NCBI RefSeq assembly: GCF_022869165.1
Contig: NZ_CP094929.1
Coordinates: 1,798,001 to 1,862,000 of the forward strand
Source of the DNA: Sphaerochaeta associata
GTDB taxonomy: Bacteria; Spirochaetota; Spirochaetia; Sphaerochaetales; Sphaerochaetaceae
DNA length: 64,000 nucleotides
Direction of reading: 5' to 3'
Part shown: positions 1-64,000 of the stretch, piece by piece
How positions within the stretch are numbered: position 1 is the stretch's first letter
Layout: the number at the start of each line of letters is the position of its first letter
Made by a program: the position numbers and the translations under genes
The notes under the pieces: model-generated
Database searches by the model: none
Seen by the model: the letters and a program-made list of their open reading frames with translations, nothing else
Told to the model about the DNA's origin: nothing

Positions 1-526
1 TTCCAAACATTTTTGCCATCCGTCTGGTTGAGTAACCTTCTCCCAGAAGGCCGAGCACTTCCATCTCCTGTGGCGTAAGTTCATCAAGATCAGGCTTGCA
101 TTGGTTGTCGAACTTGTCCAAAAGCACGGAGTGCACGGAAGGACTTACATAAGGAATGTTGTGTGAAACCGTTTGAATGGCCTCACCAATATGCTCGGCT
201 GCATCCATCTTTGCAAGAAAGCCACGAGCCCCCAACCGTAGACACTCGGTGACCAGAACCTGGTCGGTACACATGGAAACCATGAGAATTTGGGGGCTTC
301 GTGGAAGATTGCACAACGTTGTAATCACATCAAGGCCGGAAGGCGTACCATCCAGAAAAAGATCCAGCAGCACTACGTCACAGAGAAGACCTTGCGCAAA
401 CAAGTGCAACAAGGACTCCGATCCATCGGCTTCACCCACCACCTCAAGACTTTTGTAGCATCCGAGCAATACCTTCAAGCCCTCTCGGACAAACGCATAG
501 TCATCGACCAGCACAACTTTGATCAT
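1..526 (-). CDS. NarL/FixJ-type response regulator (3' end cut by window edge)
   Basis: DNA-binding response regulator, cut at the left edge after about 175 residues. It starts MIKVVLVDDYAF at an ATG at 526. The receiver domain shows the paired acidic residues D8/D9, phospho-acceptor D55 (LLDLFLDG) and the switch Ser in LMVSMC. The chain then enters a LuxR-type helix-turn-helix (LTPQEMEVLGLLGEGYSTRR) and stops at the edge. It is clearly paralogous to the regulator at 643-1314, with the same DLFL/DMFL surrounding D55 and the same GYxTRRM turn in the HTH, so a tandem duplication is likely. It lies downstream of the kinase at 1307-3142 and could be a second output of that kinase. Target genes are unknown. 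Confidence 0.88.
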   Translation of the reverse strand, partial: MIKVVLVDDYAFVREGLKVLLGCYKSLEVVGEADGSESLLHLFAQGLLCDVVLLDLFLDGTPSGLDVITTLCNLPRSPQILMVSMCTDQVLVTECLRLGARGFLAKMDAAEHIGEAIQTVSHNIPYVSPSVHSVLLDKFDNQCKPDLDELTPQEMEVLGLLGEGYSTRRMAKMFG

Positions 527-642
527 CGGTGCGTATCGCTTCTCCTTGACCCGTAGAGTATTCAGTCTCCAGTATGCATGCCCAAGGGGATTCTCATCAT
601 CGTACGTTCTATGAGTTTCCCTAGCAAAAAGAGTGAATGGCT

Positions 643-1314
643 CTAGCGGTATGTAGAAAACAGGCGCTTTTTCTGCTCCCGTTCCTCCTCACGCTTGATT
701 GCGAACCGGATGAGGGAGTTCTTATCCTGCAGATGAAGTTTATATTTGAGGTTCTCCATATGAGTTCCTACAGTGCTGGTGCTGATCCCAAGCTGCTCGC
801 ACATCCGCCGGGTGGTGTAGCCTTTTCCCAGCAATTCCAAGATATCCTGCTCCCTGTGCGTCAACAGCTCCAGAACCTGATCTTCCTGCGAAGGAGGCTC
901 TTCCAACATCACAGAAGCGAGAATGGTGGGACTGATAAACGTGTTTCCCTCGGAAACCGTGTGAATGGCTTTTGCAAGATAGTCGGAGGCATCCCCTTTT
1001 GTAACATACCCCTTGGCTCCCAGGCCAAGGCACTGTCGCACCAGGGCTGCATTGGTGAACATGGAAACAATGAGGATGGCGGGATGTTGCTCTTCGTGGA
1101 GCAATTGCTTGAGCAAGCCAAGGCCCGAGCTCTCCGTCTCCAGGAACATATCAAGCACCAGCACATTGCTGGCGCGTATCAAATCCATGTTGGCAACTGC
1201 TTGTTTGACGCTGCCCGCTTCCCCGATAATGGAAATTTCGGGATCGCTGGCGAGCAAAACCTTCATACCTTCACGAATTATTGCATGATCATCCACAAGC
1301 ATGACGCTAATCAT
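643..1314 (-). CDS. NarL/FixJ-type response regulator
   Basis: Complete 223-residue response regulator: receiver domain at about 1-120 and LuxR-type HTH at about 150-210. Visible key residues are D8/D9, phospho-acceptor D55 (VLVLDMFLE), the Ser in LIVSMF and the Lys in GYVTKGD. Its start overlaps the 3' end of the upstream histidine kinase gene by 8 bp (1307-1314), so the two are translationally coupled and almost certainly form a cognate pair. Length is normal for the family. The upstream sugar importer on the same strand is a reasonable regulatory target, but that is inference from position only. Confidence 0.92.
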   Translation of the reverse strand: MISVMLVDDHAIIREGMKVLLASDPEISIIGEAGSVKQAVANMDLIRASNVLVLDMFLETESSGLGLLKQLLHEEQHPAILIVSMFTNAALVRQCLGLGAKGYVTKGDASDYLAKAIHTVSEGNTFISPTILASVMLEEPPSQEDQVLELLTHREQDILELLGKGYTTRRMCEQLGISTSTVGTHMENLKYKLHLQDKNSLIRFAIKREEEREQKKRLFSTYR

Positions 1315-3142
1315 CTCGTTTCCTCCTGGGAATCTGAAATTTTACGATAAGGGTATGGCTGTTCTTCCTGATAACATCGAAGATACCACCCAAGAGCTCA
1401 ATCCTGTAGCGCATAATGGAAACACCATGGCCTTGGTTGATGGTAATGGACGTTGCTCCATCGACCCCATCATTCTCGATTGAACCAAGAATAGCCACAT
1501 CGGTTACTTTAAGCACCATGCTGACATAGGTGGGTTTTGCATGCGACAGGGCATTCTTGACCGCTTCGCTGTACACATAATAGAGATTTTGTGTAAGCAG
1601 TACATCAAAATTCAGGCTTTCGCCCTTGGTGCTGCACAGCGTCTCTATACCGTAGGAGGTTTGCATGCGGTCGGCCATGGTATGCAATGCACTCTCCAAG
1701 GAAGTACTTCCGAATCGTATGGGATTCAAATCGTCAATAACGTGCTTCAACTGCTTGGTAGCGTCTTTGCTGGTATTACGGATGGTCTGCAAGATCTTCA
1801 TATCGATATGGTTCGACTGCAACAGTCCTTCGGTCATGAAGTCAAGGGCATGAAGCATCTGAGCTACCCCGTCATGCAGGTCATTGGCCAATTGTTGTTT
1901 CTGGTGTGCCGCAGTTTTGATGATTTCATTCTTGGCCTCCTCGGTTTGTTTGTCTGCGAGGATATAATCCCTGGCTAGGACTACGGTGTAGAGAGCGACA
2001 TAGAGATAGGTCATATAGGGAATCATCTGAACGTCATACCGTGCCAAGAGAATACCCACAAAGTCATGACTCATACCATATGCCAAGAGGATATCGGCGA
2101 TTATCTGCAGAATGGCACTGACTTTCGAACGATGAAGCAAGGAGCTTCGATAGGTTCCCAATTGAACCCACACCCGATACATAAGAAATAAGAACATGAT
2201 AGGAAAGAACCCTATCGCCAACGGGTAGATGACCTCATAAGGAAGGAACAGGCTTACCACCGTCATCGTGATACAGCCCCAAAAGAAGATGCGTGCCAAG
2301 AGGATGACAGTTGAAGATGGAAATCGCTTGTGAAATGCATAGATGAAAAAACCTGACGCGAGGTAGTACGTGATGATCTGAGCGCGTTTGAAGAGTAGAT
2401 AATCAAGGTTCGGCAGCAACGTGTAGATGGCGATGTTGTTGCGCATGATATTGCCCAAGGCAACCAGCAACGTCCCGAGTGCAAACCATACATGAGAACT
2501 TTTCTTTGTTGAAAAGATCGCCAAGGAAAGCTGCAGGAGTGCAAACAGAAACAACTGTCCGAACATGAAAAGGTCCACAGCCGCCCTTCGCTGATAACTG
2601 TAGGTCGCCAGAGGCTTTGGTGCAATATACACCTTTTCCCACAATCCCGCCCGAGGATGTACGAAATTGCTGATCTTTACCTGCAATACATTGCTTCCGG
2701 GCAAAAGCACAAACTCATGGATGAGGGGTTTTGCAGAGGGCCGGCTTTGTTCGGCTACAGGCGAATACCTTCCTGAACTACCAACCAAGCTTTCATTCAA
2801 CCATAATTCATAGCTCGTCCCTACATTATTGGTAAAAAATTCGAACTGTGTCGGACCGCCTTCCCAGAGGAGCGTGAGGCTGTAGGTGCCGCTCCCCTGC
2901 TTCCAGGCAACAGAAGGGACCTTTTGCAAATGCTCTTCTTCTCCCGGTTGCTTGAGCAACCAATCACCCTCCAAGCTGAAGCGCCGATTTCCGTCAAGTT
3001 GAGGAACGGTTATGATTCCATGCTCTGCCGTCAAGGCCTGGCTATTGGAGGGAATGGGAGCGAGCGCAGTAAGAGAAACTACTAGGAGAATAAGAGCAAA
3101 CCAACCAGCAGTACCTACCATTGAGCCTTTTACTTCACTCAT
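1307..3142 (-). CDS. 7TMR-DISM sensor histidine kinase (HisKA_3 / NarX-DesK class)
   Basis: Membrane histidine kinase of about 611 residues. After a signal anchor there is a beta-rich extracytoplasmic domain (about 40-185) resembling the sugar-binding-like jelly rolls of 7TMR-DISM receptors, then about seven hydrophobic helices (about 195-390), a linker helix, a HisKA_3 dimerisation domain with phospho-acceptor H423 (NDLHDGVAQ), and a HATPase with an N box (SEAVKNALSHA) and a glycine loop (GHGVSIMRYR). The ATG at 3142 is chosen because AGGAG lies 6 nt upstream; the adjacent ATG at 3145 is too close and a longer frame to 3196 lacks a ribosome site. It is coupled to the response regulator at 643-1314. 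The ligand is unknown; a sugar or glycan would fit the importer upstream. Confidence 0.9.
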   Translation of the reverse strand: MSEVKGSMVGTAGWFALILLVVSLTALAPIPSNSQALTAEHGIITVPQLDGNRRFSLEGDWLLKQPGEEEHLQKVPSVAWKQGSGTYSLTLLWEGGPTQFEFFTNNVGTSYELWLNESLVGSSGRYSPVAEQSRPSAKPLIHEFVLLPGSNVLQVKISNFVHPRAGLWEKVYIAPKPLATYSYQRRAAVDLFMFGQLFLFALLQLSLAIFSTKKSSHVWFALGTLLVALGNIMRNNIAIYTLLPNLDYLLFKRAQIITYYLASGFFIYAFHKRFPSSTVILLARIFFWGCITMTVVSLFLPYEVIYPLAIGFFPIMFLFLMYRVWVQLGTYRSSLLHRSKVSAILQIIADILLAYGMSHDFVGILLARYDVQMIPYMTYLYVALYTVVLARDYILADKQTEEAKNEIIKTAAHQKQQLANDLHDGVAQMLHALDFMTEGLLQSNHIDMKILQTIRNTSKDATKQLKHVIDDLNPIRFGSTSLESALHTMADRMQTSYGIETLCSTKGESLNFDVLLTQNLYYVYSEAVKNALSHAKPTYVSMVLKVTDVAILGSIENDGVDGATSITINQGHGVSIMRYRIELLGGIFDVIRKNSHTLIVKFQIPRRKRDD

Positions 3143-3200
3143 CATCCGCTCCTGTTTGTATGATAAAAGAGCGGTAGTAAAACAACAAGATTGCAAACAG

Positions 3201-3226
3201 AAAAAAGGGAGGCATTGCAGCCCCCC
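3201..3226 (-). terminator. Rho-independent terminator after the sugar-binding protein gene
   Basis: Read on the minus strand: GGGGGGC, a 6-nt loop, GCCTCCC (one G-U pair), then six T. It lies 17 bp after the binding-protein stop codon, separating the importer transcript from the two-component genes. Confidence 0.8.
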
Positions 3227-3242
3227 ATTTGTAGGAATAGTC

Positions 3243-4523
3243 TTACTTGGCGATCAAGCGGAGCAAAAGCTCGTAGATCTGCTGGCCGCCCTGTGCCGGT
3301 GTAATCTGACCGAAGGCCACTCTCTGATAAATCAGGAAGAGGGTGCTGTTGAACTCGGTATCATTGGGTACGTGGTCGGTCTCAGGAGAGGTATGAGGAC
3401 CTGCCACCTGCATGTAGTCAAGAATCTTCTGGTCGACCGGTGAGGAAGAACCAGCTGCACGAGCGGAAGCAGAAGCGGGGGTTCCGCGGTTGCTGCCGAG
3501 AATCAAGGCTGCTTCAGGGTCGTTCACCAGAAAGTTGATGAACTTGATGGTCTCATCGGCATTCTTGGAATCCTTGTTGATTGTATAGAACTGACTGGGA
3601 GCCTGCCAAAGGGCCTTGGTGGCGGCGGCACCGGGGAACTCGATAAGCGCAAGTTCATCGGTGGTTGCAGCCTGGTAGCCGCTCAGCTGGTTGGTGTACA
3701 GGTAGCCGATGGCGACCTTGCCTGCGATAACAGCTGAAGAGTCTGCATTGCTCTCTGCAAAACCTGCGGCTACATCCGGCGGGGGAATGAGGCCGTTCTT
3801 GCGGTAGTCGGCAAAGAGCTCGAGATACTTCTGGGCGTCTTTTGCCGTAACAGCGGTGGAAGCGGTTGCTGCAGAGTAAAGCGGGGTCCCGTTGTAGCGG
3901 GTCCAGTAGCCGAACGGTGTAGAGTTGGTGGACATGACTCCGATGTCCTGCATCGGATAGACACCGGAAGGCAGCTTGCCCTTCAGCGTCATCAGATACG
4001 AGCGGAACTCGTCGTAGGTCATGGCAGTCTTGGGAAGCGGAGCTCCGACTTTCTCGAGCAACGTCTTATTATAGACAAGAGCGGGCATGGTGACACCGGT
4101 GGAGACGCCAAGCAGCTTGCCGCCGATGGTGCCGCTTGCAACTGCGCTGGGGTCGATGACCGAAGTGTTCAGCAAATTACCTGCATACTTGTCCAAAGGA
4201 AGCAACACACTGGCATAGTCGGGGATGTTTCCACCCATCTGGATGATATCCGGACCATCGCCGCCGGCGAGTTGAGTATCGACCTTCACAAAATGGTCGC
4301 CTGCTCCACCGGATACCTCGGGGTTCACCTTGACGCCGGGATTGCGGGATTCATAGAGCTCGATGGCTTTCTGGCTGATAGTCACACGCTCTCCACTTCC
4401 CCAGTACGCCCAACGAATCGTGGTGGGTCCACCATCTGCTGCGGACTGTTCCTTGGTGCCTGCACCAAAGACCACGGATGCACTGAGTGCAACGAAAAGC
4501 AAAACCAATACGGTTTTTTTCAT
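3243..4523 (-). CDS. ABC transporter extracellular sugar-binding protein (family 1)
   Basis: Substrate-binding protein of about 426 residues for a carbohydrate ABC importer. The start MKKTVLVLLF at 4523 has AGGAGG just upstream; an in-frame extension to 4550 lacks one. The N-terminus is a signal peptide ending near VVFGAG. There is no lipobox cysteine, so the mature protein is predicted to be soluble in the periplasm. The body has SBP family 1 features (GDGPDIIQMGGNIPDY, later FINFLVNDPEAALILGSNRG). It is the third gene of a permease-permease-SBP operon. The sugar cannot be told from sequence alone. Confidence 0.9.
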   Translation of the reverse strand: MKKTVLVLLFVALSASVVFGAGTKEQSAADGGPTTIRWAYWGSGERVTISQKAIELYESRNPGVKVNPEVSGGAGDHFVKVDTQLAGGDGPDIIQMGGNIPDYASVLLPLDKYAGNLLNTSVIDPSAVASGTIGGKLLGVSTGVTMPALVYNKTLLEKVGAPLPKTAMTYDEFRSYLMTLKGKLPSGVYPMQDIGVMSTNSTPFGYWTRYNGTPLYSAATASTAVTAKDAQKYLELFADYRKNGLIPPPDVAAGFAESNADSSAVIAGKVAIGYLYTNQLSGYQAATTDELALIEFPGAAATKALWQAPSQFYTINKDSKNADETIKFINFLVNDPEAALILGSNRGTPASASARAAGSSSPVDQKILDYMQVAGPHTSPETDHVPNDTEFNSTLFLIYQRVAFGQITPAQGGQQIYELLLRLIAK

Positions 4524-4553
4524 GGAAATCCTCCTAAATATAAGGGACAATGC

Positions 4554-5399
4554 TTATCCCTTGATTCCAGTAGTAGCGATACCCCGGACAAAATACTTCT
4601 GCAGGGAGAAGAACAGGGTGAATGCCGGAATCAGCGAGAGCACTGACATGGCAAACATCGGTCCCCACGAAGACATACCCGAGGAGTCCAAAAACAACCT
4701 GAGTCCCATCGGGACGGTATACCGATTCGGGCTGGTAAGATAGAGCAGCTGATTGAAGAAGTCATCCCACGTCCAGAGAAACGAGAAAAGAAGCGTTGTA
4801 ATGAGGGCGGGTACCGTAAGGGGCATGATGATTCTCGTGTAGATGCCGAACTTGCTGCATCCGTCGATGAGTGCCGACTCGTCGATATCACGAGGAAGAC
4901 CCCTGATGAACTGTACCAAGAGGAAAATGAAGAATGCATCGGTTGCGAAGAACTTGGGTACGATGATCGGCAGAAACGTATTGATCCACCCGAAATTACG
5001 GAACATGATGTACCTGGGGATGGTAGTCACGTGGGAAGGCAGCATGAGGGTGATCATCATGACGGCAAACCAGAACTTCTTCCCGACAAATCTCAACCGG
5101 GCGAAGGCATACGCGGTAAGAGAGCAAAAAATGGCGTTTGCAAAGGCACTGAGCAGACAGATGATGAAGGAATTCTTGAAGAATGTATTGAACCCGACGA
5201 TGCCGATGCCCTTCCAGCCTTCGCTGTAATTTTGTGCAGTGAAAACCTTCGGCCAGATGCCGGGGTCGGTGAAAATCATATTGCTGGGTTTGAATGATGC
5301 TCCAATGAGCCAGAGAATGGGATAGAGCATGCCCAGGCCCAGGGCAACAATGAAAGCATTGAGTACAAGTCGGTTGAACAGTGTTTTCCTTGATTGCAT
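4554..5399 (-). CDS. sugar ABC transporter permease, MalG/UgpE type
   Basis: Inner-membrane permease of 281 residues with about six transmembrane segments. The cytoplasmic coupling loop carries the family EAA-like motif (IDESALIDGCSKFGIYTRII). It is the second gene of the importer operon, 3 bp after the MalF-like permease and 30 bp before the binding-protein start. The C-terminus (QKYFVRGIATTGIKG) is typical of MalG-type subunits. No ATP-binding subunit is encoded nearby, so the pair probably uses a shared multi-sugar ATPase encoded elsewhere. Confidence 0.92.
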   Translation of the reverse strand: MQSRKTLFNRLVLNAFIVALGLGMLYPILWLIGASFKPSNMIFTDPGIWPKVFTAQNYSEGWKGIGIVGFNTFFKNSFIICLLSAFANAIFCSLTAYAFARLRFVGKKFWFAVMMITLMLPSHVTTIPRYIMFRNFGWINTFLPIIVPKFFATDAFFIFLLVQFIRGLPRDIDESALIDGCSKFGIYTRIIMPLTVPALITTLLFSFLWTWDDFFNQLLYLTSPNRYTVPMGLRLFLDSSGMSSWGPMFAMSVLSLIPAFTLFFSLQKYFVRGIATTGIKG

Positions 5400-5402
5400 A
5401 CC

Positions 5403-6332
5403 CTACTCCCCGCTTCCATAGGAAACAAGATTTCCCGAGGCTCTGAACGAAATGGCGGTCAAGCCGGCGATGATGATCAACAGAACCCATGCCATGGCCG
5501 CTGCATACCCCATTTCCGAGAATCCAAAACCCTTGATATACAAATACAGGCTGTAGAACATGGTGGAGTCCAAAGGTCCTCCTGATCCTCCGCTTACGAT
5601 GAATGCCTGCGTGAAGGATTGGAATGCGCTGATCATCTGCATGACAAAGTTGAAGAAAATGATGGGAGAAAGCGAAGGCAGGGTGATGGCTAGGAATTGA
5701 CGAACCTTGCCCGCCCCATCGACGCTCGATGCTTCATAGTACTCGCGCGGGATCTGCTGCAGGCCTGCAAGGAAAATGATCATAGGAGAGCCGAACTGCC
5801 AAACAGCCAGCAGGATCAACGTGTACAGCGAATATTTGGGATTGGATATCCAAGCCGGAAGGTTTTCCAGGCCGAACACACCGCTGAGTATCATGTTGAT
5901 CAAACCATCGCCGGCAAACAACCGTCGCCAAAGGACGGCGATTGCAACCGAACCACCAAGCAGGGTCGGGATATAGTACAGGGCCCGATAGAGCCCGATC
6001 ATCTTCAGCTTCTTGTTCATCAGCATGGCTACCGCCAAGGCAAAGACCAGCTTGAGGGGAACCGAGATGAACACAAACTTGAAGGTAACGAACACAGAGT
6101 TCAAAAACCGCTCATCCTTGGGAAGCGCGTCGGTTCCTGTAAACATCACCAAATAGTTGCGCAGTCCTATCCATTCAGGTGGGGTACGGATATTGAATTT
6201 CGTAAACGAAAGATAGAGCGAGTACATCATTGGGTACAAGGTCAATACCAGAAAGCCCAAAAGCCAAGGGACCAAAAAAGCATAGGAACCAAGGTTTTCC
6301 CTCCAGACTTTCTTTCGATGCAAACTATTCAT
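5403..6332 (-). CDS. sugar ABC transporter permease, MalF/UgpA type
   Basis: Inner-membrane permease of 309 residues and first gene of the importer operon. About six transmembrane segments follow a cationic N-terminus, and the coupling loop has the EAA-type motif (YYEASSVDGAGKVRQFLAIT). It begins about 90 bp from the right-hand-facing IS element, so its control region is the short AT-rich stretch 6333-6421 plus whatever the insertion displaced. It forms a heterodimeric channel with the MalG-type permease that follows. Confidence 0.92.
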   Translation of the reverse strand: MNSLHRKKVWRENLGSYAFLVPWLLGFLVLTLYPMMYSLYLSFTKFNIRTPPEWIGLRNYLVMFTGTDALPKDERFLNSVFVTFKFVFISVPLKLVFALAVAMLMNKKLKMIGLYRALYYIPTLLGGSVAIAVLWRRLFAGDGLINMILSGVFGLENLPAWISNPKYSLYTLILLAVWQFGSPMIIFLAGLQQIPREYYEASSVDGAGKVRQFLAITLPSLSPIIFFNFVMQMISAFQSFTQAFIVSGGSGGPLDSTMFYSLYLYIKGFGFSEMGYAAAMAWVLLIIIAGLTAISFRASGNLVSYGSGE

Positions 6333-6372
6333 GCAAAAATCTCCCTAGTATCTTAAATTCCCGTCTCAGTTA

Positions 6373-6389
6373 TATCTAGGGATTAGATA
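6373..6389. promoter_or_regulatory. Inverted repeat in importer upstream region
   Basis: TATCTA-GGGAT-TAGATA, a perfect 6-bp dyad with a 5-bp spacer. It lies 41-57 bp upstream of the first permease gene and could be an operator, or chance in AT-rich DNA. No regulator gene is adjacent. Confidence 0.3.
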
Positions 6390-6426
6390 ATTCTTTTAAA
6401 TAGTTGCAGATAATGTCGGAAAGTGC

Positions 6427-6455
6427 GTGACAAAAGCTCCAAACATAGGTATAAT
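6427..6455 (+). promoter_or_regulatory. Transposase promoter inside the left inverted repeat
   Basis: GTGACA (6427-6432), a 17-bp spacer, then consensus TATAAT (6450-6455). The -35 hexamer is part of the terminal inverted repeat, a common IS design. The predicted transcription start is at or within a few bases of the ATG at 6463. Confidence 0.55.
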
Positions 6456-6462
6456 TGTTTCT

Positions 6463-8121
6463 ATGATAGATGCCAATGCAAAACCGACGAAAATCATCCG
6501 TGTCACCAACAAGAAGAACGGTGTCACCTACCTCTACGAGGACCAGGCCTTCTGGAACAGCGAGAAGAAGCGCGGCGAGCACAAGCGAAAGTGCATCGGC
6601 CGACTCGGTCCGGATGGTAACGAGATATACAACGATTTCTACCTGGCCAGGAAGGAAGCCGCCAAGGCCGAGAACCCGCTTGTCTCGAAAACCACGCTGA
6701 TGGGACAGAACCTCATCCTGGACAAGGTGGTCAAGGACGTCGGCATACAGCCTGTTCTGAAGGAAGCCTTCGGAGCCGACGATGCCGATGCCATCCTTCA
6801 GCTTGCACGGTACAGCGTCTGCGAGGGCAAGGCCCTCAGCAGAGCCGAGGACTGGCTGAACGATCGTGGTTTCAACGGCAACGCCCTTTGCTCGCAGCGG
6901 ATCAGCGAGCTGCTTGCCTCCCTGTCCGACGACAGGCGCAACACCTTCTTCAAGCTTTGGATTGCCAAGCAGGCGAAGAAAAAGGCACTGCTTTTCGATA
7001 TAACCTCGATTTCGTCCTATGGAAAAAACAACACCTATGTGGAGCGGGGGTACAACCGGGACCACGAGAACCTGAGGCAGATAAACCTCGGCCTGCTCAG
7101 CGCCCACTCGTCGAACGTCCCTCTCTGGTACTCGGAATTGCCCGGGAGCATGTCCGATTCACTCGTCCTCGACCATGTGCTGCGCAGCCTGGAAAAGCTC
7201 GATGTGAAGGACATCAACCTGGTCGGCGACCGGGGCTTCTACAGCGAGGCGAACCTCAGGAACATAGCGGATAAGGGACAGAAGTTCACCATCCCCGTCC
7301 CCTCCAGCCTCAAGTGGCAGAAGGAATTGATCGACAAGGTCAGGCCCTCAATCCGAAGACCCGCCAACATCATCCGCAATCCCGAGGACGACAAGTCCTA
7401 CATCTATGGCGTCACCGACTACAAGACCGAGTCCTACGGCAGGACCTGGAGGCATGTCTACTTCGACCCCGTCAGGAAGGAGCAGGACATCGCATCGCTG
7501 ATGCTCAAGCTGAGAAAGTGCGAGGAGGAGCTTGCAGGCGGGGATGCCTTCGAGAAGCACAGGAACCTGTACGACACCTACTTCACCGTCAAGGATACCC
7601 CCAAGCGGGGAAGGAAGGTCAGCCTGAACGAGGAGGCCGTCAATGCCTACATCGACGGCTACAGCGGGTTCTGGATCATCCTCACCAATGCACAGAAGGA
7701 TGCATCCAAGGCCCTGGGGCACTACAACCGCAGGTGCGACATCGAGCTGCACTTCGACGACATGAAGAACCTCTTGGACTGCAACAGGCTCAACGTGCAC
7801 ACAGAGAAGACCATGAAGGGCAGGCTTTTCGTCAACTTCATCACCCTCATTCTGCTCAACGACCTGAGAGGCAAGGTCTCGGCCATCAAGCCCAGGAACA
7901 GGAAGTACTGGGATTTCAAGGACATGTTGAACAAGGTGTCCACCTATTCCAGAATCCACTTCACCGGCACCTACAAGGACCTGTGGACGGTGCCCACCAA
8001 GGCCCAGAGGCTGATCTTCAGCCTCTTAAAGATAGAGTACCATTGGAAGGGAAAGATAGTGAATCTTGAGAAGCCAATGGAGTCTGAAGAAGATGACGAA
8101 CAGGAAGACGAGGAGACCTAG
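6463..8121 (+). CDS. IS1634-family (IS4 superfamily) transposase
   Basis: DDE transposase of about 552 residues. An N-terminal region (about 1-110) precedes a catalytic core with candidate acidic residues in LLFDITSIS and NLVGDRGFYSE, and a later conserved block (CDIELHFDDMKNLLDC), the order seen in IS4-superfamily enzymes. The C-terminus is acidic (ESEEDDEQEDEE). The start MIDANAKPTK at 6463 is preferred; a GTG at 6427 lies inside the inverted repeat and overlaps the predicted -35 box. There is no Shine-Dalgarno before 6463, so a leaderless message is possible. The frame is unbroken and length is normal for a full-size family member. Confidence 0.88.
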   Translation: MIDANAKPTKIIRVTNKKNGVTYLYEDQAFWNSEKKRGEHKRKCIGRLGPDGNEIYNDFYLARKEAAKAENPLVSKTTLMGQNLILDKVVKDVGIQPVLKEAFGADDADAILQLARYSVCEGKALSRAEDWLNDRGFNGNALCSQRISELLASLSDDRRNTFFKLWIAKQAKKKALLFDITSISSYGKNNTYVERGYNRDHENLRQINLGLLSAHSSNVPLWYSELPGSMSDSLVLDHVLRSLEKLDVKDINLVGDRGFYSEANLRNIADKGQKFTIPVPSSLKWQKELIDKVRPSIRRPANIIRNPEDDKSYIYGVTDYKTESYGRTWRHVYFDPVRKEQDIASLMLKLRKCEEELAGGDAFEKHRNLYDTYFTVKDTPKRGRKVSLNEEAVNAYIDGYSGFWIILTNAQKDASKALGHYNRRCDIELHFDDMKNLLDCNRLNVHTEKTMKGRLFVNFITLILLNDLRGKVSAIKPRNRKYWDFKDMLNKVSTYSRIHFTGTYKDLWTVPTKAQRLIFSLLKIEYHWKGKIVNLEKPMESEEDDEQEDEET

Positions 8122-8277
8122 ATATAATTAGGTCGGGAATTTGAGTAGTATGTCACACACTGATTTCTTTTACATACTAGCACAAGATTCCTGAATTGCA
8201 AGACATTGTGCTCGGACACATATCTTTTTTTAAACAGCTCATAAACAATTCAAATCCATTAAAAAATCTCCTGAAAT

Positions 8278-11112
8278 CTAGCTGGAATTGCCTCCAAATG
8301 CATGGATGTTTGCAAGAAAAACCTCCACGATTGCAGGATCGTAATGGGTTCCTGAGCAAGCCCTTATTTCCTCGATCGCCTCTTCTTTTGACAATGGCTT
8401 CTTGTAGGATCGCTCACTGGTCATGGCATCATAGGAGTCAGCTATCATGATGATTCTCGCCTGCTTGGATATTCTTTCTTTGCTGAGACCTCTTGGGTAA
8501 CCCTTGCCGTCCCAGCGTTCGTGATGCTCCAAAATGGCCAATGAGAGGTCGCTGAATTCACTGGATGCGGAAAGTATTCTATAGCCTATCTCTGGATGTC
8601 GTTTCATCACTTCCCATTCTTCGGGTGTGAGTCGGTCAGGCTTGTTAAGAATTGCCTCTTCAACCCCGATCTTTCCTATATCGTGCATGAGACCTGCCAC
8701 CCGCATGCGATTGACCTCCCGTTCGGGCAACCCAAGTTGTTCGGCCAAGAATGCGCACAACGAGCTGACGCGCTTTGAGTGGGCAGACTCTCGGTTGCTC
8801 TTGGCAAACAGAGAGTTTATCACCAAACCTATGGACTTGTTCTTGGCACTATTGCTCTCATAGAGCTTGTTGCGGTTCATCATGTCCTCGGCCCGCTTCA
8901 TCACCTGTTGAACATCCTCCGCCAACGAGGTTCTGGTGGCATACCCGTAGGACAGCGAGAGATGAAAGGATTCAATGGAGACCTGCTTGGCAGCATCCTC
9001 AAGGCGGTGGATAAAGCTTTCCGTCTCATCGGCACTTTTGGTATGCAGCAAGAAGACAAACTCATCACCGCCATAGCGAGCCACAATACTGTCGTCGCTG
9101 CACATCTGGCTCATCAACTGGGCAGTTTTTTTCAATACCGAGTCTCCCATTTCATGACCGAATGAATCATTGACAAGTTTCAAGCCGTTTATATCGACGA
9201 TGAGCAGGGTAAACCCGACGTTATTGCGCTCCAGCTTGAGGGCATTTTCAAAATACACCCTGCTGTATAATCCGGTAAGAAAATCATGATTGCGTTGAAA
9301 CAATAGCTTTTGTTCATACGCCTTCTCGTCGGTGACATCCCTGCAGACTACAACAGCGCCCAAGAGGGTTTGAGTGTTGTCATAAATAGGTGCAAAGCTA
9401 TAGCTGCCTACCCAGCGCTCACCGCTGGACTTCTTATAGACCGAGTATTCAGTGGTTCCCGACTGTCCTTGCAGCGCCCTGAAACCCGACCACCGATGGG
9501 AATCCATCCTCCTGCCTTGCTCATCATATGTCTCAAACAGCCCTGTGAATGAAGCAAGGTCTGCTGGACATTCAGCTTGTGAGGAGAATCGGTAGTATGT
9601 GAGAAACGCTTTATTGATCAATATGAACCTGCTCTCTACATCGATGATGAACACAGCATCAAGCATCGAGTTGATGGCGGCATCGAGGGTTGCATTGCTG
9701 CGGGTCAAGGACTGATGCAGCAATTGCTGATCTTCAAGGGCGCTGAGGACAATCTGACGACTGTGCTCAGCATCCTTATGAAGGTTTCTCATCTCCTCCA
9801 GTACATGTTTGCGCTCAGTGATATCAAAGAACGTAACCAGAATGCTGTCTGAAAGAATCGTTCCTGAAACCTCCATGGTATGAGAGGTGCCGTTCTGTGA
9901 TTGAATGAGGCACTCAAGCGGTGGTATCAAGCTGCTGTTTGTCGCTTGTGCTTTGACAATGGAATCATCCCATTGTTTTCTGATGGCTTTTCGATATGCA
10001 CTATCGGGATATACCTGCTCATACCAAGCTGAGACATGGGTGATCTGAACATCTTGAAACCCGAAGACTGCAGACCATCTCTGATTTACAGCCAAAACGT
10101 TGCCGTCGAAATCGATAAGAGCCAATGGCATCGGAGCACCGGAAAAGAGCTGCTCAAATTTTTGTTGGCTCGCCTCTTTCTCTTTCTCGGCGATCTCCCT
10201 TCCCTTGATCTCCCGAACCAAAGTCCAGATCCAGAAAACCAAAATGAGTATCAGAAATACGGTAATGGCGAAAAGCCACCTCACCGTATCGGGTGAAATG
10301 GTCTTTTCATACTGAGCAGGCAGATGATTCTCATACATCTTTTGGCGTGCGGTTGCAGGAATAGCCTGGATTGCCTTGTTGAGAATCGAGGCGAGCGGGA
10401 CGATCTTCTTATGAACACCCATGGAAAGAGCATGCACATAGGGCGTACTGCCAACCACCTTTATTGCATGGGTAAGACCAAGGTTCGTACTGTAGTGGTT
10501 GATTACCAAGAGATTTTCCACCATGCAAAACGCTTCACCCTTTTGCACCATGCGAAGACCCTGCTCAACGGTGTCGACGAGCACAGTGTCAAGATTCGGA
10601 TAGTCCGTCCTCAGCCATTCCTTGCTCGAGTATCCATCTACAACGGCTACTTTACGTCCTTGCAGTTCGTCCAGGCTGCCGATGTACCCTACATCCTGCC
10701 TTGCAACAATGACTAATGGTGCACTTATATAGGAATCGGTAAAGACCAAATACTTGCTTCGCTCATCGGTCGGACTGATCGAAGCAGTCATATCTATCTC
10801 ACCGGAGAGCAGCTTCTGATACCCTTGCTGCCAACTCAAGGAGACATCAAGCTCGAAAGAAAGCCCGGTGATGGTGGAAATCTCATCCAAATACTGCTTG
10901 GACATGCCTACCGGGTTGTTGTCACTGTCAAGGTATTCCAATGGAGCCCAGGCAGGGTCGAACAGGACGGTAACAACCGGATGAGAAGCAATAAAGAACT
11001 TCTCACTCTCGTCCAGGCTTGCTAAAAACGTTGATTTGTCGACTGCTGCAGTCAAGAACGTACATACACATAGCAGAAGAGCTGAAACAATAAGAATTTT
11101 CACCTTATGCAT
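8278..11112 (-). CDS. Periplasmic-binding/PAS/GGDEF/HD-GYP cyclic-di-GMP sensor protein
   Basis: Membrane signalling protein of about 944 residues. Order: signal peptide; SBP_bac_3-type amino-acid-binding-like domain (about 35-265); transmembrane helix (about 274-295); two PAS-like regions (about 315-440 and 480-600); GGDEF domain (motif GGDEF near 680); HD-GYP phosphodiesterase domain (HDIGKIG near 807, HHERWDGKGYP near 860). Both catalytic motifs are intact, so synthesis and breakdown of c-di-GMP are both possible. The usual inhibitory RxxD site before GGDEF is absent (SDDS there). The start at 11112 follows GGAGGG by 8 nt and overlaps the upstream PAS gene by 8 bp. A periplasmic small ligand probably sets the activity balance. 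Confidence 0.93.
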   Translation of the reverse strand: MHKVKILIVSALLLCVCTFLTAAVDKSTFLASLDESEKFFIASHPVVTVLFDPAWAPLEYLDSDNNPVGMSKQYLDEISTITGLSFELDVSLSWQQGYQKLLSGEIDMTASISPTDERSKYLVFTDSYISAPLVIVARQDVGYIGSLDELQGRKVAVVDGYSSKEWLRTDYPNLDTVLVDTVEQGLRMVQKGEAFCMVENLLVINHYSTNLGLTHAIKVVGSTPYVHALSMGVHKKIVPLASILNKAIQAIPATARQKMYENHLPAQYEKTISPDTVRWLFAITVFLILILVFWIWTLVREIKGREIAEKEKEASQQKFEQLFSGAPMPLALIDFDGNVLAVNQRWSAVFGFQDVQITHVSAWYEQVYPDSAYRKAIRKQWDDSIVKAQATNSSLIPPLECLIQSQNGTSHTMEVSGTILSDSILVTFFDITERKHVLEEMRNLHKDAEHSRQIVLSALEDQQLLHQSLTRSNATLDAAINSMLDAVFIIDVESRFILINKAFLTYYRFSSQAECPADLASFTGLFETYDEQGRRMDSHRWSGFRALQGQSGTTEYSVYKKSSGERWVGSYSFAPIYDNTQTLLGAVVVCRDVTDEKAYEQKLLFQRNHDFLTGLYSRVYFENALKLERNNVGFTLLIVDINGLKLVNDSFGHEMGDSVLKKTAQLMSQMCSDDSIVARYGGDEFVFLLHTKSADETESFIHRLEDAAKQVSIESFHLSLSYGYATRTSLAEDVQQVMKRAEDMMNRNKLYESNSAKNKSIGLVINSLFAKSNRESAHSKRVSSLCAFLAEQLGLPEREVNRMRVAGLMHDIGKIGVEEAILNKPDRLTPEEWEVMKRHPEIGYRILSASSEFSDLSLAILEHHERWDGKGYPRGLSKERISKQARIIMIADSYDAMTSERSYKKPLSKEEAIEEIRACSGTHYDPAIVEVFLANIHAFGGNSS

Positions 11113-12505
11113 CACCAGCGCCCTCCACTGATGCATACCTAATCGCTTTTCCCTCGTCCCTCAGCACTGCATTCACTTCCCGTTTCAGCTCCATGATGCG
11201 GTCTTCGCGATGAGCCATCACAGCATACCATCGTTTCAGCTGATCCAACTGCCCGGCATTTTCCATCTCAATCACCTTTCGTTGCGTGATATCCTGACCC
11301 TGTGCAATGGTCGCCAGCAATTCACCGGTGTCAGGATTGAAAATGGGACTCGCATTCCAAATATAGGTAACGCTGTCTGCATTGCCATCCGTCAATACCA
11401 GCTCAGCCGAGGAGATGACAAGGTTTTTCTGAAGCTGTCTGAATAGATCCTGTTGATACGCTTCAGGCAGACGTGAGGCATAATCGGTAAGCTTGCTTCC
11501 AAGTACCTTGTCCATGCTTTGGTCAAACAAGGAGGCAAACGCCTGATTGGCCAACGTAATTGTAAATGTTGGGTCCCAAACGACAATGGGTGCCTTTGCG
11601 TACTTCAAGAGGGTCTCGAGATAATTCTTCGCCTCCCTGAGCTCATGTTCGATCTGCTTCTGCTTGGTGATCATCTCGGTGTAGATGATAATACCCCCAA
11701 TCTCACCCTGTTCTGTGTACCACGGTCGACACTCCCACCGAGTATATTCAACGCTGCCGTCCTCCCGTACATACGGGTCGTCCTCGGCGCTTATCACTTC
11801 TCCGGCCAAGGCTCGTTGGTGCACATCCCTCCACTTCTGGGGAAGATCGGGCAGGACTTCATAGTGATGTCTGCCGATGATCGATGCAGCATCCTTCAGA
11901 GCGTACTCATCCAGGTACTTTTGACTTACATACAGATAGCGTAGGTTCTTATCATGGATTGCCACAGCGCTTCTTGTGTGTTCAATCACATATCGAAGCA
12001 AATCGGTGGAGTGTTTACGGGAGAGCTCGTCTTTTTTACGCTGGGAAATGTTTCGATAAAAGCACATGAAAGCAGGATGTTCCGACCCCAATGCAGTAAC
12101 AGACGCCTCAAGAGGAAGAAAAGAGCCATCCTTACACCGATGTTCGGTTTCAAGCAGCACTGATTTCTGCAACTCGATGGTTTTCAGCTGGGAGAGAAGG
12201 GTCTCATTGCGTTCCTCAGCGAGCAACATGCAGATCTTTTTCCCAATCAGGTCGCCGCGTGCATACCCTGTCATCACCAGGTAGGTCTCGTTCACCTCTT
12301 GGATTATTCCCTGCTTATCCACTCCGATGTACCCTTCAGGCATGAAACGCAACAACGATTCAATCTGGTTTGTGACAAAGAGAGGGTCATGGTGGTTTTT
12401 CCGTCTTTCGCCAAGCAGGAGCACAAGAAGACCGGCACTTATCACAAAAAGAATTGCAATAAGCAGCAGAGAGCCTGCAACCTCGGCCATGAGTGGAATA
12501 AGCAC
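11105..12505 (-). CDS. Membrane-anchored triple-PAS protein without output domain
   Basis: Protein of 466 residues with one N-terminal transmembrane helix (about 8-32), three PAS domains (about 45-160, 165-285, 290-410) and a C-terminal amphipathic helix (HREDRIMELKREVNAVLRDE). There is no kinase, GGDEF, HTH or methyl-acceptor domain. A KREVN-type tail like this is found at the end of other PAS sensor proteins, where it probably mediates contact with a partner. The GTG start at 12505 is supported by GAGGGG 8 nt upstream. The gene overlaps the following c-di-GMP enzyme by 8 bp, so the likely role is an input partner of that protein. Confidence 0.85.
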   Translation of the reverse strand: MLIPLMAEVAGSLLLIAILFVISAGLLVLLLGERRKNHHDPLFVTNQIESLLRFMPEGYIGVDKQGIIQEVNETYLVMTGYARGDLIGKKICMLLAEERNETLLSQLKTIELQKSVLLETEHRCKDGSFLPLEASVTALGSEHPAFMCFYRNISQRKKDELSRKHSTDLLRYVIEHTRSAVAIHDKNLRYLYVSQKYLDEYALKDAASIIGRHHYEVLPDLPQKWRDVHQRALAGEVISAEDDPYVREDGSVEYTRWECRPWYTEQGEIGGIIIYTEMITKQKQIEHELREAKNYLETLLKYAKAPIVVWDPTFTITLANQAFASLFDQSMDKVLGSKLTDYASRLPEAYQQDLFRQLQKNLVISSAELVLTDGNADSVTYIWNASPIFNPDTGELLATIAQGQDITQRKVIEMENAGQLDQLKRWYAVMAHREDRIMELKREVNAVLRDEGKAIRYASVEGAGDA

Positions 12506-12591
12506 CTATAAAACCCCTCATAAATAACTTAGTAATACAATAGCATATGTATTTTTGAAGTACCAGAATAATAACCAAAGAACTGCATGAA

Positions 12592-13374
12592 TCAGAACTG
12601 CTCAATAATTGCAGCAATACTGCCGACCAAATCGTGGCAATGCTCGAATTCATGCTTTTTCAGGTTGTCATGCGCCGTACCCATCAAGTAGCCCTTGCCT
12701 GCAGATCGGAGCATCGGGATATCGTTCTCATCGTCGCCGAAGGCGTATGTGTTCTCACGAGGAATCCCAAAATGAGAACTGATGGAGACCAATGAATCCC
12801 CTTTACTGGTCGGGCAGATGTCAAAAAGCTCCCTGCCGGTGGTAACTACATGGTAGGAATCTTCCCAAGCCCTTCGACTCTCTCTGAGTATCGCTTCCTT
12901 GTTCAGGCGGCATACACCGGTGATTTGCAGGATTTCGTCATCGATATCTGAAAATACATCAAAGGTCCTGGTAAAGCCTTTAGCCAAATACCCCTTGTCT
13001 TGCTCCATCTTAAGCGATGCGGAGGGAAGATGGATGGCATGCTTGCCCGAGAGCAAAGGAATTGCTCCCAGCTCGAGCAGGGAAGTCGTAATCTGCTCTG
13101 CATCGGTGGGATGGATGGTATGATTGGGAATCAACTCCTGACCCTGATAGAGAATTCTGCAACCGTTGGAAGCAGAAAAGACAACCTCATTCTCAACTTG
13201 CTCGAATAGTGGGAGTAATGAGAGATGAAAACGCCCGCTTGAAATGCAGAACAAATAGCCCTTGTCTTTAGCTTCGTGTACCAAGGAAAAGAAAGACGGG
13301 GAAATCTCACGCTGCCCATGAGGGAGAATAGTCCCATCCACATCACAAAAAAACATACCGTTGTACCGACTCAC
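12592..13374 (-). CDS. HAD-superfamily (Cof-type) phosphatase
   Basis: Cytosolic phosphatase of about 260 residues. Motif I FFCDVDGTI gives the nucleophile and acid Asp; motif II is the Ser in CISSGR; motif III is a Lys near SKGDSL; motif IV is FGDDENDIPML. A C2-type cap lies between motifs II and III, as in Cof/YbiV sugar-phosphate phosphatases. The GTG at 13374 has GGAGG 5 nt upstream; the GTG at 13386 abuts the purines and is less likely, and an ATG at 13356 would also leave the domain intact. It stands alone between the catalase and the PAS gene. The substrate is unknown. Confidence 0.87.
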   Translation of the reverse strand: MSRYNGMFFCDVDGTILPHGQREISPSFFSLVHEAKDKGYLFCISSGRFHLSLLPLFEQVENEVVFSASNGCRILYQGQELIPNHTIHPTDAEQITTSLLELGAIPLLSGKHAIHLPSASLKMEQDKGYLAKGFTRTFDVFSDIDDEILQITGVCRLNKEAILRESRRAWEDSYHVVTTGRELFDICPTSKGDSLVSISSHFGIPRENTYAFGDDENDIPMLRSAGKGYLMGTAHDNLKKHEFEHCHDLVGSIAAIIEQF

Positions 13375-13434
13375 ACCCACCTCCACCCCTTTTACAGGCA
13401 GTATGACAAATTATCTTTGTTGGTACAAGCAATT

Positions 13435-13462
13435 ATCCTGCAGTCATTCTGGACTGCAGGAT
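13435..13462 (-). terminator. Perfect 11-bp hairpin downstream of catalase
   Basis: ATCCTGCAGTC, a 6-nt loop, GACTGCAGGAT, located 28 bp beyond the catalase stop codon. It has no clear T-run, so it may terminate weakly or protect the mRNA 3' end. Confidence 0.55.
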
Positions 13463-13489
13463 AGAGTAGTATACAAACGAGGAAAAACG

Positions 13490-14998
13490 TCAGCCTCTGG
13501 CCCCGTACGTATCCTGCATATCAACTTCGGAAATTGAAATGCCCAGCGCATTTGCAACACCTTCCCCGTACGCAGGATCGGCAAGGTAGCAGTGCCTGAT
13601 ATGCCGCTTCTGCACCAAGATCGTCGTTCCCTCCATGTTACGGGCGGTATTGTCGAATAGCCGCTGCTTCTCATCGTCCTTCATCAAGCCAAAGAGCTTT
13701 CCAGCCTGCTCATAGTAGTGGTCGTCGTCCTCACGATAATCGTAGTGGTCGACAGGGCCTCCTCCATCGTAGGCGGGTTCGGTCAGTTTGTTCTGGTCCT
13801 TCCACATCCCATACGAGTTGGGGTTGTAGTGCACGCTGCCGCCGAAATTCCCATCCATTCTCATTGCGCCGTCGCGATGGAAATGATTGGTGTCCACCTT
13901 GCTGCGGTTGACGGGAATCTGGTAGTGGTTCACCCCCAGGCGGTAGCGCTGGGCATCACCATAGGAGAAGAGCCTGCCTTGCAGCATGCGGTCCGGCGAA
14001 TAGCCTATGCCGGGAACACTGTTTGCAGGGTTGAAGGCTGCCTGCTCGACATCCTGGAAGTAGTTGTCCGGGTTCCTGTTGAGCTCCAGCACCCCTACTT
14101 CATGAAGAGGATACTCACCGTGGTACCAGACCTTGGTCAGGTCGAACGGATTGTCAGGATGCTTTGCAGCCTGCTCTTCGGTCATAACCTGTACATACAT
14201 GGTCCATCGGGGGAAGTCACCTTTCTCAATGGATTCAAACAAATCCCTCTGATGGCTTTCCCTGTCATTGGCAACGATTGCCGCAGCTTCTGCATCGGTC
14301 AAGAATTCAATGCCCTGTTGGGTCTTGAGTGTGAATTTGACCCACACCCGCTCATTTTTTGCATTGATGAATGAGTAGGTATGCGAGCCATACCCGTTCA
14401 TATGCCGGTAACTTTTGGGAATGCCCCGGTCGCCCATGGTTATGGTCACCTGTTGCAAGGCTTCAGGAAGGGCGGACCAGAAATCCCAGTTGTTCTGAGC
14501 CGATCGCATGTTCGTTCTGGGATCGCGCTTGACCGCATGGTTGAGATCGGGAAAGAGCATAGGATCTCGGAAGAAGAACACCGGGGTGTTGTTTCCTACC
14601 AGATCCCAGTTCCCTTCCTCGGTGTAATACTTCATGGCAAAACCACGGATGTCGCGCTCTGCATCGGCGGCACCGCGCTCACCTGCCACTGTTGAAAATC
14701 GGACAAAGGCCTCGGTCTTTTTACCGACTTCACTGAAAATCTTCGCCTTGGTCCACGCTGTGATGTCCTTTGTTACGGTGAATGTACCAAAGGCTCCACT
14801 ACCCTTGGCGTGCATGCGCCTCTCGGGTATGACTTCCCGGTCGAAGTGCGCCATTTTTTCCAAATACCAGGTGTCCTGCAGGGTCACCGGTCCACGCTTG
14901 CCGGCTGTCTGGATATTCTCATTTTGTGCAATAGGGCGGCCGCTGATTGAAGTCAAGGGTTTCTTCATTGTGTCGTCACGCCCATCTCGATCTGCCAT
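13490..14998 (-). CDS. katA: Monofunctional haem catalase (small-subunit type)
   Basis: Cytosolic catalase of about 502 residues that dismutates hydrogen peroxide. The distal haem His is in [14 protein letters not shown], the Asn in [11 protein letters not shown], and the proximal Tyr ligand in [14 protein letters not shown]. The NHYQIPVN block and overall length match clade 3 small-subunit catalases. The ATG at 14998 is preceded by AGGAGG at 7 nt; an in-frame extension to 15022 runs through that ribosome site. It is transcribed alone, divergently from the diguanylate cyclase at 15178. No clear PerR or OxyR site could be assigned in the 180-bp gap. Confidence 0.95.
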
Positions 14999-15177
14999 GG
15001 TTGGTCCTCCTTTTTCTTTCACGAAAATACATTCTCATAGTTGTAGTATGACACAACCGGCAAGGATTACAAGTTGAAAATGTACTTATTGAGACTCTGT
15101 ATTATAAAAGGCTTTACTTTGAAGCTAGGTAAACTGCATGGATTGTGCTAGTATTTACCGAAAGTGAGGAGAATTTC

Positions 15178-16200
15178 ATGCAGAACAGCACCCTTGATCT
15201 CCGACCGCTACTGCTGAAACGATTGCACCCCTATATGCTTGGCATTGTGCTTATCGCCCTGCTTGCAGTCCTTGCCCCCCTCTCCTATGAGAACCCGGAC
15301 AAGATGGCTTATGTCCTTTTGCTGCTCCTGCTCTTTGCCATGCTGCTCGCCTCCATGCTGGTATTGCACATGGGGCTGTATGCCGTAAGCGCCTCACTGA
15401 CTGTTGCCGTTACTTTTTTCGGCACATGGGGCTCCTTTCTGATTAACTCCCAGATGCTCTTCTGCGATTTCTTCCCCTTGGTGTATGTCACCGGCTCCAT
15501 CATGATCTCCAGCCTCTTTCTTCCTCTTGCTGCTACGCTTGCCGTCATCGCCGCCCACAGCCTGTTGTTGATCCTTGTCGTTCTGAACACCCCGATCCTG
15601 CAGACCCAGAACTGGCCGAGTTTTTTCATTTTCATCCTCTTTGTCTCCATGATCAGCACTATTGCCAATCAACTCATCAAAACTCAGATGAAACAATTGC
15701 AGGAAAGCTCGATCCGGGACCACCTGACCGGTCTGTTCAACCGAAGGTACTTTGAGGAGACGTTGAAAAACAAGCTGAAGCGAGTTCAAGATTCAAAAAC
15801 TTCAGTGGGCATCATTCTTTTGGACGTAGATCATTTCAAGCACTTCAACGATACCTTCGGCCACGATGCCGGCGATGCCGTACTCACCGAACTTGCCAAC
15901 CTGATGATCCGCCACTTCGACATCACCGTCAGTGTCTGCCGCTATGGAGGCGATGAGTTTGCCATCCTTCTATCCATGGCTCAGAAGGAGGAACTTGTCC
16001 TGCTTGCACAAGCCTTGGTAAAAAAAGTGAGAAACCTTTCGGTGATGCACAAGGGGAAATCGCTTGGGAACATGACCATCTCCTGTGGTTGTGCCATGTA
16101 CAACAACAGTATTGAGACCATCGAGCAGTTCATCAAGCGTGCCGACCAAGCCCTCTATCAGGCAAAAGAACGGGGCAGGGATCAGGTAGGCGGGTACTAG
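15178..16200 (+). CDS. Membrane diguanylate cyclase (GGDEF)
   Basis: About 340 residues. Five or six hydrophobic helices fill about 15-180 and a GGDEF domain fills about 180-340. The active motif is GGDEF at 257-261, with substrate residues in VDHFKHFNDTFGHDAGD. An RxxD-like sequence (RHFD) lies upstream but is three residues further from GGDEF than a standard inhibitory site, so feedback control is uncertain. The ATG at 15178 is chosen because GAGGAG precedes it; an in-frame extension to 15145 lacks this. It makes cyclic di-GMP at the membrane. No periplasmic sensor domain is present, so the signal may be membrane-borne. Confidence 0.9.
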   Translation: MQNSTLDLRPLLLKRLHPYMLGIVLIALLAVLAPLSYENPDKMAYVLLLLLLFAMLLASMLVLHMGLYAVSASLTVAVTFFGTWGSFLINSQMLFCDFFPLVYVTGSIMISSLFLPLAATLAVIAAHSLLLILVVLNTPILQTQNWPSFFIFILFVSMISTIANQLIKTQMKQLQESSIRDHLTGLFNRRYFEETLKNKLKRVQDSKTSVGIILLDVDHFKHFNDTFGHDAGDAVLTELANLMIRHFDITVSVCRYGGDEFAILLSMAQKEELVLLAQALVKKVRNLSVMHKGKSLGNMTISCGCAMYNNSIETIEQFIKRADQALYQAKERGRDQVGGY

Positions 16201-16206
16201 TTTCTC

Positions 16207-16235
16207 TTGATTACTTAACATATATATAGTATATC
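16207..16235 (+). promoter_or_regulatory. Promoter of the DUF72-imuB-dnaE2 operon
   Basis: TTGATT (16207-16212), 17-bp spacer, TATATC (16230-16235), only 6 nt before the ATG at 16242 and with no Shine-Dalgarno between. This suggests a leaderless transcript. The spacer is an alternating AT run that could also hold a damage-response operator, but no LexA-type consensus could be assigned. Confidence 0.5.
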
Positions 16236-16241
16236 TGAAGT

Positions 16242-17069
16242 ATGAGTACCATTCTGATAGGAACTTCAGGCTACAGCTATACCGAGTGGGTGGGCCCCGT
16301 ATATCCCAAGGGCACCAAGAGCGAGGAGTTTCTTGCCTCGTATGCACAGCTGTTTCCCACCGTTGAACTGAACTTCAGCTACTACCGCATGCCCGAGGCC
16401 GCCCAGCTTGCCTTGATGCATCAGACAGCACCTTCGCTCAGGTTTTCCATCAAGGCGCATCAAAGCCTCACCCATGTCATCGATGCCCGGCAGTGGAGGG
16501 AACAGGCAACCTTGTTCCGTCGTTCCCTGGAACCGCTTCTATCACACAATGTCCTGGATGCAGTGTTGTTGCAATTTCCCTCCTCCTTCCATTATGAGGT
16601 CGACCAGAGAAAGTATTTGGACTCACTGCTCAGGGTCCTTTCCCCGCTTCCCTTGGCAGTGGAGTTCCGCAACAGTCGGTGGTACAACAACCGGACCCTC
16701 GATTCACTGAGGGAGCGGCGGGTCTGCTTTGTCTCCCTCGACCTTCCCCAGATCCAAGGCAACCCCCCTGTCATGGATGTCCCCACTTCATCACTTGCCT
16801 ACCTGCGCCTGCACGGGAGAAACAAGGAGACGTGGTGGGGTTCCGATGCAGCAAGCAGGTATGACTATCTGTACAGCGACAGCGAACTGAAAGCCCTGCT
16901 GGAACGGGTTCTCTCACTGACGGTAGGGTCGCAAACGATCCTGGTGTACTTCAACAACCATCGCAGGGGACAGGCGGTTGCCAATGCCAAGCATCTCAGA
17001 GAGTTGCTTGCGGCAAGCGGAGGTGAGGCATGCATGAGTCAGAAGCAAGCATTGTCCACGTCAACATAA
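16242..17069 (+). CDS. DUF72 (YecE-like) TIM-barrel protein
   Basis: 275-residue cytosolic protein of the DUF72/YecE family, whose biochemical role is not established. The family N-terminus ILIGTSGYSYTEW is followed by LNFSYYRMP, FSIKAHQSLTH, AVEFRNSRWY and YLRLHGRNKETWWG, the conserved blocks of the fold. The C-terminal segment LVYFNNHRRGQAVANA matches the family ending. It overlaps the next gene (ImuB-like) by 40 bp, so the two are translationally linked. It occupies the place that ImuA or a LexA-like gene has in classical mutasome cassettes, which suggests a role in DNA repair; that part is inference. Confidence 0.88.
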   Translation: MSTILIGTSGYSYTEWVGPVYPKGTKSEEFLASYAQLFPTVELNFSYYRMPEAAQLALMHQTAPSLRFSIKAHQSLTHVIDARQWREQATLFRRSLEPLLSHNVLDAVLLQFPSSFHYEVDQRKYLDSLLRVLSPLPLAVEFRNSRWYNNRTLDSLRERRVCFVSLDLPQIQGNPPVMDVPTSSLAYLRLHGRNKETWWGSDAASRYDYLYSDSELKALLERVLSLTVGSQTILVYFNNHRRGQAVANAKHLRELLAASGGEACMSQKQALSTST

Positions 17070-18208
17070 CAGACTTCGCTGCAGCGGTTGCCATCGCAAA
17101 GCAGCCGCGTCTTGCAACCCGTCCGTTCGCCATAGCCCTCGAAGGTTCAGCAAGGAGGGTGGTCATCACAGCCTCCCGCAAGGCTTGGGAGGAGGGCATC
17201 CGCGTCGGCATGCCGGTCAGTACAGCCCAGCGCATGCTTCCCGCTCTGGAAGTACTGCCTCCCGACACCCAATCGGCGGCCAAGGCTGACAGCGCCATTG
17301 CCTCCCTGGTGGCATCCTACTCGCCTGACATCCAGTGCGACAAAGGCGGACATGTCTATCTGGACATGAAGGGAACAGGCCGCCTCTTCGGTCCTGTGAT
17401 GGACAGCGCCCTGAAAATTCGCAAGGAGATCCGCGAACAGCTTGGCCTTGAAGGTGCGGTGGCCGTAGCCTCAAACAAGCTGGTGGCGAAAATCGGGACG
17501 AGGGCGATCAGACCCTGTGGGTTGGCCCACATCCGTGAGGGTGAGGAAGCCTCGTTTCTGGCCAGCCAGGATGTCGGTCTGCTCTCGGGGGTGGGAAGTG
17601 CCATCGCCAGGCTGCTGGAGGTGGCAGGCATCACCCAGATCGGCCAGATAGCAGCCCTGGACGACAACCAGATCATTGCCTTTCTCGGCAGACGCGGGCT
17701 CGCCCTGCGCGACGCCGCCCGCGGCTTGGACACCTCATCACTGCAAAAAGGTGTGATGAACAAGCGCTTCATTCTGCGAAAGGTCAACTTCTCTGAGCCG
17801 ATTCTCAGTCTTGACGAGCTCAAGGCCGCCGTGTTCGCATCAGCCGAAGATGCCGCCCTGCAGATGAGAATGGAGAGCATGGGCTGCCAGGCGGTCCACA
17901 TCATGCTCTTTTGGAGTGACGGAAGAACCAGTGAGGCAACCAGGCGGACCAAGGGACAGTGGGTATACGACCATGAGATAGAGACCTCGCTCTTTCAGGC
18001 GGCAATGCAGGCGATGGGACGCAGGGTCAGGCTTTTAGCCTTCACCATCAAGCTGTTTGAATTGGGACCGGTATTCGGACAAACAGACCTGTTCATCCCC
18101 GATGTCCTGCAGAAACAGCAATCGCTGCAACACTCAATCGACGAGGTACGCCAAAGGTTCGGGCCGGGCATCCTCACCCATGCAACGGCCCTTTGCCATG
18201 GAAACTAG
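17030..18208 (+). CDS. imuB: ImuB-like Y-family DNA polymerase, catalytic residues lost
   Basis: 392 residues with a Y-family polymerase fold: palm/fingers about 8-165, thumb HhH-like region about 180-235, little-finger domain about 240-345. The metal ligands are missing. The first motif reads VHVNITDF where DinB has an Asp (VDMDAFF-type), and the SIDEAFLD-type motif is replaced by KGGHVYLD. This is the pattern of ImuB, a non-catalytic clamp/polymerase adaptor. A beta-clamp-binding pentapeptide QTDLF lies at 351-355. The ATG at 17030 follows GGAGG by 6 nt. It overlaps DUF72 upstream and the DnaE2-like gene downstream (11 bp), so all three are expected to be made together after DNA damage. Confidence 0.85.
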   Translation: MHESEASIVHVNITDFAAAVAIAKQPRLATRPFAIALEGSARRVVITASRKAWEEGIRVGMPVSTAQRMLPALEVLPPDTQSAAKADSAIASLVASYSPDIQCDKGGHVYLDMKGTGRLFGPVMDSALKIRKEIREQLGLEGAVAVASNKLVAKIGTRAIRPCGLAHIREGEEASFLASQDVGLLSGVGSAIARLLEVAGITQIGQIAALDDNQIIAFLGRRGLALRDAARGLDTSSLQKGVMNKRFILRKVNFSEPILSLDELKAAVFASAEDAALQMRMESMGCQAVHIMLFWSDGRTSEATRRTKGQWVYDHEIETSLFQAAMQAMGRRVRLLAFTIKLFELGPVFGQTDLFIPDVLQKQQSLQHSIDEVRQRFGPGILTHATALCHGN

Positions 18209-21110
18209 GCTTTCCATTACAACCAGTTACTCCCTCTTGTGGGGGACCATGCAGCCAAGGCTTCTGTTCGACAGGCTCAAGCAATGGAATGTGAAAAAGG
18301 TCGCCGTAACCGACCGAGACAGCCTCTGCGGGTACCCTGCCTGCAGGGAGGAAGCCCAGCGGTGCGATATCGAGCTCATCTGTGCAGCAGCCCTGACTGA
18401 AGGAGATGGCGAAATCCATGCCTTCGTGCAGAATCAGAAGGGGTATGAGAAGCTGTGCCTGCTGCTTACCAAGCGTGCAGAAGATGGTGCCTTCTCCTAC
18501 CTTCCCTCCTTGCTTGCAGACAGCGAGGGGCTTGTGCTTGCCACAAGCAGCCCGACCCTGCTCGCAACGCTTGCCAAAAGCAAGGCCGACCTGTATGCAG
18601 CTGTCACCCCGTCCTGTCTTGCCTCCGTTCAGACTGCGCGAAGACTCGGTCTTCGCCTGCTTGCCTGTGATGATGCCCTGCTGCTGGAAAAAGAGGACGA
18701 GGAGGTCCATCGCATCCTGCGTTGCATGGCCTTGCACAAGACCGTCGGTTCACTGCAAAAAGAAGATTGCGCGGTTTCCAGCAACGTTCTGCTCGACTCT
18801 GAGAAGTGGAACCAAGCCTTCTCGTGCTGGCCCGAGGCGGTACACAATGCAAGGAAGCTGGCGGCCTACAACCCCTTCCCATCATCACTCATCTTCCCCG
18901 ACTATCCGGTTGAGGATTCGGCACAGGAGCTGGAAAAACGGGTCCTCAGTGGTGCCGAAATTCGCTATGGGGAGGTCAATGATGCCATACTGGAACGCAT
19001 CACCTATGAACTGCACATCATCGGCAGCAAGGGTTTTGCACCGTACTTCTTGGTCATGCACGATATCGTGCAGATGAGCAGCCGCACATGCGGGCGCGGC
19101 TCGGGGGCCGCCTCGATCGTCTCCTATTGCCTGTTCATCACCAATGTCGATCCCTTGGCCCATCATCTGTACTTTGAACGCTTTCTCTCCCCTTCCCGCC
19201 TCGACCCTCCCGATATCGATGTCGACTTTGCCTGGGATGAGCGCGACGGAGTCTTTGCCGCCGTCTTTGAGCGGTTCGGCCGCGAGCACTGTGCACGGGT
19301 GGCAAACCACAACAGCTTCAGGCTGCGCGGGGCGGTCAGGGAGACAGGACGCTGCTTCGGCCTCAGTGATACACAGATCAGTGAGGCTGAAAAGAGGTTG
19401 TTCATCAGCGGCCTGAAAGACCTCGACGATCCTTTGTGGCAGACCATCTGTCGCATAGCAACGAAGCTTGAAGGGCTGCCCAAGGAGATCTCCATGCACT
19501 GCGGAGGCTTGGTCATCACCCCAAGGCCGGTCTACTGCTATGCACCGCTGAGGTTGAGCAGTGACGGGTACCCCTTGCTTGCCTGGGAGAAGGAAGGGAC
19601 CGAGATGGCGGGATTTGTAAAGATCGACCTCTTGGGGAACCGCTCACTTGCCGTCATCCGCGACACGTTGGAGAACCTGGAGGAAGAGCAAATCCATATC
19701 GACCAGCGGTTGTGGCACCCCACAGAGGACGCTCCCACCATCGCCGCCCTTGCCAGAGGGGATTCGATGGGAGTCTTCTACATAGAATCGCCGGCAATGC
19801 GGCAGCTGCAGAAAAAAACCGGCCGCGGGGATTTCGAGCACATTGTCATCCACTCCTCGATCATCCGCCCTGCGGCGAACAAGTTCATCGCCGAGTATGT
19901 CGAGCGCCTTCGCGGCAAGATGTGGGAACCGTTGCATCCCAGGCTTGCCTACATCCTTGATGAGACCTACGGCATCCTCTGCTATCAGGAGGATGTGTCC
20001 AAGACCGCTGTCGCTCTTGCCGGCTTCAGCGAGTCCGATGCTGACAAGCTGCGCAAGGTCATCGCCAAGAAAGCCGGAGGAGAAAAACTCAAGGTTTACC
20101 GCCAGCAGTTCTTCGACGGGTGCAGTGCCAATAATGTAAGCGAAGAGACGACGCGGATAATCTGGGAGATGATGCTCAGCTTCGACGGCTACTCCTTTTG
20201 CAAGCCGCACTCAGCCTCCTATGCCATGGTCTCCTTCCAAAGCGCATATCTGAGGGTTCACCACCCTTCTCATTTCATGGCCGCCGTCCTGTCCAACCAA
20301 GGAGGCTACTATCGCAGCCAGGCCTACATCAGCGAGGCACGGAGAATGGGAATCCATGTGGAAGGCCCGGATATCAACCATAGCAGGATCCTCTACCATG
20401 CCCAAGGAAATACCTTGTTCATCGGTCTGATGGCCGTTGCCAACCTGACCTGGCAGGCAAGAGAACAAATTCTGGAGGAAAGAAAGAAAAGAGGCCCGTT
20501 CACAGACCTCAAGGATGCCTCTTCAAGACTCAGCCTATGCCGCGAGGACTGGGTATCCTTGGTGGAGAGCGGCTGTTGCGACAGCCTGGGACCACAGTAC
20601 CGGCGCAGCGAGCAGTTGAGAATCCTGCTCACCAATGCAGTGAGAAATACGTCCTCCGACCAATTGGAACTCTTCTCACCCGAGAAGCATATACCTGTAC
20701 AAACACGGGCTCTGGTGCAGGTCAAACGCACCGAGGATGAACTGCATCGTGAGTTCTCGGCCTTGGGCTTTTTGCGCACCAGTCATCCCCTGCTGTTGTG
20801 GTCGCAGTATCTGAAGGGTCTCAAGCGGGTAAAAGCTTCAGAGCTTGGTCGGCACAGGGGGCGCTATGTGAATCTCATCGGCTATCAAATCACCCAGAAG
20901 CAGGTCATGACCAAAGGCGGACAGAGCATGAGCTTCGTTTCCTTCGAGGATGAGACGGCCCTCTATGAAACAGTTCTGTTTCCCGACCTCTACCAACGCT
21001 TCTATCCACTGCTCTCCACCTTGTGGCCCTTGGTGGTGTTCGGGTTGGTGCAGGACGACCAAGGGGCCTTGGTGGTGGAGGTGCAACACCTTAGGAAAGT
21101 TGGTTCCTAA
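18198..21110 (+). CDS. dnaE2: DnaE2-like error-prone DNA polymerase III alpha subunit
   Basis: About 970 residues, C-family polymerase. The start METRLSITTSYSLLWG at 18198 overlaps the ImuB stop; a longer frame from 18057 lies wholly inside imuB. The N-terminal PHP domain is degenerate, with SITTSY where metal-binding PHP domains have HxH. The polymerase active site is intact: two Asp in PPDIDVDF (near 340) and the third in FVKIDLLGNRS (near 475). A tandem HhH region and an OB fold (VNLIGYQITQKQ to the end) follow. A clamp-binding QLELF lies at 822-826. Lacking its own proofreading site and paired with an inactive ImuB, it should act in translesion synthesis. It ends 20 bp into the convergent photolyase gene. 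Confidence 0.88.
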   Translation: METRLSITTSYSLLWGTMQPRLLFDRLKQWNVKKVAVTDRDSLCGYPACREEAQRCDIELICAAALTEGDGEIHAFVQNQKGYEKLCLLLTKRAEDGAFSYLPSLLADSEGLVLATSSPTLLATLAKSKADLYAAVTPSCLASVQTARRLGLRLLACDDALLLEKEDEEVHRILRCMALHKTVGSLQKEDCAVSSNVLLDSEKWNQAFSCWPEAVHNARKLAAYNPFPSSLIFPDYPVEDSAQELEKRVLSGAEIRYGEVNDAILERITYELHIIGSKGFAPYFLVMHDIVQMSSRTCGRGSGAASIVSYCLFITNVDPLAHHLYFERFLSPSRLDPPDIDVDFAWDERDGVFAAVFERFGREHCARVANHNSFRLRGAVRETGRCFGLSDTQISEAEKRLFISGLKDLDDPLWQTICRIATKLEGLPKEISMHCGGLVITPRPVYCYAPLRLSSDGYPLLAWEKEGTEMAGFVKIDLLGNRSLAVIRDTLENLEEEQIHIDQRLWHPTEDAPTIAALARGDSMGVFYIESPAMRQLQKKTGRGDFEHIVIHSSIIRPAANKFIAEYVERLRGKMWEPLHPRLAYILDETYGILCYQEDVSKTAVALAGFSESDADKLRKVIAKKAGGEKLKVYRQQFFDGCSANNVSEETTRIIWEMMLSFDGYSFCKPHSASYAMVSFQSAYLRVHHPSHFMAAVLSNQGGYYRSQAYISEARRMGIHVEGPDINHSRILYHAQGNTLFIGLMAVANLTWQAREQILEERKKRGPFTDLKDASSRLSLCREDWVSLVESGCCDSLGPQYRRSEQLRILLTNAVRNTSSDQLELFSPEKHIPVQTRALVQVKRTEDELHREFSALGFLRTSHPLLLWSQYLKGLKRVKASELGRHRGRYVNLIGYQITQKQVMTKGGQSMSFVSFEDETALYETVLFPDLYQRFYPLLSTLWPLVVFGLVQDDQGALVVEVQHLRKVGS

Positions 21111-22470
21111 GCACAATTTCCTGCTCGATTCGTGCAAGATAGCCCTTCATATTGAATTTTCGTTCCAATCCCTTGTCGTTCATATAACGGATGTTGCCGA
21201 AGATCGCCCGCTCGGCCCAAGGCCTGTCATGCTTGCCGAAGCACCAGGCAACCCCGGCATAACCGTTGGGGTCGCGCCCGTCCATCTGATAGGTGTTGTT
21301 CAACGCCAGGGCACGGTTGAATGCTTCCTTGGGAGTGGGGCTCCATTCAAGGATTTTCTTTCCCCAGTACATGCGCAGGTAGTTGTGCATGGTTCCCAGC
21401 TCGGTCAACTCCCTCTGTGCTGCATTCCAATACGGGTCATGGGTCTGTCCCTGCTCCAGCTCGGCAAACGTATACAGCACCGGCCTTCTGTCCTGCTCGT
21501 GAAACGAGAGGCTCTTCCGAGCCCAGGCAGGCAGTCCTTCAAAGGAGTCGTATAGGGGATTGAACCAGACATAGTTATAGGCAAGTTCCCTTCGCACAAT
21601 GAGCTCTTCCAAAAACACCCGTGCATCGGCAAGGTTGGTGTCATGCACTGCATGGTAGATATCGATCGCACTGATCTGCCCGAAATGCAGGTAGGGACTC
21701 AGGCCGGAACCGTGGCTGTTCGATGGATCGTTGCGCAAGGTCGCATAGCCGTCGAGTTTGGACTCGACGAACAAGGCGAGTTTTTTCTGCGCTTCAGCCT
21801 CCCCTCCTTTGAGGTGGGGGCAGGATGCCCCCTTGCTGTCAAGGGAGAGCGAATCCAAGACCTGTGAAAGGTTCGACAGCTTTATTGGATCAAATGGAGG
21901 CTCCTCCGAAAGAGCACAGAGATGAGGTGCCTCAATTTCGATGGCTTGGGCGAAATAGGCGATCATGCTTTCAATCTTGCGCCTGAGTGTTGCCGCCGAA
22001 TACTCTTCCTTATCCGACACAGCTTCAAGGGGCACGATGACATTTGTCTCGACTTCGTAGAAGGGACAGAGGCTGAAACCAGCTGCTTGCTTTCGCCAAA
22101 GACGCTCGGCTCGTGTGTATGCCCGGTCGGTCACCAGGACGCACACCGACGGCATGAGCTTTGCAAGGCCCGCAAGGATTCCATCATGATGCACCCAAAA
22201 TGGGATGCCAAGCGATTGCAACGTCTGCTGCACCTCGGCAAGGCCTTCCAGCATGAATTGGAAGTGACGTCTCTGGGCTGCTGAAAAATTCCTTTCCAGG
22301 CCGAAGTAGACAACCAGGGGCTTTTTCAAGGCGTTTGCCTGCTCGATGGCAAATGCAAGTGCTTCATTTTGTCGCACCCGTTGGGCGGCCTGCATCCAAT
22401 ACACGACATACGAGCCGGCCTTATTGACCGGATTGTCAGCCGTTTTTATGATTCTCTGCGCTTCGATCAT
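21091..22470 (-). CDS. phr: Class II CPD deoxyribodipyrimidine photolyase
   Basis: 459 residues. It repairs cyclobutane pyrimidine dimers using FADH- and blue light. Class II hallmarks are YVVYWMQAAQRVRQNEAL near the N-terminus, the FAD region SGLSPYLHFGQIS, LIVRRELAYNY, and the C-terminal NNTYQMDGRDPNGYAGVAWCFGKHDRPW. It is the last gene of a CrtI-like, DUF3795, photolyase run (35-bp gap) and meets the DnaE2-like gene tail to tail with a 20-bp overlap. There is no ribosome site before the ATG, but TATGCT lies 6 nt upstream, so a separate leaderless transcript is possible. Confidence 0.93.
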   Translation of the reverse strand: MIEAQRIIKTADNPVNKAGSYVVYWMQAAQRVRQNEALAFAIEQANALKKPLVVYFGLERNFSAAQRRHFQFMLEGLAEVQQTLQSLGIPFWVHHDGILAGLAKLMPSVCVLVTDRAYTRAERLWRKQAAGFSLCPFYEVETNVIVPLEAVSDKEEYSAATLRRKIESMIAYFAQAIEIEAPHLCALSEEPPFDPIKLSNLSQVLDSLSLDSKGASCPHLKGGEAEAQKKLALFVESKLDGYATLRNDPSNSHGSGLSPYLHFGQISAIDIYHAVHDTNLADARVFLEELIVRRELAYNYVWFNPLYDSFEGLPAWARKSLSFHEQDRRPVLYTFAELEQGQTHDPYWNAAQRELTELGTMHNYLRMYWGKKILEWSPTPKEAFNRALALNNTYQMDGRDPNGYAGVAWCFGKHDRPWAERAIFGNIRYMNDKGLERKFNMKGYLARIEQEIVLRNQLS

Positions 22471-22505
22471 GGATTGAGCATAGCATGGATCAGCGGAGAA
22501 AACAG

Positions 22506-22883
22506 CTACAATGAGTGCTCCAGATAGGAGAGAATCGCATCCTCATCGCCAAGGCTGTCATAATCACCGACCAGCTTGTTTTCATAGTGATAGACGAAAC
22601 CCTCGGCCTCGTTGTGTTCCAGGATTTCCGCCAGTTCCGATTCGCTGTGCCTCTGCAAAAACGAGGCGAAGGCCCGGATGCGGGGGTTAGCGAACATCAG
22701 GGCATCACAAGGGAAATCAGGACAGGCCCAACATCCTGTGTATCCACGTGCCTTGCAACACACAAAGTGCTTGCACCAGTCCTTGCCCGTGCAACCATCG
22801 TTTCGACACCCGACACAATGCTCTCTCTCACTGCACAGGCAGCAGGCAAGGCCGCAGTAGGCAAATCCTTTTTCCCTATCCAT
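22506..22883 (-). CDS. DUF3795-type cysteine-rich protein
   Basis: 125 residues and 13 cysteines. The N-terminal half packs CGLACCLC, CVGCRNDGC, CKHFVCC and CWACPDFPC, the pattern of DUF3795 proteins, which probably bind zinc or an iron-sulphur centre. The C-terminal half is helical and acidic. Its ATG lies one base after the stop codon of the CrtI-like gene, with GGAG 6 nt upstream inside that gene. The function of the family is not known. Confidence 0.8.
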   Translation of the reverse strand: MDREKGFAYCGLACCLCSEREHCVGCRNDGCTGKDWCKHFVCCKARGYTGCWACPDFPCDALMFANPRIRAFASFLQRHSESELAEILEHNEAEGFVYHYENKLVGDYDSLGDEDAILSYLEHSL

Positions 22884-22884
22884 C

Positions 22885-24459
22885 CTATGCTCCAGAGCGC
22901 TTGAGTTGCTTGATTACTTCCTGGGAAGCCAACTTTCCGGTCATGATGGAGATCGGCAGGCCCGAGGGGCTGAAGGTCCACTGCCCCGCCTGCAACACAT
23001 CAGGCAGGGATGTCCGTACTGATTTGGTGATGTGTTTTAGTGAATGTACTACGGCAACCTCCCCTTCGGTGAAAGACCAGCCGGTGATCGCCCCCTCGCT
23101 GTTCGCAGTCAATCGGGACAAGGTGAGAGGACTTGCCGAGAAAGCGTCCAGTACATGTTCGGACAGGGATGGATAGATTCCCCCACTCAGAACTTCAAGC
23201 ATGCAATCCTGTACAAAGAACTTCGCCTCCTCGTACCACCCGTCCTTTTCGATTTTTTCAAACAGCTGATAGGAAGCAAGGGTGCTGATGATAAGACCTG
23301 TCCTGCCTTCTGGTGCAAGAGAACCGTCGCGAAGAGCGGGAATTGAAATCTCATATGTTGTGGCTGCACAATAGGCCTTCAGGTAGGCCTTGATCTTCTG
23401 TTTGTCATGACAGCTTCCATCCAATGCAGTCTGGTCGACCGTACTCTGGCCTACCAGCGAAGGGGTATAGAAGAGATGGGGGGTGGACAACCGCTCAAAG
23501 TAGGAAGGGGGCAGGTCGACGGCAAGGTAGCAGGTGAAAATCGAATCCCCGCCGTGCTTTGTTTCAAGATTTCTTTTAAATCGAAGCGTCTTGGTTGAAA
23601 GCTGCTTTTCATCAACACTTCGATACAGTGCTTTCAAATCGGCAGCCCAGATCAGCTTCTTGTAAGCAATACCGTCAAGCAGGGTGTGCTTCTCAATATC
23701 GACGGCGGTAACCGGACAATCGAGCAGAACATCCACCCCATACTCCTTCAAGTAAGTATAGAGTGCATCGGTAAGCTTTCCGGTCCCCCCCTTCGGATAC
23801 TGGTACTCACAGTACAAGCCGAAATAGCTGAGGGCGAAGAAGGTGGGGGTATCGGCAAAGAAGTGCTGGGCGATGATGTCGATGAGGGCCTTGTTCTTGG
23901 TGAACCTGCCCAGATAGGCAACTACCGGCTCATTGAGCCTGTCGATCTTCCCGATGGTGCCCAAATACCGCATAAGCCAGGGCAGCAGCGTTTTTCGCAC
24001 ATATCCGAGGTCCTGATAGTTGTCCAGAAAGAGAGGATTGTCGATGCCGTACAAAACGTCCATATAGCGGGTGATTTTTCTGATTTCATCCATGATCAAG
24101 GCTATATCGGCAATGTTTTGGGGAAACAACCTGTCCAGCATCTTCTGATACTCGGATAGGCTCTCCGTGTCGGTAACGATTACCTTCTCGCTGCCGATTG
24201 CAAGGGTGACCAGGCTTCTGACCCAATTCATTTCAATACCCAGTTGCTTGAGCATGGGAAACACAATGCCGGAGTTTTCTATGGCCCTGATGCCCTGATC
24301 GTAGACAAAGCCATTACGCTTGAAGGAGTTGACCAGTCCTCCGGTTCTGTCCTGCTTCTCACAGAGCAGCACCGACAGGCCTGCGCGGGCACAATAGGCT
24401 GCCGCAGTCAGACCTGCAATGCCGCCTCCTACCACCACTACATCGTATGCTTTCTTCAT
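22885..24459 (-). CDS. CrtI/phytoene-desaturase-like FAD oxidoreductase
   Basis: 524 residues. The N-terminal Rossmann motif VVVVGGGIAGLTAAAYCARAG is followed by the acidic ribose contact (LCEKQDRTGG) and a GGLVNSF segment. A C-terminal FAD-binding stretch (FSPSGLPISIMTGKLAS) closes the fold. It belongs to the phytoene dehydrogenase/all-trans-retinol saturase-like superfamily. No carotenoid genes (crtB, crtE) are near, so a carotenoid role cannot be assumed. It is the first gene of the run with DUF3795 and photolyase. The substrate is unknown. Confidence 0.83.
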   Translation of the reverse strand: MKKAYDVVVVGGGIAGLTAAAYCARAGLSVLLCEKQDRTGGLVNSFKRNGFVYDQGIRAIENSGIVFPMLKQLGIEMNWVRSLVTLAIGSEKVIVTDTESLSEYQKMLDRLFPQNIADIALIMDEIRKITRYMDVLYGIDNPLFLDNYQDLGYVRKTLLPWLMRYLGTIGKIDRLNEPVVAYLGRFTKNKALIDIIAQHFFADTPTFFALSYFGLYCEYQYPKGGTGKLTDALYTYLKEYGVDVLLDCPVTAVDIEKHTLLDGIAYKKLIWAADLKALYRSVDEKQLSTKTLRFKRNLETKHGGDSIFTCYLAVDLPPSYFERLSTPHLFYTPSLVGQSTVDQTALDGSCHDKQKIKAYLKAYCAATTYEISIPALRDGSLAPEGRTGLIISTLASYQLFEKIEKDGWYEEAKFFVQDCMLEVLSGGIYPSLSEHVLDAFSASPLTLSRLTANSEGAITGWSFTEGEVAVVHSLKHITKSVRTSLPDVLQAGQWTFSPSGLPISIMTGKLASQEVIKQLKRSGA

Positions 24460-24594
24460 ACCCTTCTTCCCCGTTGCAAATCAGATAGACTCGTTTGCAG
24501 GCAACGGGCAAGCCACACTTCCTGTTCCCTGCTTTGCATACCTTAGCATGAAATTATGTGAATCAGATACTGAAATCGTGAGGGAAAAGACATC

Positions 24595-25932
24595 TCAATG
24601 GCTCCTGGCCGCAAGCCTGTACGTCTTGGTTTTTCCTCGTCCTTGTACTTGCAGCAAGCCTATGTCAGTCATTTTCTTTGCAATCAAATATGCTCGAGTT
24701 CGTTGTATACTCAGCAAATCCATCACAGCTTTTTCGTCGATTTCTTGGTTTGTAGCTACATAGTCAAGAATCTTACGCATTTGGTCGGTTATATAGAGAG
24801 TTTTGCCGGGGGCGTCATCTGATACCTCTTCGGCACTTCCTGCATGTTTTTTTGCAAAATTCATATTCGCCAGTGTTATTCGAAACGAGTTTTCCGTTAC
24901 TGATATCGTAGGCTTTCTGTCACAATCACGATACAGATCGAAAATTCTACGAAGGCCGGTTCCATACGCCTCTATATGTTTCAAGCGAAAGAAAATCTGT
25001 GCAAGCAACGGATTTCTTGGTTGTGATATGCCATTGAGTATATCTTCGGTAGTCAATCCAGGTACAAGACCTCCCAACGAAATGAACTCCATACGCTCTG
25101 CATTAATATTGATGATAATACTTCCACTAAAGCTATAATTCCTATGGACAAGGGCATTCAACAAGGCCTCCCGTATCGCTTCCGGGGGATACTCCATTGC
25201 GTCAATGCGATGCAAACCACGAATAATCGATTCAGTTCTATTATTGAGCATGCAATAGGTATAGGAGTCATTCAGTTGCTTGAAAATAGAACCGTTGAAT
25301 TCTCGCCTGTCTTTAAACATGGTGTTTGCTGTGTCATCAAATACTGCAATCTTTACAGAATGCGTACATTGGTCGGATAGTATGAGCGCCAGATTTGTAT
25401 AGTGGCCTTGAACAGATCCTCGCAATCCCAATGCAAAAGACTTGTCGTGCGTGAAAGCGACGTTTCTATTCTTGAATTCAGCATAAGCACTATCAAACGT
25501 TAAGTCCTGAAGTAAGCTTTGTTTTGACTCAAACGAATCACCGTCTGATAGATGTATCGCATGGCGAATCAGATCCCAGGATGCTGGAGCAGTGACAGTT
25601 CCCTGTCTTACATATACACCGGAAGGCTTTATACCATGCTTTTTGAGAAAATATGGTTTCTTGATTCCTTCTTCGACCGATATCTTGATTACCTTGTTTT
25701 CCAACAGCTCATACTGTACAAACATCGTTACATCGGGCAGGATTGCATCGCGAATCATATTTGAAAGCCGGTTGTACTCTGCATCGAGATTACTGATTCC
25801 TATTTCTTTTCCAGTATCATTGATGCCAAGGTAAATTGTACCGCCATGAGTGTTTGCAAATGCAATCACTTCCTTGGCAATATCTTCGGTAAGGGACTGT
25901 TTAAACTCAACTGATTCACTTTCATATACCAT
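24595..25932 (-). CDS. AlbA_2 (Schlafen-like) DNA-binding / HATPase_c_4 regulator
   Basis: 445 residues in three parts. The N-terminal AlbA_2 domain (about 1-125) begins ESVEFKQSL and contains AFANTHGGTIYLGINDTG. The central HATPase_c_4 module (about 250-350) has EALLNALVHRNYS and AYGTGLRRIF. A C-terminal winged helix (about 375-440) ends VQGRGKTKTYRLA. The family is usually annotated as an ATP-dependent or RecG-like transcriptional regulator. The ATG follows GGAGG by 7 nt. The gene stands alone behind a promoter covered by three identical palindromes (25968-26019), which strongly suggests that the protein represses itself. Confidence 0.87.
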   Translation of the reverse strand: MVYESESVEFKQSLTEDIAKEVIAFANTHGGTIYLGINDTGKEIGISNLDAEYNRLSNMIRDAILPDVTMFVQYELLENKVIKISVEEGIKKPYFLKKHGIKPSGVYVRQGTVTAPASWDLIRHAIHLSDGDSFESKQSLLQDLTFDSAYAEFKNRNVAFTHDKSFALGLRGSVQGHYTNLALILSDQCTHSVKIAVFDDTANTMFKDRREFNGSIFKQLNDSYTYCMLNNRTESIIRGLHRIDAMEYPPEAIREALLNALVHRNYSFSGSIIININAERMEFISLGGLVPGLTTEDILNGISQPRNPLLAQIFFRLKHIEAYGTGLRRIFDLYRDCDRKPTISVTENSFRITLANMNFAKKHAGSAEEVSDDAPGKTLYITDQMRKILDYVATNQEIDEKAVMDLLSIQRTRAYLIAKKMTDIGLLQVQGRGKTKTYRLAARSH

Positions 25933-25958
25933 AGAAAGACCTCCAGGATACCGATGTA

Positions 25959-25987
25959 AGAATACTATGAATATTCACCAATAACAA
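25959..25987 (-). promoter_or_regulatory. Promoter of the AlbA_2 regulator gene
   Basis: On the minus strand: TTGTTA (25987-25982), 17-bp spacer, TATTCT (25964-25959). The first palindrome lies inside the spacer and the second abuts the -35 box, so a bound protein would block RNA polymerase. Confidence 0.5.
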
Positions 25988-26019
25988 GTGAATATTCACT
26001 TTTAAGGGTGAATATTCAC
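25968..26019. promoter_or_regulatory. Three phased palindromic operators (TGAATATTCA)
   Basis: Exact copies of the 10-bp palindrome TGAATATTCA at 25968-25977, 25989-25998 and 26009-26018. The middle copy extends to the 16-bp palindrome AAGTGAATATTCACTT and the third to GTGAATATTCAC. Start-to-start spacings are 21 and 20 bp, about two helical turns, so all three face the same side. They sit 36-87 bp upstream of the AlbA_2 gene. Confidence 0.85.
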
Positions 26020-26067
26020 TGAATCTTTTAGAAATACAGCAAGAGAACTCTTTCTTGGAACCTATGC

Positions 26068-27062
26068 TTAAGGTATTTTCACCAGGCTGAATGATGGCAT
26101 GAAGGGGTGGAAGCCTTTGTCGCCCAATTGATAGGTCACTATTGGTTCTGGATCAGTCGGTACTTCCCTGCATGACGGTCCGAAATCAAGCTTGACAACG
26201 CTATCAGAACTATTATGGAAGGCCAAAGTTGTATCCTCCCAGAAGTTAAAGGAATTGCTGATATCTATAGTAAGCACAACCTTTGTAGTTCTGGAAATGG
26301 AAAAGGGGGTAATATATGCTCGCATACCCCCGCCGACGGTTTCTCCACTACGAATGGTCAAAATGTCCGAACTGCCCCAGAAATCAGGATCGTCAAAGAG
26401 ATTAATCACCTGAATAGGACCAGATCCAACAGAAACAGGACGTGTATGCAGGAAAAATGACGTATACCCATTACTTTCAAGCTCTGCCCTCATCCACTGC
26501 CATTGCGGAGGATCCTCAGCATTAATTGCAGTATTTACGATGATATCACGCTTCATCCAAGCTCCATCATCATTGAAATACAGACGAATGGTAGAAGTAT
26601 CGTACTCCAAACCTGATAGGTCTGATCTACTTGTAAGTTTTGTCAATTTAGTTGTATCGGCATCAGTTGACCAGGACGGCACACTGAACGAGCACTCAAG
26701 ATCCATCTCCAGATAGGTGAATCGCATCTCATAGCCGGTATATTCACCAACGGGAATTCGTTTTCTTCCCAGCAGCAAAGGAGTTGTAAAACGACCCGAG
26801 AAGCCGTATACCTCGGGAGCATCCTCATCAATGATGGGAATCACTGCTCCATCCTTGCGGATGAGGGCAAAATAGGTTAGAGCGATTTGTATGTGGATGG
26901 CGTGATGTTTCTGGAAACTTCAGTATCAGAACTTCTTGTTGAGCGGGAGACCGTATCGATGACGGCTTCCAAGCTCACTTCTGCTTCTCCTGCAGCCTCG
27001 CTGCAGCCGACCAAGGCGAGAATAATCACGAAAAGGGCAATGCTTCGAACGAGGTATTTCAT
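26068..27062 (-). pseudogene. Frameshifted lipoprotein gene of unknown function
   Basis: The 5' part (27062-26877) encodes a lipoprotein signal MKYLVRSIALFVIILALVGC followed by SEAAGEAEVSL and ends ...STYKSL at a stop. The adjacent frame continues LTYFALIRKDGAVIPIIDED and runs to 26068 (about 270 residues). Removing one CT from the CTCT at the junction, or one similar 1-2 base change, gives STYKSLTYFALIRKDG without a break. The start at 27062 has GGAGG 5 nt upstream. The downstream part is beta-rich with no family I recognise. Either this is a true frameshift mutation or a sequencing error; a minor alternative is two separate genes, the second from a GTG at 26844. Confidence 0.7.
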
Positions 27063-27154
27063 GGAAACCTCCAACAAACATTACAGATTATTCATAGTGT
27101 AATTCATGTTTGCAATTTGACAATATCATCAATGTGTCTATCAGCACAATAAGT

Positions 27155-27634
27155 ATGTCTTTCATAGCCTCGGCTGCAGGGATTGTGTACTATATGTATA
27201 TGAATCGATTACGCACGTACCACGGCGCAGGCATCATCTTCTGGACGCATACCGAGAAGGGGGAGGTTTCCATCCTTCTTGGAAAACGAAGCATGAATCC
27301 GCAAAACCGCCGCTGGTCGTTTCCCGGCGGCGGCTGGGATGAACAGGACGGCTATACTCCTGGAGGAATGATTTCCTATCAACGTACGGCCATGAGAGAG
27401 TCGATTGAGGAGATGGGGATGAAGGTATCAGACCCTTCGGCGCTTCGTTTGATTTGGAGTCTGACCCTACCCTTTTTCCGCTACAAGGTCTATTCCTATC
27501 ATCTGGAAGGGATGGTGAACCCACCCTATATCTCAGAGTTCTCCGAGTATCGGTGGTGTACGTTGGACTCACTTCCCAAACCCTTGGTGGCATTTGTACC
27601 ATCGCAGATCCGGGCATTGAAGCGCAAAACCTAA
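27155..27634 (+). CDS. Nudix hydrolase
   Basis: About 159 residues. The Nudix region has GGGWDEQDGY, then AMRESIEEMGM, giving the REx2EE helix that binds metal. The loop before the helix is longer than usual because of the insert TPGGMISYQ. It hydrolyses a nucleoside diphosphate linked to some group X; the substrate is not predictable. The start is uncertain. TTGACA (27117-27122), 16 bp and TATCAG (27139-27144) point to the ATG at 27155 without a leader, while ATGs at 27194 and 27200 are also possible and would begin just before the conserved domain. It converges on the oxidoreductase at 27681. Confidence 0.82.
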   Translation: MSFIASAAGIVYYMYMNRLRTYHGAGIIFWTHTEKGEVSILLGKRSMNPQNRRWSFPGGGWDEQDGYTPGGMISYQRTAMRESIEEMGMKVSDPSALRLIWSLTLPFFRYKVYSYHLEGMVNPPYISEFSEYRWCTLDSLPKPLVAFVPSQIRALKRKT

Positions 27635-27635
27635 G

Positions 27636-27661
27636 AAAGGTGCCGGATTCCCGGCACCTTT
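27636..27661. terminator. Bidirectional terminator between Nudix and OYE genes
   Basis: AAAGGTGCCGG, loop ATTC, CCGGCACCTTT: a perfect 11-bp stem two bases after the Nudix stop codon and 20 bp from the convergent oxidoreductase stop. A-rich and T-rich stem ends serve both directions. Confidence 0.8.
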
Positions 27662-27680
27662 CAACATACGTCCGGTTTTT

Positions 27681-29591
27681 TTACATGCAACGCACTGCAT
27701 GGTAGCCATGATGAACGGCACTGAGAATATTATCCGGATTCTCGGCATCGCCTACCAAGGCGCAATCGACTTTATCAGAAAGCTGATCGTACAAGGTTGT
27801 ATTTGCTTTGTAACCTGCTGCAATGGCAACGGTATCGGCTTCAATCGAATGCTTCTTGCCGTCCTTCTCATAGACAACCGTCCCATTCTCGAAGGAAAGC
27901 ACCTTTGCACTGGTGATCGCCTCAACCTTGCAGTCTTCAAGCAATTGCCTGAGTGCCTGGTCGTTGTTCTTACAGTGACTGGTGGTCATCAGAATCTCAG
28001 GAAGCATCTCGATCATCGTCACCGATTCAGCCTTCTGGGCACAATGACAGGCGGTTTCACAACCGACGAGGCCGGCTCCAACGACTACAACCTTCCTGCC
28101 GTAGCCCTTCTTTGCAGTCAACACATCGTTTGCTCCACAAATCCAGTCCTGGTCAATTCCCTTTATCGGAGGCATCACCGGCGTTGCTCCTGTAGCAAAG
28201 ATGACCTTGTCATAGTTTCCTCTCAAAATTTCCTCGGCGCTGCCATCCTTCATCAACGAAACCTTCACGTTGCTGCGATAGAGCTTTCCAACCAAGAAAT
28301 CCACATAGTCCTTCACGTCCTTCTTGAAAACAGGTCCGCCTGCCGCCAACAGCAAGCCACCAAGTACATTGCGCTTCTCCCACAGCTCGACCTGCATACC
28401 GCGTTCGGATGCAGTCAAGGCCGCTGTGATTCCTCCCGGGCCGCCACCTACAACAAGCACACGCTTTGCAGGATCTACCGGTCCGAGCGGATAGTAATCC
28501 TCGGCAAAAGCAAGGGGGTTTACTGCACAATGAAGAATTTTTCCACTGAATCCTGCATACAGACACTCATTACACCCGATACACGGGGTGATGTCGTAGG
28601 TTTTGTTCTTCTTGACTTTTTGCACCCAGTATGGATCGGCGATCGCCATATGGCCAAGCCCGATCATATCAGCCTTGCCATCAAGCAATGCGGCTTCGGC
28701 ATCCGAGGGGTTCTGCATCTTGCCCTGAGAGAGCACAGGAACTCCGACATGCTTCTTGATCTCTGCTGCAACAGGGAGTTGCACCATAGGAGGCTGGTAG
28801 ACGGTGTTGATCGCCTTGTACCAAGCTTCATAACAGCCGACATCCACATGCAAGGCATCGACACCGGCCTGCTCGAGAATCTTGGCCATTTCAATGCCTT
28901 CGGCGATTTCCCTTCCCCCTTCCACACCGTGATACGGGGTGAATTTATAGAGAATCGGGAAACCAGGACCTACCGCCTGTCGGATGGCTTTTACACACTC
29001 GACCGAGAAACGCATGCGGTTTTCCAAACTTCCACCATACTCATCGGTACGGGTGTTCCATAAAACGGACTGGAATTGGTCCATCAAATACCCGCCATAG
29101 CCGTGGAGCTCTACAGCGTCGGCACCTGCGCGTTTGGCAAAAGCGGCACCCTCTCCCATTTTCTGGACTAAAAATTGGATGTCTTCCTTGCTGAACGCTT
29201 TACACTTCAAACCTGGGAACCAGAAGGAATCGACTTCACTGACAGAATACGGACGTACATCGGCGGTGGTGAATTGCATTCTTCCGAGGCCCGGAGTCAA
29301 CTGAATGCACAGCTTTGCTCCATGGTTATGCACTCTGCGAGAGAGAAAGCTCATCTGCTCCAATGATTTAGCCGTACCGATCACGTTGCATGCCTTCGCC
29401 TCATATTGCATGGTTACCTGGTTGGCACCAGTAATAATGAGAGCAAAACCACCTTTCGCCCGTTCCTCGTAGTAGCGTATGGAGCGGTCGGAAAACGAAC
29501 CATCAGGCTCTGTCTGGGTTCCCATGGGAGCCATGTAGGTGCGGTTGCGCAATTTCATGGATGCAATGCGTGTCTGTTCCAAAAGTTTCAT
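27681..29591 (-). CDS. Old Yellow Enzyme-type NADH:flavin oxidoreductase / 2-enoate reductase
   Basis: About 636 residues. An FMN TIM barrel (about 1-330) has APMGTQTEPDG and the active-site block VELHGYGGYLMDQF. A 4Fe-4S cluster follows (CIGCNEC and a further Cys in ILHC, near 335-355), then FAD/NAD(P)-binding domains with VLVVGGGPGGITAAL and VVVGAGLVGCETA. This is the layout of 2,4-dienoyl-CoA reductase, BaiCD and enoate reductase. It reduces an activated C=C bond; the substrate is unknown. The ATG at 29591 follows GGAGG by 8 nt. It is divergent from a TetR regulator across palindromic DNA and is probably induced by that regulator's ligand. Confidence 0.92.
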   Translation of the reverse strand: MKLLEQTRIASMKLRNRTYMAPMGTQTEPDGSFSDRSIRYYEERAKGGFALIITGANQVTMQYEAKACNVIGTAKSLEQMSFLSRRVHNHGAKLCIQLTPGLGRMQFTTADVRPYSVSEVDSFWFPGLKCKAFSKEDIQFLVQKMGEGAAFAKRAGADAVELHGYGGYLMDQFQSVLWNTRTDEYGGSLENRMRFSVECVKAIRQAVGPGFPILYKFTPYHGVEGGREIAEGIEMAKILEQAGVDALHVDVGCYEAWYKAINTVYQPPMVQLPVAAEIKKHVGVPVLSQGKMQNPSDAEAALLDGKADMIGLGHMAIADPYWVQKVKKNKTYDITPCIGCNECLYAGFSGKILHCAVNPLAFAEDYYPLGPVDPAKRVLVVGGGPGGITAALTASERGMQVELWEKRNVLGGLLLAAGGPVFKKDVKDYVDFLVGKLYRSNVKVSLMKDGSAEEILRGNYDKVIFATGATPVMPPIKGIDQDWICGANDVLTAKKGYGRKVVVVGAGLVGCETACHCAQKAESVTMIEMLPEILMTTSHCKNNDQALRQLLEDCKVEAITSAKVLSFENGTVVYEKDGKKHSIEADTVAIAAGYKANTTLYDQLSDKVDCALVGDAENPDNILSAVHHGYHAVRCM

Positions 29592-29621
29592 GTGACAATC
29601 CTCCATCAGGTTGGTAGCAGG

Positions 29622-29662
29622 AATACTATTCTAGTATTACCGCGGTAATGTATTTTATTACC
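29622..29662. promoter_or_regulatory. Overlapping dyads, candidate TetR operator
   Basis: Three dyads in 41 bp: AATACTA-TTC-TAGTATT (29622-29638), the perfect palindrome ATTACCGCGGTAAT (29636-29649), and GGTAAT-N7-ATTACC (29644-29662). They sit about 30-70 bp upstream of the oxidoreductase start, in the divergent gap shared with the TetR gene. Confidence 0.65.
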
Positions 29663-29787
29663 TTAGTTCACCATACCAAGAAGAAACCTTTATGTCAATC
29701 TTATTTTATCGATATCAGGCTATCTATTTACCCGCCTTGTTGCCCAAAGATTCTTCTGGTAAAGTAGCAAGCAAGGGGTGAGTGAAG

Positions 29788-30372
29788 ATGGACATGAAGG
29801 CATACATCATCGCCAAAGGCGGCGAACTGTTCAAACAAAAGGGGTATGAGGCTGTCACGGTCAATGACATCTGCACTGCATGCGACATCACAAAAACTAC
29901 GTTTTATTATCACCTAACCTCGAAACAGGACATTCTACTCCAGCTGTACGATATCATCGTCGATAACCTTACCCCGATGCTCAAGCAGATGATCCACATC
30001 CATTCGAGCTGGGAACAAATCCAACATCTGTTTGACTACCTTATGACCAGCTTCATGGATCTGGGTTCGGATTTGAACAGCCAGCTGCTTATCGTCAACC
30101 TGCAGCGCAGACAACGAGCATTGGATGTACGCAAGAGTCTTGAAGAGATAGCTGTCCAAATTATCGCAGAAGGACAGAAAAGCGGACAAATACGGAATCC
30201 CAGCTCACCCCAGAGCCTGTATGCCGCCTCGGCCTACATGTTCACCGGATATGAGTACATGTGGTGTACGCTTCAAGGGAATTTTGCGTGGAAGCAGCTA
30301 TTCTTCACCTCCCTGGCTTCCTTGCTTGATATAGAACCGTCACTCAGACAGAGTGAAAGCCCCCTTCCCTGA
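29788..30372 (+). CDS. TetR-family transcriptional regulator
   Basis: About 194 residues. The N-terminal HTH (GYEAVTVNDICTACDITKTTFYYHLTSK) is a typical TetR domain; the rest is a helical ligand-binding and dimer domain. The ATG at 29788 is preceded by AAGGGG; a GTG at 29782 is also in frame. It is divergent from the Old Yellow Enzyme gene, with palindromes between them, so it probably represses that gene and perhaps itself. Confidence 0.9.
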   Translation: MDMKAYIIAKGGELFKQKGYEAVTVNDICTACDITKTTFYYHLTSKQDILLQLYDIIVDNLTPMLKQMIHIHSSWEQIQHLFDYLMTSFMDLGSDLNSQLLIVNLQRRQRALDVRKSLEEIAVQIIAEGQKSGQIRNPSSPQSLYAASAYMFTGYEYMWCTLQGNFAWKQLFFTSLASLLDIEPSLRQSESPLP

Positions 30373-30384
30373 CCGGGAAAGGGG
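30360..30384. terminator. Hairpin between convergent TetR and AraC genes
   Basis: CCCCCTTCCC, 5-nt loop, GGGAAAGGGG, with one mismatch. It overlaps the TetR stop codon and lies 13 bp before the convergent AraC stop. T-runs are poor, so termination strength is uncertain. Confidence 0.45.
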
Positions 30385-30396
30385 CGGACCTCCAGA

Positions 30397-31269
30397 TTAA
30401 GCCTTGTTGAGAGGACGTACCGGCCGGGCTTCGATATAGCCGCGGTAGCCCAGCGGTGCGAGCTGGAACCGAGGACCATCCTCATCGGAGAACTGATACC
30501 CATACAAGGTCGGGTCGTAGGTCTTCATCAACTCCCAGAGGTTGTTGATGGCCTTCTCGAAATGCTCCTCATCAAAAGGAGGACCCTGGAACACCATCAT
30601 CGTGCATGCCGGAAGAGTAATGATGTCAAACCCTTCAGGAATTGGACCGGTGAACGAAAGAGGAACCTCCACACCCTGCAGATACTCCGAAGTTCCCAAT
30701 TTCCTCATGTTCTTGGGCATCCACATTCCTATCGGCTCGAACATAGCCCCTTCGATTGATCCGAGGGTATCCCAAATATCACACCCTACTTCCTCGCAAT
30801 ATGCAAAGTAATGGGTTGCTTTATGGGCATACTTCACCACCACTTTCCGTTCCGGTCGCTGAACAACCTGGACAAAAACAGTCTCCATACGTGATTCTCC
30901 TTCACTTTCTGTTGTAAGGGCGGATCTCTGATGATAGGCGGCAAGAGCTTTGCGGAACGCTGAGGGATTCATACCGAACTGCTTGGTGAAGGCACGCGTG
31001 AATCCTTCATGCGAGTCGAATACGAATTCAAATGCAACATCGATGATGCTCCGGTCACTCGTACCCAGTGCATGGGCGGCGGCAGCCAGCCTTCTGCTCC
31101 TGATATACGAGAAGGGAGCGCATCCTGTTGCCTCCTTGAACAGCCGGTCGGCATGCCACGGGGAATACGCTGCAGCAGAGGCCAGCTCCGCTTGAGTGAT
31201 CGGATTTTCTAGATGGTCCTCGATATACGAGAGCATTCTCAGTACCGCTTGCTTTTGAAACTCATCCAT
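30397..31269 (-). CDS. AraC-family regulator with GyrI-like effector domain
   Basis: About 290 residues. Two AraC-type helix-turn-helix motifs lie at the N-terminus (about 8-108; ITQAELASAAAYSPWHADRLF and the second ending FGMNPSAFRK). A GyrI-like/SOUL-type ligand-binding domain fills about 130-285. This N-HTH, C-GyrI order is that of Rob/SoxS-like multidrug-responsive regulators. The start MDEFQKQ at 31269 is preferred; two codons upstream are possible. No adjacent target is on the same strand, so the regulon is unknown. Confidence 0.9.
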   Translation of the reverse strand: MDEFQKQAVLRMLSYIEDHLENPITQAELASAAAYSPWHADRLFKEATGCAPFSYIRSRRLAAAAHALGTSDRSIIDVAFEFVFDSHEGFTRAFTKQFGMNPSAFRKALAAYHQRSALTTESEGESRMETVFVQVVQRPERKVVVKYAHKATHYFAYCEEVGCDIWDTLGSIEGAMFEPIGMWMPKNMRKLGTSEYLQGVEVPLSFTGPIPEGFDIITLPACTMMVFQGPPFDEEHFEKAINNLWELMKTYDPTLYGYQFSDEDGPRFQLAPLGYRGYIEARPVRPLNKA

Positions 31270-31497
31270 CGTCACTATCGTCCTTTACCCAGAGTGTAGC
31301 CCTTCGGGGGCCATCATGCTTGACCGTCCTTGCTAGTATCGCATCGAAAGAGCAATTTCCCCAGCGTTCTCCAGAGGGTAATAATTCACATAATTTCACT
31401 TATTAATCATTTTTATTCATTTTTTGATTTTTCTAGACAACTCAATGGTTCGATGCTACAGTGTATCAGAATCGGGGTGATTCAAAAGGAGTCTGCA

Positions 31498-32733
31498 ATG
31501 AAAAAAAGTATTCTTTGTATTGGCATGCTGCTGATTGCGGCCGTACTCTTTGGTGTGGGGATCAGCGAACAAGCTCATTTCAGCGATCCATCCAATGCTG
31601 CATATTTGGAGCAGTATTTCCAGATAAAGCTACCCGCAAGCGGTTTGGAGGCAAAACAATTCGGCGCTGCACTTACCGCCATCACCGGTAAACCAGTCTC
31701 GCTTTCAGAGCCGAAGGACATCTTCAAGGCTTTGGTCGAGAGTGCGGATCTCAGCCAGTTGGCCCTGACATACACCACAGAGAAGGCAGGCGAGCGTCTT
31801 GCATATTACGGTATCACCGAAACAGTTCCCGCTGATTTGAGTCGGTATGTCGCATGTTCACTTGATGCACACCTCCTTCCTGCATCGACGGCGAAGGATT
31901 TACTGGGTGCACGCCATGTCTCCAGCGAAACCGCCGCAAACCTCTTGATGAGTGTGGCCAATGCAACCGGAATAAGCCGCAACTATATTGGAAGATTGAG
32001 CGACAGCGACATCCTCATGCACATATCCAACGCTTTCGATGGCTACACGCTCTTCAGTGACGGCAACTTGGATGCAATCGGAGCGATGGCTGTCCAGAAG
32101 CGCGCCTCCACCGGATACAACCTTAAAAAGGATGCTGATGATGCACGTTTCCTCACCACGCGAACAATCCAGTACGGGCACAGCGATGAAACCCATCTCA
32201 AACAGTTGACGGTGCTGCTCAACAGTGAGGGAATCGACGCAAAACTGCAAATCGAGCCCAAGGTATCCATTTATGAATACCTGCTCGACTGGGGCCCGGT
32301 ACCCGAGCCGAGTCCGTATTATATGGTATTGCAGTTCTCAGAAAACCTCTATCTGGCCTATGCCGTTGAATACGATGCCAAGTTCGAGTTCGATACGCAC
32401 GAGGACCTGCTTGCGTTCGACTCCCTCATCAACACCTACGCCAAGAAGAATGATGCAAACCAGGCAAAGAACAGCAATGTGGCACTTCTGAAGGGTGCCT
32501 GGTGGCAGCCGCTGTACAGCACTACCTTCCAAGCCGATGAAAAGGCATATCAGGAAATCGTCGATTGCGTACTCGAAGAAAACGGATACTCCATACATCC
32601 CTTCTCGCTTGTGGAAACCAAGCAGAACCTCATTGACACGCTGGAGAATCTCAGCGCTCTGGAAGTACAGGAACGTACCTTGTATGTCAACAACGCCTTT
32701 TATCGCTACTTGAGCGGATCGGATTATCAGTAA
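31498..32733 (+). CDS. Secreted protein of unknown function
   Basis: About 411 residues. A signal peptide (MKKSILCIGMLLIAAVLFGV) is followed by an alpha-rich mature protein with no motif I recognise. There is no lipobox cysteine, so it should be periplasmic or released. The ATG at 31498 has AAAAGGAG 6 nt upstream; an in-frame extension to 31330 runs through AT-rich promoter-like DNA. Repeated short patterns (ADDARFLTTRTI, YLLDWGPVPEPSPYY) do not point to a family. It precedes the nucleoside-salvage operon but is separated from it by a hairpin, so a shared role is unproven. Confidence 0.75.
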   Translation: MKKSILCIGMLLIAAVLFGVGISEQAHFSDPSNAAYLEQYFQIKLPASGLEAKQFGAALTAITGKPVSLSEPKDIFKALVESADLSQLALTYTTEKAGERLAYYGITETVPADLSRYVACSLDAHLLPASTAKDLLGARHVSSETAANLLMSVANATGISRNYIGRLSDSDILMHISNAFDGYTLFSDGNLDAIGAMAVQKRASTGYNLKKDADDARFLTTRTIQYGHSDETHLKQLTVLLNSEGIDAKLQIEPKVSIYEYLLDWGPVPEPSPYYMVLQFSENLYLAYAVEYDAKFEFDTHEDLLAFDSLINTYAKKNDANQAKNSNVALLKGAWWQPLYSTTFQADEKAYQEIVDCVLEENGYSIHPFSLVETKQNLIDTLENLSALEVQERTLYVNNAFYRYLSGSDYQ

Positions 32734-32746
32734 CCAAGCAGGTACG

Positions 32747-32775
32747 GGCAGGCAGACGAATCCAGTCTGCCTGCC
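32747..32775 (+). terminator. Hairpin after secreted-protein gene
   Basis: GGCAGGCAGAC, 7-nt loop, GTCTGCCTGCC: a perfect 11-bp stem 13 bp beyond the stop codon at 32733. It is followed by TTGG and not by a T-run, so it is a probable but atypical terminator. Confidence 0.6.
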
Positions 32776-32844
32776 TTGGCATGGAGAATTTGCACATTTC
32801 CCTGCTGTTTAAGTGTACAATTGAGATAAGGAGAGCCTTACTGC

Positions 32845-33594
32845 ATGATACCCTACGTTCGGCAAAGCCAAATCTATTCCTACATCAAGATGAAGCAAAT
32901 CGCGTACATCGACGAGCTTTTGGATTTGACCAAAGTATCACTTCCCACTGTCAGGCGCGACCTGAAGAAGCTTGAGGAGGAAGGAAAAATCATCCTGCTC
33001 AACGGGGGAGGTGTCAGGCTCACTGAAGAGGCGGAGCACTCGGTGGTAACCAGGCTGGAAGTCCAAGCCGATGAAAAGTATCTCATTTGCAATAAAGCCG
33101 CCTCCCTGCTTGAGAACAATGAGTTCATCTATGTAGGACCGGGAACGACGGAGAACTATCTGATCGGCTTTCTGGCCGGCAAGAACATCACGGTGGTCAC
33201 CAACGGCATCTATCATGTACCCAAATTGTTGCAATATAAGATCAAGACCATTGTGATCGGGGGCCAACTTGACCACAACTACGGCATTACGTGCGGCCCG
33301 GAGGTATTGGAGGAGATCGAGCGGATGAACTTTTCCACGGCCTTGATAGGGGCGAGTGCAGTATCACAGGCGGGAGTCTCCTCCTTCGACCGGGATGTCT
33401 CGATCATCAACCGCAAGGTGCTGGGCAGGTCGAAAAAGCGCATTCTCATGGTCGATTCGACGAAATTCAGTGCTTTTTCGCACCATGTTTTCGCCCATAT
33501 TGAGGATTTCGATCACATCATTACTACGGAAAAAGCAGGCCTCGATAGCAATGACATGCCGAACATCGTCATTGCCGATGCCGCAGATTTATAA
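32845..33594 (+). CDS. DeoR-family transcriptional regulator
   Basis: 249 residues. The N-terminal DeoR HTH (about 5-58) reads KVSLPTVRRDLKKLEEEGKI. The C-terminal DeoR sensor domain (about 75-235) has YVGPGTTENYLIGFL, VVTNGI and DSTKFS, the sugar-phosphate-binding layout of the family. It is first in a same-strand run with the phosphorylase (18-bp gap), the isomerase and the nucleoside ABC genes, so it very likely represses this operon and responds to a sugar phosphate made by it. AAGGAG lies 10 nt before the ATG. Confidence 0.92.
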   Translation: MIPYVRQSQIYSYIKMKQIAYIDELLDLTKVSLPTVRRDLKKLEEEGKIILLNGGGVRLTEEAEHSVVTRLEVQADEKYLICNKAASLLENNEFIYVGPGTTENYLIGFLAGKNITVVTNGIYHVPKLLQYKIKTIVIGGQLDHNYGITCGPEVLEEIERMNFSTALIGASAVSQAGVSSFDRDVSIINRKVLGRSKKRILMVDSTKFSAFSHHVFAHIEDFDHIITTEKAGLDSNDMPNIVIADAADL

Positions 33595-33612
33595 CAGGAA
33601 AAGGTGTTTTGC

Positions 33613-34386
33613 ATGAATAAAGCCATTATAGGAGGAACCGGAGTTGGGTCGCTGCCCAATCTGCAAGGGCCATTTCAAACGGAAACCGCCTTTGGCGTGG
33701 TTCAAACCTATCGTTTCAGAATTGAAGAAGAGGAGATACTTTTTTTACCCAGACATGGGAGCGGTCATACTACACCGCCCCATGCCATCAACTATCGCGC
33801 CCAAATGGCCGCCCTCAAGCAGGAAGGTATAACCTATGTCTATGCATTGGCTACCAGTGGTTCCATGGACCCTTCGATCAGTGAAGGTTCCATCGTGGTT
33901 ATCGAAGACTTCCTCGACTATACGACAAGCCGCATCAAGACCTTCTTTGACGGTTCAAACCAGAAGGTCGCCCATACCGATATGAGCGATCCCTACTGCA
34001 AGAACCTCAGGACCTTGTTTGGAGAGGCTGCAAAGCAACAGGGCGTGCCCTTTTACACCGGTGGTGTCTATGTCTGCACCGAAGGCCCCCGCTTTGAAGG
34101 CAGGGCGGAGATCGCCATGCTCAGGAAAGCAGGAGGAACGCTGGTCGGCATGACCGGCATTCCGGAAGTGTTTCTTGCAAAGGAACTTGGGCTTTGCTAC
34201 TGTGCCATCGGCCTTATCTCCAACATGGCTTGTGGAATCAAGAACGAGAATCTTGCCCACATCGACCATGGCAAGCGGATATCAGAAGCAAAGGAAGCGG
34301 TAATGCAGGTCATTACCAATATCTTTAGTACCAAAACACTTGACCAAGACCATTGTGACTGCGCAAAGGCAGTTCTCTACCTATAA
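33613..34386 (+). CDS. MTAP/PNP-type purine nucleoside phosphorylase
   Basis: About 257 residues, trimeric PNP/MTAP family: nucleoside + phosphate gives base + sugar 1-phosphate. Visible blocks are the phosphate loop AIIGGTGVG, LPRHGSGHTTPPHAINYRAQ, YVCTEGPRFEGRAEI and GMTGIPEVFLAKELGLCY. At the base-specificity position MTAP has Asp in TDYD while this protein has SNMACG. The Asn is the residue PNPs use for 6-oxopurines, so inosine, guanosine or methylthioinosine is a better guess than methylthioadenosine. The ATG at 33613 is preferred over a GTG at 33604 on ribosome-site spacing. It feeds the MtnA-like isomerase 17 bp downstream. Confidence 0.85.
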   Translation: MNKAIIGGTGVGSLPNLQGPFQTETAFGVVQTYRFRIEEEEILFLPRHGSGHTTPPHAINYRAQMAALKQEGITYVYALATSGSMDPSISEGSIVVIEDFLDYTTSRIKTFFDGSNQKVAHTDMSDPYCKNLRTLFGEAAKQQGVPFYTGGVYVCTEGPRFEGRAEIAMLRKAGGTLVGMTGIPEVFLAKELGLCYCAIGLISNMACGIKNENLAHIDHGKRISEAKEAVMQVITNIFSTKTLDQDHCDCAKAVLYL

Positions 34387-34403
34387 AACGTAAGGAGATG
34401 CAG

Positions 34404-35468
34404 ATGCATACAACCATCCCTGTCAGTATACAGCATGATCCAGTGAGACTGGTCCTGCTCGATCAGACCAAACTCCCTGAGGAGGAGCTGTTTTTGTATT
34501 TGGACAGTCGTGACTCAATCTATGAGGCCATCAAGAAGCTTCGTGTGAGAGGAGCCCCGGCCATCGGCATCGCTGCAGCATACGGGATGTACGTATGTCT
34601 TGCCCGGCAAGCCTACCCCAGCCTTGAGGCAATGGCGCATGACTTTACTGCGCTGAAGCAGTATTTTGCATCAAGCCGCCCTACTGCTGTAAACTTGTTC
34701 TGGGCGCTTGAGCGTATGCAAAAGCGTTTTGATGCAGAGCTGAGAAAGCAGGAGATCAGCCGGAGTCTCATGCTCAAAGCCTTGCTTGACGAGAGTAATG
34801 CCATTTTTGCCGAGGACCAGGCGATGAGCATTGCAATCGGGGAACACGGACTCAAGCTCTTCGACAAGTCCAAGCATTGGGGTGTGATGACCCACTGCAA
34901 TGCAGGCGGCTTGGCCACCAGCGGCTACGGGACCGCCCTCGCCCCGCTCTACCTCGGCCATGAACGGGGCTATCGATTCAGCGTCTATTCGAATGAGACC
35001 AGGCCGCTCTTGCAAGGCAGCCGTCTTACGGCCTATGAACTGGCAAAAGGCGGCCTCGATGTCACCATTCTCTGTGACAACATGGCCTCCTTGGTCATGA
35101 AGGAGGGGAAGATCAATGCCGTCATCGTAGGAGCGGACCGTATCGCCGCCAACGGCGATGCTGCGAACAAGATCGGTACATCTGGTGTCGCTATTCTTGC
35201 CAACCATTACGGTATTCCTTTCTACGTTGCCGCCCCCAGTTCAACGTTTGATCTCGCAACAAAACAGGGAGACGACATCGAAATTGAACAGCGTGATGCC
35301 GAGGAAGTCGTCAATGGTTTCGGCAAACGCACAGGACCCAAGGATGTGAGGGTCTACAACCCGGCCTTTGACGTGACCGACGCATCCTTGATCACGGCCA
35401 TCATCACCGAGAAGGGTATCATCGAACACCCGACCACCGAGAAGGTGGCAAAGCACTTGCTCGGCTGA
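34404..35468 (+). CDS. mtnA: MtnA-type (methylthio)ribose-1-phosphate isomerase
   Basis: About 354 residues of the eIF2B-alpha/MtnA family. It converts an aldose 1-phosphate (5-methylthioribose 1-phosphate in the classical enzyme) to the ketose 1-phosphate. The substrate loop is RVRGAPAIGIAAAYGM; the catalytic Cys is in MTHCNAGGLATSGYG (near 164) and the catalytic Asp in VGADRIAANGDAANKIGT (near 244). The ATG at 34404 follows AAGGAG by 6 nt; the ATG at 34398 is too close. It acts on the product of the phosphorylase upstream. No mtnBCD or class II aldolase genes are in the window, so the next step must be encoded elsewhere. Confidence 0.9.
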   Translation: MHTTIPVSIQHDPVRLVLLDQTKLPEEELFLYLDSRDSIYEAIKKLRVRGAPAIGIAAAYGMYVCLARQAYPSLEAMAHDFTALKQYFASSRPTAVNLFWALERMQKRFDAELRKQEISRSLMLKALLDESNAIFAEDQAMSIAIGEHGLKLFDKSKHWGVMTHCNAGGLATSGYGTALAPLYLGHERGYRFSVYSNETRPLLQGSRLTAYELAKGGLDVTILCDNMASLVMKEGKINAVIVGADRIAANGDAANKIGTSGVAILANHYGIPFYVAAPSSTFDLATKQGDDIEIEQRDAEEVVNGFGKRTGPKDVRVYNPAFDVTDASLITAIITEKGIIEHPTTEKVAKHLLG

Positions 35469-35478
35469 ATGTTTGAAC

Positions 35479-35507
35479 TTGGTTAACCAACAACCATCTT
35501 TTATAAT
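35479..35507 (+). promoter_or_regulatory. Internal promoter of nucleoside transport genes with overlapping palindrome
   Basis: TTGGTT (35479-35484), 17-bp spacer, consensus TATAAT (35502-35507). The perfect 12-bp palindrome TTGGTTAACCAA (35479-35490) covers the -35 box and could be an operator, for example for the DeoR regulator. The predicted start gives a leader of about 25 nt before the binding-protein ATG. Confidence 0.6.
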
Positions 35508-35539
35508 GGTTGATGCTATGTTTATGTAAGGAGAAGGTT

Positions 35540-36661
35540 ATGAAGAGAGTTTTAGGATTCATCGCACTGGTTCTTATCACTGGCTTGCTCTTCGCAGCAG
35601 GTGCTGCTGAAACAAAACCGGCAGCCGCAGGTTTGAACATTGCCATTATCACCACCCCTTCGGGAGTCGATGACGGTTCGTTCAATCAGGACAACTACAA
35701 CGGGATTCTTGCATTCGTAAAGAATCATCCTACTGCAAAGGCGACCGCCATCCGCGAACCCAGCGGAGATGTTGCAGCTGCCCTGAAGGCGGCAGCCGAT
35801 GTCGTAGCTGAGTACGATGTACTGGTCTGCACCGGGTTCCAGTTTGCCGGAATCGGCGAATTGGCCATGGAGAACCCTGATACCAAGTTCATTCTTGTTG
35901 ACACCTACCCCACCGATGCAAAGGGAAACACCGTTGAGCTTCCAAATGTCTACGCCATGACCTTTGCCGAGCAGGAGTCAGGCTTCTTCGCAGGAGTTGC
36001 CGCCGCCCTTGAGACCAAGACCAACAAGGTCGCAGTCGTCAATGGTGTAGCCTACCCCTCGAACGTCAACTATCAGTATGGCTTTGAGACCGGCGTCATC
36101 TACGCAAACAAGAAACTTGGTACCAACGTCCAGATTGTTGAACTCCCCTCCCGTGCCGGCACCGATGTAACCGGAGCCAATGTAGGGGGAAACTATGCAG
36201 GTTCCTTTGCTGATGAAGCAACCGGAAAGGTCATCGGTCAGCAGCTGTTCGCCCAGGGCGTCGATATTATTTTCGTTGCAGCAGGAGCTACCGGCAATGG
36301 AGTGTTCACTGCAGCCAAGGAGAGCAACGGCAGGCTGAAGGTCATCGGTTGCGACGTCGACCAGTGGGACGATGGAACGGTAGGAAGCGGCAACATCATC
36401 CTGACCAGTGTGTTGAAGGTGATGAGCTTGAATGTCGAGCGTGTTCTGAACCAGATCCAGGAAGGAACCTTCAAGGGTGCAAACATGCTGTTGAAGGCTG
36501 ACACCGATTCCACTGGATTCGTCAAGAAAGCCGGTCGCAACCAGCTCGCTCCCTCCACCATCCAGAAGCTCGATGAGGCATATGCCCTCGTGCAGAAGGC
36601 TGTCATTGTTCCTGCTTCCAACTTCGGTGGTTTCACCCCCGAGCAGTTCAAGGTAAACTAA
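35540..36661 (+). CDS. BMP-family (PnrA/TmpC-like) nucleoside-binding protein
   Basis: About 373 residues, periplasmic receptor of a purine-nucleoside ABC importer. After a signal peptide (ending LFAAGAAE) the domain begins NIAIITTPSGVDDGSFNQ, the BMP signature, with later EQESGFFAGVAAAL, AGATGNGVFTAA and GCDVDQW. Unlike Treponema TmpC/PnrA there is no lipobox cysteine, so it is predicted to be soluble. The ATG at 35540 follows AAGGAG. It has its own promoter inside the operon and a hairpin after it, fitting higher expression than the membrane subunits. Confidence 0.92.
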   Translation: MKRVLGFIALVLITGLLFAAGAAETKPAAAGLNIAIITTPSGVDDGSFNQDNYNGILAFVKNHPTAKATAIREPSGDVAAALKAAADVVAEYDVLVCTGFQFAGIGELAMENPDTKFILVDTYPTDAKGNTVELPNVYAMTFAEQESGFFAGVAAALETKTNKVAVVNGVAYPSNVNYQYGFETGVIYANKKLGTNVQIVELPSRAGTDVTGANVGGNYAGSFADEATGKVIGQQLFAQGVDIIFVAAGATGNGVFTAAKESNGRLKVIGCDVDQWDDGTVGSGNIILTSVLKVMSLNVERVLNQIQEGTFKGANMLLKADTDSTGFVKKAGRNQLAPSTIQKLDEAYALVQKAVIVPASNFGGFTPEQFKVN

Positions 36662-36677
36662 GAAAACGAGTGATACA

Positions 36678-36700
36678 CCCGTGCCTGCCTCAGGCACGGG
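36678..36700 (+). other. Intercistronic stem-loop after nucleoside-binding protein
   Basis: CCCGTGCCTG, loop CCT, CAGGCACGGG: a perfect 10-bp stem between the binding-protein and ATPase genes. It has no T-run, so it probably stabilises the upstream mRNA or causes partial termination. Confidence 0.7.
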
Positions 36701-36726
36701 TCCCTATCGCAAAGAGGCATACCGAC

Positions 36727-38265
36727 GTGGAAAACCTTGTAGAATTTCGGCATATCACCAAACGATTTCCCGGCATTGTTGCGAATGATGACATCTCTCT
36801 TTCGGTACGCAAGGGTGAGATTCTTGCCATCCTTGGCGAGAATGGAGCGGGAAAAAGCACCCTGATGAGCATGCTCTTTGGCATGTACACCCCGGATGAA
36901 GGCGAAATCTTCATTCGAGGAAAAGCTGAGCATATCACCAGTCCCTTGGTGGCAAATGAATTGAACATCGGGATGGTCCACCAGCACTTCATGTTGGTTG
37001 AGAACCAAACCATCACTGAGAACATCATCATGGGAATCGAGCCGAAAAAGAGAAAATTCGGTTTGTTCCCCATTGTAGATCTGCAGTCGTCCCACGAAAA
37101 GGTACAGCAGTTGTCCATGCACTATCATCTGGAGGTCAATCCCAGGGATACAATCGAGGATGTGCCGGTATCCACACGTCAGCGGGTGGAAATTCTGAAG
37201 ATGCTCTACCGTAATGCGGAGATTCTTATTTTTGATGAACCGACCGCTGTTTTGACTCCCCAGGAAATTGAGTCGCTGCTTCTCATCATCAAATCCCTGC
37301 GTGACAGCGGTAAGACCATCATTCTTATCACCCACAAGCTCGATGAAATCAAGAAAATCGCAGACCGATGTGCAATCCTTTGCAAGGGCAGGCTCATCGA
37401 TGTACTGGAAGTCGCCACTACATCGGTCCAGCATATGTCCGCCCTGATGGTCGGCCGCGACGTCTCGCTCACCCTGGATAAGGTTGAGCATGAGAAAGGA
37501 GCCGAGGTTTTAAAGGTAGAGAATGTAAGTGTAGTTTCGCAGGATCATATTACGTTGGTGGACTCAGTCAGTTTTAGCGTACATGAGGGTGAAATCCTTG
37601 CCATAGCCGGGGTGTCCGGCAACGGCCAAGTTGAAATCGCTGATGCAATAGCAGGCCTCATTCCCATAAAAAGCGGCAGAATCCTGCTGCAGGGCAACGA
37701 TATCACGACCGCATCCGTTCGCAAGCGCATTGAGGCCGGACTGAGCTATATTCCCGAAGATCGTCACGCCGTCGGTTTGATCCTCGACTTTAATCTCAGG
37801 GAAAACCTCTGTCTGAAGCAGTATTACCGCAGCCCGTACAGCAATGAGCGGGGCATCCTGCAACATGATGCGATGAATGAGTTGGGCAACACCCTTATCG
37901 AAGCGTTTGATATCAGGACCAGCAAAGGCAACGATACGCTGGTGCGAAGCATGAGCGGAGGCAACCAGCAAAAGGCGATCATCGCACGGGAGATTAATCT
38001 CGATTCCAAGCTGATCATGTTCGTCCAGCCCACCCGCGGCTTGGATGTGGGTGCCATCGAGGCTATCCACACCCGCATCAACTCCCTGCGCAGCGAAGGA
38101 AAAGCCATTTTATTGATCTCGTTGGAACTCGATGAGGTGTTGCAGCTTGCCGATACCATTTTGGTCATGTACAACGGCAAGGTGCAGACCATACGAAAAG
38201 CGAATGAACTGACAAAACTTCAGGTCGGTGAATATATGATGGGGGTGCATGTTGAAAAGAACTAG
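36727..38265 (+). CDS. Nucleoside ABC transporter ATPase, two ABC domains
   Basis: About 512 residues with two fused ATPase domains, as in nucleoside/simple-sugar (YufO/NupA, RbsA) importers. The first has Walker A GENGAGKST, Walker B LIFDEPTAVLTP and the switch His in LITHKLDE. The second has a degenerate Walker A GVSGNGQVE without Lys, signature MSGGNQQKA and MFVQPTRGLDVG, typical of this subclass. The GTG at 36727 is preceded by AAAGAGG at 9 nt; an in-frame extension to 36670 crosses the stem-loop and is unlikely. It overlaps the first permease by 17 bp. Confidence 0.92.
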   Translation: MENLVEFRHITKRFPGIVANDDISLSVRKGEILAILGENGAGKSTLMSMLFGMYTPDEGEIFIRGKAEHITSPLVANELNIGMVHQHFMLVENQTITENIIMGIEPKKRKFGLFPIVDLQSSHEKVQQLSMHYHLEVNPRDTIEDVPVSTRQRVEILKMLYRNAEILIFDEPTAVLTPQEIESLLLIIKSLRDSGKTIILITHKLDEIKKIADRCAILCKGRLIDVLEVATTSVQHMSALMVGRDVSLTLDKVEHEKGAEVLKVENVSVVSQDHITLVDSVSFSVHEGEILAIAGVSGNGQVEIADAIAGLIPIKSGRILLQGNDITTASVRKRIEAGLSYIPEDRHAVGLILDFNLRENLCLKQYYRSPYSNERGILQHDAMNELGNTLIEAFDIRTSKGNDTLVRSMSGGNQQKAIIAREINLDSKLIMFVQPTRGLDVGAIEAIHTRINSLRSEGKAILLISLELDEVLQLADTILVMYNGKVQTIRKANELTKLQVGEYMMGVHVEKN

Positions 38266-39379
38266 CCTGATCAAGCGTTTGTTCATCCTCTGTTGCGGCA
38301 AGGGCAGGCATCAGCTGCTCAGGACGTCGCTCTTCTGTATCGTTCTCAGCCTCTTGGCAGGAATCATCCTGCTCCTGCTTTTAGGCAAGAATCCATGGGA
38401 AGCGTATAGAAGCATTCTCCAAGGGGCGGGAATCCTGGCCAAACCCCGCTATGCCGGAAGAAAGAGCCAGCTCACCGATTTCATGAGCCTGCTCAACTAC
38501 ACCACCCCGATGGTCTTTGCAGCCCTTTCGGTTGCCGTGGCACTCAAATGCGGGATATTCAACATCTGCGTCTCCGGCATTATGGTTTTCTCAGGTTTCA
38601 TGGCCACCGTCCTGGTTGGATACTCCAATCTCGACCCCTTTGTTGCAAAAATCCTGGTTGTCCTTATCGGTGCCCTGTCAGGTGCATTACTTGGTATGCT
38701 CATCGGCTATCTCAAGCATCGCTTCAATATGAACGAAGTGGTGGTAGCCATCATGCTGAACTATATCATCAGCTATGTGGTAAGTTTCTTCATCCAAACC
38801 CGATTCATCGACCCCATCACCCGTCAGTCGGTGGCGGTCACTCAGAACGCCCGCCTCACGTTGTTCGATTATCCGGTGGGAAACTTGAAAATGGAGATCG
38901 CCTTGGTATTTCCACTTGCCATTTTTGCCGTGTTTGCAATCAAGTTCGTACTTGACCGCACTCGTTTCGGCTTCGAGCTGAAGGCTGTGGGAAGCAACAG
39001 CAAGGCAAGCAACTATGCAGGCATCCAGGTAGGAAGAGCCGTGGTTTTTACGATGATCATCAGCGGGGCCTTGGCAGGTCTGGCAGGGGTATCCTACTAT
39101 TTGGGCAGCAATGCCTCCATCCAGCCTAGAGTGCTTCCCTCACTGGGTTTCGATGCCATTGCAGTCGCTTTGCTGGGAAATACCAGTGCCATCGGCAGTT
39201 TCTTTGCCTCACTTTTGGTTATGATTTTCGATTGCGGTACCACCTATATGTCATCGCGCATGCAGGTGCTTCGGGAAATTGCAGCGTTGATCACCAGTAT
39301 CCTGCTGCTCTTCAGTGCCATCGGCATTTTCTTCAGAAACCTTGCCGATCGCTTCCAACAGGAAGCCGAGGAGGTTTGA
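38249..39379 (+). CDS. Nucleoside ABC transporter permease (YufP/NupP type)
   Basis: 376 residues, inner membrane, with eight or more hydrophobic helices. The N-terminal helix is followed by GKNPWEAYRSIL, and conserved BPD_transp_2 blocks appear: GIFNICVSGIMVFSGF, FNMNEVVVAIMLNYI, GSNSKASNYAGIQVGR. It starts inside the ATPase gene and ends 4 bp before the second permease, so the two are made together and form the heterodimeric channel. Confidence 0.92.
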   Translation: MLKRTSLIKRLFILCCGKGRHQLLRTSLFCIVLSLLAGIILLLLLGKNPWEAYRSILQGAGILAKPRYAGRKSQLTDFMSLLNYTTPMVFAALSVAVALKCGIFNICVSGIMVFSGFMATVLVGYSNLDPFVAKILVVLIGALSGALLGMLIGYLKHRFNMNEVVVAIMLNYIISYVVSFFIQTRFIDPITRQSVAVTQNARLTLFDYPVGNLKMEIALVFPLAIFAVFAIKFVLDRTRFGFELKAVGSNSKASNYAGIQVGRAVVFTMIISGALAGLAGVSYYLGSNASIQPRVLPSLGFDAIAVALLGNTSAIGSFFASLLVMIFDCGTTYMSSRMQVLREIAALITSILLLFSAIGIFFRNLADRFQQEAEEV

Positions 39380-39383
39380 AGCT

Positions 39384-40343
39384 ATGAACACCATCATCAT
39401 TGAAGGGCTTTCCTTCTCACTGCCTCTCTTCATTATTGCCATCGGCGGCATCTACAGCGAAGGCAGCGGTATCACAAACCTTGCCTTGGAAGGGTTGTTG
39501 GGCTTCGGAGCCTTTTTCGGGGGTCTCAGCTATGCAATTCTGAGCAGGACCTTCGGCGGTGATCCCACCGTACTCATTTACGCCTCACTCGGCTTTGCCA
39601 TGGTCGGGGGAGCACTGCTTGCCCTTCTGCATGCCCTTATGTGCATCAAGTTCAAGGCAAACCAGGTTATCAGCGGTGTCGTAATCAACATGCTCAGTGT
39701 TGCTTTAACCGCCTTTTTGGCCAATCAGATCAACGCCTCATTCTTTGGACAACCTTCCAACAAATTCTTGTTGGAAGTCTTCCCCAAAGCAACCATCCCG
39801 CTGCTCTCGCGAATCCCGATTCTTGGAGCGGTCTTCACCGATTTCTACACCTTCGAGCTTATTATCGTTGTGGTTGCCCTGTTTATGGCGTATGTGCTGT
39901 ACAAGACTCCGACGGGAATGCATATCCGTGCCTGCGGGGACAACCCGCACGCCCTCGCGGCAGCAGGTGGGAACGTACAGAAGGTTCGCTTCTGGTCGGT
40001 AATCGCCAGTGGAGCGCTCTCGGGTCTTGGTGGCATGTGTTTCGCCTACTCCATCTCAACCACCTTCTCTCCGAACATTTATATGGGCTTCGGATACCTT
40101 GCCATCGCCGCCTACATTTTCGGTTCCTGGAAGATCGGGCCAACCTTCCTCGCCTGTATTCTCTTCGGCTTCGCCCGCAGCGGAGGCTATGTCCTTGTAC
40201 AGAAACTCAGCCTCCCCTCCTCATACGGGGATTTGGTTCTCACCCTTCCCTATATTGTTACGCTGGTTCTGTTGCTCTTCTTCTCCTCGACCAACAAGCC
40301 TCCAAGAGCACTCGGGGAGGTGTATGACCAAGCAAAGCGATAA
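39384..40343 (+). CDS. Nucleoside ABC transporter permease (YufQ/NupQ type)
   Basis: About 319 residues, inner membrane, BPD_transp_2 family. Conserved blocks are YSEGSGITNLALEGLLGFGAF, FKANQVISGVVINML and ACGDNPHALAAAGGNV. The ATG at 39384 is preceded by GGAGG; the in-frame extension to 39315 lies inside the first permease gene. It completes the importer with the BMP receptor, the ATPase and the first permease. Confidence 0.92.
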   Translation: MNTIIIEGLSFSLPLFIIAIGGIYSEGSGITNLALEGLLGFGAFFGGLSYAILSRTFGGDPTVLIYASLGFAMVGGALLALLHALMCIKFKANQVISGVVINMLSVALTAFLANQINASFFGQPSNKFLLEVFPKATIPLLSRIPILGAVFTDFYTFELIIVVVALFMAYVLYKTPTGMHIRACGDNPHALAAAGGNVQKVRFWSVIASGALSGLGGMCFAYSISTTFSPNIYMGFGYLAIAAYIFGSWKIGPTFLACILFGFARSGGYVLVQKLSLPSSYGDLVLTLPYIVTLVLLLFFSSTNKPPRALGEVYDQAKR

Positions 40344-40411
40344 TCCCATACCAATTCGCCCACTTGCAAGATGAGAGGAAGCAGACCATACTTGGGACGG
40401 GAGGGTCCTGT

Positions 40412-40882
40412 ATGACCAATGAAATACGTTTGGATGCTGTCAATGAAGCGATCGGGGAGGTTGCAACCGATATTGCACAGGCCTATGCGGAATTCGGGAA
40501 TCTTACAAGCATGTTTCTCGGTCAGACATCCTCGACTCTGCAACTGCGCCTGTTCAGACCGCTTGCCTTGGAAGTCTCACTGTATATGTGCGCTCTATTA
40601 CTTGCAATAGATAAGAGCTTGACTGAATCGGTGCTTGAGGATACACAAGCGTATGCAGCCGACCTAGCCAAGGATGTCAATACAGTCTTAGGCGAGTATG
40701 AAACAAGCACTGACCCGCTTACGCTGTTCATCCAACGGTGCCAGGCAGTCGTTGCCCAGGACTCCTTGTGGTTGAGCACCCAACGACAGGATGCACAACC
40801 ACAGATCTCCATCAGCGACAAGGGCTATATCGCCATTCAAAAAGGAGCAGCGAGGCTCCAAGGCCTGACTGCACTTCTCTAA
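40412..40882 (+). CDS. Small helical protein at the end of the nucleoside operon
   Basis: About 156 residues, mostly helical, with no signal peptide or clear transmembrane span and no family I recognise. GGGAGGG precedes the ATG at 40412. It follows the second permease by 68 bp on the same strand and overlaps the convergent S41-like gene by 4 bp. Its place suggests cotranscription with the nucleoside importer. The N-terminal half (AVNEAIGEVATDIAQAYAEF) looks like a coiled or bundled helix. Confidence 0.65.
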   Translation: MTNEIRLDAVNEAIGEVATDIAQAYAEFGNLTSMFLGQTSSTLQLRLFRPLALEVSLYMCALLLAIDKSLTESVLEDTQAYAADLAKDVNTVLGEYETSTDPLTLFIQRCQAVVAQDSLWLSTQRQDAQPQISISDKGYIAIQKGAARLQGLTALL

Positions 40883-42129
40883 TAGGATTGCAGTAACATT
40901 TCTACGACGGTGTCTCTTCCCGAAAGGATGTCATCAACAGTCTTGCCAATGACAAGATCAGGGATCAGGGATCCCGTTTGATACGTTTTGTCCATCACAA
41001 AATGCTTGGTCGAGTACGTGACGGGAATACCGCTGCCCGGCAGGGAGAATTGCTTGATCTCACCGTAGTGATTCAGACTGCCTCCGGTGGGCTCTCCCAC
41101 CAGTCGTGCATTGGTCCGTTTTTTAAAGTGCATTGCATTCATCAGAGCCGAGGAGAAGGTTCCCTCGCCTATCAACACATCGATGCTGAAACCTTGTTTC
41201 TCCTGCAATACGTCAAGCCCATCCACCAACGGTTCCAGCAGGCGGGAGTCTCCCCCGCTGTTGTACCTCAGGTCGATCATCACGTGGTCGAATGAAGCTG
41301 ACTCTATCAGGGCAAGGATTTCCTTGATGAACCCATCCAACGGATGCTCCTCATACGACATGCAGACGTTGTACTGTACAAAGAGTGTATTCTTCTCTTC
41401 AAGCAACAGAGCCCGATACGGCGCGTTGGTTGCCCCGGTTTCAGGATGGGCCTGATACCACGTTGCAAAGCTCAACATGCCGTACTCGTTGGCCGAGACG
41501 CTCTGCAAAGAGATAGTCTCTTCTTTACCACCGGAGCGGGGTTTGACGGTAAGCGTCACCACCTCGGTCGGAGATGTTGCAATACCCAAGTAGGTGTAGA
41601 GGTTTGTCAGGTTGAGCTGTTGGGAGAGGTAATGCCGCAGCCACACCTGGTTGTCGTGGCTGAACAACGGTGATGCAAGCCTTTCTACTTCGCTCATCGG
41701 AAAGCCGTTGATGGCGATGACTTCGCCACCCAGCAACGATTCATGCATGCGCTCTACAACACTCACCCTCCACGCTCCCTCTACATAGGAGAACTGGGCA
41801 GGTATGGCCGAGAGCTGTGCTACAAGTTCTTGCGTTAGGCCCACCGAAGTATGGGAATCCTTGGCATAGGATGCCAATTCACGGAGAGAGAAGTACAGGT
41901 CGATATCGGAGGCGTTTTCCGTCCGCCGCACTGCATCCACATATGCGTTTTTGAAGTCTGTCCTTGAAGTCTCATGGAAAAAATCAACATGAAGCTTGGG
42001 AAGGTTTTTATAGAGATAGGTTATGTCACCTTGGTGCGGGTTTGTCACCTCCATCTTGGTGGCACAGCCTCCAAGAAGAACCAGAGCTACGAGAACCACT
42101 ACAGAGATTATTGTGCGGGAATGTTTCAT
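40879..42129 (-). CDS. S41-like (tail-specific/IRBP-type) peptidase lipoprotein
   Basis: About 416 residues. The signal peptide ends in lipobox LLGGC, so the protein is lipid-anchored. The S41 core at about 260-400 has VMIDLRYNSGGDSRLLEPL, the Ser-containing GEGTFSSALMNAM and VGEPTGGSLNHYGE. The CtpA-type catalytic Lys (GKTFGKG in CtpA) is not seen at its usual place, so an IRBP/tricorn-like active site or loss of peptidase activity is possible. The ATG at 42129 has TATACT 7 nt upstream and no ribosome site, suggesting a leaderless message; an in-frame start at 42189 lacks support. Confidence 0.82.
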   Translation of the reverse strand: MKHSRTIISVVVLVALVLLGGCATKMEVTNPHQGDITYLYKNLPKLHVDFFHETSRTDFKNAYVDAVRRTENASDIDLYFSLRELASYAKDSHTSVGLTQELVAQLSAIPAQFSYVEGAWRVSVVERMHESLLGGEVIAINGFPMSEVERLASPLFSHDNQVWLRHYLSQQLNLTNLYTYLGIATSPTEVVTLTVKPRSGGKEETISLQSVSANEYGMLSFATWYQAHPETGATNAPYRALLLEEKNTLFVQYNVCMSYEEHPLDGFIKEILALIESASFDHVMIDLRYNSGGDSRLLEPLVDGLDVLQEKQGFSIDVLIGEGTFSSALMNAMHFKKRTNARLVGEPTGGSLNHYGEIKQFSLPGSGIPVTYSTKHFVMDKTYQTGSLIPDLVIGKTVDDILSGRDTVVEMLLQSY

Positions 42130-42205
42130 GGACAGGAGTATAGCATACAATGCAAATCCAACCAGCGGACTGTTACCCTTCAGGCCCAAATTACGACAAA
42201 ATACT

Positions 42206-42242
42206 GAGAGAATTCAGCAGTTTCCTTGGGCTGAATTCTCTC
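42206..42242 (-). terminator. Terminator after the outer-membrane barrel gene at 42257-44053
   Basis: GAGAGAATTCAGC, 11-nt loop, GCTGAATTCTCTC: a perfect 13-bp stem 14 bp beyond the stop codon. On the minus strand it is followed by AGTATTTTG, a weak T-run. Confidence 0.65.
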
Positions 42243-42256
42243 TTGAACACCCGCCC

Positions 42257-44053
42257 TTACAAGGCACCAACATCAAGGCGCACCCCGACTGACATCTCAA
42301 GGTTCTGCATGGTATTGCCTGCCTCATGTTTATAGTTTGTCACATGGGTGTAATAGAGATGCATCCCAAAGGTGAAAGCATCCTGTAATTGGTATTCCCC
42401 TTTGATTCCGACTTGGTGATGGATGGCATCAGGCCAATTTTTTCTGGAACCTTCAGGTCGCACAATATTTTCACCATCTTTCTGCGGTAAGCGCATGAAT
42501 ACATCATAGGGGCCCTTCACCCCGTAGTTATAGGATGCTGTTAGATTGTAGTGACCGAATTCTGTATATCCAAGCTCCAGGTGCAGTTGGCTGTAGTCGT
42601 TTCCCTCGCTGTATCCAAGCATTCTCACCGTATAACCACCTCTGGTTATTGCAGTGTTGCGCTGGGTGACCGTAGGGGTCTGAAGCCAATACTTGTGGGT
42701 GTACAGCCAATCGCTCGTATTCACATACTCAACACCTCCGGTGATATACCCCTTCCCAGCGGGAGTCCTGCTCAGGGCGCCGACGATGAACCCGTAGGCT
42801 GGAGGATCGAGACTGTCACTCTCATGACTCATGGTGAACTGATCCAGTACACCCGAAGCATACAGATATCCGTACTTGCCGATTGCAGCCTGCACATCCA
42901 ATGCCAACAGGGAGTTGGTCTGTTCCCCGTTGTTTGTGTTGTGCCAGAAAGCCAGGGGCATGAAGGTAAAGAGTTCAGGCACAGCTCGTGCGTACACAGC
43001 AGCTTCAGTAACAGCGGCATACACTTTTTCGTTGAGGAAGCGGAACTCCATGGAGTGGGTCAGATATCCCTTGTATGGGTAGAGGCCGGTATCCATATAT
43101 CCATTAAAGTCAGTTCCTGTAGGATTGGTAGAATAAATATTTTGATTATAACCACTTGTAAGAGTTGATAGGTCTAAAGACATGCTGACACCGTCACTCT
43201 CATGTGCATACTTTCCAGAATTACCCAAACCAGGATTCAGCGATAGATAGGAGAAGTTATACTTGAATATCTTGTTGTACCAGCTCATCCTCACCGCAGG
43301 AATCTTATCGGCGTCCTTGCTGAGAATGAGATTGCCCGTTCTTCCTGTTCCAATGGAATACTCACCTGATCCCAGATAGAAGCTCCAGTGGGGTTTGCTG
43401 TAGCTTAGATAATAGCTGTCAGGGAAGTGATGATAGATATGATCAAAACCCAGCGGGATATTTCCCCAATTCACGTAGGGAGCATTGGTGGCAGGTTGAT
43501 TGAAAGAGCTTGTTGGATAGAGACCTACACCAGGTTGCTCCTTGATATCTATATCCACCTCAGCAAAGAAGGCATCCCCTCCCCAGAACTGGATGGGAAG
43601 TGAAAGGATCGGCGACCTTTCGGTGTACCCGTATGCGTACTTGTTCAGGTAGTGTTGATAAGCATTGTCCCAAATAAGCTTCTTATTGGTGTTGGCATAC
43701 AACTCAGGGGAGATGATGGCACTATAAGAAAAAGCCGAATACTCTTCATTATACAGTGCGGAAACAACCAGTTCCTTTTGGATACTCTTGAGCGTATGAC
43801 GTCCGCTCTCTGAGAGCTCGCTGCTCTCGATATGCTTGAGGTAGTACTGGTACTCATCTACGGTGTAGGGTCGGGCCGTAAAGGGGACTACCTTTGCTGA
43901 TTCGAGGTACAAAGAGTCCAAGGCTTCATACAACCAGGAATCGAGGGAAATAAAATGGGCCCCGTTGGGAACTGCTGAAAGAGGTGCGACCGACAGGGCG
44001 CACGCCATGATCACATACAAAAGCACCCTTTGGACAAGAGTCTGCCTTTTCAT
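42257..44053 (-). CDS. Outer-membrane beta-barrel, Wzi/capsule-assembly-like
   Basis: 598 residues with a signal peptide, an N-terminal helical segment (about 35-105) and a long beta-rich body ending ...LEMSVGVRLDVGAL. The layout resembles Wzi/CapA-type outer-membrane proteins that hold or assemble surface polysaccharide. It shares the segment GRTGNLILSKD, the matching GTTGNLIIDD and the same order of blocks with the divergent gene at 44112-45761, so the two are paralogues. GAGGAG precedes the ATG. It is probably integrated in the outer membrane; the glycan partner is unknown. Confidence 0.72.
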   Translation of the reverse strand: MKRQTLVQRVLLYVIMACALSVAPLSAVPNGAHFISLDSWLYEALDSLYLESAKVVPFTARPYTVDEYQYYLKHIESSELSESGRHTLKSIQKELVVSALYNEEYSAFSYSAIISPELYANTNKKLIWDNAYQHYLNKYAYGYTERSPILSLPIQFWGGDAFFAEVDIDIKEQPGVGLYPTSSFNQPATNAPYVNWGNIPLGFDHIYHHFPDSYYLSYSKPHWSFYLGSGEYSIGTGRTGNLILSKDADKIPAVRMSWYNKIFKYNFSYLSLNPGLGNSGKYAHESDGVSMSLDLSTLTSGYNQNIYSTNPTGTDFNGYMDTGLYPYKGYLTHSMEFRFLNEKVYAAVTEAAVYARAVPELFTFMPLAFWHNTNNGEQTNSLLALDVQAAIGKYGYLYASGVLDQFTMSHESDSLDPPAYGFIVGALSRTPAGKGYITGGVEYVNTSDWLYTHKYWLQTPTVTQRNTAITRGGYTVRMLGYSEGNDYSQLHLELGYTEFGHYNLTASYNYGVKGPYDVFMRLPQKDGENIVRPEGSRKNWPDAIHHQVGIKGEYQLQDAFTFGMHLYYTHVTNYKHEAGNTMQNLEMSVGVRLDVGAL

Positions 44054-44111
44054 ACTGAGAATCTCCTCTAGCTGTGATAAATATGCTATGGTGGAAACTA
44101 TACTATAGGTA

Positions 44112-45761
44112 ATGATTAAGTGGGTGGATAAATTGCGTATATTTCGAATATCTCATCGCTGTCTTTTACTACTTCTTGTACTTATTTTTAATTCTGTCCA
44201 AATTTCTGCTTCCAATGCTCATACCGTTGTTTCTTCCAACGCATCCATCTACAAGGAAATTTCCTTGCTCTGTATTGAGCAGGGATCGGCAATGCCCAGT
44301 TCGTCCGGACCTTGGACCATGCAAGAGCTTCTGCTCATGGTTGGTGAAATTGATCGAGCAAGGCTCAGCCGCACCGGTCAAATTCGCTACGATGCAGTGC
44401 ATGCACAACTTGGTTTGGCAACCGTGGCCCCCGCTTTAAGCTTCTCTGCAGTATCATCGTTGCAGCTGAATCTTGAAGGGTATGCTCATACCAATGCAAC
44501 TGCATTTGCAAAAGAGGACGATTGGTTTTATGAAAATGAAAAGAGAAGCCCCATTGCCATCGTTGACGGCCAGGCTTGGATAGGAGATCAGTTCTACCTG
44601 TACAGCAACTTCGGGATCAAGAACAATCGATTCGCCACCGAAGATCCTGATAGCAATGCACCAAGCGACACCCTGCTCTTCAGTCCTCACGTTTCAACAA
44701 ACCTCATAAAATCGGGGACTCATGATTTCGACACTCCAAGCAGGGCTTTCCTGGCCTTTGGAGGTGAGCATTACTCGCTGCAATTCGGCCGCGATTTAAT
44801 CTCCTGGGGCTATGGAACAACCGGGAACCTGATCATCGACGACCATATCAAATACCATGAGTTTTTGAAGCTCAGCTTGTTTTCCAAGCAGTTCAAGTTT
44901 ACCAACCTCATCATGTTCATGGACCCTCCCGGGTATATTACGAAGAATCGAGATCCCTATTACCCCGATGATAAGACTGTGCCTACCGTACGGATGTTTT
45001 TGGCGCATCGGTTTGAATTTACCCCCATCCCCCCCTTGCGCATTGAAGTTTCCGAGAATGTCATGTACCAGGATACCACTTTCAATATGAAGTATTTGAA
45101 TCCCCTCTTCATCTACCACAACCTAAGCAACCGGGGTCAGTTCAATGCAATCGCCGATATAACCGTCACCTATACCCTTCGGCCGAACCTTGCGATGTAT
45201 GCTACGTGGGTGATTGACCAAGTGGCAGCTCCTGGTGAGGGAAACGATCAACCCAATGCCATGGCCTATCAAGTTGGTTTGCGCACACTGTTCCCTCGAG
45301 AAACCGGCTACTGGTCTCTTACTTCCGAATTTGTCTATACCGACCCCTATCTCTATCTGCGCGATCATGTCGACTTCATCGTCATGACCAGAGAGAGGGA
45401 TCAATACTACGGATATGTTCCCCACTATGAGTTTTTGGGTTATCAATACGGCGGTGATGCGTTGGTGGGCTTGCTACAGGCAGAATGGAACGGCAATGGT
45501 GCATGCTCAGCAGGAGGTGAGGTCTTTTATATGGCACATGGGGCCACCACCAAAGACACAGAGTTTGTTTTTGGTGAAATGGAGGCGATCACCACCCCGA
45601 GTTCCCCGACAATCCATACGTTGCGACTAGGCTTGTGGGGTTCCTATCGAGCAGAGAGACTCCCCATTTCCTTATGGTCACGCATCGATGTCGTCAATCG
45701 ATGGGACAGCTCCCATCAGGTCGATGTGCAGGTGGCGGCAGGCATTTCCTATACCTTGTAA
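44112..45761 (+). CDS. Outer-membrane beta-barrel, paralogue of the divergent neighbour
   Basis: 549 residues. A cationic N-terminus and hydrophobic stretch (about 17-34) form a signal peptide, followed by a helical linker and beta-strand-rich sequence ending in an aromatic-terminated strand (AAGISYTL), typical of outer-membrane barrels. The GRDLISWGYGTTGNLIIDD segment aligns with the divergent barrel at 42257-44053. There is no Shine-Dalgarno; TATACT (44099-44104) lies 7 nt before the ATG, suggesting a leaderless message. It meets the porin-like gene tail to tail (3-bp gap). Confidence 0.72.
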   Translation: MIKWVDKLRIFRISHRCLLLLLVLIFNSVQISASNAHTVVSSNASIYKEISLLCIEQGSAMPSSSGPWTMQELLLMVGEIDRARLSRTGQIRYDAVHAQLGLATVAPALSFSAVSSLQLNLEGYAHTNATAFAKEDDWFYENEKRSPIAIVDGQAWIGDQFYLYSNFGIKNNRFATEDPDSNAPSDTLLFSPHVSTNLIKSGTHDFDTPSRAFLAFGGEHYSLQFGRDLISWGYGTTGNLIIDDHIKYHEFLKLSLFSKQFKFTNLIMFMDPPGYITKNRDPYYPDDKTVPTVRMFLAHRFEFTPIPPLRIEVSENVMYQDTTFNMKYLNPLFIYHNLSNRGQFNAIADITVTYTLRPNLAMYATWVIDQVAAPGEGNDQPNAMAYQVGLRTLFPRETGYWSLTSEFVYTDPYLYLRDHVDFIVMTRERDQYYGYVPHYEFLGYQYGGDALVGLLQAEWNGNGACSAGGEVFYMAHGATTKDTEFVFGEMEAITTPSSPTIHTLRLGLWGSYRAERLPISLWSRIDVVNRWDSSHQVDVQVAAGISYTL

Positions 45762-45764
45762 AGG

Positions 45765-46475
45765 TTATATGGGGAACGTAAGGGTTCCGAAGACTTTCAA
45801 AGACAAGCTTGGGTTTTGGTGCGTTTCCAAGTATGGAACTACCGCCAAACTCATCGCCAAGGCATCGCCTCCATCCTTAGTGACACCCAATCCACTCCGT
45901 AACGTCTTGTTGTACCGTGTTCCATAGGGAATAGGTAAAACAGCTTGGATCAATCGTTCGGCCACTAAAAGAACCGCCCCTACGGCCATGGTGCCCACGG
46001 CGAAATCTTTCAAGGGGTCATCAAAGGTTGAGGACCCTGCACCTAAGAGCTGGATGAAAAAGAGATCGATCAGATAGGTGCCCAACCCCACCCCGATGGT
46101 GGTTGCAGCAGTCCAATCGGCAATCTGGCCGAACAATTGACCTCCAAGGTCACCCTGGAGTTTTGAACCACTACCAAATCCTACCAACAAATTCTTGAAG
46201 GCAGGCCATGTAATGCCCACTTTAGCCTGTTCGTAGAGCTCAAGACGATAATCGAACGACAATTGTTGAAAATCATGATTCCTCAAGGTTCTTTTCAAGG
46301 AGCCCAGTGTGGAGCCTCCAAGATACACATGCTCTCCGTCAATCTCTACCAGTATCCCATCCTGGGTATTCAATGCATCCAATCCGGTGCCTACCAACGA
46401 GACCAAGAGTGATTGAGCACCGAGAGAAACAAGCAGGAACACGAGAACCAAACAACACATGAGAAAGCGTTTCAT
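45765..46475 (-). CDS. P13-family porin-like membrane protein
   Basis: 236 residues: signal peptide (ending LVSLGAQS), a mid-region, and several hydrophobic segments in the C-terminal half. The block LVGFGSGSKLQGDLGGQLFGQI resembles the conserved core of spirochaetal P13 outer-membrane channel proteins (known from Borrelia). AAGGGG precedes the ATG. It is probably in the envelope and may form a channel. The assignment rests on one motif and the hydrophobic pattern, so it is moderate. Confidence 0.6.
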   Translation of the reverse strand: MKRFLMCCLVLVFLLVSLGAQSLLVSLVGTGLDALNTQDGILVEIDGEHVYLGGSTLGSLKRTLRNHDFQQLSFDYRLELYEQAKVGITWPAFKNLLVGFGSGSKLQGDLGGQLFGQIADWTAATTIGVGLGTYLIDLFFIQLLGAGSSTFDDPLKDFAVGTMAVGAVLLVAERLIQAVLPIPYGTRYNKTLRSGLGVTKDGGDALAMSLAVVPYLETHQNPSLSLKVFGTLTFPI

Positions 46476-46780
46476 ATCGCAACCCCTTGAAAATATTTCT
46501 TTTAGTGTAACATGGATTAGCCTATGCTCGGTTAATCTAATGCTTGGTTTGCTAGATACCCTACGTGAAACGAAAAAAATTGGAGGTGATAATTCCGACT
46601 ATTCTCATTCCTTTATGAATTCTCAGCGCTAAAGGATTCTGTCCTTCTTTATCAGAGAAATGCAGCAAATCCATGTATTTCACATCACTTTCTTGAGAGC
46701 TCAGTTCTCCTGAAAAGCATGGCTAACTACTTGACGTTTCAATATTTGTGCCCAATAACTAACACTATAAGGAGCAAACT
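46476..46780. promoter_or_regulatory. 305-bp AT-rich divergent control region
   Basis: There is no gene here. It holds an inverted repeat GATTAGCC-N7-GGTTAATC (46515-46537, one G-U pair) just upstream of the P13-like gene. A plus-strand promoter lies near the right end: TTGACG (46731-46736), 17 bp, AATAAC (46754-46759), with AAGGAG before the ATG at 46781. In between is a small AAGGA/TCCTT hairpin near 46631-46655. Nothing else was recognised. Confidence 0.5.
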
Positions 46781-49588
46781 ATGGACACGTATGCACACGC
46801 AAGGGAGAAAGCCCTACTAGTGCTCGCAGTCCTGTTGCTGTTGCTGTTCTTAAACTCCTGCTCACACACAGAACAAGGGACTGACCCCGCACTGCTGTAC
46901 TCACCAACCTATACAAAGTTGGCGACGTCTCCTCTTTCCCTACAACCAAACGCCACAGGATATGGCAGGGAATACGAAGTCTTGGGCACCGAGCAATTCA
47001 CCACGTCCAATCGCGGTCCTGCTCATGGGTTCTCACTCGGACCGGCGGGCAGCTTTCCGACCGAAAGTGGGGACACTTGGATAACCGGAACGCATCCCGG
47101 CGGACAGATGTACATCGACTTCTACAAAACCAACCCGGCAGAGTTGTCCCTGAAGCCCAACGGTCGGTACGAAGTCAGCTACAACTACAAGGTCTTGGAA
47201 GCTACACGGGAGGGATTTGAAACAATCTTCTATTCACAAACCGGTGCAAACAGGAACGACTGGGTCGAATCCAGCATCTATTTTAATGAACCGGCAGGAA
47301 GCACCGGCAGGGCCAGTTTCACCGCTACCTTGAAGCAGTACGATGATTATCAGTTGTTGATGAACCTTATCAGCAACGGGTCCATCGCAGTTTCGGACAT
47401 TCAAATCAAGAATTTGGATAGCGGCTTGGTCGTAGCACATGAGAATGGACAAAACATGGTGCATACCCATTCACCGATGCTTCACAGTGAAGGCGATTTC
47501 TCCATCTCTGGAAACAGTATGAAAACTCATGGGTTTGTAAAGCTTTGGACAAACACCCAATTGGTCCAATTACCTGCCAATACCAACATCATCCTTGATT
47601 TCGACTACAAGGTACTGGACAACCCAAAGCAGGAAGAGAACCTTGGGTGGATAAGGATCTATTCTGGAAGCAAGCCCCATCTTCAACGTTCGGCAATTGC
47701 CATCCCCGGGTATCAAGTGCAGGAAGGCCACTATAGTGGGGCAGTGAAAACCGGGGCGGACAACGACATCTACATCCTTGAGGTTGCATTCAACCAGGAG
47801 GTGAAACTCCAAATCAGCAATCTTCAACTTTCAAAACAAGTCACGGTCGCCCAGTCGCTTGATCAACACCTCTCTGATGCACGCTTCCCCCGTTTGGGTA
47901 ATAATTTTACAACGTACGGGGAATGGGTTGCTCATGACGGCAGTGGATCGGCACAAGGACCCACCCCTTTGATCAGCCTCTTCGACCTTGAGAAACAGTT
48001 GGCCCTCAGCGATATTGTCACCGGCCTCAGCTCATTCTATCTATACAACGACCCTGCTCTCTCAAAACGCCTGAAGGCGATCAACCCAAACATTGTCCTG
48101 CTTCCATCCGCCCAGACACACACCATCGGCCTCGCCAAGGATATGCGCAACATAGCTTACCATCCTTTGCTGACAGCTGAACAAATGTATGCGCAAGGCA
48201 TATCGAAGGATTGGTTTCTGACCAGTACCAAAGGCGAGGTGATCAACGACAATGAAGAGTGGGCGCAAATCCCCCTCAACATATCTGCTTTCTGTCCGTA
48301 TAACGACAAGGGCCAGACATTCCTTCAGTACTGGACAAAGTTAACAATCGACCAAAGACTCAAGGACGGTACATGGGAAGGTGTATTCCTTGAGGAACCG
48401 ATTACCGTGGGAAACTGGAGAATACCCGGCATAATCGCAAAGAAGGTGGTTGATGCCGACTACAATCGCAACCTTAAGAAGGACGAGAGTCCGCTTTGGA
48501 TTACTGAAATGACTGCGGCGGCCACTCTTACGATGATGAGAAACATTCGTGAACAGGTTGGTTGGGATGAGATGATCCTATGTGGAAACGAATTTAATGC
48601 CACCCTTGCACCCTTTGCCAATGGGGCGGTCATGACAAATTACAACACGGCATGGTTCCTCGACTTGGACCAGAATAAGTTCAATGAGAGCCAATGGGGA
48701 AAATTCCTCGACTCCTACGCGAGAGTGGAGAATCTCTACCACGCTCCAGCTGTAATAGTCCTCGAGGGATCCCCGGTGTATAAGGATTGGATTCTACCCA
48801 ATGACAAGCGGGAAGCTACACAGTCTGACATGGCGTTTCATCGCTTTGCTTTGGGAACAGCGCTGTTGACCGATGCCTTCTATGAGTTCGCCCTTGTAGA
48901 TGGAAGAAGTGCTCCTTTCCTATTCGACGAGATGCTGGTCGACAACCAAGGATGGAGCACCACCGATGCAGCCAACAAGGGATGGCTTGGAAAGGCCCTC
49001 GGTAAGCGTGAACACCTGGTGTTGAACAAGGAGGAGGTGTATCGACAGGCCAAACCGATCATTCTGGGCAACCGTTCCACCAAGTATCTGAAATTGTATG
49101 AAGGGAGCAACAAGACTGCGGACAGCCGACAGATGTTGATCGAATTTGACTGGAATATCCTTACAACCTGCACAGAGTCGCCAACTGTAAGTTTTGCAGT
49201 CAATAATGATTGGATGGGCAACTATGACTTTGCCTCCAATTTAGCCGGCAGCAGCGGCAGTGCATCCTACCATACGACGGTCAAGGGCAGGGGCTCGGTC
49301 ATGTACCATCTGAATGTCCCGAGATTCGGCAGTGTGGAACTGTCCAATCTGAGAATTTCCTTTGCCGATTGCGGGGTGTACCGACGTGACTTCGAGCACG
49401 GAATTGTTTTGGTCAATGCCTCCAATGAGGAGAAGACACTATCCCTTAATGAGATCAAGGGAGGCTTGAACAGGAGCAATATCAGGCGCATCAGAGGACG
49501 CTACGATACACAGACCAATTCAGGAACTCCGATTACCGGTTCCTTGGTTCTTGCACCTCATGACGCAATCGTGTTGCTCGCCGACTGA
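46781..49588 (+). CDS. Large secreted lipoprotein, GHL15-like putative glycoside hydrolase
   Basis: 935 residues. A lipoprotein signal ends LFLNSCS. Two similar beta-sandwich, carbohydrate-binding-like repeats follow (about 75-215 and 225-350; both contain NxxYxVSYNYKVL/NIILDFDYKVL-type strands). A TIM-barrel-like region (about 365-770) has WEGVFLEEPITVG and ILCGNEFNATLAPFANGAV, resembling the hypothetical glycosyl hydrolase family GHL15. A third beta-sandwich closes the chain (about 780-935). It is anchored at the cell surface or periplasm. The substrate is presumably a polysaccharide; activity is unproven. Confidence 0.65.
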   Translation: MDTYAHAREKALLVLAVLLLLLFLNSCSHTEQGTDPALLYSPTYTKLATSPLSLQPNATGYGREYEVLGTEQFTTSNRGPAHGFSLGPAGSFPTESGDTWITGTHPGGQMYIDFYKTNPAELSLKPNGRYEVSYNYKVLEATREGFETIFYSQTGANRNDWVESSIYFNEPAGSTGRASFTATLKQYDDYQLLMNLISNGSIAVSDIQIKNLDSGLVVAHENGQNMVHTHSPMLHSEGDFSISGNSMKTHGFVKLWTNTQLVQLPANTNIILDFDYKVLDNPKQEENLGWIRIYSGSKPHLQRSAIAIPGYQVQEGHYSGAVKTGADNDIYILEVAFNQEVKLQISNLQLSKQVTVAQSLDQHLSDARFPRLGNNFTTYGEWVAHDGSGSAQGPTPLISLFDLEKQLALSDIVTGLSSFYLYNDPALSKRLKAINPNIVLLPSAQTHTIGLAKDMRNIAYHPLLTAEQMYAQGISKDWFLTSTKGEVINDNEEWAQIPLNISAFCPYNDKGQTFLQYWTKLTIDQRLKDGTWEGVFLEEPITVGNWRIPGIIAKKVVDADYNRNLKKDESPLWITEMTAAATLTMMRNIREQVGWDEMILCGNEFNATLAPFANGAVMTNYNTAWFLDLDQNKFNESQWGKFLDSYARVENLYHAPAVIVLEGSPVYKDWILPNDKREATQSDMAFHRFALGTALLTDAFYEFALVDGRSAPFLFDEMLVDNQGWSTTDAANKGWLGKALGKREHLVLNKEEVYRQAKPIILGNRSTKYLKLYEGSNKTADSRQMLIEFDWNILTTCTESPTVSFAVNNDWMGNYDFASNLAGSSGSASYHTTVKGRGSVMYHLNVPRFGSVELSNLRISFADCGVYRRDFEHGIVLVNASNEEKTLSLNEIKGGLNRSNIRRIRGRYDTQTNSGTPITGSLVLAPHDAIVLLAD

Positions 49589-49597
49589 ACACCATCT

Positions 49598-49624
49598 GGA
49601 CAGGCAGCAGTATGCCGCCTGTCC
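49598..49624 (+). other. Intercistronic stem-loop
   Basis: GGACAGGC, 11-nt loop, GCCTGTCC, between the large lipoprotein and the concanavalin-fold gene. There is no T-run. It is probably an mRNA-stabilising or weak attenuating hairpin. Confidence 0.5.
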
Positions 49625-49655
49625 ATACCTTCCAAGATAAACAGGAGTAGTTGCA

Positions 49656-50249
49656 ATGAAAAAACAACGAATCCTACTTTTGCTTGTTGTGCTGGGTATA
49701 GGCATGCTTAAGCTTGGTGCGCAAGAGAGCCTTGTCTACCGGCAGACATTCGATACGAATAAAATGTATTGGCCGATAGATGACAATTTCAGCATAGTCG
49801 ACGGCGAGTATGTATTGCATACAGAGAACCAAGAGCTCTATGCATATTTGGACCTGTCTTCCAAAGACGGTACCTTCCAACTCGATACCAGGCTTATAAC
49901 TGGAAAAAGTACTGCCGGGTACGGTTTGCTGTTCAGGCTGCAGGACCCGTACAATTTCTATTTTTTCTTTCTTGTTGACCAGGGGTATTTCCTTGCAGGA
50001 AAAGCCGTCGACCGCCAAGGAATCAACTTCTGCCCGTGGACCTACACCTCGATCATTAAAGCGCAGGCAAAGAATACGTTGAAAGTCACCTACGAAGGCG
50101 AGAAACTCACCTTCTTGATAAATAACACAGAAGTCTTTTCTCACCAAGACTCAAGCTTTGAGAGCGGGGGCATCGGCCTATACACCCAAGGCGGAGTGCG
50201 TGTCGCATTTGACAACATCCTGGTTTGGGAAACTACTGAGGATACGTAG
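49656..50249 (+). CDS. Secreted concanavalin-fold protein (DUF1080/laminin-G-like)
   Basis: 197 residues: signal peptide (ending KLGAQE), then a single beta-jelly-roll with FDTNKMYWPIDDNFSIVDGEY, GYGLLFRLQDPYNFYFF and GGIGLYTQGGVRVAFDNILV, typical of the concanavalin A-like glucanase/lectin superfamily (DUF1080, 3-keto-disaccharide hydrolase-like). The order of strands and the final AFDNILVW motif are characteristic. It lies 67 bp after the GHL15-like lipoprotein on the same strand and probably works on the same glycan as a binding or hydrolytic partner. Confidence 0.75.
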   Translation: MKKQRILLLLVVLGIGMLKLGAQESLVYRQTFDTNKMYWPIDDNFSIVDGEYVLHTENQELYAYLDLSSKDGTFQLDTRLITGKSTAGYGLLFRLQDPYNFYFFFLVDQGYFLAGKAVDRQGINFCPWTYTSIIKAQAKNTLKVTYEGEKLTFLINNTEVFSHQDSSFESGGIGLYTQGGVRVAFDNILVWETTEDT

Positions 50250-50282
50250 TAGGATCCATCAATGCATGCTTGCATTCACTGC

Positions 50283-50912
50283 TCAGAGATAGAAGGTTAT
50301 CCCCAGTGCAGTATAGGTATGGGCAAGCATGCCATCGAGACGGACTTCGGTACCTGGACTCTCCGTTCCAAAGAATTTCAGCACATCAAATGACGCAGAG
50401 TTGGAACGTATTCCTGCCTCTCCTACGAGAGCGAGATGCTTGTTGAACTGATACTCCATACCAAGCCCGATTTTCGTACCGTACAAATAGAGTGCGTCGA
50501 TCCGTTCTTGTATTTCATCAACATCTTGTTGGTTTATCACAGAGTGGTCACCCACTGAGAATTCTGCATCGATTACGGGAATAATGTTATACAAGGCTGC
50601 TTTTACGAACATCCGGGCGGGTTTCTTGCCGAGAAACAGCTTCACGCCTACAGTCGGCATCAAGATCATTCCTTGAGCAGAGGCGGTTACTCTATCACCG
50701 TCTGCAATGCCCAGCGAATCGAAGAGATCCGCCTGCAAAAAGATTCCATCAATGCCTCCGGTTACAGCCAAAGGACCAAGATTCAGAGAAAATTCTGCAC
50801 CTTGTATCTGCGTATTCGCCCTAATCTCCGTGATGGTCAAGCTTGCTCCACAAAGCATCGATGGGATCACCACCAAACACGCAACAACAATCATCAGACG
50901 AGATTTCTGCAT
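50283..50912 (-). CDS. Small outer-membrane beta-barrel protein
   Basis: About 209 residues with a signal peptide (ending PSMLCGAS) and alternating beta-strands ending in YTALGITFYL, the aromatic-terminated last strand of an outer-membrane barrel. The start MQKSRLMIV at 50912 is chosen over 50927 because of its cationic signal; AAGGAG lies upstream. An insert DVDEIQERIDALYLYG near 130 is a helical extracellular-loop candidate. It is convergent with the concanavalin-fold gene. No specific family was recognised. Confidence 0.7.
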   Translation of the reverse strand: MQKSRLMIVVACLVVIPSMLCGASLTITEIRANTQIQGAEFSLNLGPLAVTGGIDGIFLQADLFDSLGIADGDRVTASAQGMILMPTVGVKLFLGKKPARMFVKAALYNIIPVIDAEFSVGDHSVINQQDVDEIQERIDALYLYGTKIGLGMEYQFNKHLALVGEAGIRSNSASFDVLKFFGTESPGTEVRLDGMLAHTYTALGITFYL

Positions 50913-51061
50913 AACCCACTCCTTCATTCAAACGCACTATGCCCTCCCTATCGAAAGGGTTTGTTTAGCTTGCTGATGCATGAAGCAGGATTTGCTGGGC
51001 AGACTATCTACACGGTGAGTAGCAACTGAAACTAATCAGAAGTAGTGTACTACCTTTCAAG

Positions 51062-51081
51062 AAACCTGCAAGGTTTTTTTT
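51062..51081 (+). terminator. Plus-strand terminator with no plus-strand gene
   Basis: AAACCT, loop GCA, AGGTTT and then five more T. In the plus direction it follows a 150-bp gap with no gene, after a minus-strand gene. It may end an unannotated small RNA, or act as an inefficient bidirectional terminator for the nitroreductase gene. Confidence 0.45.
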
Positions 51082-51095
51082 CCCTACGATATTTT

Positions 51096-51839
51096 TCAGA
51101 TGTTCACTAGATAGGTTGCAGTAAGAACAGGACCTGTATGTACTGGTTCTTGCAAAAGTAGTGTCCGTTTATACGGCAGGCCGGCCTGTTCCATCGCCAC
51201 CTCAAGAAAAAACAAGAAAATTCCTATGTCGATGCTTTGGTAATAGGGAACCAAAGATGGAGGAATAATGCCTCGTTTGCGAAACACGCGATGGACTGAC
51301 AACGTATTGTCCTGCTCTTTCACCAACCACGGTTGGGTGTTGCAGGCACTCGGAGCCATTCGCACCACCGGTGCAAGATGGTACGCATCCTCACCTTCCC
51401 AAATATCCTTGGCATCCAATCGGTTCAGCTTGGCCTCTTTCGTACGGAAACACCCCTCATCCTGATTGGCAATGCACAGCATGCAGACAAAGTGCAAACC
51501 CTCATATTCGCGTTCTTTCGGCTTGCCCATTCCGTACCAACAGGCTCCGATATTCTCCTTGGTCAAAAAGAGATTGAGTTGTTCACCAAGGTAGCCGATA
51601 TTCTGCAAATACCCATCCCTTCGCTCGCTGTAGAGCAGCAGCGCATATTCACCCTGTCTGCATGTTGTTTGACCGACGGGCACGATACACAGCAGCGTCC
51701 TGATATTCTCGACCAACGGCTCACAGAGTGAAAAGTATTGCTTTACCGTATCCAACTGTTCGGTTGTCAACGGTTTGAAGGGTTTTGTAAACCTGTGAAA
51801 GGATTTTCGTCTGAAAAGCTGTTCGTAGAGCTGCGTCAT
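51096..51839 (-). CDS. Nitroreductase-family protein (TM1586 type)
   Basis: About 247 residues, flavin-dependent nitroreductase fold of the duplicated TM1586-like subgroup. Key segments are RRKSFHRF near the N-terminus, GYLGEQLNLFLTKENIGACWYG and APVVRMAPSACNTQPW, the last being the FMN/dimer-interface block. The ATG at 51839 has AGGAGG just upstream; an in-frame extension to 51944 crosses AT-rich promoter DNA. It probably reduces quinones or nitro compounds with NAD(P)H. The substrate is unknown. Confidence 0.85.
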   Translation of the reverse strand: MTQLYEQLFRRKSFHRFTKPFKPLTTEQLDTVKQYFSLCEPLVENIRTLLCIVPVGQTTCRQGEYALLLYSERRDGYLQNIGYLGEQLNLFLTKENIGACWYGMGKPKEREYEGLHFVCMLCIANQDEGCFRTKEAKLNRLDAKDIWEGEDAYHLAPVVRMAPSACNTQPWLVKEQDNTLSVHRVFRKRGIIPPSLVPYYQSIDIGIFLFFLEVAMEQAGLPYKRTLLLQEPVHTGPVLTATYLVNI

Positions 51840-51929
51840 CTCATCGCCTCCTCTCATGGGTATAGCATATATGTTCCTTGAATTCACACAGAATTTGATA
51901 ATTCCACTATCACATTTCTGCATTTTTTC

Positions 51930-51957
51930 TTGACTGTAAGCCATGCTGAACTATACT
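51930..51957 (+). promoter_or_regulatory. Promoter 9 nt upstream of the ATG at 51967
   Basis: TTGACT (51930-51935), 16-bp spacer, TATACT (51952-51957). The predicted transcript starts at or just before the ATG at 51967. It would exclude the in-frame ATG at 51943. Confidence 0.6.
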
Positions 51958-51966
51958 GATTCCACC

Positions 51967-52707
51967 ATGAAAACAGGAATAATCCGGTATGTAAAACGAC
52001 TACTCGGATGGAGAAGCCGGCTTGCGACTCTCCTGCGTCTCCTTATGCTGTTTCCTGTTCTTGGCTATCCATGCTTTGCATCATCGCTTACCATGCAGGA
52101 CATCACTCTTCAAATCGGAAGACATGATTCAATAGTGAAAGAACATGCTCCGTCGATATCGGCAGTAGTCAACTTGGAAAGCAGTCCGTATTCGCTTGCC
52201 ATCGGCTACCGAAATCGATTGCCGGTACATGATATCAGCCTCTACGGGCTCCGAACGATCGCACCGAATTTTAAAATCGTTTCGTATTTCCACACCTCAC
52301 TTGGCACGGCAGACTCCATACTGACCGATTTTATTATAGGCTATGAACAAGGCTTCACGCTCAAGAATCTGTCGCTTTCCTATGCATTGGGACTTCAGGC
52401 GAGCACCTCGTTTTTTCCCTTTCTTGAGAGACCCCTTTTCAATGCCAGTCCTTATCTGGCAGCAAGCATTGGCTATACATGCTTCAATCGTTGCAAGGTG
52501 ACCATATTTAGCACGACCAATACCCTGTTTGAGTACGCCTGCCAGTCGATCAGCCCCATCCTGGGTTCCACATGTACTGTATCCATCAGTGATGAGTTTG
52601 AAATTGGAGCAACCTATTCCATGCAACTTTCCGATGTAAGCCCTGAAGCGGTCCTTATCACGTCCAAGGAGGTAGGTGTCTATGGCAAGTTCAAGCCGAA
52701 GAAGTAA
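51967..52707 (+). CDS. Secreted beta-rich envelope protein
   Basis: About 246 residues. A cationic N-terminus (KTGIIRYVKRLLGWRSR) and hydrophobic segment ending YPCFASS form a signal peptide. The body has alternating strands (SLAIGYRNRL, LSYALGLQAS, YLAASIGY) that suggest a small outer-membrane barrel. There is no Shine-Dalgarno and the promoter abuts the ATG, so the message is probably leaderless. It overlaps the metallophosphoesterase gene by 26 bp, so the two are coupled. The family is unknown. Confidence 0.65.
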   Translation: MKTGIIRYVKRLLGWRSRLATLLRLLMLFPVLGYPCFASSLTMQDITLQIGRHDSIVKEHAPSISAVVNLESSPYSLAIGYRNRLPVHDISLYGLRTIAPNFKIVSYFHTSLGTADSILTDFIIGYEQGFTLKNLSLSYALGLQASTSFFPFLERPLFNASPYLAASIGYTCFNRCKVTIFSTTNTLFEYACQSISPILGSTCTVSISDEFEIGATYSMQLSDVSPEAVLITSKEVGVYGKFKPKK

Positions 52708-53611
52708 TACGAACCGCTTGCTTTGTCTTTTAGCAACCTGTCTCCTGCTTTTTTCCAGTTGCTCAGACAATCTGATTTCAAGAATTGAGTTCAACCATCC
52801 AGGTGGTTCGTTCGATCAGGCGATCAACACCTCCGAAAAAAGGGAGTCTTTCTCGTTCCTGCTGTTCAGCGACTTGCATTTTGGCAGGACCGAAAAAGGC
52901 GTATATTGGGCGTTTGACCAGTTTTTTGAATGGTTGGAGGGCTATCCCACCCAGCTTGCCTTCGGCTTGCACCTTGGTGACGGGACTGCATACTCCTTGG
53001 AGTCGGAGTATCGATTGTATGGCGAATTCCTCGATTCGCTCGAAGCGCGTGGACTTGCAACGTACGCTGTACCGGGCAATCATGATGTACGAGACAATGG
53101 GCGGGCGCTGTTCAGAGCGTACATCGACGATTTGACCACCCGCCGCTTCAGTTACAAGGGTCTGTCCTTCTATCTGCTGGACACAGGCAATGCAAGTTTG
53201 GGCAAGCTTCAACTTGATAATCTGATGCGTGCGGTACAAAGCGATCCCAATCCCAAGATTTTTTGCGGCCATGTTCCCCTCTACGGTGGACCCGATATGT
53301 TCTACTTCTCGCTCAAGGATCCCCACGAGCGGGCTCTTTTAGTAAAAACCATGGTTCAGAACAAGGTCGGCCTCTACCTTGGAGGGCATCTGCACATTAA
53401 TCACAAGCTGTATAGCTATACCGATACAAATCATGAATTCGTTTGTGAATCCTTTCATGGTCGTGACAGTCTGATCGAGAACACCCTGCCTGTCTGGTAT
53501 GTGTTCACCTACGATGCACCAAGCAACCGCATCACCATCTTCAGGTATGCTCTCAAGCGGGATGGAACAATCGGCGAACAGGTGGTGGAACGAGTCGATA
53601 TCCCGTCATAG
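52682..53611 (+). CDS. Calcineurin-like metallophosphoesterase lipoprotein
   Basis: About 309 residues. Lipoprotein signal with lipobox LFSSC. Metal motifs are in order: LFSDLHFG (motif I, D-x-H), HLGDGTAYS (motif II, GD; the usual GDN/H here is GDG), PGNHDV (motif III), IFCGHVPLYGG (motif IV) and GGHLHIN (motif V, GHxH). It is a phosphodiesterase/phosphatase acting outside the cytoplasm. AAGGAGG precedes the ATG at 52682; a GTG two codons upstream is less likely. It overlaps the barrel-like gene by 26 bp. The substrate is unknown. Confidence 0.88.
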   Translation: MASSSRRSNTNRLLCLLATCLLLFSSCSDNLISRIEFNHPGGSFDQAINTSEKRESFSFLLFSDLHFGRTEKGVYWAFDQFFEWLEGYPTQLAFGLHLGDGTAYSLESEYRLYGEFLDSLEARGLATYAVPGNHDVRDNGRALFRAYIDDLTTRRFSYKGLSFYLLDTGNASLGKLQLDNLMRAVQSDPNPKIFCGHVPLYGGPDMFYFSLKDPHERALLVKTMVQNKVGLYLGGHLHINHKLYSYTDTNHEFVCESFHGRDSLIENTLPVWYVFTYDAPSNRITIFRYALKRDGTIGEQVVERVDIPS

Positions 53612-53630
53612 CACTGCCATCTTCTCGTTT

Positions 53631-55409
53631 CTAGTGCTTGTGTAACAATCGGTCTCCGACAGCTCCGCTTGGGTGGATAATGGCAAACTGCTCCTTGGTA
53701 AAACCCGACACCTGCATGGCCGCAATCGCAAGAGCATCGAACAAGGCTATGACAGTCAAGGTACTGGTTGTTGCAAGCATGTTGAAGGTATCTGCTTCTT
53801 TCTCGATGGCAACATGCAACAGGATATCACTGCAACACCCAAGGGTGGATGCAGCATTCTCCGTTATGCCGATGATAGTCGCCTGTTTTGCCTGCAAGGA
53901 TGGGATGAGCTGTACAATCTCCTTCGTCCCTCCCCCTTTTGAGATCAAAAAGACCAAGTCCTTCTCTTGCACTGCTCCCAAGGCGCCATGGACAGCATCG
54001 GCAGGATTCAAGAACATTGCAGGAATCTCAACACAGCAGAGGCTGTGCGCCAATTTTCTGGCTGCAACCGCAGAGGTCCCCACTCCGCAGGTAAACACCC
54101 GGCCTTGATGGTTTGCAAGCATGCGGACACACGTTATGAACGCTTTTCGATCACAATAGGTTTTCAATCGCTCAATCTCATGGAGTGCAGTCTCCCAAAC
54201 GTGGGATGCAATTGCTGAAATCTGATCATCGTCATACGCATTACGTTCCACATCCTGCATGTCCTGTTTCCACGTTAGCACCTGCGAGGAATCTAGAGGC
54301 GTAAAGCTCAACCTCAAGCGAATGGACTCACCCGGTTGAAGATGCTCTTGCACGACAGCGGGATCGACACGCCGGCCATGGTCAAGATCGCTTGCCCCGA
54401 TTTCAGGTCCCACGCCATCCCAAGGCTTGGGAATGAGAATGTTCTCGCGATCGTCTGCAGAGCGGAATTCCTTGCTTTGCGCTCCCCCGCAGGAGTTCCA
54501 CACCATGGTATAGGGAGCGTGAGGGAATCGCATGCCGATGCCGGACCCATCCGGGTACAAAAGCAGGCCCTGCACCAGATTCTTCTCAGCCTTCAGTTGC
54601 GTATGGACATAGCCCCGTTCTTCACGTTCTGTGATGTTTCGAGCACGTTTCCAGATGTGATGGTCACTGGGGACAGGGCGTCCAAAACGCTCCTCAATAT
54701 GACCTGAAGGTATGATATACGAACACCCATCCTTCGGCCTCAGCTGTACATGGTAACCCCAATCAGCAAAGGCGGAACGCGATGAGACATTTACTATGTG
54801 GTCATCGATAACCAGTTCGTTGGTATCCGATCGAAGTTCAATGGTTTTCGTCACCTGCCATAAGGGTGTCTGCCCCTGCTGTGGAAGCAGAGCAATTGGG
54901 TCATACACCTTCATCACACCGCATATGTGCAGTGTAGTATCAGAACCTGGAGTAATTTTGATATCGAGCGCAGGAATGGAAGAGATATTGCCGTGCAAGA
55001 CATGGAGAACACCTTCACTGTCTCGATAGTTCATTCCCCACGTATCGAGACCCAACATCTCAATGCCGCCCATGAATTGCGAAATCCAAGCTGTACCTTC
55101 CGTCTTTTCCCCATTGATCAGCAGCCCTTGGGACAAATCGAGCTGTTCAGGACTGCAAAGAGTTTCTACAGGTGGTTCCCAAAAAAGAGGGGTCTGATCA
55201 ATCGAACATTCCAGCACCGAAAGGCCTTTTGTGGGCAGAAGCGTAATGGAAAACTGCTTGTACCAGATACGCAAGCGTTTCACGGAAACGTCATCGCCTC
55301 CATGATGATACCATTGTGCCAGACCATCAGGAAACTCAAACTGAAGATCGTCTCTTCTTCCCTCGTTCCAATTCGGTATATCGACACACCAAGTGGTAGA
55401 ACGCTGCAT
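53631..55409 (-). CDS. Fusion of DUF4432 (aldose-epimerase-like) and SIS sugar-phosphate isomerase domains
   Basis: About 592 residues. Residues about 1-395 form a galactose-mutarotase-like beta-sandwich of the DUF4432 type (FMGGIEMLGL, LHGNISSIPA, SSRSAFADWGYHVQLRP, GMRFPHAPYTMVWN). Residues about 400-592 form a KdsD/GutQ-like SIS domain without CBS repeats: TCGVGTSAVAARKLA, NPADAVHGALG, ISKGGGTKEIVQLIP, MLATTSTLTVIALFDALA, IIHPSGAVGDRLL. Candidate active residues of D-arabinose-5-phosphate isomerases (His in VHGALG, Glu in TKEIV, His in HPSG) are present. AGGAG is 7 nt before the ATG at 55409. It is the last gene of the five-gene operon. It may couple epimerisation of a sugar to aldose-ketose isomerisation of its phosphate; the substrate is unknown. 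Confidence 0.85.
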   Translation of the reverse strand: MQRSTTWCVDIPNWNEGRRDDLQFEFPDGLAQWYHHGGDDVSVKRLRIWYKQFSITLLPTKGLSVLECSIDQTPLFWEPPVETLCSPEQLDLSQGLLINGEKTEGTAWISQFMGGIEMLGLDTWGMNYRDSEGVLHVLHGNISSIPALDIKITPGSDTTLHICGVMKVYDPIALLPQQGQTPLWQVTKTIELRSDTNELVIDDHIVNVSSRSAFADWGYHVQLRPKDGCSYIIPSGHIEERFGRPVPSDHHIWKRARNITEREERGYVHTQLKAEKNLVQGLLLYPDGSGIGMRFPHAPYTMVWNSCGGAQSKEFRSADDRENILIPKPWDGVGPEIGASDLDHGRRVDPAVVQEHLQPGESIRLRLSFTPLDSSQVLTWKQDMQDVERNAYDDDQISAIASHVWETALHEIERLKTYCDRKAFITCVRMLANHQGRVFTCGVGTSAVAARKLAHSLCCVEIPAMFLNPADAVHGALGAVQEKDLVFLISKGGGTKEIVQLIPSLQAKQATIIGITENAASTLGCCSDILLHVAIEKEADTFNMLATTSTLTVIALFDALAIAAMQVSGFTKEQFAIIHPSGAVGDRLLHKH

Positions 55410-55419
55410 GCTCACACTC

Positions 55420-56292
55420 CTATAGTTTGTTGATTGCTATCGTTTCATTCGCCACTCTCAAGGTCTCTGCAAAGGAGCCTTTGGCATGGAGCATGAAATT
55501 GATATAGAGGCTTTCGATGATGCAGAGTGCTGTTATACGCTTGGACATTATTTCGCCCGTGATATTTTTGGAAAAGACAGCTGTCTGCAGGATAATGTCG
55601 CTTTTTTTACTAAGCGGGCTCACTGGAAAATTCGTCAGGAGAATGACCGTGGCACCACGGTCTTTGGCCACCTTCACAACATCCATGATCTGCCTGCTTC
55701 GCCCTGAATGACTGATGGCGACCACTGTGTCATGTTTCTGCAGCTGGCTGGCTAAAATCAGCTGTGTGTCAGGGTCGGCGGAATGCAGGGACATCACCCC
55801 GATACGCAAGAACCTGAGATGGGCCTCCATTGCAACAGCACCTGCATCACCCAGCCCGCAAAACAGAATCCTTTGTGACCCTATTAAACTTTGCAATGCA
55901 CGTGTATACGAGTCATGGTCCAACATATTTAGTGTGTCTACAAGGCCTTGCACCGATGCCTCAAAAACTTTGCGCATCACATCAAGAGGTGCATCATTGT
56001 CCAAAATATTTCCATATTCGTGAATTTCCGAAGAGTTCTCATAGGCGGCGAAATCACGCTTCAGTTCTGGAAACCCTTCATAGCCGAGTTTTTTGGAGAG
56101 ACGCACAACGGTTGCTTCGCTGCAACCTGCTTCCAAGGCAAACTCTTGGATGCTCAGTCTGTTTACGCCCTTTGCATGATTGATCAAATAATCGGCAGCT
56201 TTCTTTTCCGCCTTTTTCAAGGTGGTGTACATAGCCTGCATCTGCAGCGCACAAGAGTGCGGCATATGTTCCAATTGCATTTCCATCGACAT
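55420..56292 (-). CDS. RpiR/MurR-family transcriptional regulator
   Basis: About 290 residues. The N-terminal HTH_6 (about 20-90) has LSIQEFALEAGCSEATVVRLSKKLGYEGFPELK and the C-terminal SIS domain (about 130-265) senses sugar phosphates, with ILFCGLGDAGAVAMEA and VAISHSGRSRQIMDVV. The ATG overlaps the kinase stop codon by one base (TGATG), with GGGAGGGG upstream. It is the fourth gene of the operon and almost certainly controls it and perhaps the divergent isomerase gene. Confidence 0.92.
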   Translation of the reverse strand: MSMEMQLEHMPHSCALQMQAMYTTLKKAEKKAADYLINHAKGVNRLSIQEFALEAGCSEATVVRLSKKLGYEGFPELKRDFAAYENSSEIHEYGNILDNDAPLDVMRKVFEASVQGLVDTLNMLDHDSYTRALQSLIGSQRILFCGLGDAGAVAMEAHLRFLRIGVMSLHSADPDTQLILASQLQKHDTVVAISHSGRSRQIMDVVKVAKDRGATVILLTNFPVSPLSKKSDIILQTAVFSKNITGEIMSKRITALCIIESLYINFMLHAKGSFAETLRVANETIAINKL

Positions 56293-57794
56293 CACTTCCC
56301 CTCCCTGAGCTTTCGCAGCGCAGGATAAATCTCTTTATAGTGTGCCAGCAAATCGCCATAAAGTCTCGTCATATCTGATTGAGGCTCATATTCTTTGTGA
56401 AATCCAACCATATGGTCGGCACCCTCACGGGCATCTTTCCACACTCCTACCGCCGATCCTGCAAGGATTGCAGCACCCAAGGAAGCAGATTCACTGCAAA
56501 CAGGAACCCTCACCGGTCGGTTGAGGATATTCGCCTTTATCTGCACCCATTCAGATGATTTCGCTCCCCCTCCGACCGCAGACAGCGTTTGGATGGAGAT
56601 TCCCGACTTCGCGAACGCTTCAAGATTCAACGCTAATTCATACGTCTGGGACTCCAGCAGTGCCCGATAGAGTTCAGGTATTCCCGTCGATAGGCTCAAT
56701 CCAAGAATTGCACCGGTAGCATCCATATCACAATACGGTGTTCCACTTCCGTTGAAATGCGGAAGAATGAATAGTTCTTGGGGACTTGGAGCCATGATTG
56801 AATCCAAGTATTGATAGATACCAAGACCCATCCGCTGGGCTTGCTGTATTTCCTTTGCGCAAAAGGTGTCCTTGAACCACCGCAGAAGAATGCCCCCTAC
56901 ATGATTCAAACTGAATGTAAAATAGGTATTCCTCAATACATGCCGATAACAAGGAAAGCAACTATCAAACATGCCGTCATTGGTAAGAATGGCCGGTAAA
57001 CACGTTGAAATCACCTCGGCAGTTCCTGTAGAAACCACCCCCAAGGAAGGCTCGACCACTCCGGCTCCCAGGGCGGCACAGCACTGGTCGTGCCCCCCTG
57101 TACAGACCAGAGGCCGTCCTTGCAGTCCTGCTTCTCTGACAATATCGGAAGAGAGTTGACCGATTACAGTTCCCGACTCTTGGATAGTTCCTAGTTGGGA
57201 CTTCGAAATTCCCGCAAAATCGAGTAGTTGTTCATCCCACTGTTGGGTGTGCAGGTCGAAAGCCATGGTCCGACTTGCCATCGTAGCGTCCAATACGCAC
57301 TCACCACAGAGTTTCATTGCGATGAACTCTGCGTAAGTTACGAATTTATAGGTTTTTTCAAAAACTTCAGGATATGCCTCTCGTACATACCGAATTTTTG
57401 TGATGCTGTTCATCGCATGAGATCGCATTCCCGTTCGTTCATAGAGATTTCGTTCACCAAAAGCATCAGCAAACGCAAGTGCGGAAGGAGCACTGCGGTA
57501 ATCCATACCCAAGAGTGTCGGGCGTAGTGGATTACCATGCCGATCGATGCAGATGATTGCATCACCTTGGACCGAGAGTCCGATAGCCTCCACCGATTTA
57601 ACACCGCCGGATGCAATTGCCCGCAGTAAAACCATTCGTGACCGTTTCCATACATCCAGGGCATCCTGTTCGGCTTTTCCATCACTTGCAGATACAATCG
57701 CATACTCCTCATACGCAGATGACAACACGGTTGCACAGTCATCGAACACCACCGCCTTTACCCCTGTCGTACCGATATCCAAACCTATCAGCAT
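56292..57794 (-). CDS. FGGY-family carbohydrate kinase (xylulokinase-like)
   Basis: About 500 residues. FGGY_N begins MLIGLDIGTTGVKAVVFDD, with the phosphate-loop DIGTTG and substrate residues in GMDYRSAPSA (about 105). FGGY_C has CTGGHDQCCAALGAG, STGTAEVI and AVGGGAKSSEWVQIKANIL. The overall form is that of xylulose/ribulose/glycerol-type kinases. The ATG at 57794 has AAAGGAG 5 nt upstream; an in-frame extension to 57869 lies within the neighbouring gene. It phosphorylates a ketose or polyol made by the dehydrogenases of the operon. The exact sugar is not predictable. Confidence 0.92.
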   Translation of the reverse strand: MLIGLDIGTTGVKAVVFDDCATVLSSAYEEYAIVSASDGKAEQDALDVWKRSRMVLLRAIASGGVKSVEAIGLSVQGDAIICIDRHGNPLRPTLLGMDYRSAPSALAFADAFGERNLYERTGMRSHAMNSITKIRYVREAYPEVFEKTYKFVTYAEFIAMKLCGECVLDATMASRTMAFDLHTQQWDEQLLDFAGISKSQLGTIQESGTVIGQLSSDIVREAGLQGRPLVCTGGHDQCCAALGAGVVEPSLGVVSTGTAEVISTCLPAILTNDGMFDSCFPCYRHVLRNTYFTFSLNHVGGILLRWFKDTFCAKEIQQAQRMGLGIYQYLDSIMAPSPQELFILPHFNGSGTPYCDMDATGAILGLSLSTGIPELYRALLESQTYELALNLEAFAKSGISIQTLSAVGGGAKSSEWVQIKANILNRPVRVPVCSESASLGAAILAGSAVGVWKDAREGADHMVGFHKEYEPQSDMTRLYGDLLAHYKEIYPALRKLREGK

Positions 57795-57804
57795 GAGTGC
57801 TCCT

Positions 57805-59091
57805 TTAGCCCAATCTACTATCTTGGAGATTCCGCAAATACACATGCATCCCTTGGGGAATCGATGCAACCATATCGTACGTTATCGGTGTATCGAGGGG
57901 GACGTCCTGTTTCAATGTACACCCTTTCGCCAATCCAAGCGGCAGCAATCGTTCAGATTTGGCTACAGTGTACTGTTCAATACTTCCACGGTAGCAATAC
58001 CCGCCGATACCATCGAGGACTTCTCCCGCCTTCAAATTTCGTTTGGCAATTGTAATGCATTCGCTGGTCAGCTGGCTTTTCGGATGGCCGCTGCTTTCAT
58101 GGTAGAGAACACATTGGGCTATGGTGAGCGGTACTTCGATTGAACACAGGTGATAGGGTCGATACAATGTGTAATACGGTCCTTCTCCCATATCACGTTG
58201 CACCAAGCCTTCACGAATGCGGGCATTATCCGTGGTGATCACCAAAAATACGCCTGGATGAACACCGATGGCAAAGTCCACAACACCTTTCTTGTTCAGA
58301 ATCCCTCCATCCTCTTGTGGGATGAATACATGTTTCAACTGCTCCACGGTTGCTTGTGCTGCATGCATACCCCGTACATCACAAACCAAGGAGGTGGCAT
58401 TACTCACTGCAGCCATTTCCACTGCTGTTTTTGAACCATCTACAAATTCACACAGCATATGGGGATTCATGTTCCGTTTTTCCGCTTTCTCTCGCTCGAT
58501 GTCGGGATTGGAATAGATGTTCAGTGGATTGTTTTTTCCTTTACCCGCTGCCACCACCTCGAAGCCAAGCGCCGTTGCAAACCGATAGAGCTCGATAATC
58601 GCCGCCGGTTCATCCCCGGCTGCCAGGCTGTACACAACTCCGGCATCCTCGGCCAACTGCCGAAGAATCGGGCCGATCGTAACGTCACACTCAACATTCA
58701 TCATAATGACATGCTTCTTGTGATGAAACGCATCCATGCTGATGGTTGCACCCATTTCTGTAGACCCGGTTGCATCGACTATCGCATCGATGAAACGGTT
58801 TCTTGTAGCAAGCCGATAGTCGTTCGTTGCCACGGCATGCCCTGCTTTCACCGCTTCTTCTGCCTGTTTCACACTGGTACAGGTATCAACAACAGGTTTC
58901 TTTTTCATTGATTCGAAGCCTTGAATGGCTTTTTGTGCGGTAAGATCAACCGCAACACCTACCACCATACCTTGCATTTCACCAATCTGTGTTATGATTT
59001 CGGTTCCCATTTGACCTGCGCCGATAATGCCGACCCGGATTGGATTCCCTGTGTGCTCTCGTTCAAGCAATTTCTGATCATATTGATGCAT
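57805..59091 (-). CDS. Homoserine-dehydrogenase-like oxidoreductase with SAF domain (COG4091)
   Basis: 428 residues. An N-terminal Rossmann domain (IRVGIIGAGQMGTEI) and a homoserine-dehydrogenase-like mid-domain lead to a C-terminal SAF domain (about 345-420; ITIAKRNLKAGEVLDGIGGYC). This layout is the COG4091 family, often called predicted homoserine dehydrogenase but found in many sugar catabolic operons. It is second in the operon, after the MDR dehydrogenase and 10 bp before the kinase. It probably oxidises or reduces an intermediate of the same pathway; the reaction is not known. Confidence 0.88.
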   Translation of the reverse strand: MHQYDQKLLEREHTGNPIRVGIIGAGQMGTEIITQIGEMQGMVVGVAVDLTAQKAIQGFESMKKKPVVDTCTSVKQAEEAVKAGHAVATNDYRLATRNRFIDAIVDATGSTEMGATISMDAFHHKKHVIMMNVECDVTIGPILRQLAEDAGVVYSLAAGDEPAAIIELYRFATALGFEVVAAGKGKNNPLNIYSNPDIEREKAEKRNMNPHMLCEFVDGSKTAVEMAAVSNATSLVCDVRGMHAAQATVEQLKHVFIPQEDGGILNKKGVVDFAIGVHPGVFLVITTDNARIREGLVQRDMGEGPYYTLYRPYHLCSIEVPLTIAQCVLYHESSGHPKSQLTSECITIAKRNLKAGEVLDGIGGYCYRGSIEQYTVAKSERLLPLGLAKGCTLKQDVPLDTPITYDMVASIPQGMHVYLRNLQDSRLG

Positions 59092-59115
59092 ATACGTGTA
59101 TCTCCCTGTGTGTCC

Positions 59116-60147
59116 TTACGGCTTTACCAGTACCTTCAATGCTTCTCTTCGTTGTGCCGCCATAAACCCTTCCACGATGTCATCCAAGCCAACCGTTTTG
59201 GTAAAATACAAATCAGGATGCAGGGTTCCCTTCTGCAGTGCCTGCAAGGCAGCCACGTGGTGTCTTTTCTGATACGAAAATGTTCCAATAACTTCTAGTT
59301 CATTATAATGTATTGTATTGCTATTCAATCTCGTCCAGGGCTCTTGTTTAGGCACCCCACCAAACAGTACGATTTTCCCCCGTTTACGAACCGCATCGAC
59401 GGCAATTTGCTGACTCGCAGTTGAGGCATTCGCACAGATGGCATAATCTACACCTCTGTTGTCTGTCAGCTGTTTGCAAACGGACACAATATCGTCCTTC
59501 TCATAGTTGAGCAGACAATCAGGGCCGAATGCCGAGGCGGCTTCCAAACGGGAACGCCCGGCGATAATAATGGTCTTTGCCCCGAGTGACTTGGCGATTT
59601 CGCTATGCAGACATCCGATAGGTCCGTCTCCAAGAATAAGTATGGATTGCCCTTTGGCAAGACCGATACGTTCTTGCGCTGCGATGACGGACGATGCCGG
59701 TTCTGAAAGACAGGCATCGGTAAGGCTTACCCCTTCGGGGATATGATGGACAAATCCATGATCGAGTACTTCCTGGGGAAGGTGTACATACTCGGCGAAA
59801 CCTCCAGGCCAATGAGTTCCGATCATCCTGTGATTCTCACAGAGATTGATCAGATCATGCGTACAGTACCAGCATGTACCACAGCTCACATCGGGGGCGA
59901 CTGCTACACAATCGGAAAGGGTAAACCTTGTAACATTGGCTCCTTTTTCCACTACAATCCCGGAAAACTCATGTCCCATGACTTGGCTGGTAATGCCATA
60001 GCGCAATCCGGTGAAGAAGTTTCTGATGTCTCCACCGCAAATACCGCAGGCATGTACCTTGACGATGATATCGTCGGGTCCACATGCCGGCAAGGGTCTT
60101 TGAATGACATGTATTGTTTCTGGTTTCTCAAATACAGCGACTTTCAT
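59116..60147 (-). CDS. Zinc-dependent alcohol/polyol dehydrogenase (MDR family)
   Basis: 343 residues. The catalytic zinc region has ACGICGGDIRNF and GHEFSGIVVEKG. The structural zinc cysteines are in CGTCWYCTHDLINLCEN. A Rossmann motif ILGDGPIGCLHSEIAK binds NAD(P). It is the sorbitol/threonine dehydrogenase type. First gene of the operon, with AAGGAG before the ATG, and divergent from the isomerase at 60365 across an AT-rich gap. It is similar in layout to the truncated dehydrogenase at the right edge of the window. Confidence 0.92.
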   Translation of the reverse strand: MKVAVFEKPETIHVIQRPLPACGPDDIIVKVHACGICGGDIRNFFTGLRYGITSQVMGHEFSGIVVEKGANVTRFTLSDCVAVAPDVSCGTCWYCTHDLINLCENHRMIGTHWPGGFAEYVHLPQEVLDHGFVHHIPEGVSLTDACLSEPASSVIAAQERIGLAKGQSILILGDGPIGCLHSEIAKSLGAKTIIIAGRSRLEAASAFGPDCLLNYEKDDIVSVCKQLTDNRGVDYAICANASTASQQIAVDAVRKRGKIVLFGGVPKQEPWTRLNSNTIHYNELEVIGTFSYQKRHHVAALQALQKGTLHPDLYFTKTVGLDDIVEGFMAAQRREALKVLVKP

Positions 60148-60364
60148 AGCAGCTCCTTCTTCCCTGATAAAAGCCTACTCCGGTTATGCTGATTATGCAA
60201 GTTTTATTTCATTATTCTTATCTTCTATTGAAATTTTATTTGATTTTTATACCTATTTAATGTTTTTTACTGGCATATATTTCATATTTAATATTTTTTA
60301 GTGGAATTTTTGTTGCATATATCCGATTCCATGATAGACTTTCCTTACGTTAGGAGGGTCTTCA
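60148..60364. promoter_or_regulatory. AT-rich divergent promoter region of the sugar genes
   Basis: 217 bp with no gene. For the plus strand, TTGCAT (60313-60318), 16 bp, TAGACT (60335-60340), then TAGGAGGG before the ATG. A widely spaced inverted repeat ATTTCA (60206-60211) / TGAAAT (60229-60234) and an AT-rich core around 60230-60300 may hold RpiR sites. No exact operator could be fixed. Confidence 0.45.
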
Positions 60365-61786
60365 ATGAAAGACGGAACATTGTGCTTTGCGGTAATCGTC
60401 GGTACCAGGGGTTTCTTTAATACCGATTTGGCCGTTCATGGAAAGAAACATATCCTGAGGACACTTGAAAGCATGGGATTTGCCACCTGCATCATGCCTG
60501 AGGATGCAACACCGACCGGCTGTGTTGAGACGACCGAGGATGGGATTGCCTGTGCAAACCATTTTCTCAAGCATGCAAAGGAAATTGACGGAATCATTGT
60601 GACACTCCCGAATTTCGGGCTTGAGCTTGGCATCGTGGCAGCTATCAATGAATCAAAGTTGGGCGTTCCGGTGCTGCTGCATGCCGAGGATGATGAATTG
60701 GACAAGGTTGACGTCGCTCACCGCAGGGATGCCTTCTGCGGCAAGCTCTCGGTTGCCAATAATTTAGTGCAATATGGTATACCGTTTACCAATACCACCT
60801 TGCATACATGCAACGTGGAGTCGGAAAGCTTCAAGCTTGATATATTAAAATTTGCCGGGGTCTGTCGCGTCGTACGTGGATTGAATACGGCGAGAATCGG
60901 AGCCATTGGTGCACGTCCTGCAGATTTCCAGACCATGCGTGTCAGCGAGAAATTGTTGCAGCGCTCGGGTGTTACCGTAGTAACGGTCGATCATAGCGAA
61001 ATTCTGTTCGACGCCCTGCGGTTAGCCGATGATGATCCCAAGGTTGTTGAGAAACTTGCTGAAATCAGAGCATACGGAACCATTCCCTCCTCTGTTCCTG
61101 ACAAGAACATCGTAAAGCAGGCCAAATACAGTGTAGTCGTCGAAACATGGATTCGTGATAATCGTATCGATGCGGCTGCAATCCAGTGTTGGACGTCCAT
61201 TCAGAAGAATTATGGCTGTGCGACGTGTCTTACCATGAGCATGCTTGGTGAATCCAAAGTCCCCTGTGCCTGTGAAGTCGATGTAGCCGGTGCTTTGAGC
61301 ATGCTTGCCCTGACCCTGGCATCAGAGAACTCCTCCGCCCTGTTGGACTGGAACAACAACTATGGGGATGATCGCAACAAGTGCATCAATACCCACTGTT
61401 CCAACTACCCGAAGAGTTTTTTCGGCACCGATGACATTGAGATTTCCGAACTCGATGTCCTGGGAACCTCGTTGGGCAAGGATAATTGCTTCGGAGCGGT
61501 GAAAGGCAAGGTAAGAAAAGGTGCGATGACCTATCTCAGAGTTTCAACCGATGACTTTACCGGTCAAATCCGCGCATATCTGGGCGAAGGTGACTTCACC
61601 GATGATCCATGCGCGATGTCAGGTGGTATTGCCGTGTGTGCCATCGACAACCTGCAATCGCTTATGAATCATATTGTAATGAATGGTTATGAGCACCATG
61701 TCGCCATGGTACGGTCACATGTTGCCGATATTCTGGAGGAGGCACTATGCAAATACTTTGGATGGAAGGTCTATCGGCATCGATAG
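60365..61786 (+). CDS. L-fucose/L-arabinose isomerase family protein
   Basis: 473 residues. It belongs to the FucI/AraA-like ketol-isomerase group: an N-terminal Rossmann-like domain (IIVTLPNFGLELGI) and a C-terminal domain (VPCACEVDVAGALSMLAL, DWNNNYGDDRNKCINTHCSN, YLRVSTDDFTG), with His and acidic residues expected to bind the metal. It interconverts an aldose and a ketose; the substrate is not known. It is transcribed alone, divergently from the dehydrogenase operon, and ends at a strong terminator. Confidence 0.85.
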   Translation: MKDGTLCFAVIVGTRGFFNTDLAVHGKKHILRTLESMGFATCIMPEDATPTGCVETTEDGIACANHFLKHAKEIDGIIVTLPNFGLELGIVAAINESKLGVPVLLHAEDDELDKVDVAHRRDAFCGKLSVANNLVQYGIPFTNTTLHTCNVESESFKLDILKFAGVCRVVRGLNTARIGAIGARPADFQTMRVSEKLLQRSGVTVVTVDHSEILFDALRLADDDPKVVEKLAEIRAYGTIPSSVPDKNIVKQAKYSVVVETWIRDNRIDAAAIQCWTSIQKNYGCATCLTMSMLGESKVPCACEVDVAGALSMLALTLASENSSALLDWNNNYGDDRNKCINTHCSNYPKSFFGTDDIEISELDVLGTSLGKDNCFGAVKGKVRKGAMTYLRVSTDDFTGQIRAYLGEGDFTDDPCAMSGGIAVCAIDNLQSLMNHIVMNGYEHHVAMVRSHVADILEEALCKYFGWKVYRHR

Positions 61787-61801
61787 TACGTGTATAAGAG
61801 A

Positions 61802-61835
61802 AAGCTGCTTCAGTACTTCCTGAAGCAGCTTTTTT
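61802..61835. terminator. Strong bidirectional terminator
   Basis: AAGCTGCTTCAG, 6-nt loop, CTGAAGCAGCTT, then a T-run on the plus strand. It lies 15 bp after the isomerase stop and 22 bp beyond the convergent stop at 61858. Confidence 0.88.
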
Positions 61836-61857
61836 GTATCAGTAGTTTGCCTGCGTA

Positions 61858-62742
61858 TTACACAGTGTATCCATTTGGAAAATCAGAAGACAATTGCAAG
61901 GAGGCGACATGTTCACAAAACTTTAGATACGTAATGCCGTCGTGCACCGCAGTTTCTCCATCCACAACCATGGGAGAGCTTTCAATCGTACAAAAACCGG
62001 TATAGCCGTATCGCAGTAAGGCACGCATGATGGCTTTGAAATCGGTATTTCCATAGCCTGGAGTCAGCGAGTTGGTATCGCGGAAGTGCAAGTGCCACAG
62101 AAGCGGTTGTGCTTCCACTACTGCCTCGTAACAGTTCAGTTCCTCAAAGCCTGCATGAAACCAATCCAATTGCAATCCCAAATTGGAACAGCCGGTTTTC
62201 TCGATCAGCCGCTTATGATTTGCTACCGTATTGACAAATTTCCCCATCTCCAGGTGGTTGGTGGCTTCAAAGACCAACTTGATCGATTGCTTTTCTGCAT
62301 ATACGCACAGTTCCTGCAGAGAGGAAACTGCAACCTCCACCGCCCTAGCAGCATTCTTTGCATTCACTTCATGGGCAATGGCTACTGCAACGGTTACAAA
62401 TGATGAACCGAGCTCATGAGCCACGTCGATGGTCTCTTTCGTTTCTTTTACTGCTTTTTTGGCTCCGTCAACATCAGTAAGTGTTTTGTAATGCGGAGAA
62501 TACGGGTCCCATGCCTCGCCCCAGCAATCGTTCAAGCAGGAGACACCAAGGCCGTATTCCTTGGTCAAACGCTGATGCTCCGTTACAAAGCGTTCAAGCG
62601 TTATGCCTTTTCCGTATCTACCTTTGGGTGGAGTGAGCTCGATTGCATCGTATCCGTATTTCTTGAGTCTTTCATAGCTCGTTTCGGGATGAAGGTATGT
62701 TTCATCCTGGCCGAACGTCAGTTGAAAATAACTGTACTTCAT
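61858..62742 (-). CDS. Sugar phosphate isomerase/epimerase (xylose-isomerase-like TIM barrel)
   Basis: 294 residues, AP-endonuclease-2/xylose-isomerase-like TIM barrel. Metal ligands typical of the fold are visible: Glu in LVFEATNHLE, Asp and His in LQLDWFHAGFEE, His in WHLHFRDTN, Glu in FCTIESSPM. It overlaps the VOC gene by 4 bp (ATGA) and is the last gene of the dehydrogenase-VOC-isomerase operon. It probably epimerises or isomerises a keto-sugar; the substrate is unknown. Confidence 0.88.
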   Translation of the reverse strand: MKYSYFQLTFGQDETYLHPETSYERLKKYGYDAIELTPPKGRYGKGITLERFVTEHQRLTKEYGLGVSCLNDCWGEAWDPYSPHYKTLTDVDGAKKAVKETKETIDVAHELGSSFVTVAVAIAHEVNAKNAARAVEVAVSSLQELCVYAEKQSIKLVFEATNHLEMGKFVNTVANHKRLIEKTGCSNLGLQLDWFHAGFEELNCYEAVVEAQPLLWHLHFRDTNSLTPGYGNTDFKAIMRALLRYGYTGFCTIESSPMVVDGETAVHDGITYLKFCEHVASLQLSSDFPNGYTV

Positions 62743-63248
62743 GCTTCCTCTGCTGGATATATCCGTTCAGGTGTACGTCTTCCTTTCGGCCGACAAATGA
62801 GCTCCAACGTTGTTCCGATGGCCTTTTCCGTATCCAAATAGGCATAGTGGCCGTCTCCGTCCAAGCCGAAGCCTGCACCATCCATGGTTACCGTAAAGCC
62901 CGCTTGCTCCGCCATGGCTATTGCAATTTGCATATCATCAACCAAGATTCCCAAATGGTGGATTCCATATCCATGCTCCTGGATGAACTCGTTGTACACC
63001 GTGTCACCATGTTGTTGCTCGATCAACTCAATGCGCATCGAAGCGAAGTACGAAAGAGCCACGCGCATCGCATACTCGGTCGGTTGCCCGTTTCTCGTCA
63101 TATGCGAAACCATGGGCTTTTCATAGGTATAGAAGTGCCAAGGACCTATGCCGAACAGGTTGTAATAGTTTTCTACAGTCTTATCGAGATCCTCGACGAC
63201 AAACGCTATTTGTGCAACTCCTTGCTGTAAAAACGGTAATGGTTTCAT
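62739..63248 (-). CDS. VOC-family (glyoxalase/methylmalonyl-CoA epimerase-like) protein
   Basis: 169 residues of the vicinal oxygen chelate fold: [19 protein letters not shown] and later [18 protein letters not shown], two beta-alpha-beta-beta-beta units. Candidate metal ligands are His in IHHLGI and Glu in TLELICRP; the first N-terminal ligand is Gln in VAQIAF. It overlaps the dehydrogenase upstream and the TIM-barrel gene downstream by 4 bp each, so all three are translationally coupled. It may be an epimerase or lyase in the same pathway. Confidence 0.85.
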
Positions 63249-64000
63249 GGCAGGTACACTCCTTTGAGCACTTTGCCCTCGAGTGCAAGATGAGCTCCCT
63301 TTTCAAAATCCTTCAGGGCAAATACATGGGTTATCAACTTGTCAACGGGAATCAAGCCCGATTCAACCAATTGCAAGGCAATCTTGTTGTGGGAGGGGGC
63401 GAACGTGGATGTTCCAAGTATGGTGAGACCGCGATAGTGCACCAAGTTCATATCAATACCGGGCTTGCTGTCGTTATGCGGCAAGCCTCCGAATTGTACG
63501 ATGCGACCACCCTTTTTGGCCATTTCAACAGCTTGTACGCTTGCTTTCGGAGCCGGCGTGGCGACCAGTATCACTTCTGCGCCTGTACCGTTTGTCATCG
63601 ACAACACAGTCTCTACCGGATCTACCTCGAGCGCATTGATCAATCGGTCAGGCCCGAAGGCGGCCGCCATTTGCAATCTAGTTTCATCAATGTCGATGAG
63701 AAATACCTGAAAGGCACCTCGTGCCTTCGCCAGTGCAACATGAATGCACCCTATCGGTCCTGCTCCAAAAATCACCACGGTGTCACCGAGCGTCACGTTT
63801 GCTTTTTGCTGGGCATGCACACAGGATGAAATCGGTTCGATTACTGCTGCGTGAATACTCTGCATGCCTTGTGGTACCTTTTGGATATTGCCAAGCTTTA
63901 TACAAGCGGCATCGATGGCAACGTACTCGGCAAGTCCTCCCTGCCATTGCTGACCGATCTCTCTTTGGTTTTCACACAATTCAAAGCGTCCCGCCCTGCA
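63245..64000 (-). CDS. Zinc-dependent dehydrogenase, 5' end cut by the window
   Basis: C-terminal part (about 251 residues) of an MDR alcohol/polyol dehydrogenase. The chain enters at the right edge within [11 protein letters not shown], which is the end of the structural zinc cluster, and continues through [17 protein letters not shown] (NAD(P) binding) to [19 protein letters not shown]. It overlaps the VOC gene by 4 bp. It is related to the complete dehydrogenase at 59116-60147 (shared GPIGC and AAAFGPD/ASAFGPD segments). The start lies beyond 64000. Confidence 0.9.

Follow-up and report, generated by a model that had tools for sequence, protein, structure and literature searches.

A DUF72 protein gene conserved with inactive Y-family and DnaE2-type polymerase genes in an operon of Sphaerochaeta and its relatives

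Comparative analysis of a 64,000-nucleotide window from Sphaerochaeta associata (NZ_CP094929.1) supports a DUF72 protein as a conserved, co-inherited and apparently co-regulated part of a translesion-polymerase operon. The operon (the cassette) is predicted to encode the DUF72 protein, an inactive Y-family polymerase (iPolY) and a DnaE2-type polymerase, in that order. We provisionally regard this combination as a new form of the DnaE2-iPolY(-RecA) mutasome, provisionally because our literature search was limited to open-access texts. The features of the cassette, in window coordinates, are as follows.

16207-16235, plus strand: predicted promoter TTGATT-17-TATATC, upstream of the cassette and conserved across Spirochaetota
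16213-16230, in the promoter spacer: palindromic operator ACTTAAC-atat-ATATAGT, a degenerate form of ACTATAC-N4-GTATAGT
16242-17069, plus strand: DUF72 protein gene, 275 aa; Pfam PF01904, E 8.9e-59, 199.6 bits, profile positions 1-217 of 217
17019-17026, plus strand: Shine-Dalgarno-like GGAGGTGA, within the DUF72 coding sequence, 3 nt ahead of the iPolY ATG
17030-18208, plus strand: iPolY gene (inactive Y-family polymerase, ImuB-like), 392 aa; Pfam IMS, E 1.6e-27
18198-21110, plus strand: DnaE2-type C-family polymerase gene, 970 aa from its ATG; Pfam DNA_pol3_alpha, E 2.1e-58

The first-pass annotation described three overlapping genes, and we recovered the same open reading frames with the same overlaps, of 40 bp between DUF72 and iPolY and 11 bp between iPolY and DnaE2. 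We used the ATG at 18198 as the DnaE2 start; a mechanical open reading frame list reaches back to a TTG at 18057. The position of GGAGGTGA ahead of the iPolY ATG suggests translational coupling. The 40-bp overlap is not kept among relatives, several of which have a short gap instead. The host genome, a single 3.55-Mb contig whose relatives are Sphaerochaeta, in agreement with an earlier guess of spirochaete origin, also encodes a distinct replicative DnaE1 (1176 aa, at G000:C1:3364041), a distinct, active-looking Pol IV and a second DUF72 gene distant from the cassette. Higher G+C at 16-22 kb had raised the idea of a horizontal island, which we rejected; GC3 gives no island signal, being 0.67-0.70 in the three genes and much the same, 0.67, in the GGDEF gene upstream.

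Adjacency of DUF72 to the polymerase genes, proposed as a survey in the first-pass annotation, is conserved among relatives. A scan of named genomes with a Y-protein alignment returned 80 loci, a set chosen by similarity to DUF72-bearing members that overstates the frequency of DUF72 relative to an even draw of genomes; within it, the order DUF72-iPolY-DnaE2 was found at 31 of 32 spirochaete loci (Sphaerochaeta and relatives, and termite-gut Treponema) and at 36 of 41 further loci, mostly from Desulfobacterota. Of the five exceptions in the latter set, which have no DUF72 directly upstream, at least one lies at the edge of a contig. The cassette occurs in four genera of the host's own family, where a Y protein, when present, has DUF72 upstream and DnaE downstream except at contig edges and in one broken case. 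The same arrangement is carried by a mobilizable (MOBQ) plasmid of Desulfosarcina ovata, on which the successive annotations read lexA, DUF72, "hypothetical protein" and "DNA polymerase III subunit alpha". The gene order is more than chance. That DUF72 is a passenger, whose neighborhood is accidental and has no functional link, would be in keeping with the sister operons that lack it; this explanation is strongly disfavored and in our estimate extremely improbable, because the order is kept down to Y-protein identities of about 30%, in two phyla and on a plasmid, and because the presence of the genes is linked and their divergence congruent.

Pairwise divergences of DUF72, iPolY and DnaE2 correlate closely (r 0.95-0.97 across 42 loci, and 0.91-0.96 when each group is taken separately), which we read as joint inheritance and not interaction, since shared vertical descent also predicts such a correlation. 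Among the Desulfobacterota genomes searched that carry the cassette, most have no DUF72 besides the cassette copy, and two genomes with iPolY-DnaE2 operons lacking DUF72 contain none at all. The 66 cassette DUF72s cluster in the DUF72 tree, with two label changes compared with a mean of 19.9 after shuffling; five stand-alone spirochaete DUF72s fall among the cassette members. Elsewhere most DUF72s stand alone, and the family was found in 9 of 14 control genomes of bacteria and archaea.

To give a base rate for DUF72 in iPolY-DnaE2 operons, 79 Desulfobacterota genomes were drawn evenly. They contained about eight such operons, mostly behind a lexA-like gene. Cassette-type DUF72 was present only in the centre genome, and about seven other iPolY-DnaE2 loci were without it, making it dispensable to the general machine; at one more of these operons a divergent, broken DUF72 lies upstream of lexA. 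The draw counters the suggestion that DUF72 is nearly universal in these operons. The wider module is lexA-iPolY-DnaE2, to which DUF72 has been added in particular lineages.

The Y-family protein appears to be catalytically inactive. Where Pol IV has the catalytic acidic residues D, D and E, 41 spirochaete sequences and nearly all of 42 further iPolY sequences have others, mostly N, G and H. The layout of the protein, for which a structural model also serves as evidence, comprises palm, thumb and little finger, followed by the beta-clamp pentapeptide QTDLF at residues 351-355, located exactly where it had been annotated, and a tail with a conserved A/V-D-x-x-R-x-R-F-G. The best Pfam match of this tail is DUF4113 in five of five tails (E 0.0018-0.092, all under the 24-bit cut-off), a family reported to be homologous to the RecA N-terminus, or RecA-NT (Timinskas and Venclovas, PMC6511836). 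The tail is thus a probable RecA-binding motif. A profile of the tail matched against the host's own RecA gave no match above shuffled sequences, and RecA binding by iPolY is accordingly treated as presumptive. In strict ImuB proteins the ImuB-C domain, of about 80 residues, is located after the RecA-NT motif; iPolY ends about 14 residues past its RecA-NT-like motif and, judged from this length, has no ImuB-C domain. With such a tail and no room for ImuB-C, RecA is the expected partner. The label "ImuB-like" given to this protein therefore describes an inactive Y-family protein correctly, but not an ImuB in the strict sense.

The cassette DnaE2 is a second, non-replicative DnaE in which the polymerase catalytic Asp residues are conserved, whereas the PHP metal site is degraded, metal ligands that the host's DnaE1 possesses being replaced; these features place it with DnaE2 and not DnaE1. 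A segment, IHSSIIRPAAN, is conserved and differs from DnaE1. Intact aspartates together with replaced PHP ligands point to an active polymerase that is probably non-proofreading, at least with respect to PHP proofreading. The clamp pentapeptide QLELF begins at residue 822 (822-826), as the first reading of the protein had it. Clamp motifs are recognizable in the spirochaete DnaE2 proteins; the aligned region is variable in Desulfobacterota.

The first-pass annotation placed DUF72 in the role of ImuA, taking over as the missing mutasome subunit. DUF72 does occupy the first operon position, and the expectation that no separate imuA exists was borne out by a PF00154 search of the whole host genome, which returned only RecA, a weak RadA-type match and a weak ATPase match. 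The fold nonetheless speaks against such a replacement, DUF72 being a TIM barrel and ImuA RecA-like, and the iPolY tail resembles a RecA-binding motif with no ImuB-C domain following it. Moreover, sister lexA-iPolY-DnaE2 operons exist with neither ImuA nor DUF72, which leaves no empty ImuA position for DUF72 to fill. We consider substitution for ImuA very unlikely. The broader proposal, that DUF72 is an accessory of a translesion polymerase, gains from the conserved association and co-inheritance and survives in a version that does not involve ImuA.

An AlphaFold2 model of the DUF72 protein (pLDDT 91.3) is a TIM barrel whose closest structure is 1vpq (TM1631; Z 33.0, 38% identity). The next folds are MbnB (Z 15.4), UVDE (Z 14.7), endonuclease IV (Z 13.7) and sugar epimerases, all near one another, and the fit to UVDE or endonuclease IV is no better than that to MbnB or the sugar epimerases. 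UVDE and endonuclease IV belong to the xylose-isomerase fold group, which the DUF72 barrel resembles. Residues common to both cassette groups include E42, N44, K71, Q111, E141, R143, D167, R189, H191, N238, N239 and H240, most of which are placed in the model where barrel strands end on their C-terminal side, or immediately beyond, usually the location of TIM-barrel active sites. DUF72 is therefore more likely to be an enzyme than a scaffold, with a reaction not readable from its fold.

The enzymatic-looking pocket is largely common to stand-alone members of the family as well. This would suit a co-regulated repair enzyme that acts alone, for instance on damaged DNA or nucleotides, outside any polymerase complex, as would the widespread and mostly stand-alone occurrence of DUF72 and the iPolY-DnaE2 operons of other genomes that do without it. 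Against it count the position of DUF72, first and beside iPolY across two phyla, its being usually the sole DUF72 of cassette-bearing Desulfobacterota genomes, and the closeness with which its divergence tracks that of iPolY and DnaE2. We regard a lone role as possible but doubtful.

Co-regulation is suggested by the region upstream of DUF72. Spirochaetota cassettes share a promoter of the form TTGATT-17-TATAT(C/A), the spacer of which holds ACTATAC-N4-GTATAGT; the left half-site of the window operator is degenerate. The -10 box ends about 6 nt ahead of the DUF72 ATG, which makes a leaderless or near-leaderless start likely. A generic sigma-70 scan called no promoter in this upstream region. 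The cassette operator is the sole match with zero mismatches to ACTWWACNNNNRTATAGT in the host genome. The perfect palindrome CTATAC-N4-GTATAG was found in 8 of 61 genomes of the family, in seven of them as a single copy directly upstream of the cassette DUF72, and in the eighth as two matches, neither near a cassette. A general SOS box was considered and rejected, mismatch-tolerant searches giving 57 operator matches genome-wide compared with 150 for the reversed control.

The host genome encodes LexA, and the cassette operator is absent upstream of both host recA and host lexA, so that either the LexA regulon is very small here or another regulator is at work. At 27 of the 41 mostly-Desulfobacterota loci a gene of the LexA cluster is present, usually immediately upstream of the cassette, and a representative protein of this cluster is LexA by Pfam. 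In termite Treponema, a divergent gene for an S24-peptidase (XRE-S24) repressor lies beside the cassette; this repressor was rejected as the regulator in the host, where it has no match. We infer that LexA may control the cassette in the host genome.

Among known systems, the cassette fits the putative DnaE2B-iPolY-RecA mutasome (gbDinB2 and scDinB2 types; PMC12926913, PMC6511836), judged from gene content and iPolY. Both lack ImuA and often include lexA in the operon, and both combine an active DnaE2 with an inactive PolY that bears a clamp motif and a tail resembling RecA-NT; only the present cassette has DUF72 ahead of iPolY. The 2026 census of DnaE2 (PMC12926913), in which the word DUF72 was not found, describes DnaE2B systems that have neither ImuA nor ImuB and whose partners are RecA and a PolY, either active or inactive. 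The ImuA-ImuB-DnaE2 mutasome likewise combines an inactive Y-family protein and DnaE2 in one operon, with a damage-linked regulator at some loci, but the cassette lacks ImuA, its Y protein lacks ImuB-C and DUF72 is added.

A third comparison, and the nearest precedent in print for the cassette link, is with PolB2 mutasome operons, near which DUF72 is "enriched to some degree" and its UVDE-like fold was remarked upon (PMC11791011). There, too, DUF72 (with SRAP) neighbors a multi-subunit translesion polymerase, although theirs is a B-family polymerase with iRadA and PPB2. The cassette DUF72 shares its fold with the structurally characterized members of the family, TM1631 (1vpq) and EF0366 (1vpy/1ztv); the literature searched held no description of a polymerase linkage for either, and DNA binding by TM1631 is a prediction only (PMC3828134). 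No link of DUF72 to DnaE2 or to inactive PolY was found in the open-access literature (subscription papers and supplements lay outside the search), nor any assigned function for DUF72 in the literature searched, including the titles and abstracts on E. coli yecE.

Membership of DUF72 in the polymerase module is well supported. We think it rather probable that the cassette specifies a complex for DNA-damage tolerance, of the DnaE2B-iPolY-RecA kind, to which DUF72 has been added as an accessory. In such a complex, DnaE2 would be the active, probably non-proofreading polymerase, and iPolY would be the hub, binding the sliding clamp through QTDLF, RecA at the filament end through its RecA-NT tail, and DnaE2. 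DUF72, as a TIM-barrel enzyme, would recognize or process the damaged or abasic template or primer end, allowing gap filling by DnaE2. We infer the RecA binding and the physical assembly of the complex from these parts. The chemistry of DUF72 is the least certain element; it is most likely an enzymatic accessory that would act on damaged DNA for the DnaE2 mutasome. The more specific proposal, that DUF72 is a catalytic mutasome subunit, docked on iPolY and RecA and processing lesions or abasic sites for DnaE2, is offered tentatively and may well not hold.

The cassette link and the published PolB2 enrichment together suggest that DUF72 joins unrelated translesion polymerases. In two phyla, spirochaetes and sulfate reducers, it is tightly linked to a single defined complex around an error-prone polymerase, which makes a role for the family in DNA-damage tolerance testable. 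Should DUF72 prove to be a catalytic mutasome subunit, this would be the first function for a family found in both bacteria and archaea.

The predicted cassette promoter (window 16207-16241) places the transcript start at or beside the DUF72 ATG, which has no visible Shine-Dalgarno sequence ahead of it. From the position of this start, the cassette may be transcribed as a leaderless mRNA. At its other end, the cassette abuts a gene on the opposite strand:

21091-22470, minus strand, cryptochrome/photolyase-family gene (PF00875, E 8.3e-20)

This gene and DnaE2 are convergent in the window, their 3' ends overlapping by about 20 bp, and a downstream minus-strand cluster was found again in six Sphaerochaeta-type loci.

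In the S. associata genome, no copy of the palindromic cassette operator was found at recA (G000:C1:1654406) or lexA (G000:C1:980499), and the SOS regulon of Sphaerochaeta may therefore be unusual or very small. Four termite-gut Treponema loci (L073, L075, L079, and L080) have a divergent HTH-S24-peptidase repressor in place of LexA at the head of the cassette. In some of them, the interval that separates repressor and cassette contains TATAGTATATACTATA-like inverted repeats.

A contig filed under a Burkholderiaceae metagenome bin (L049, JANJVG010000209.1) shows 99% identity to the Y protein of the window and is probably a misbinned Sphaerochaeta contig. Loci from other spirochaete families (L031-L037) contain a DnaE2-like gene, with no PolY, ImuA, or DUF72 adjoining it within the stretches read. 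The lexA-iPolY-DnaE2 operon of L216 (G211) has a divergent, broken DUF72 gene upstream of lexA, possibly an independent recruitment of DUF72. Desulfosarcina ovata carries the lexA-DUF72-iPolY-dnaE2 module on a plasmid (L236; NZ_AP021877.1, 57380-70270) that is mobilizable and encodes a Ti-type TraA relaxase, a route by which this module could be transferred.
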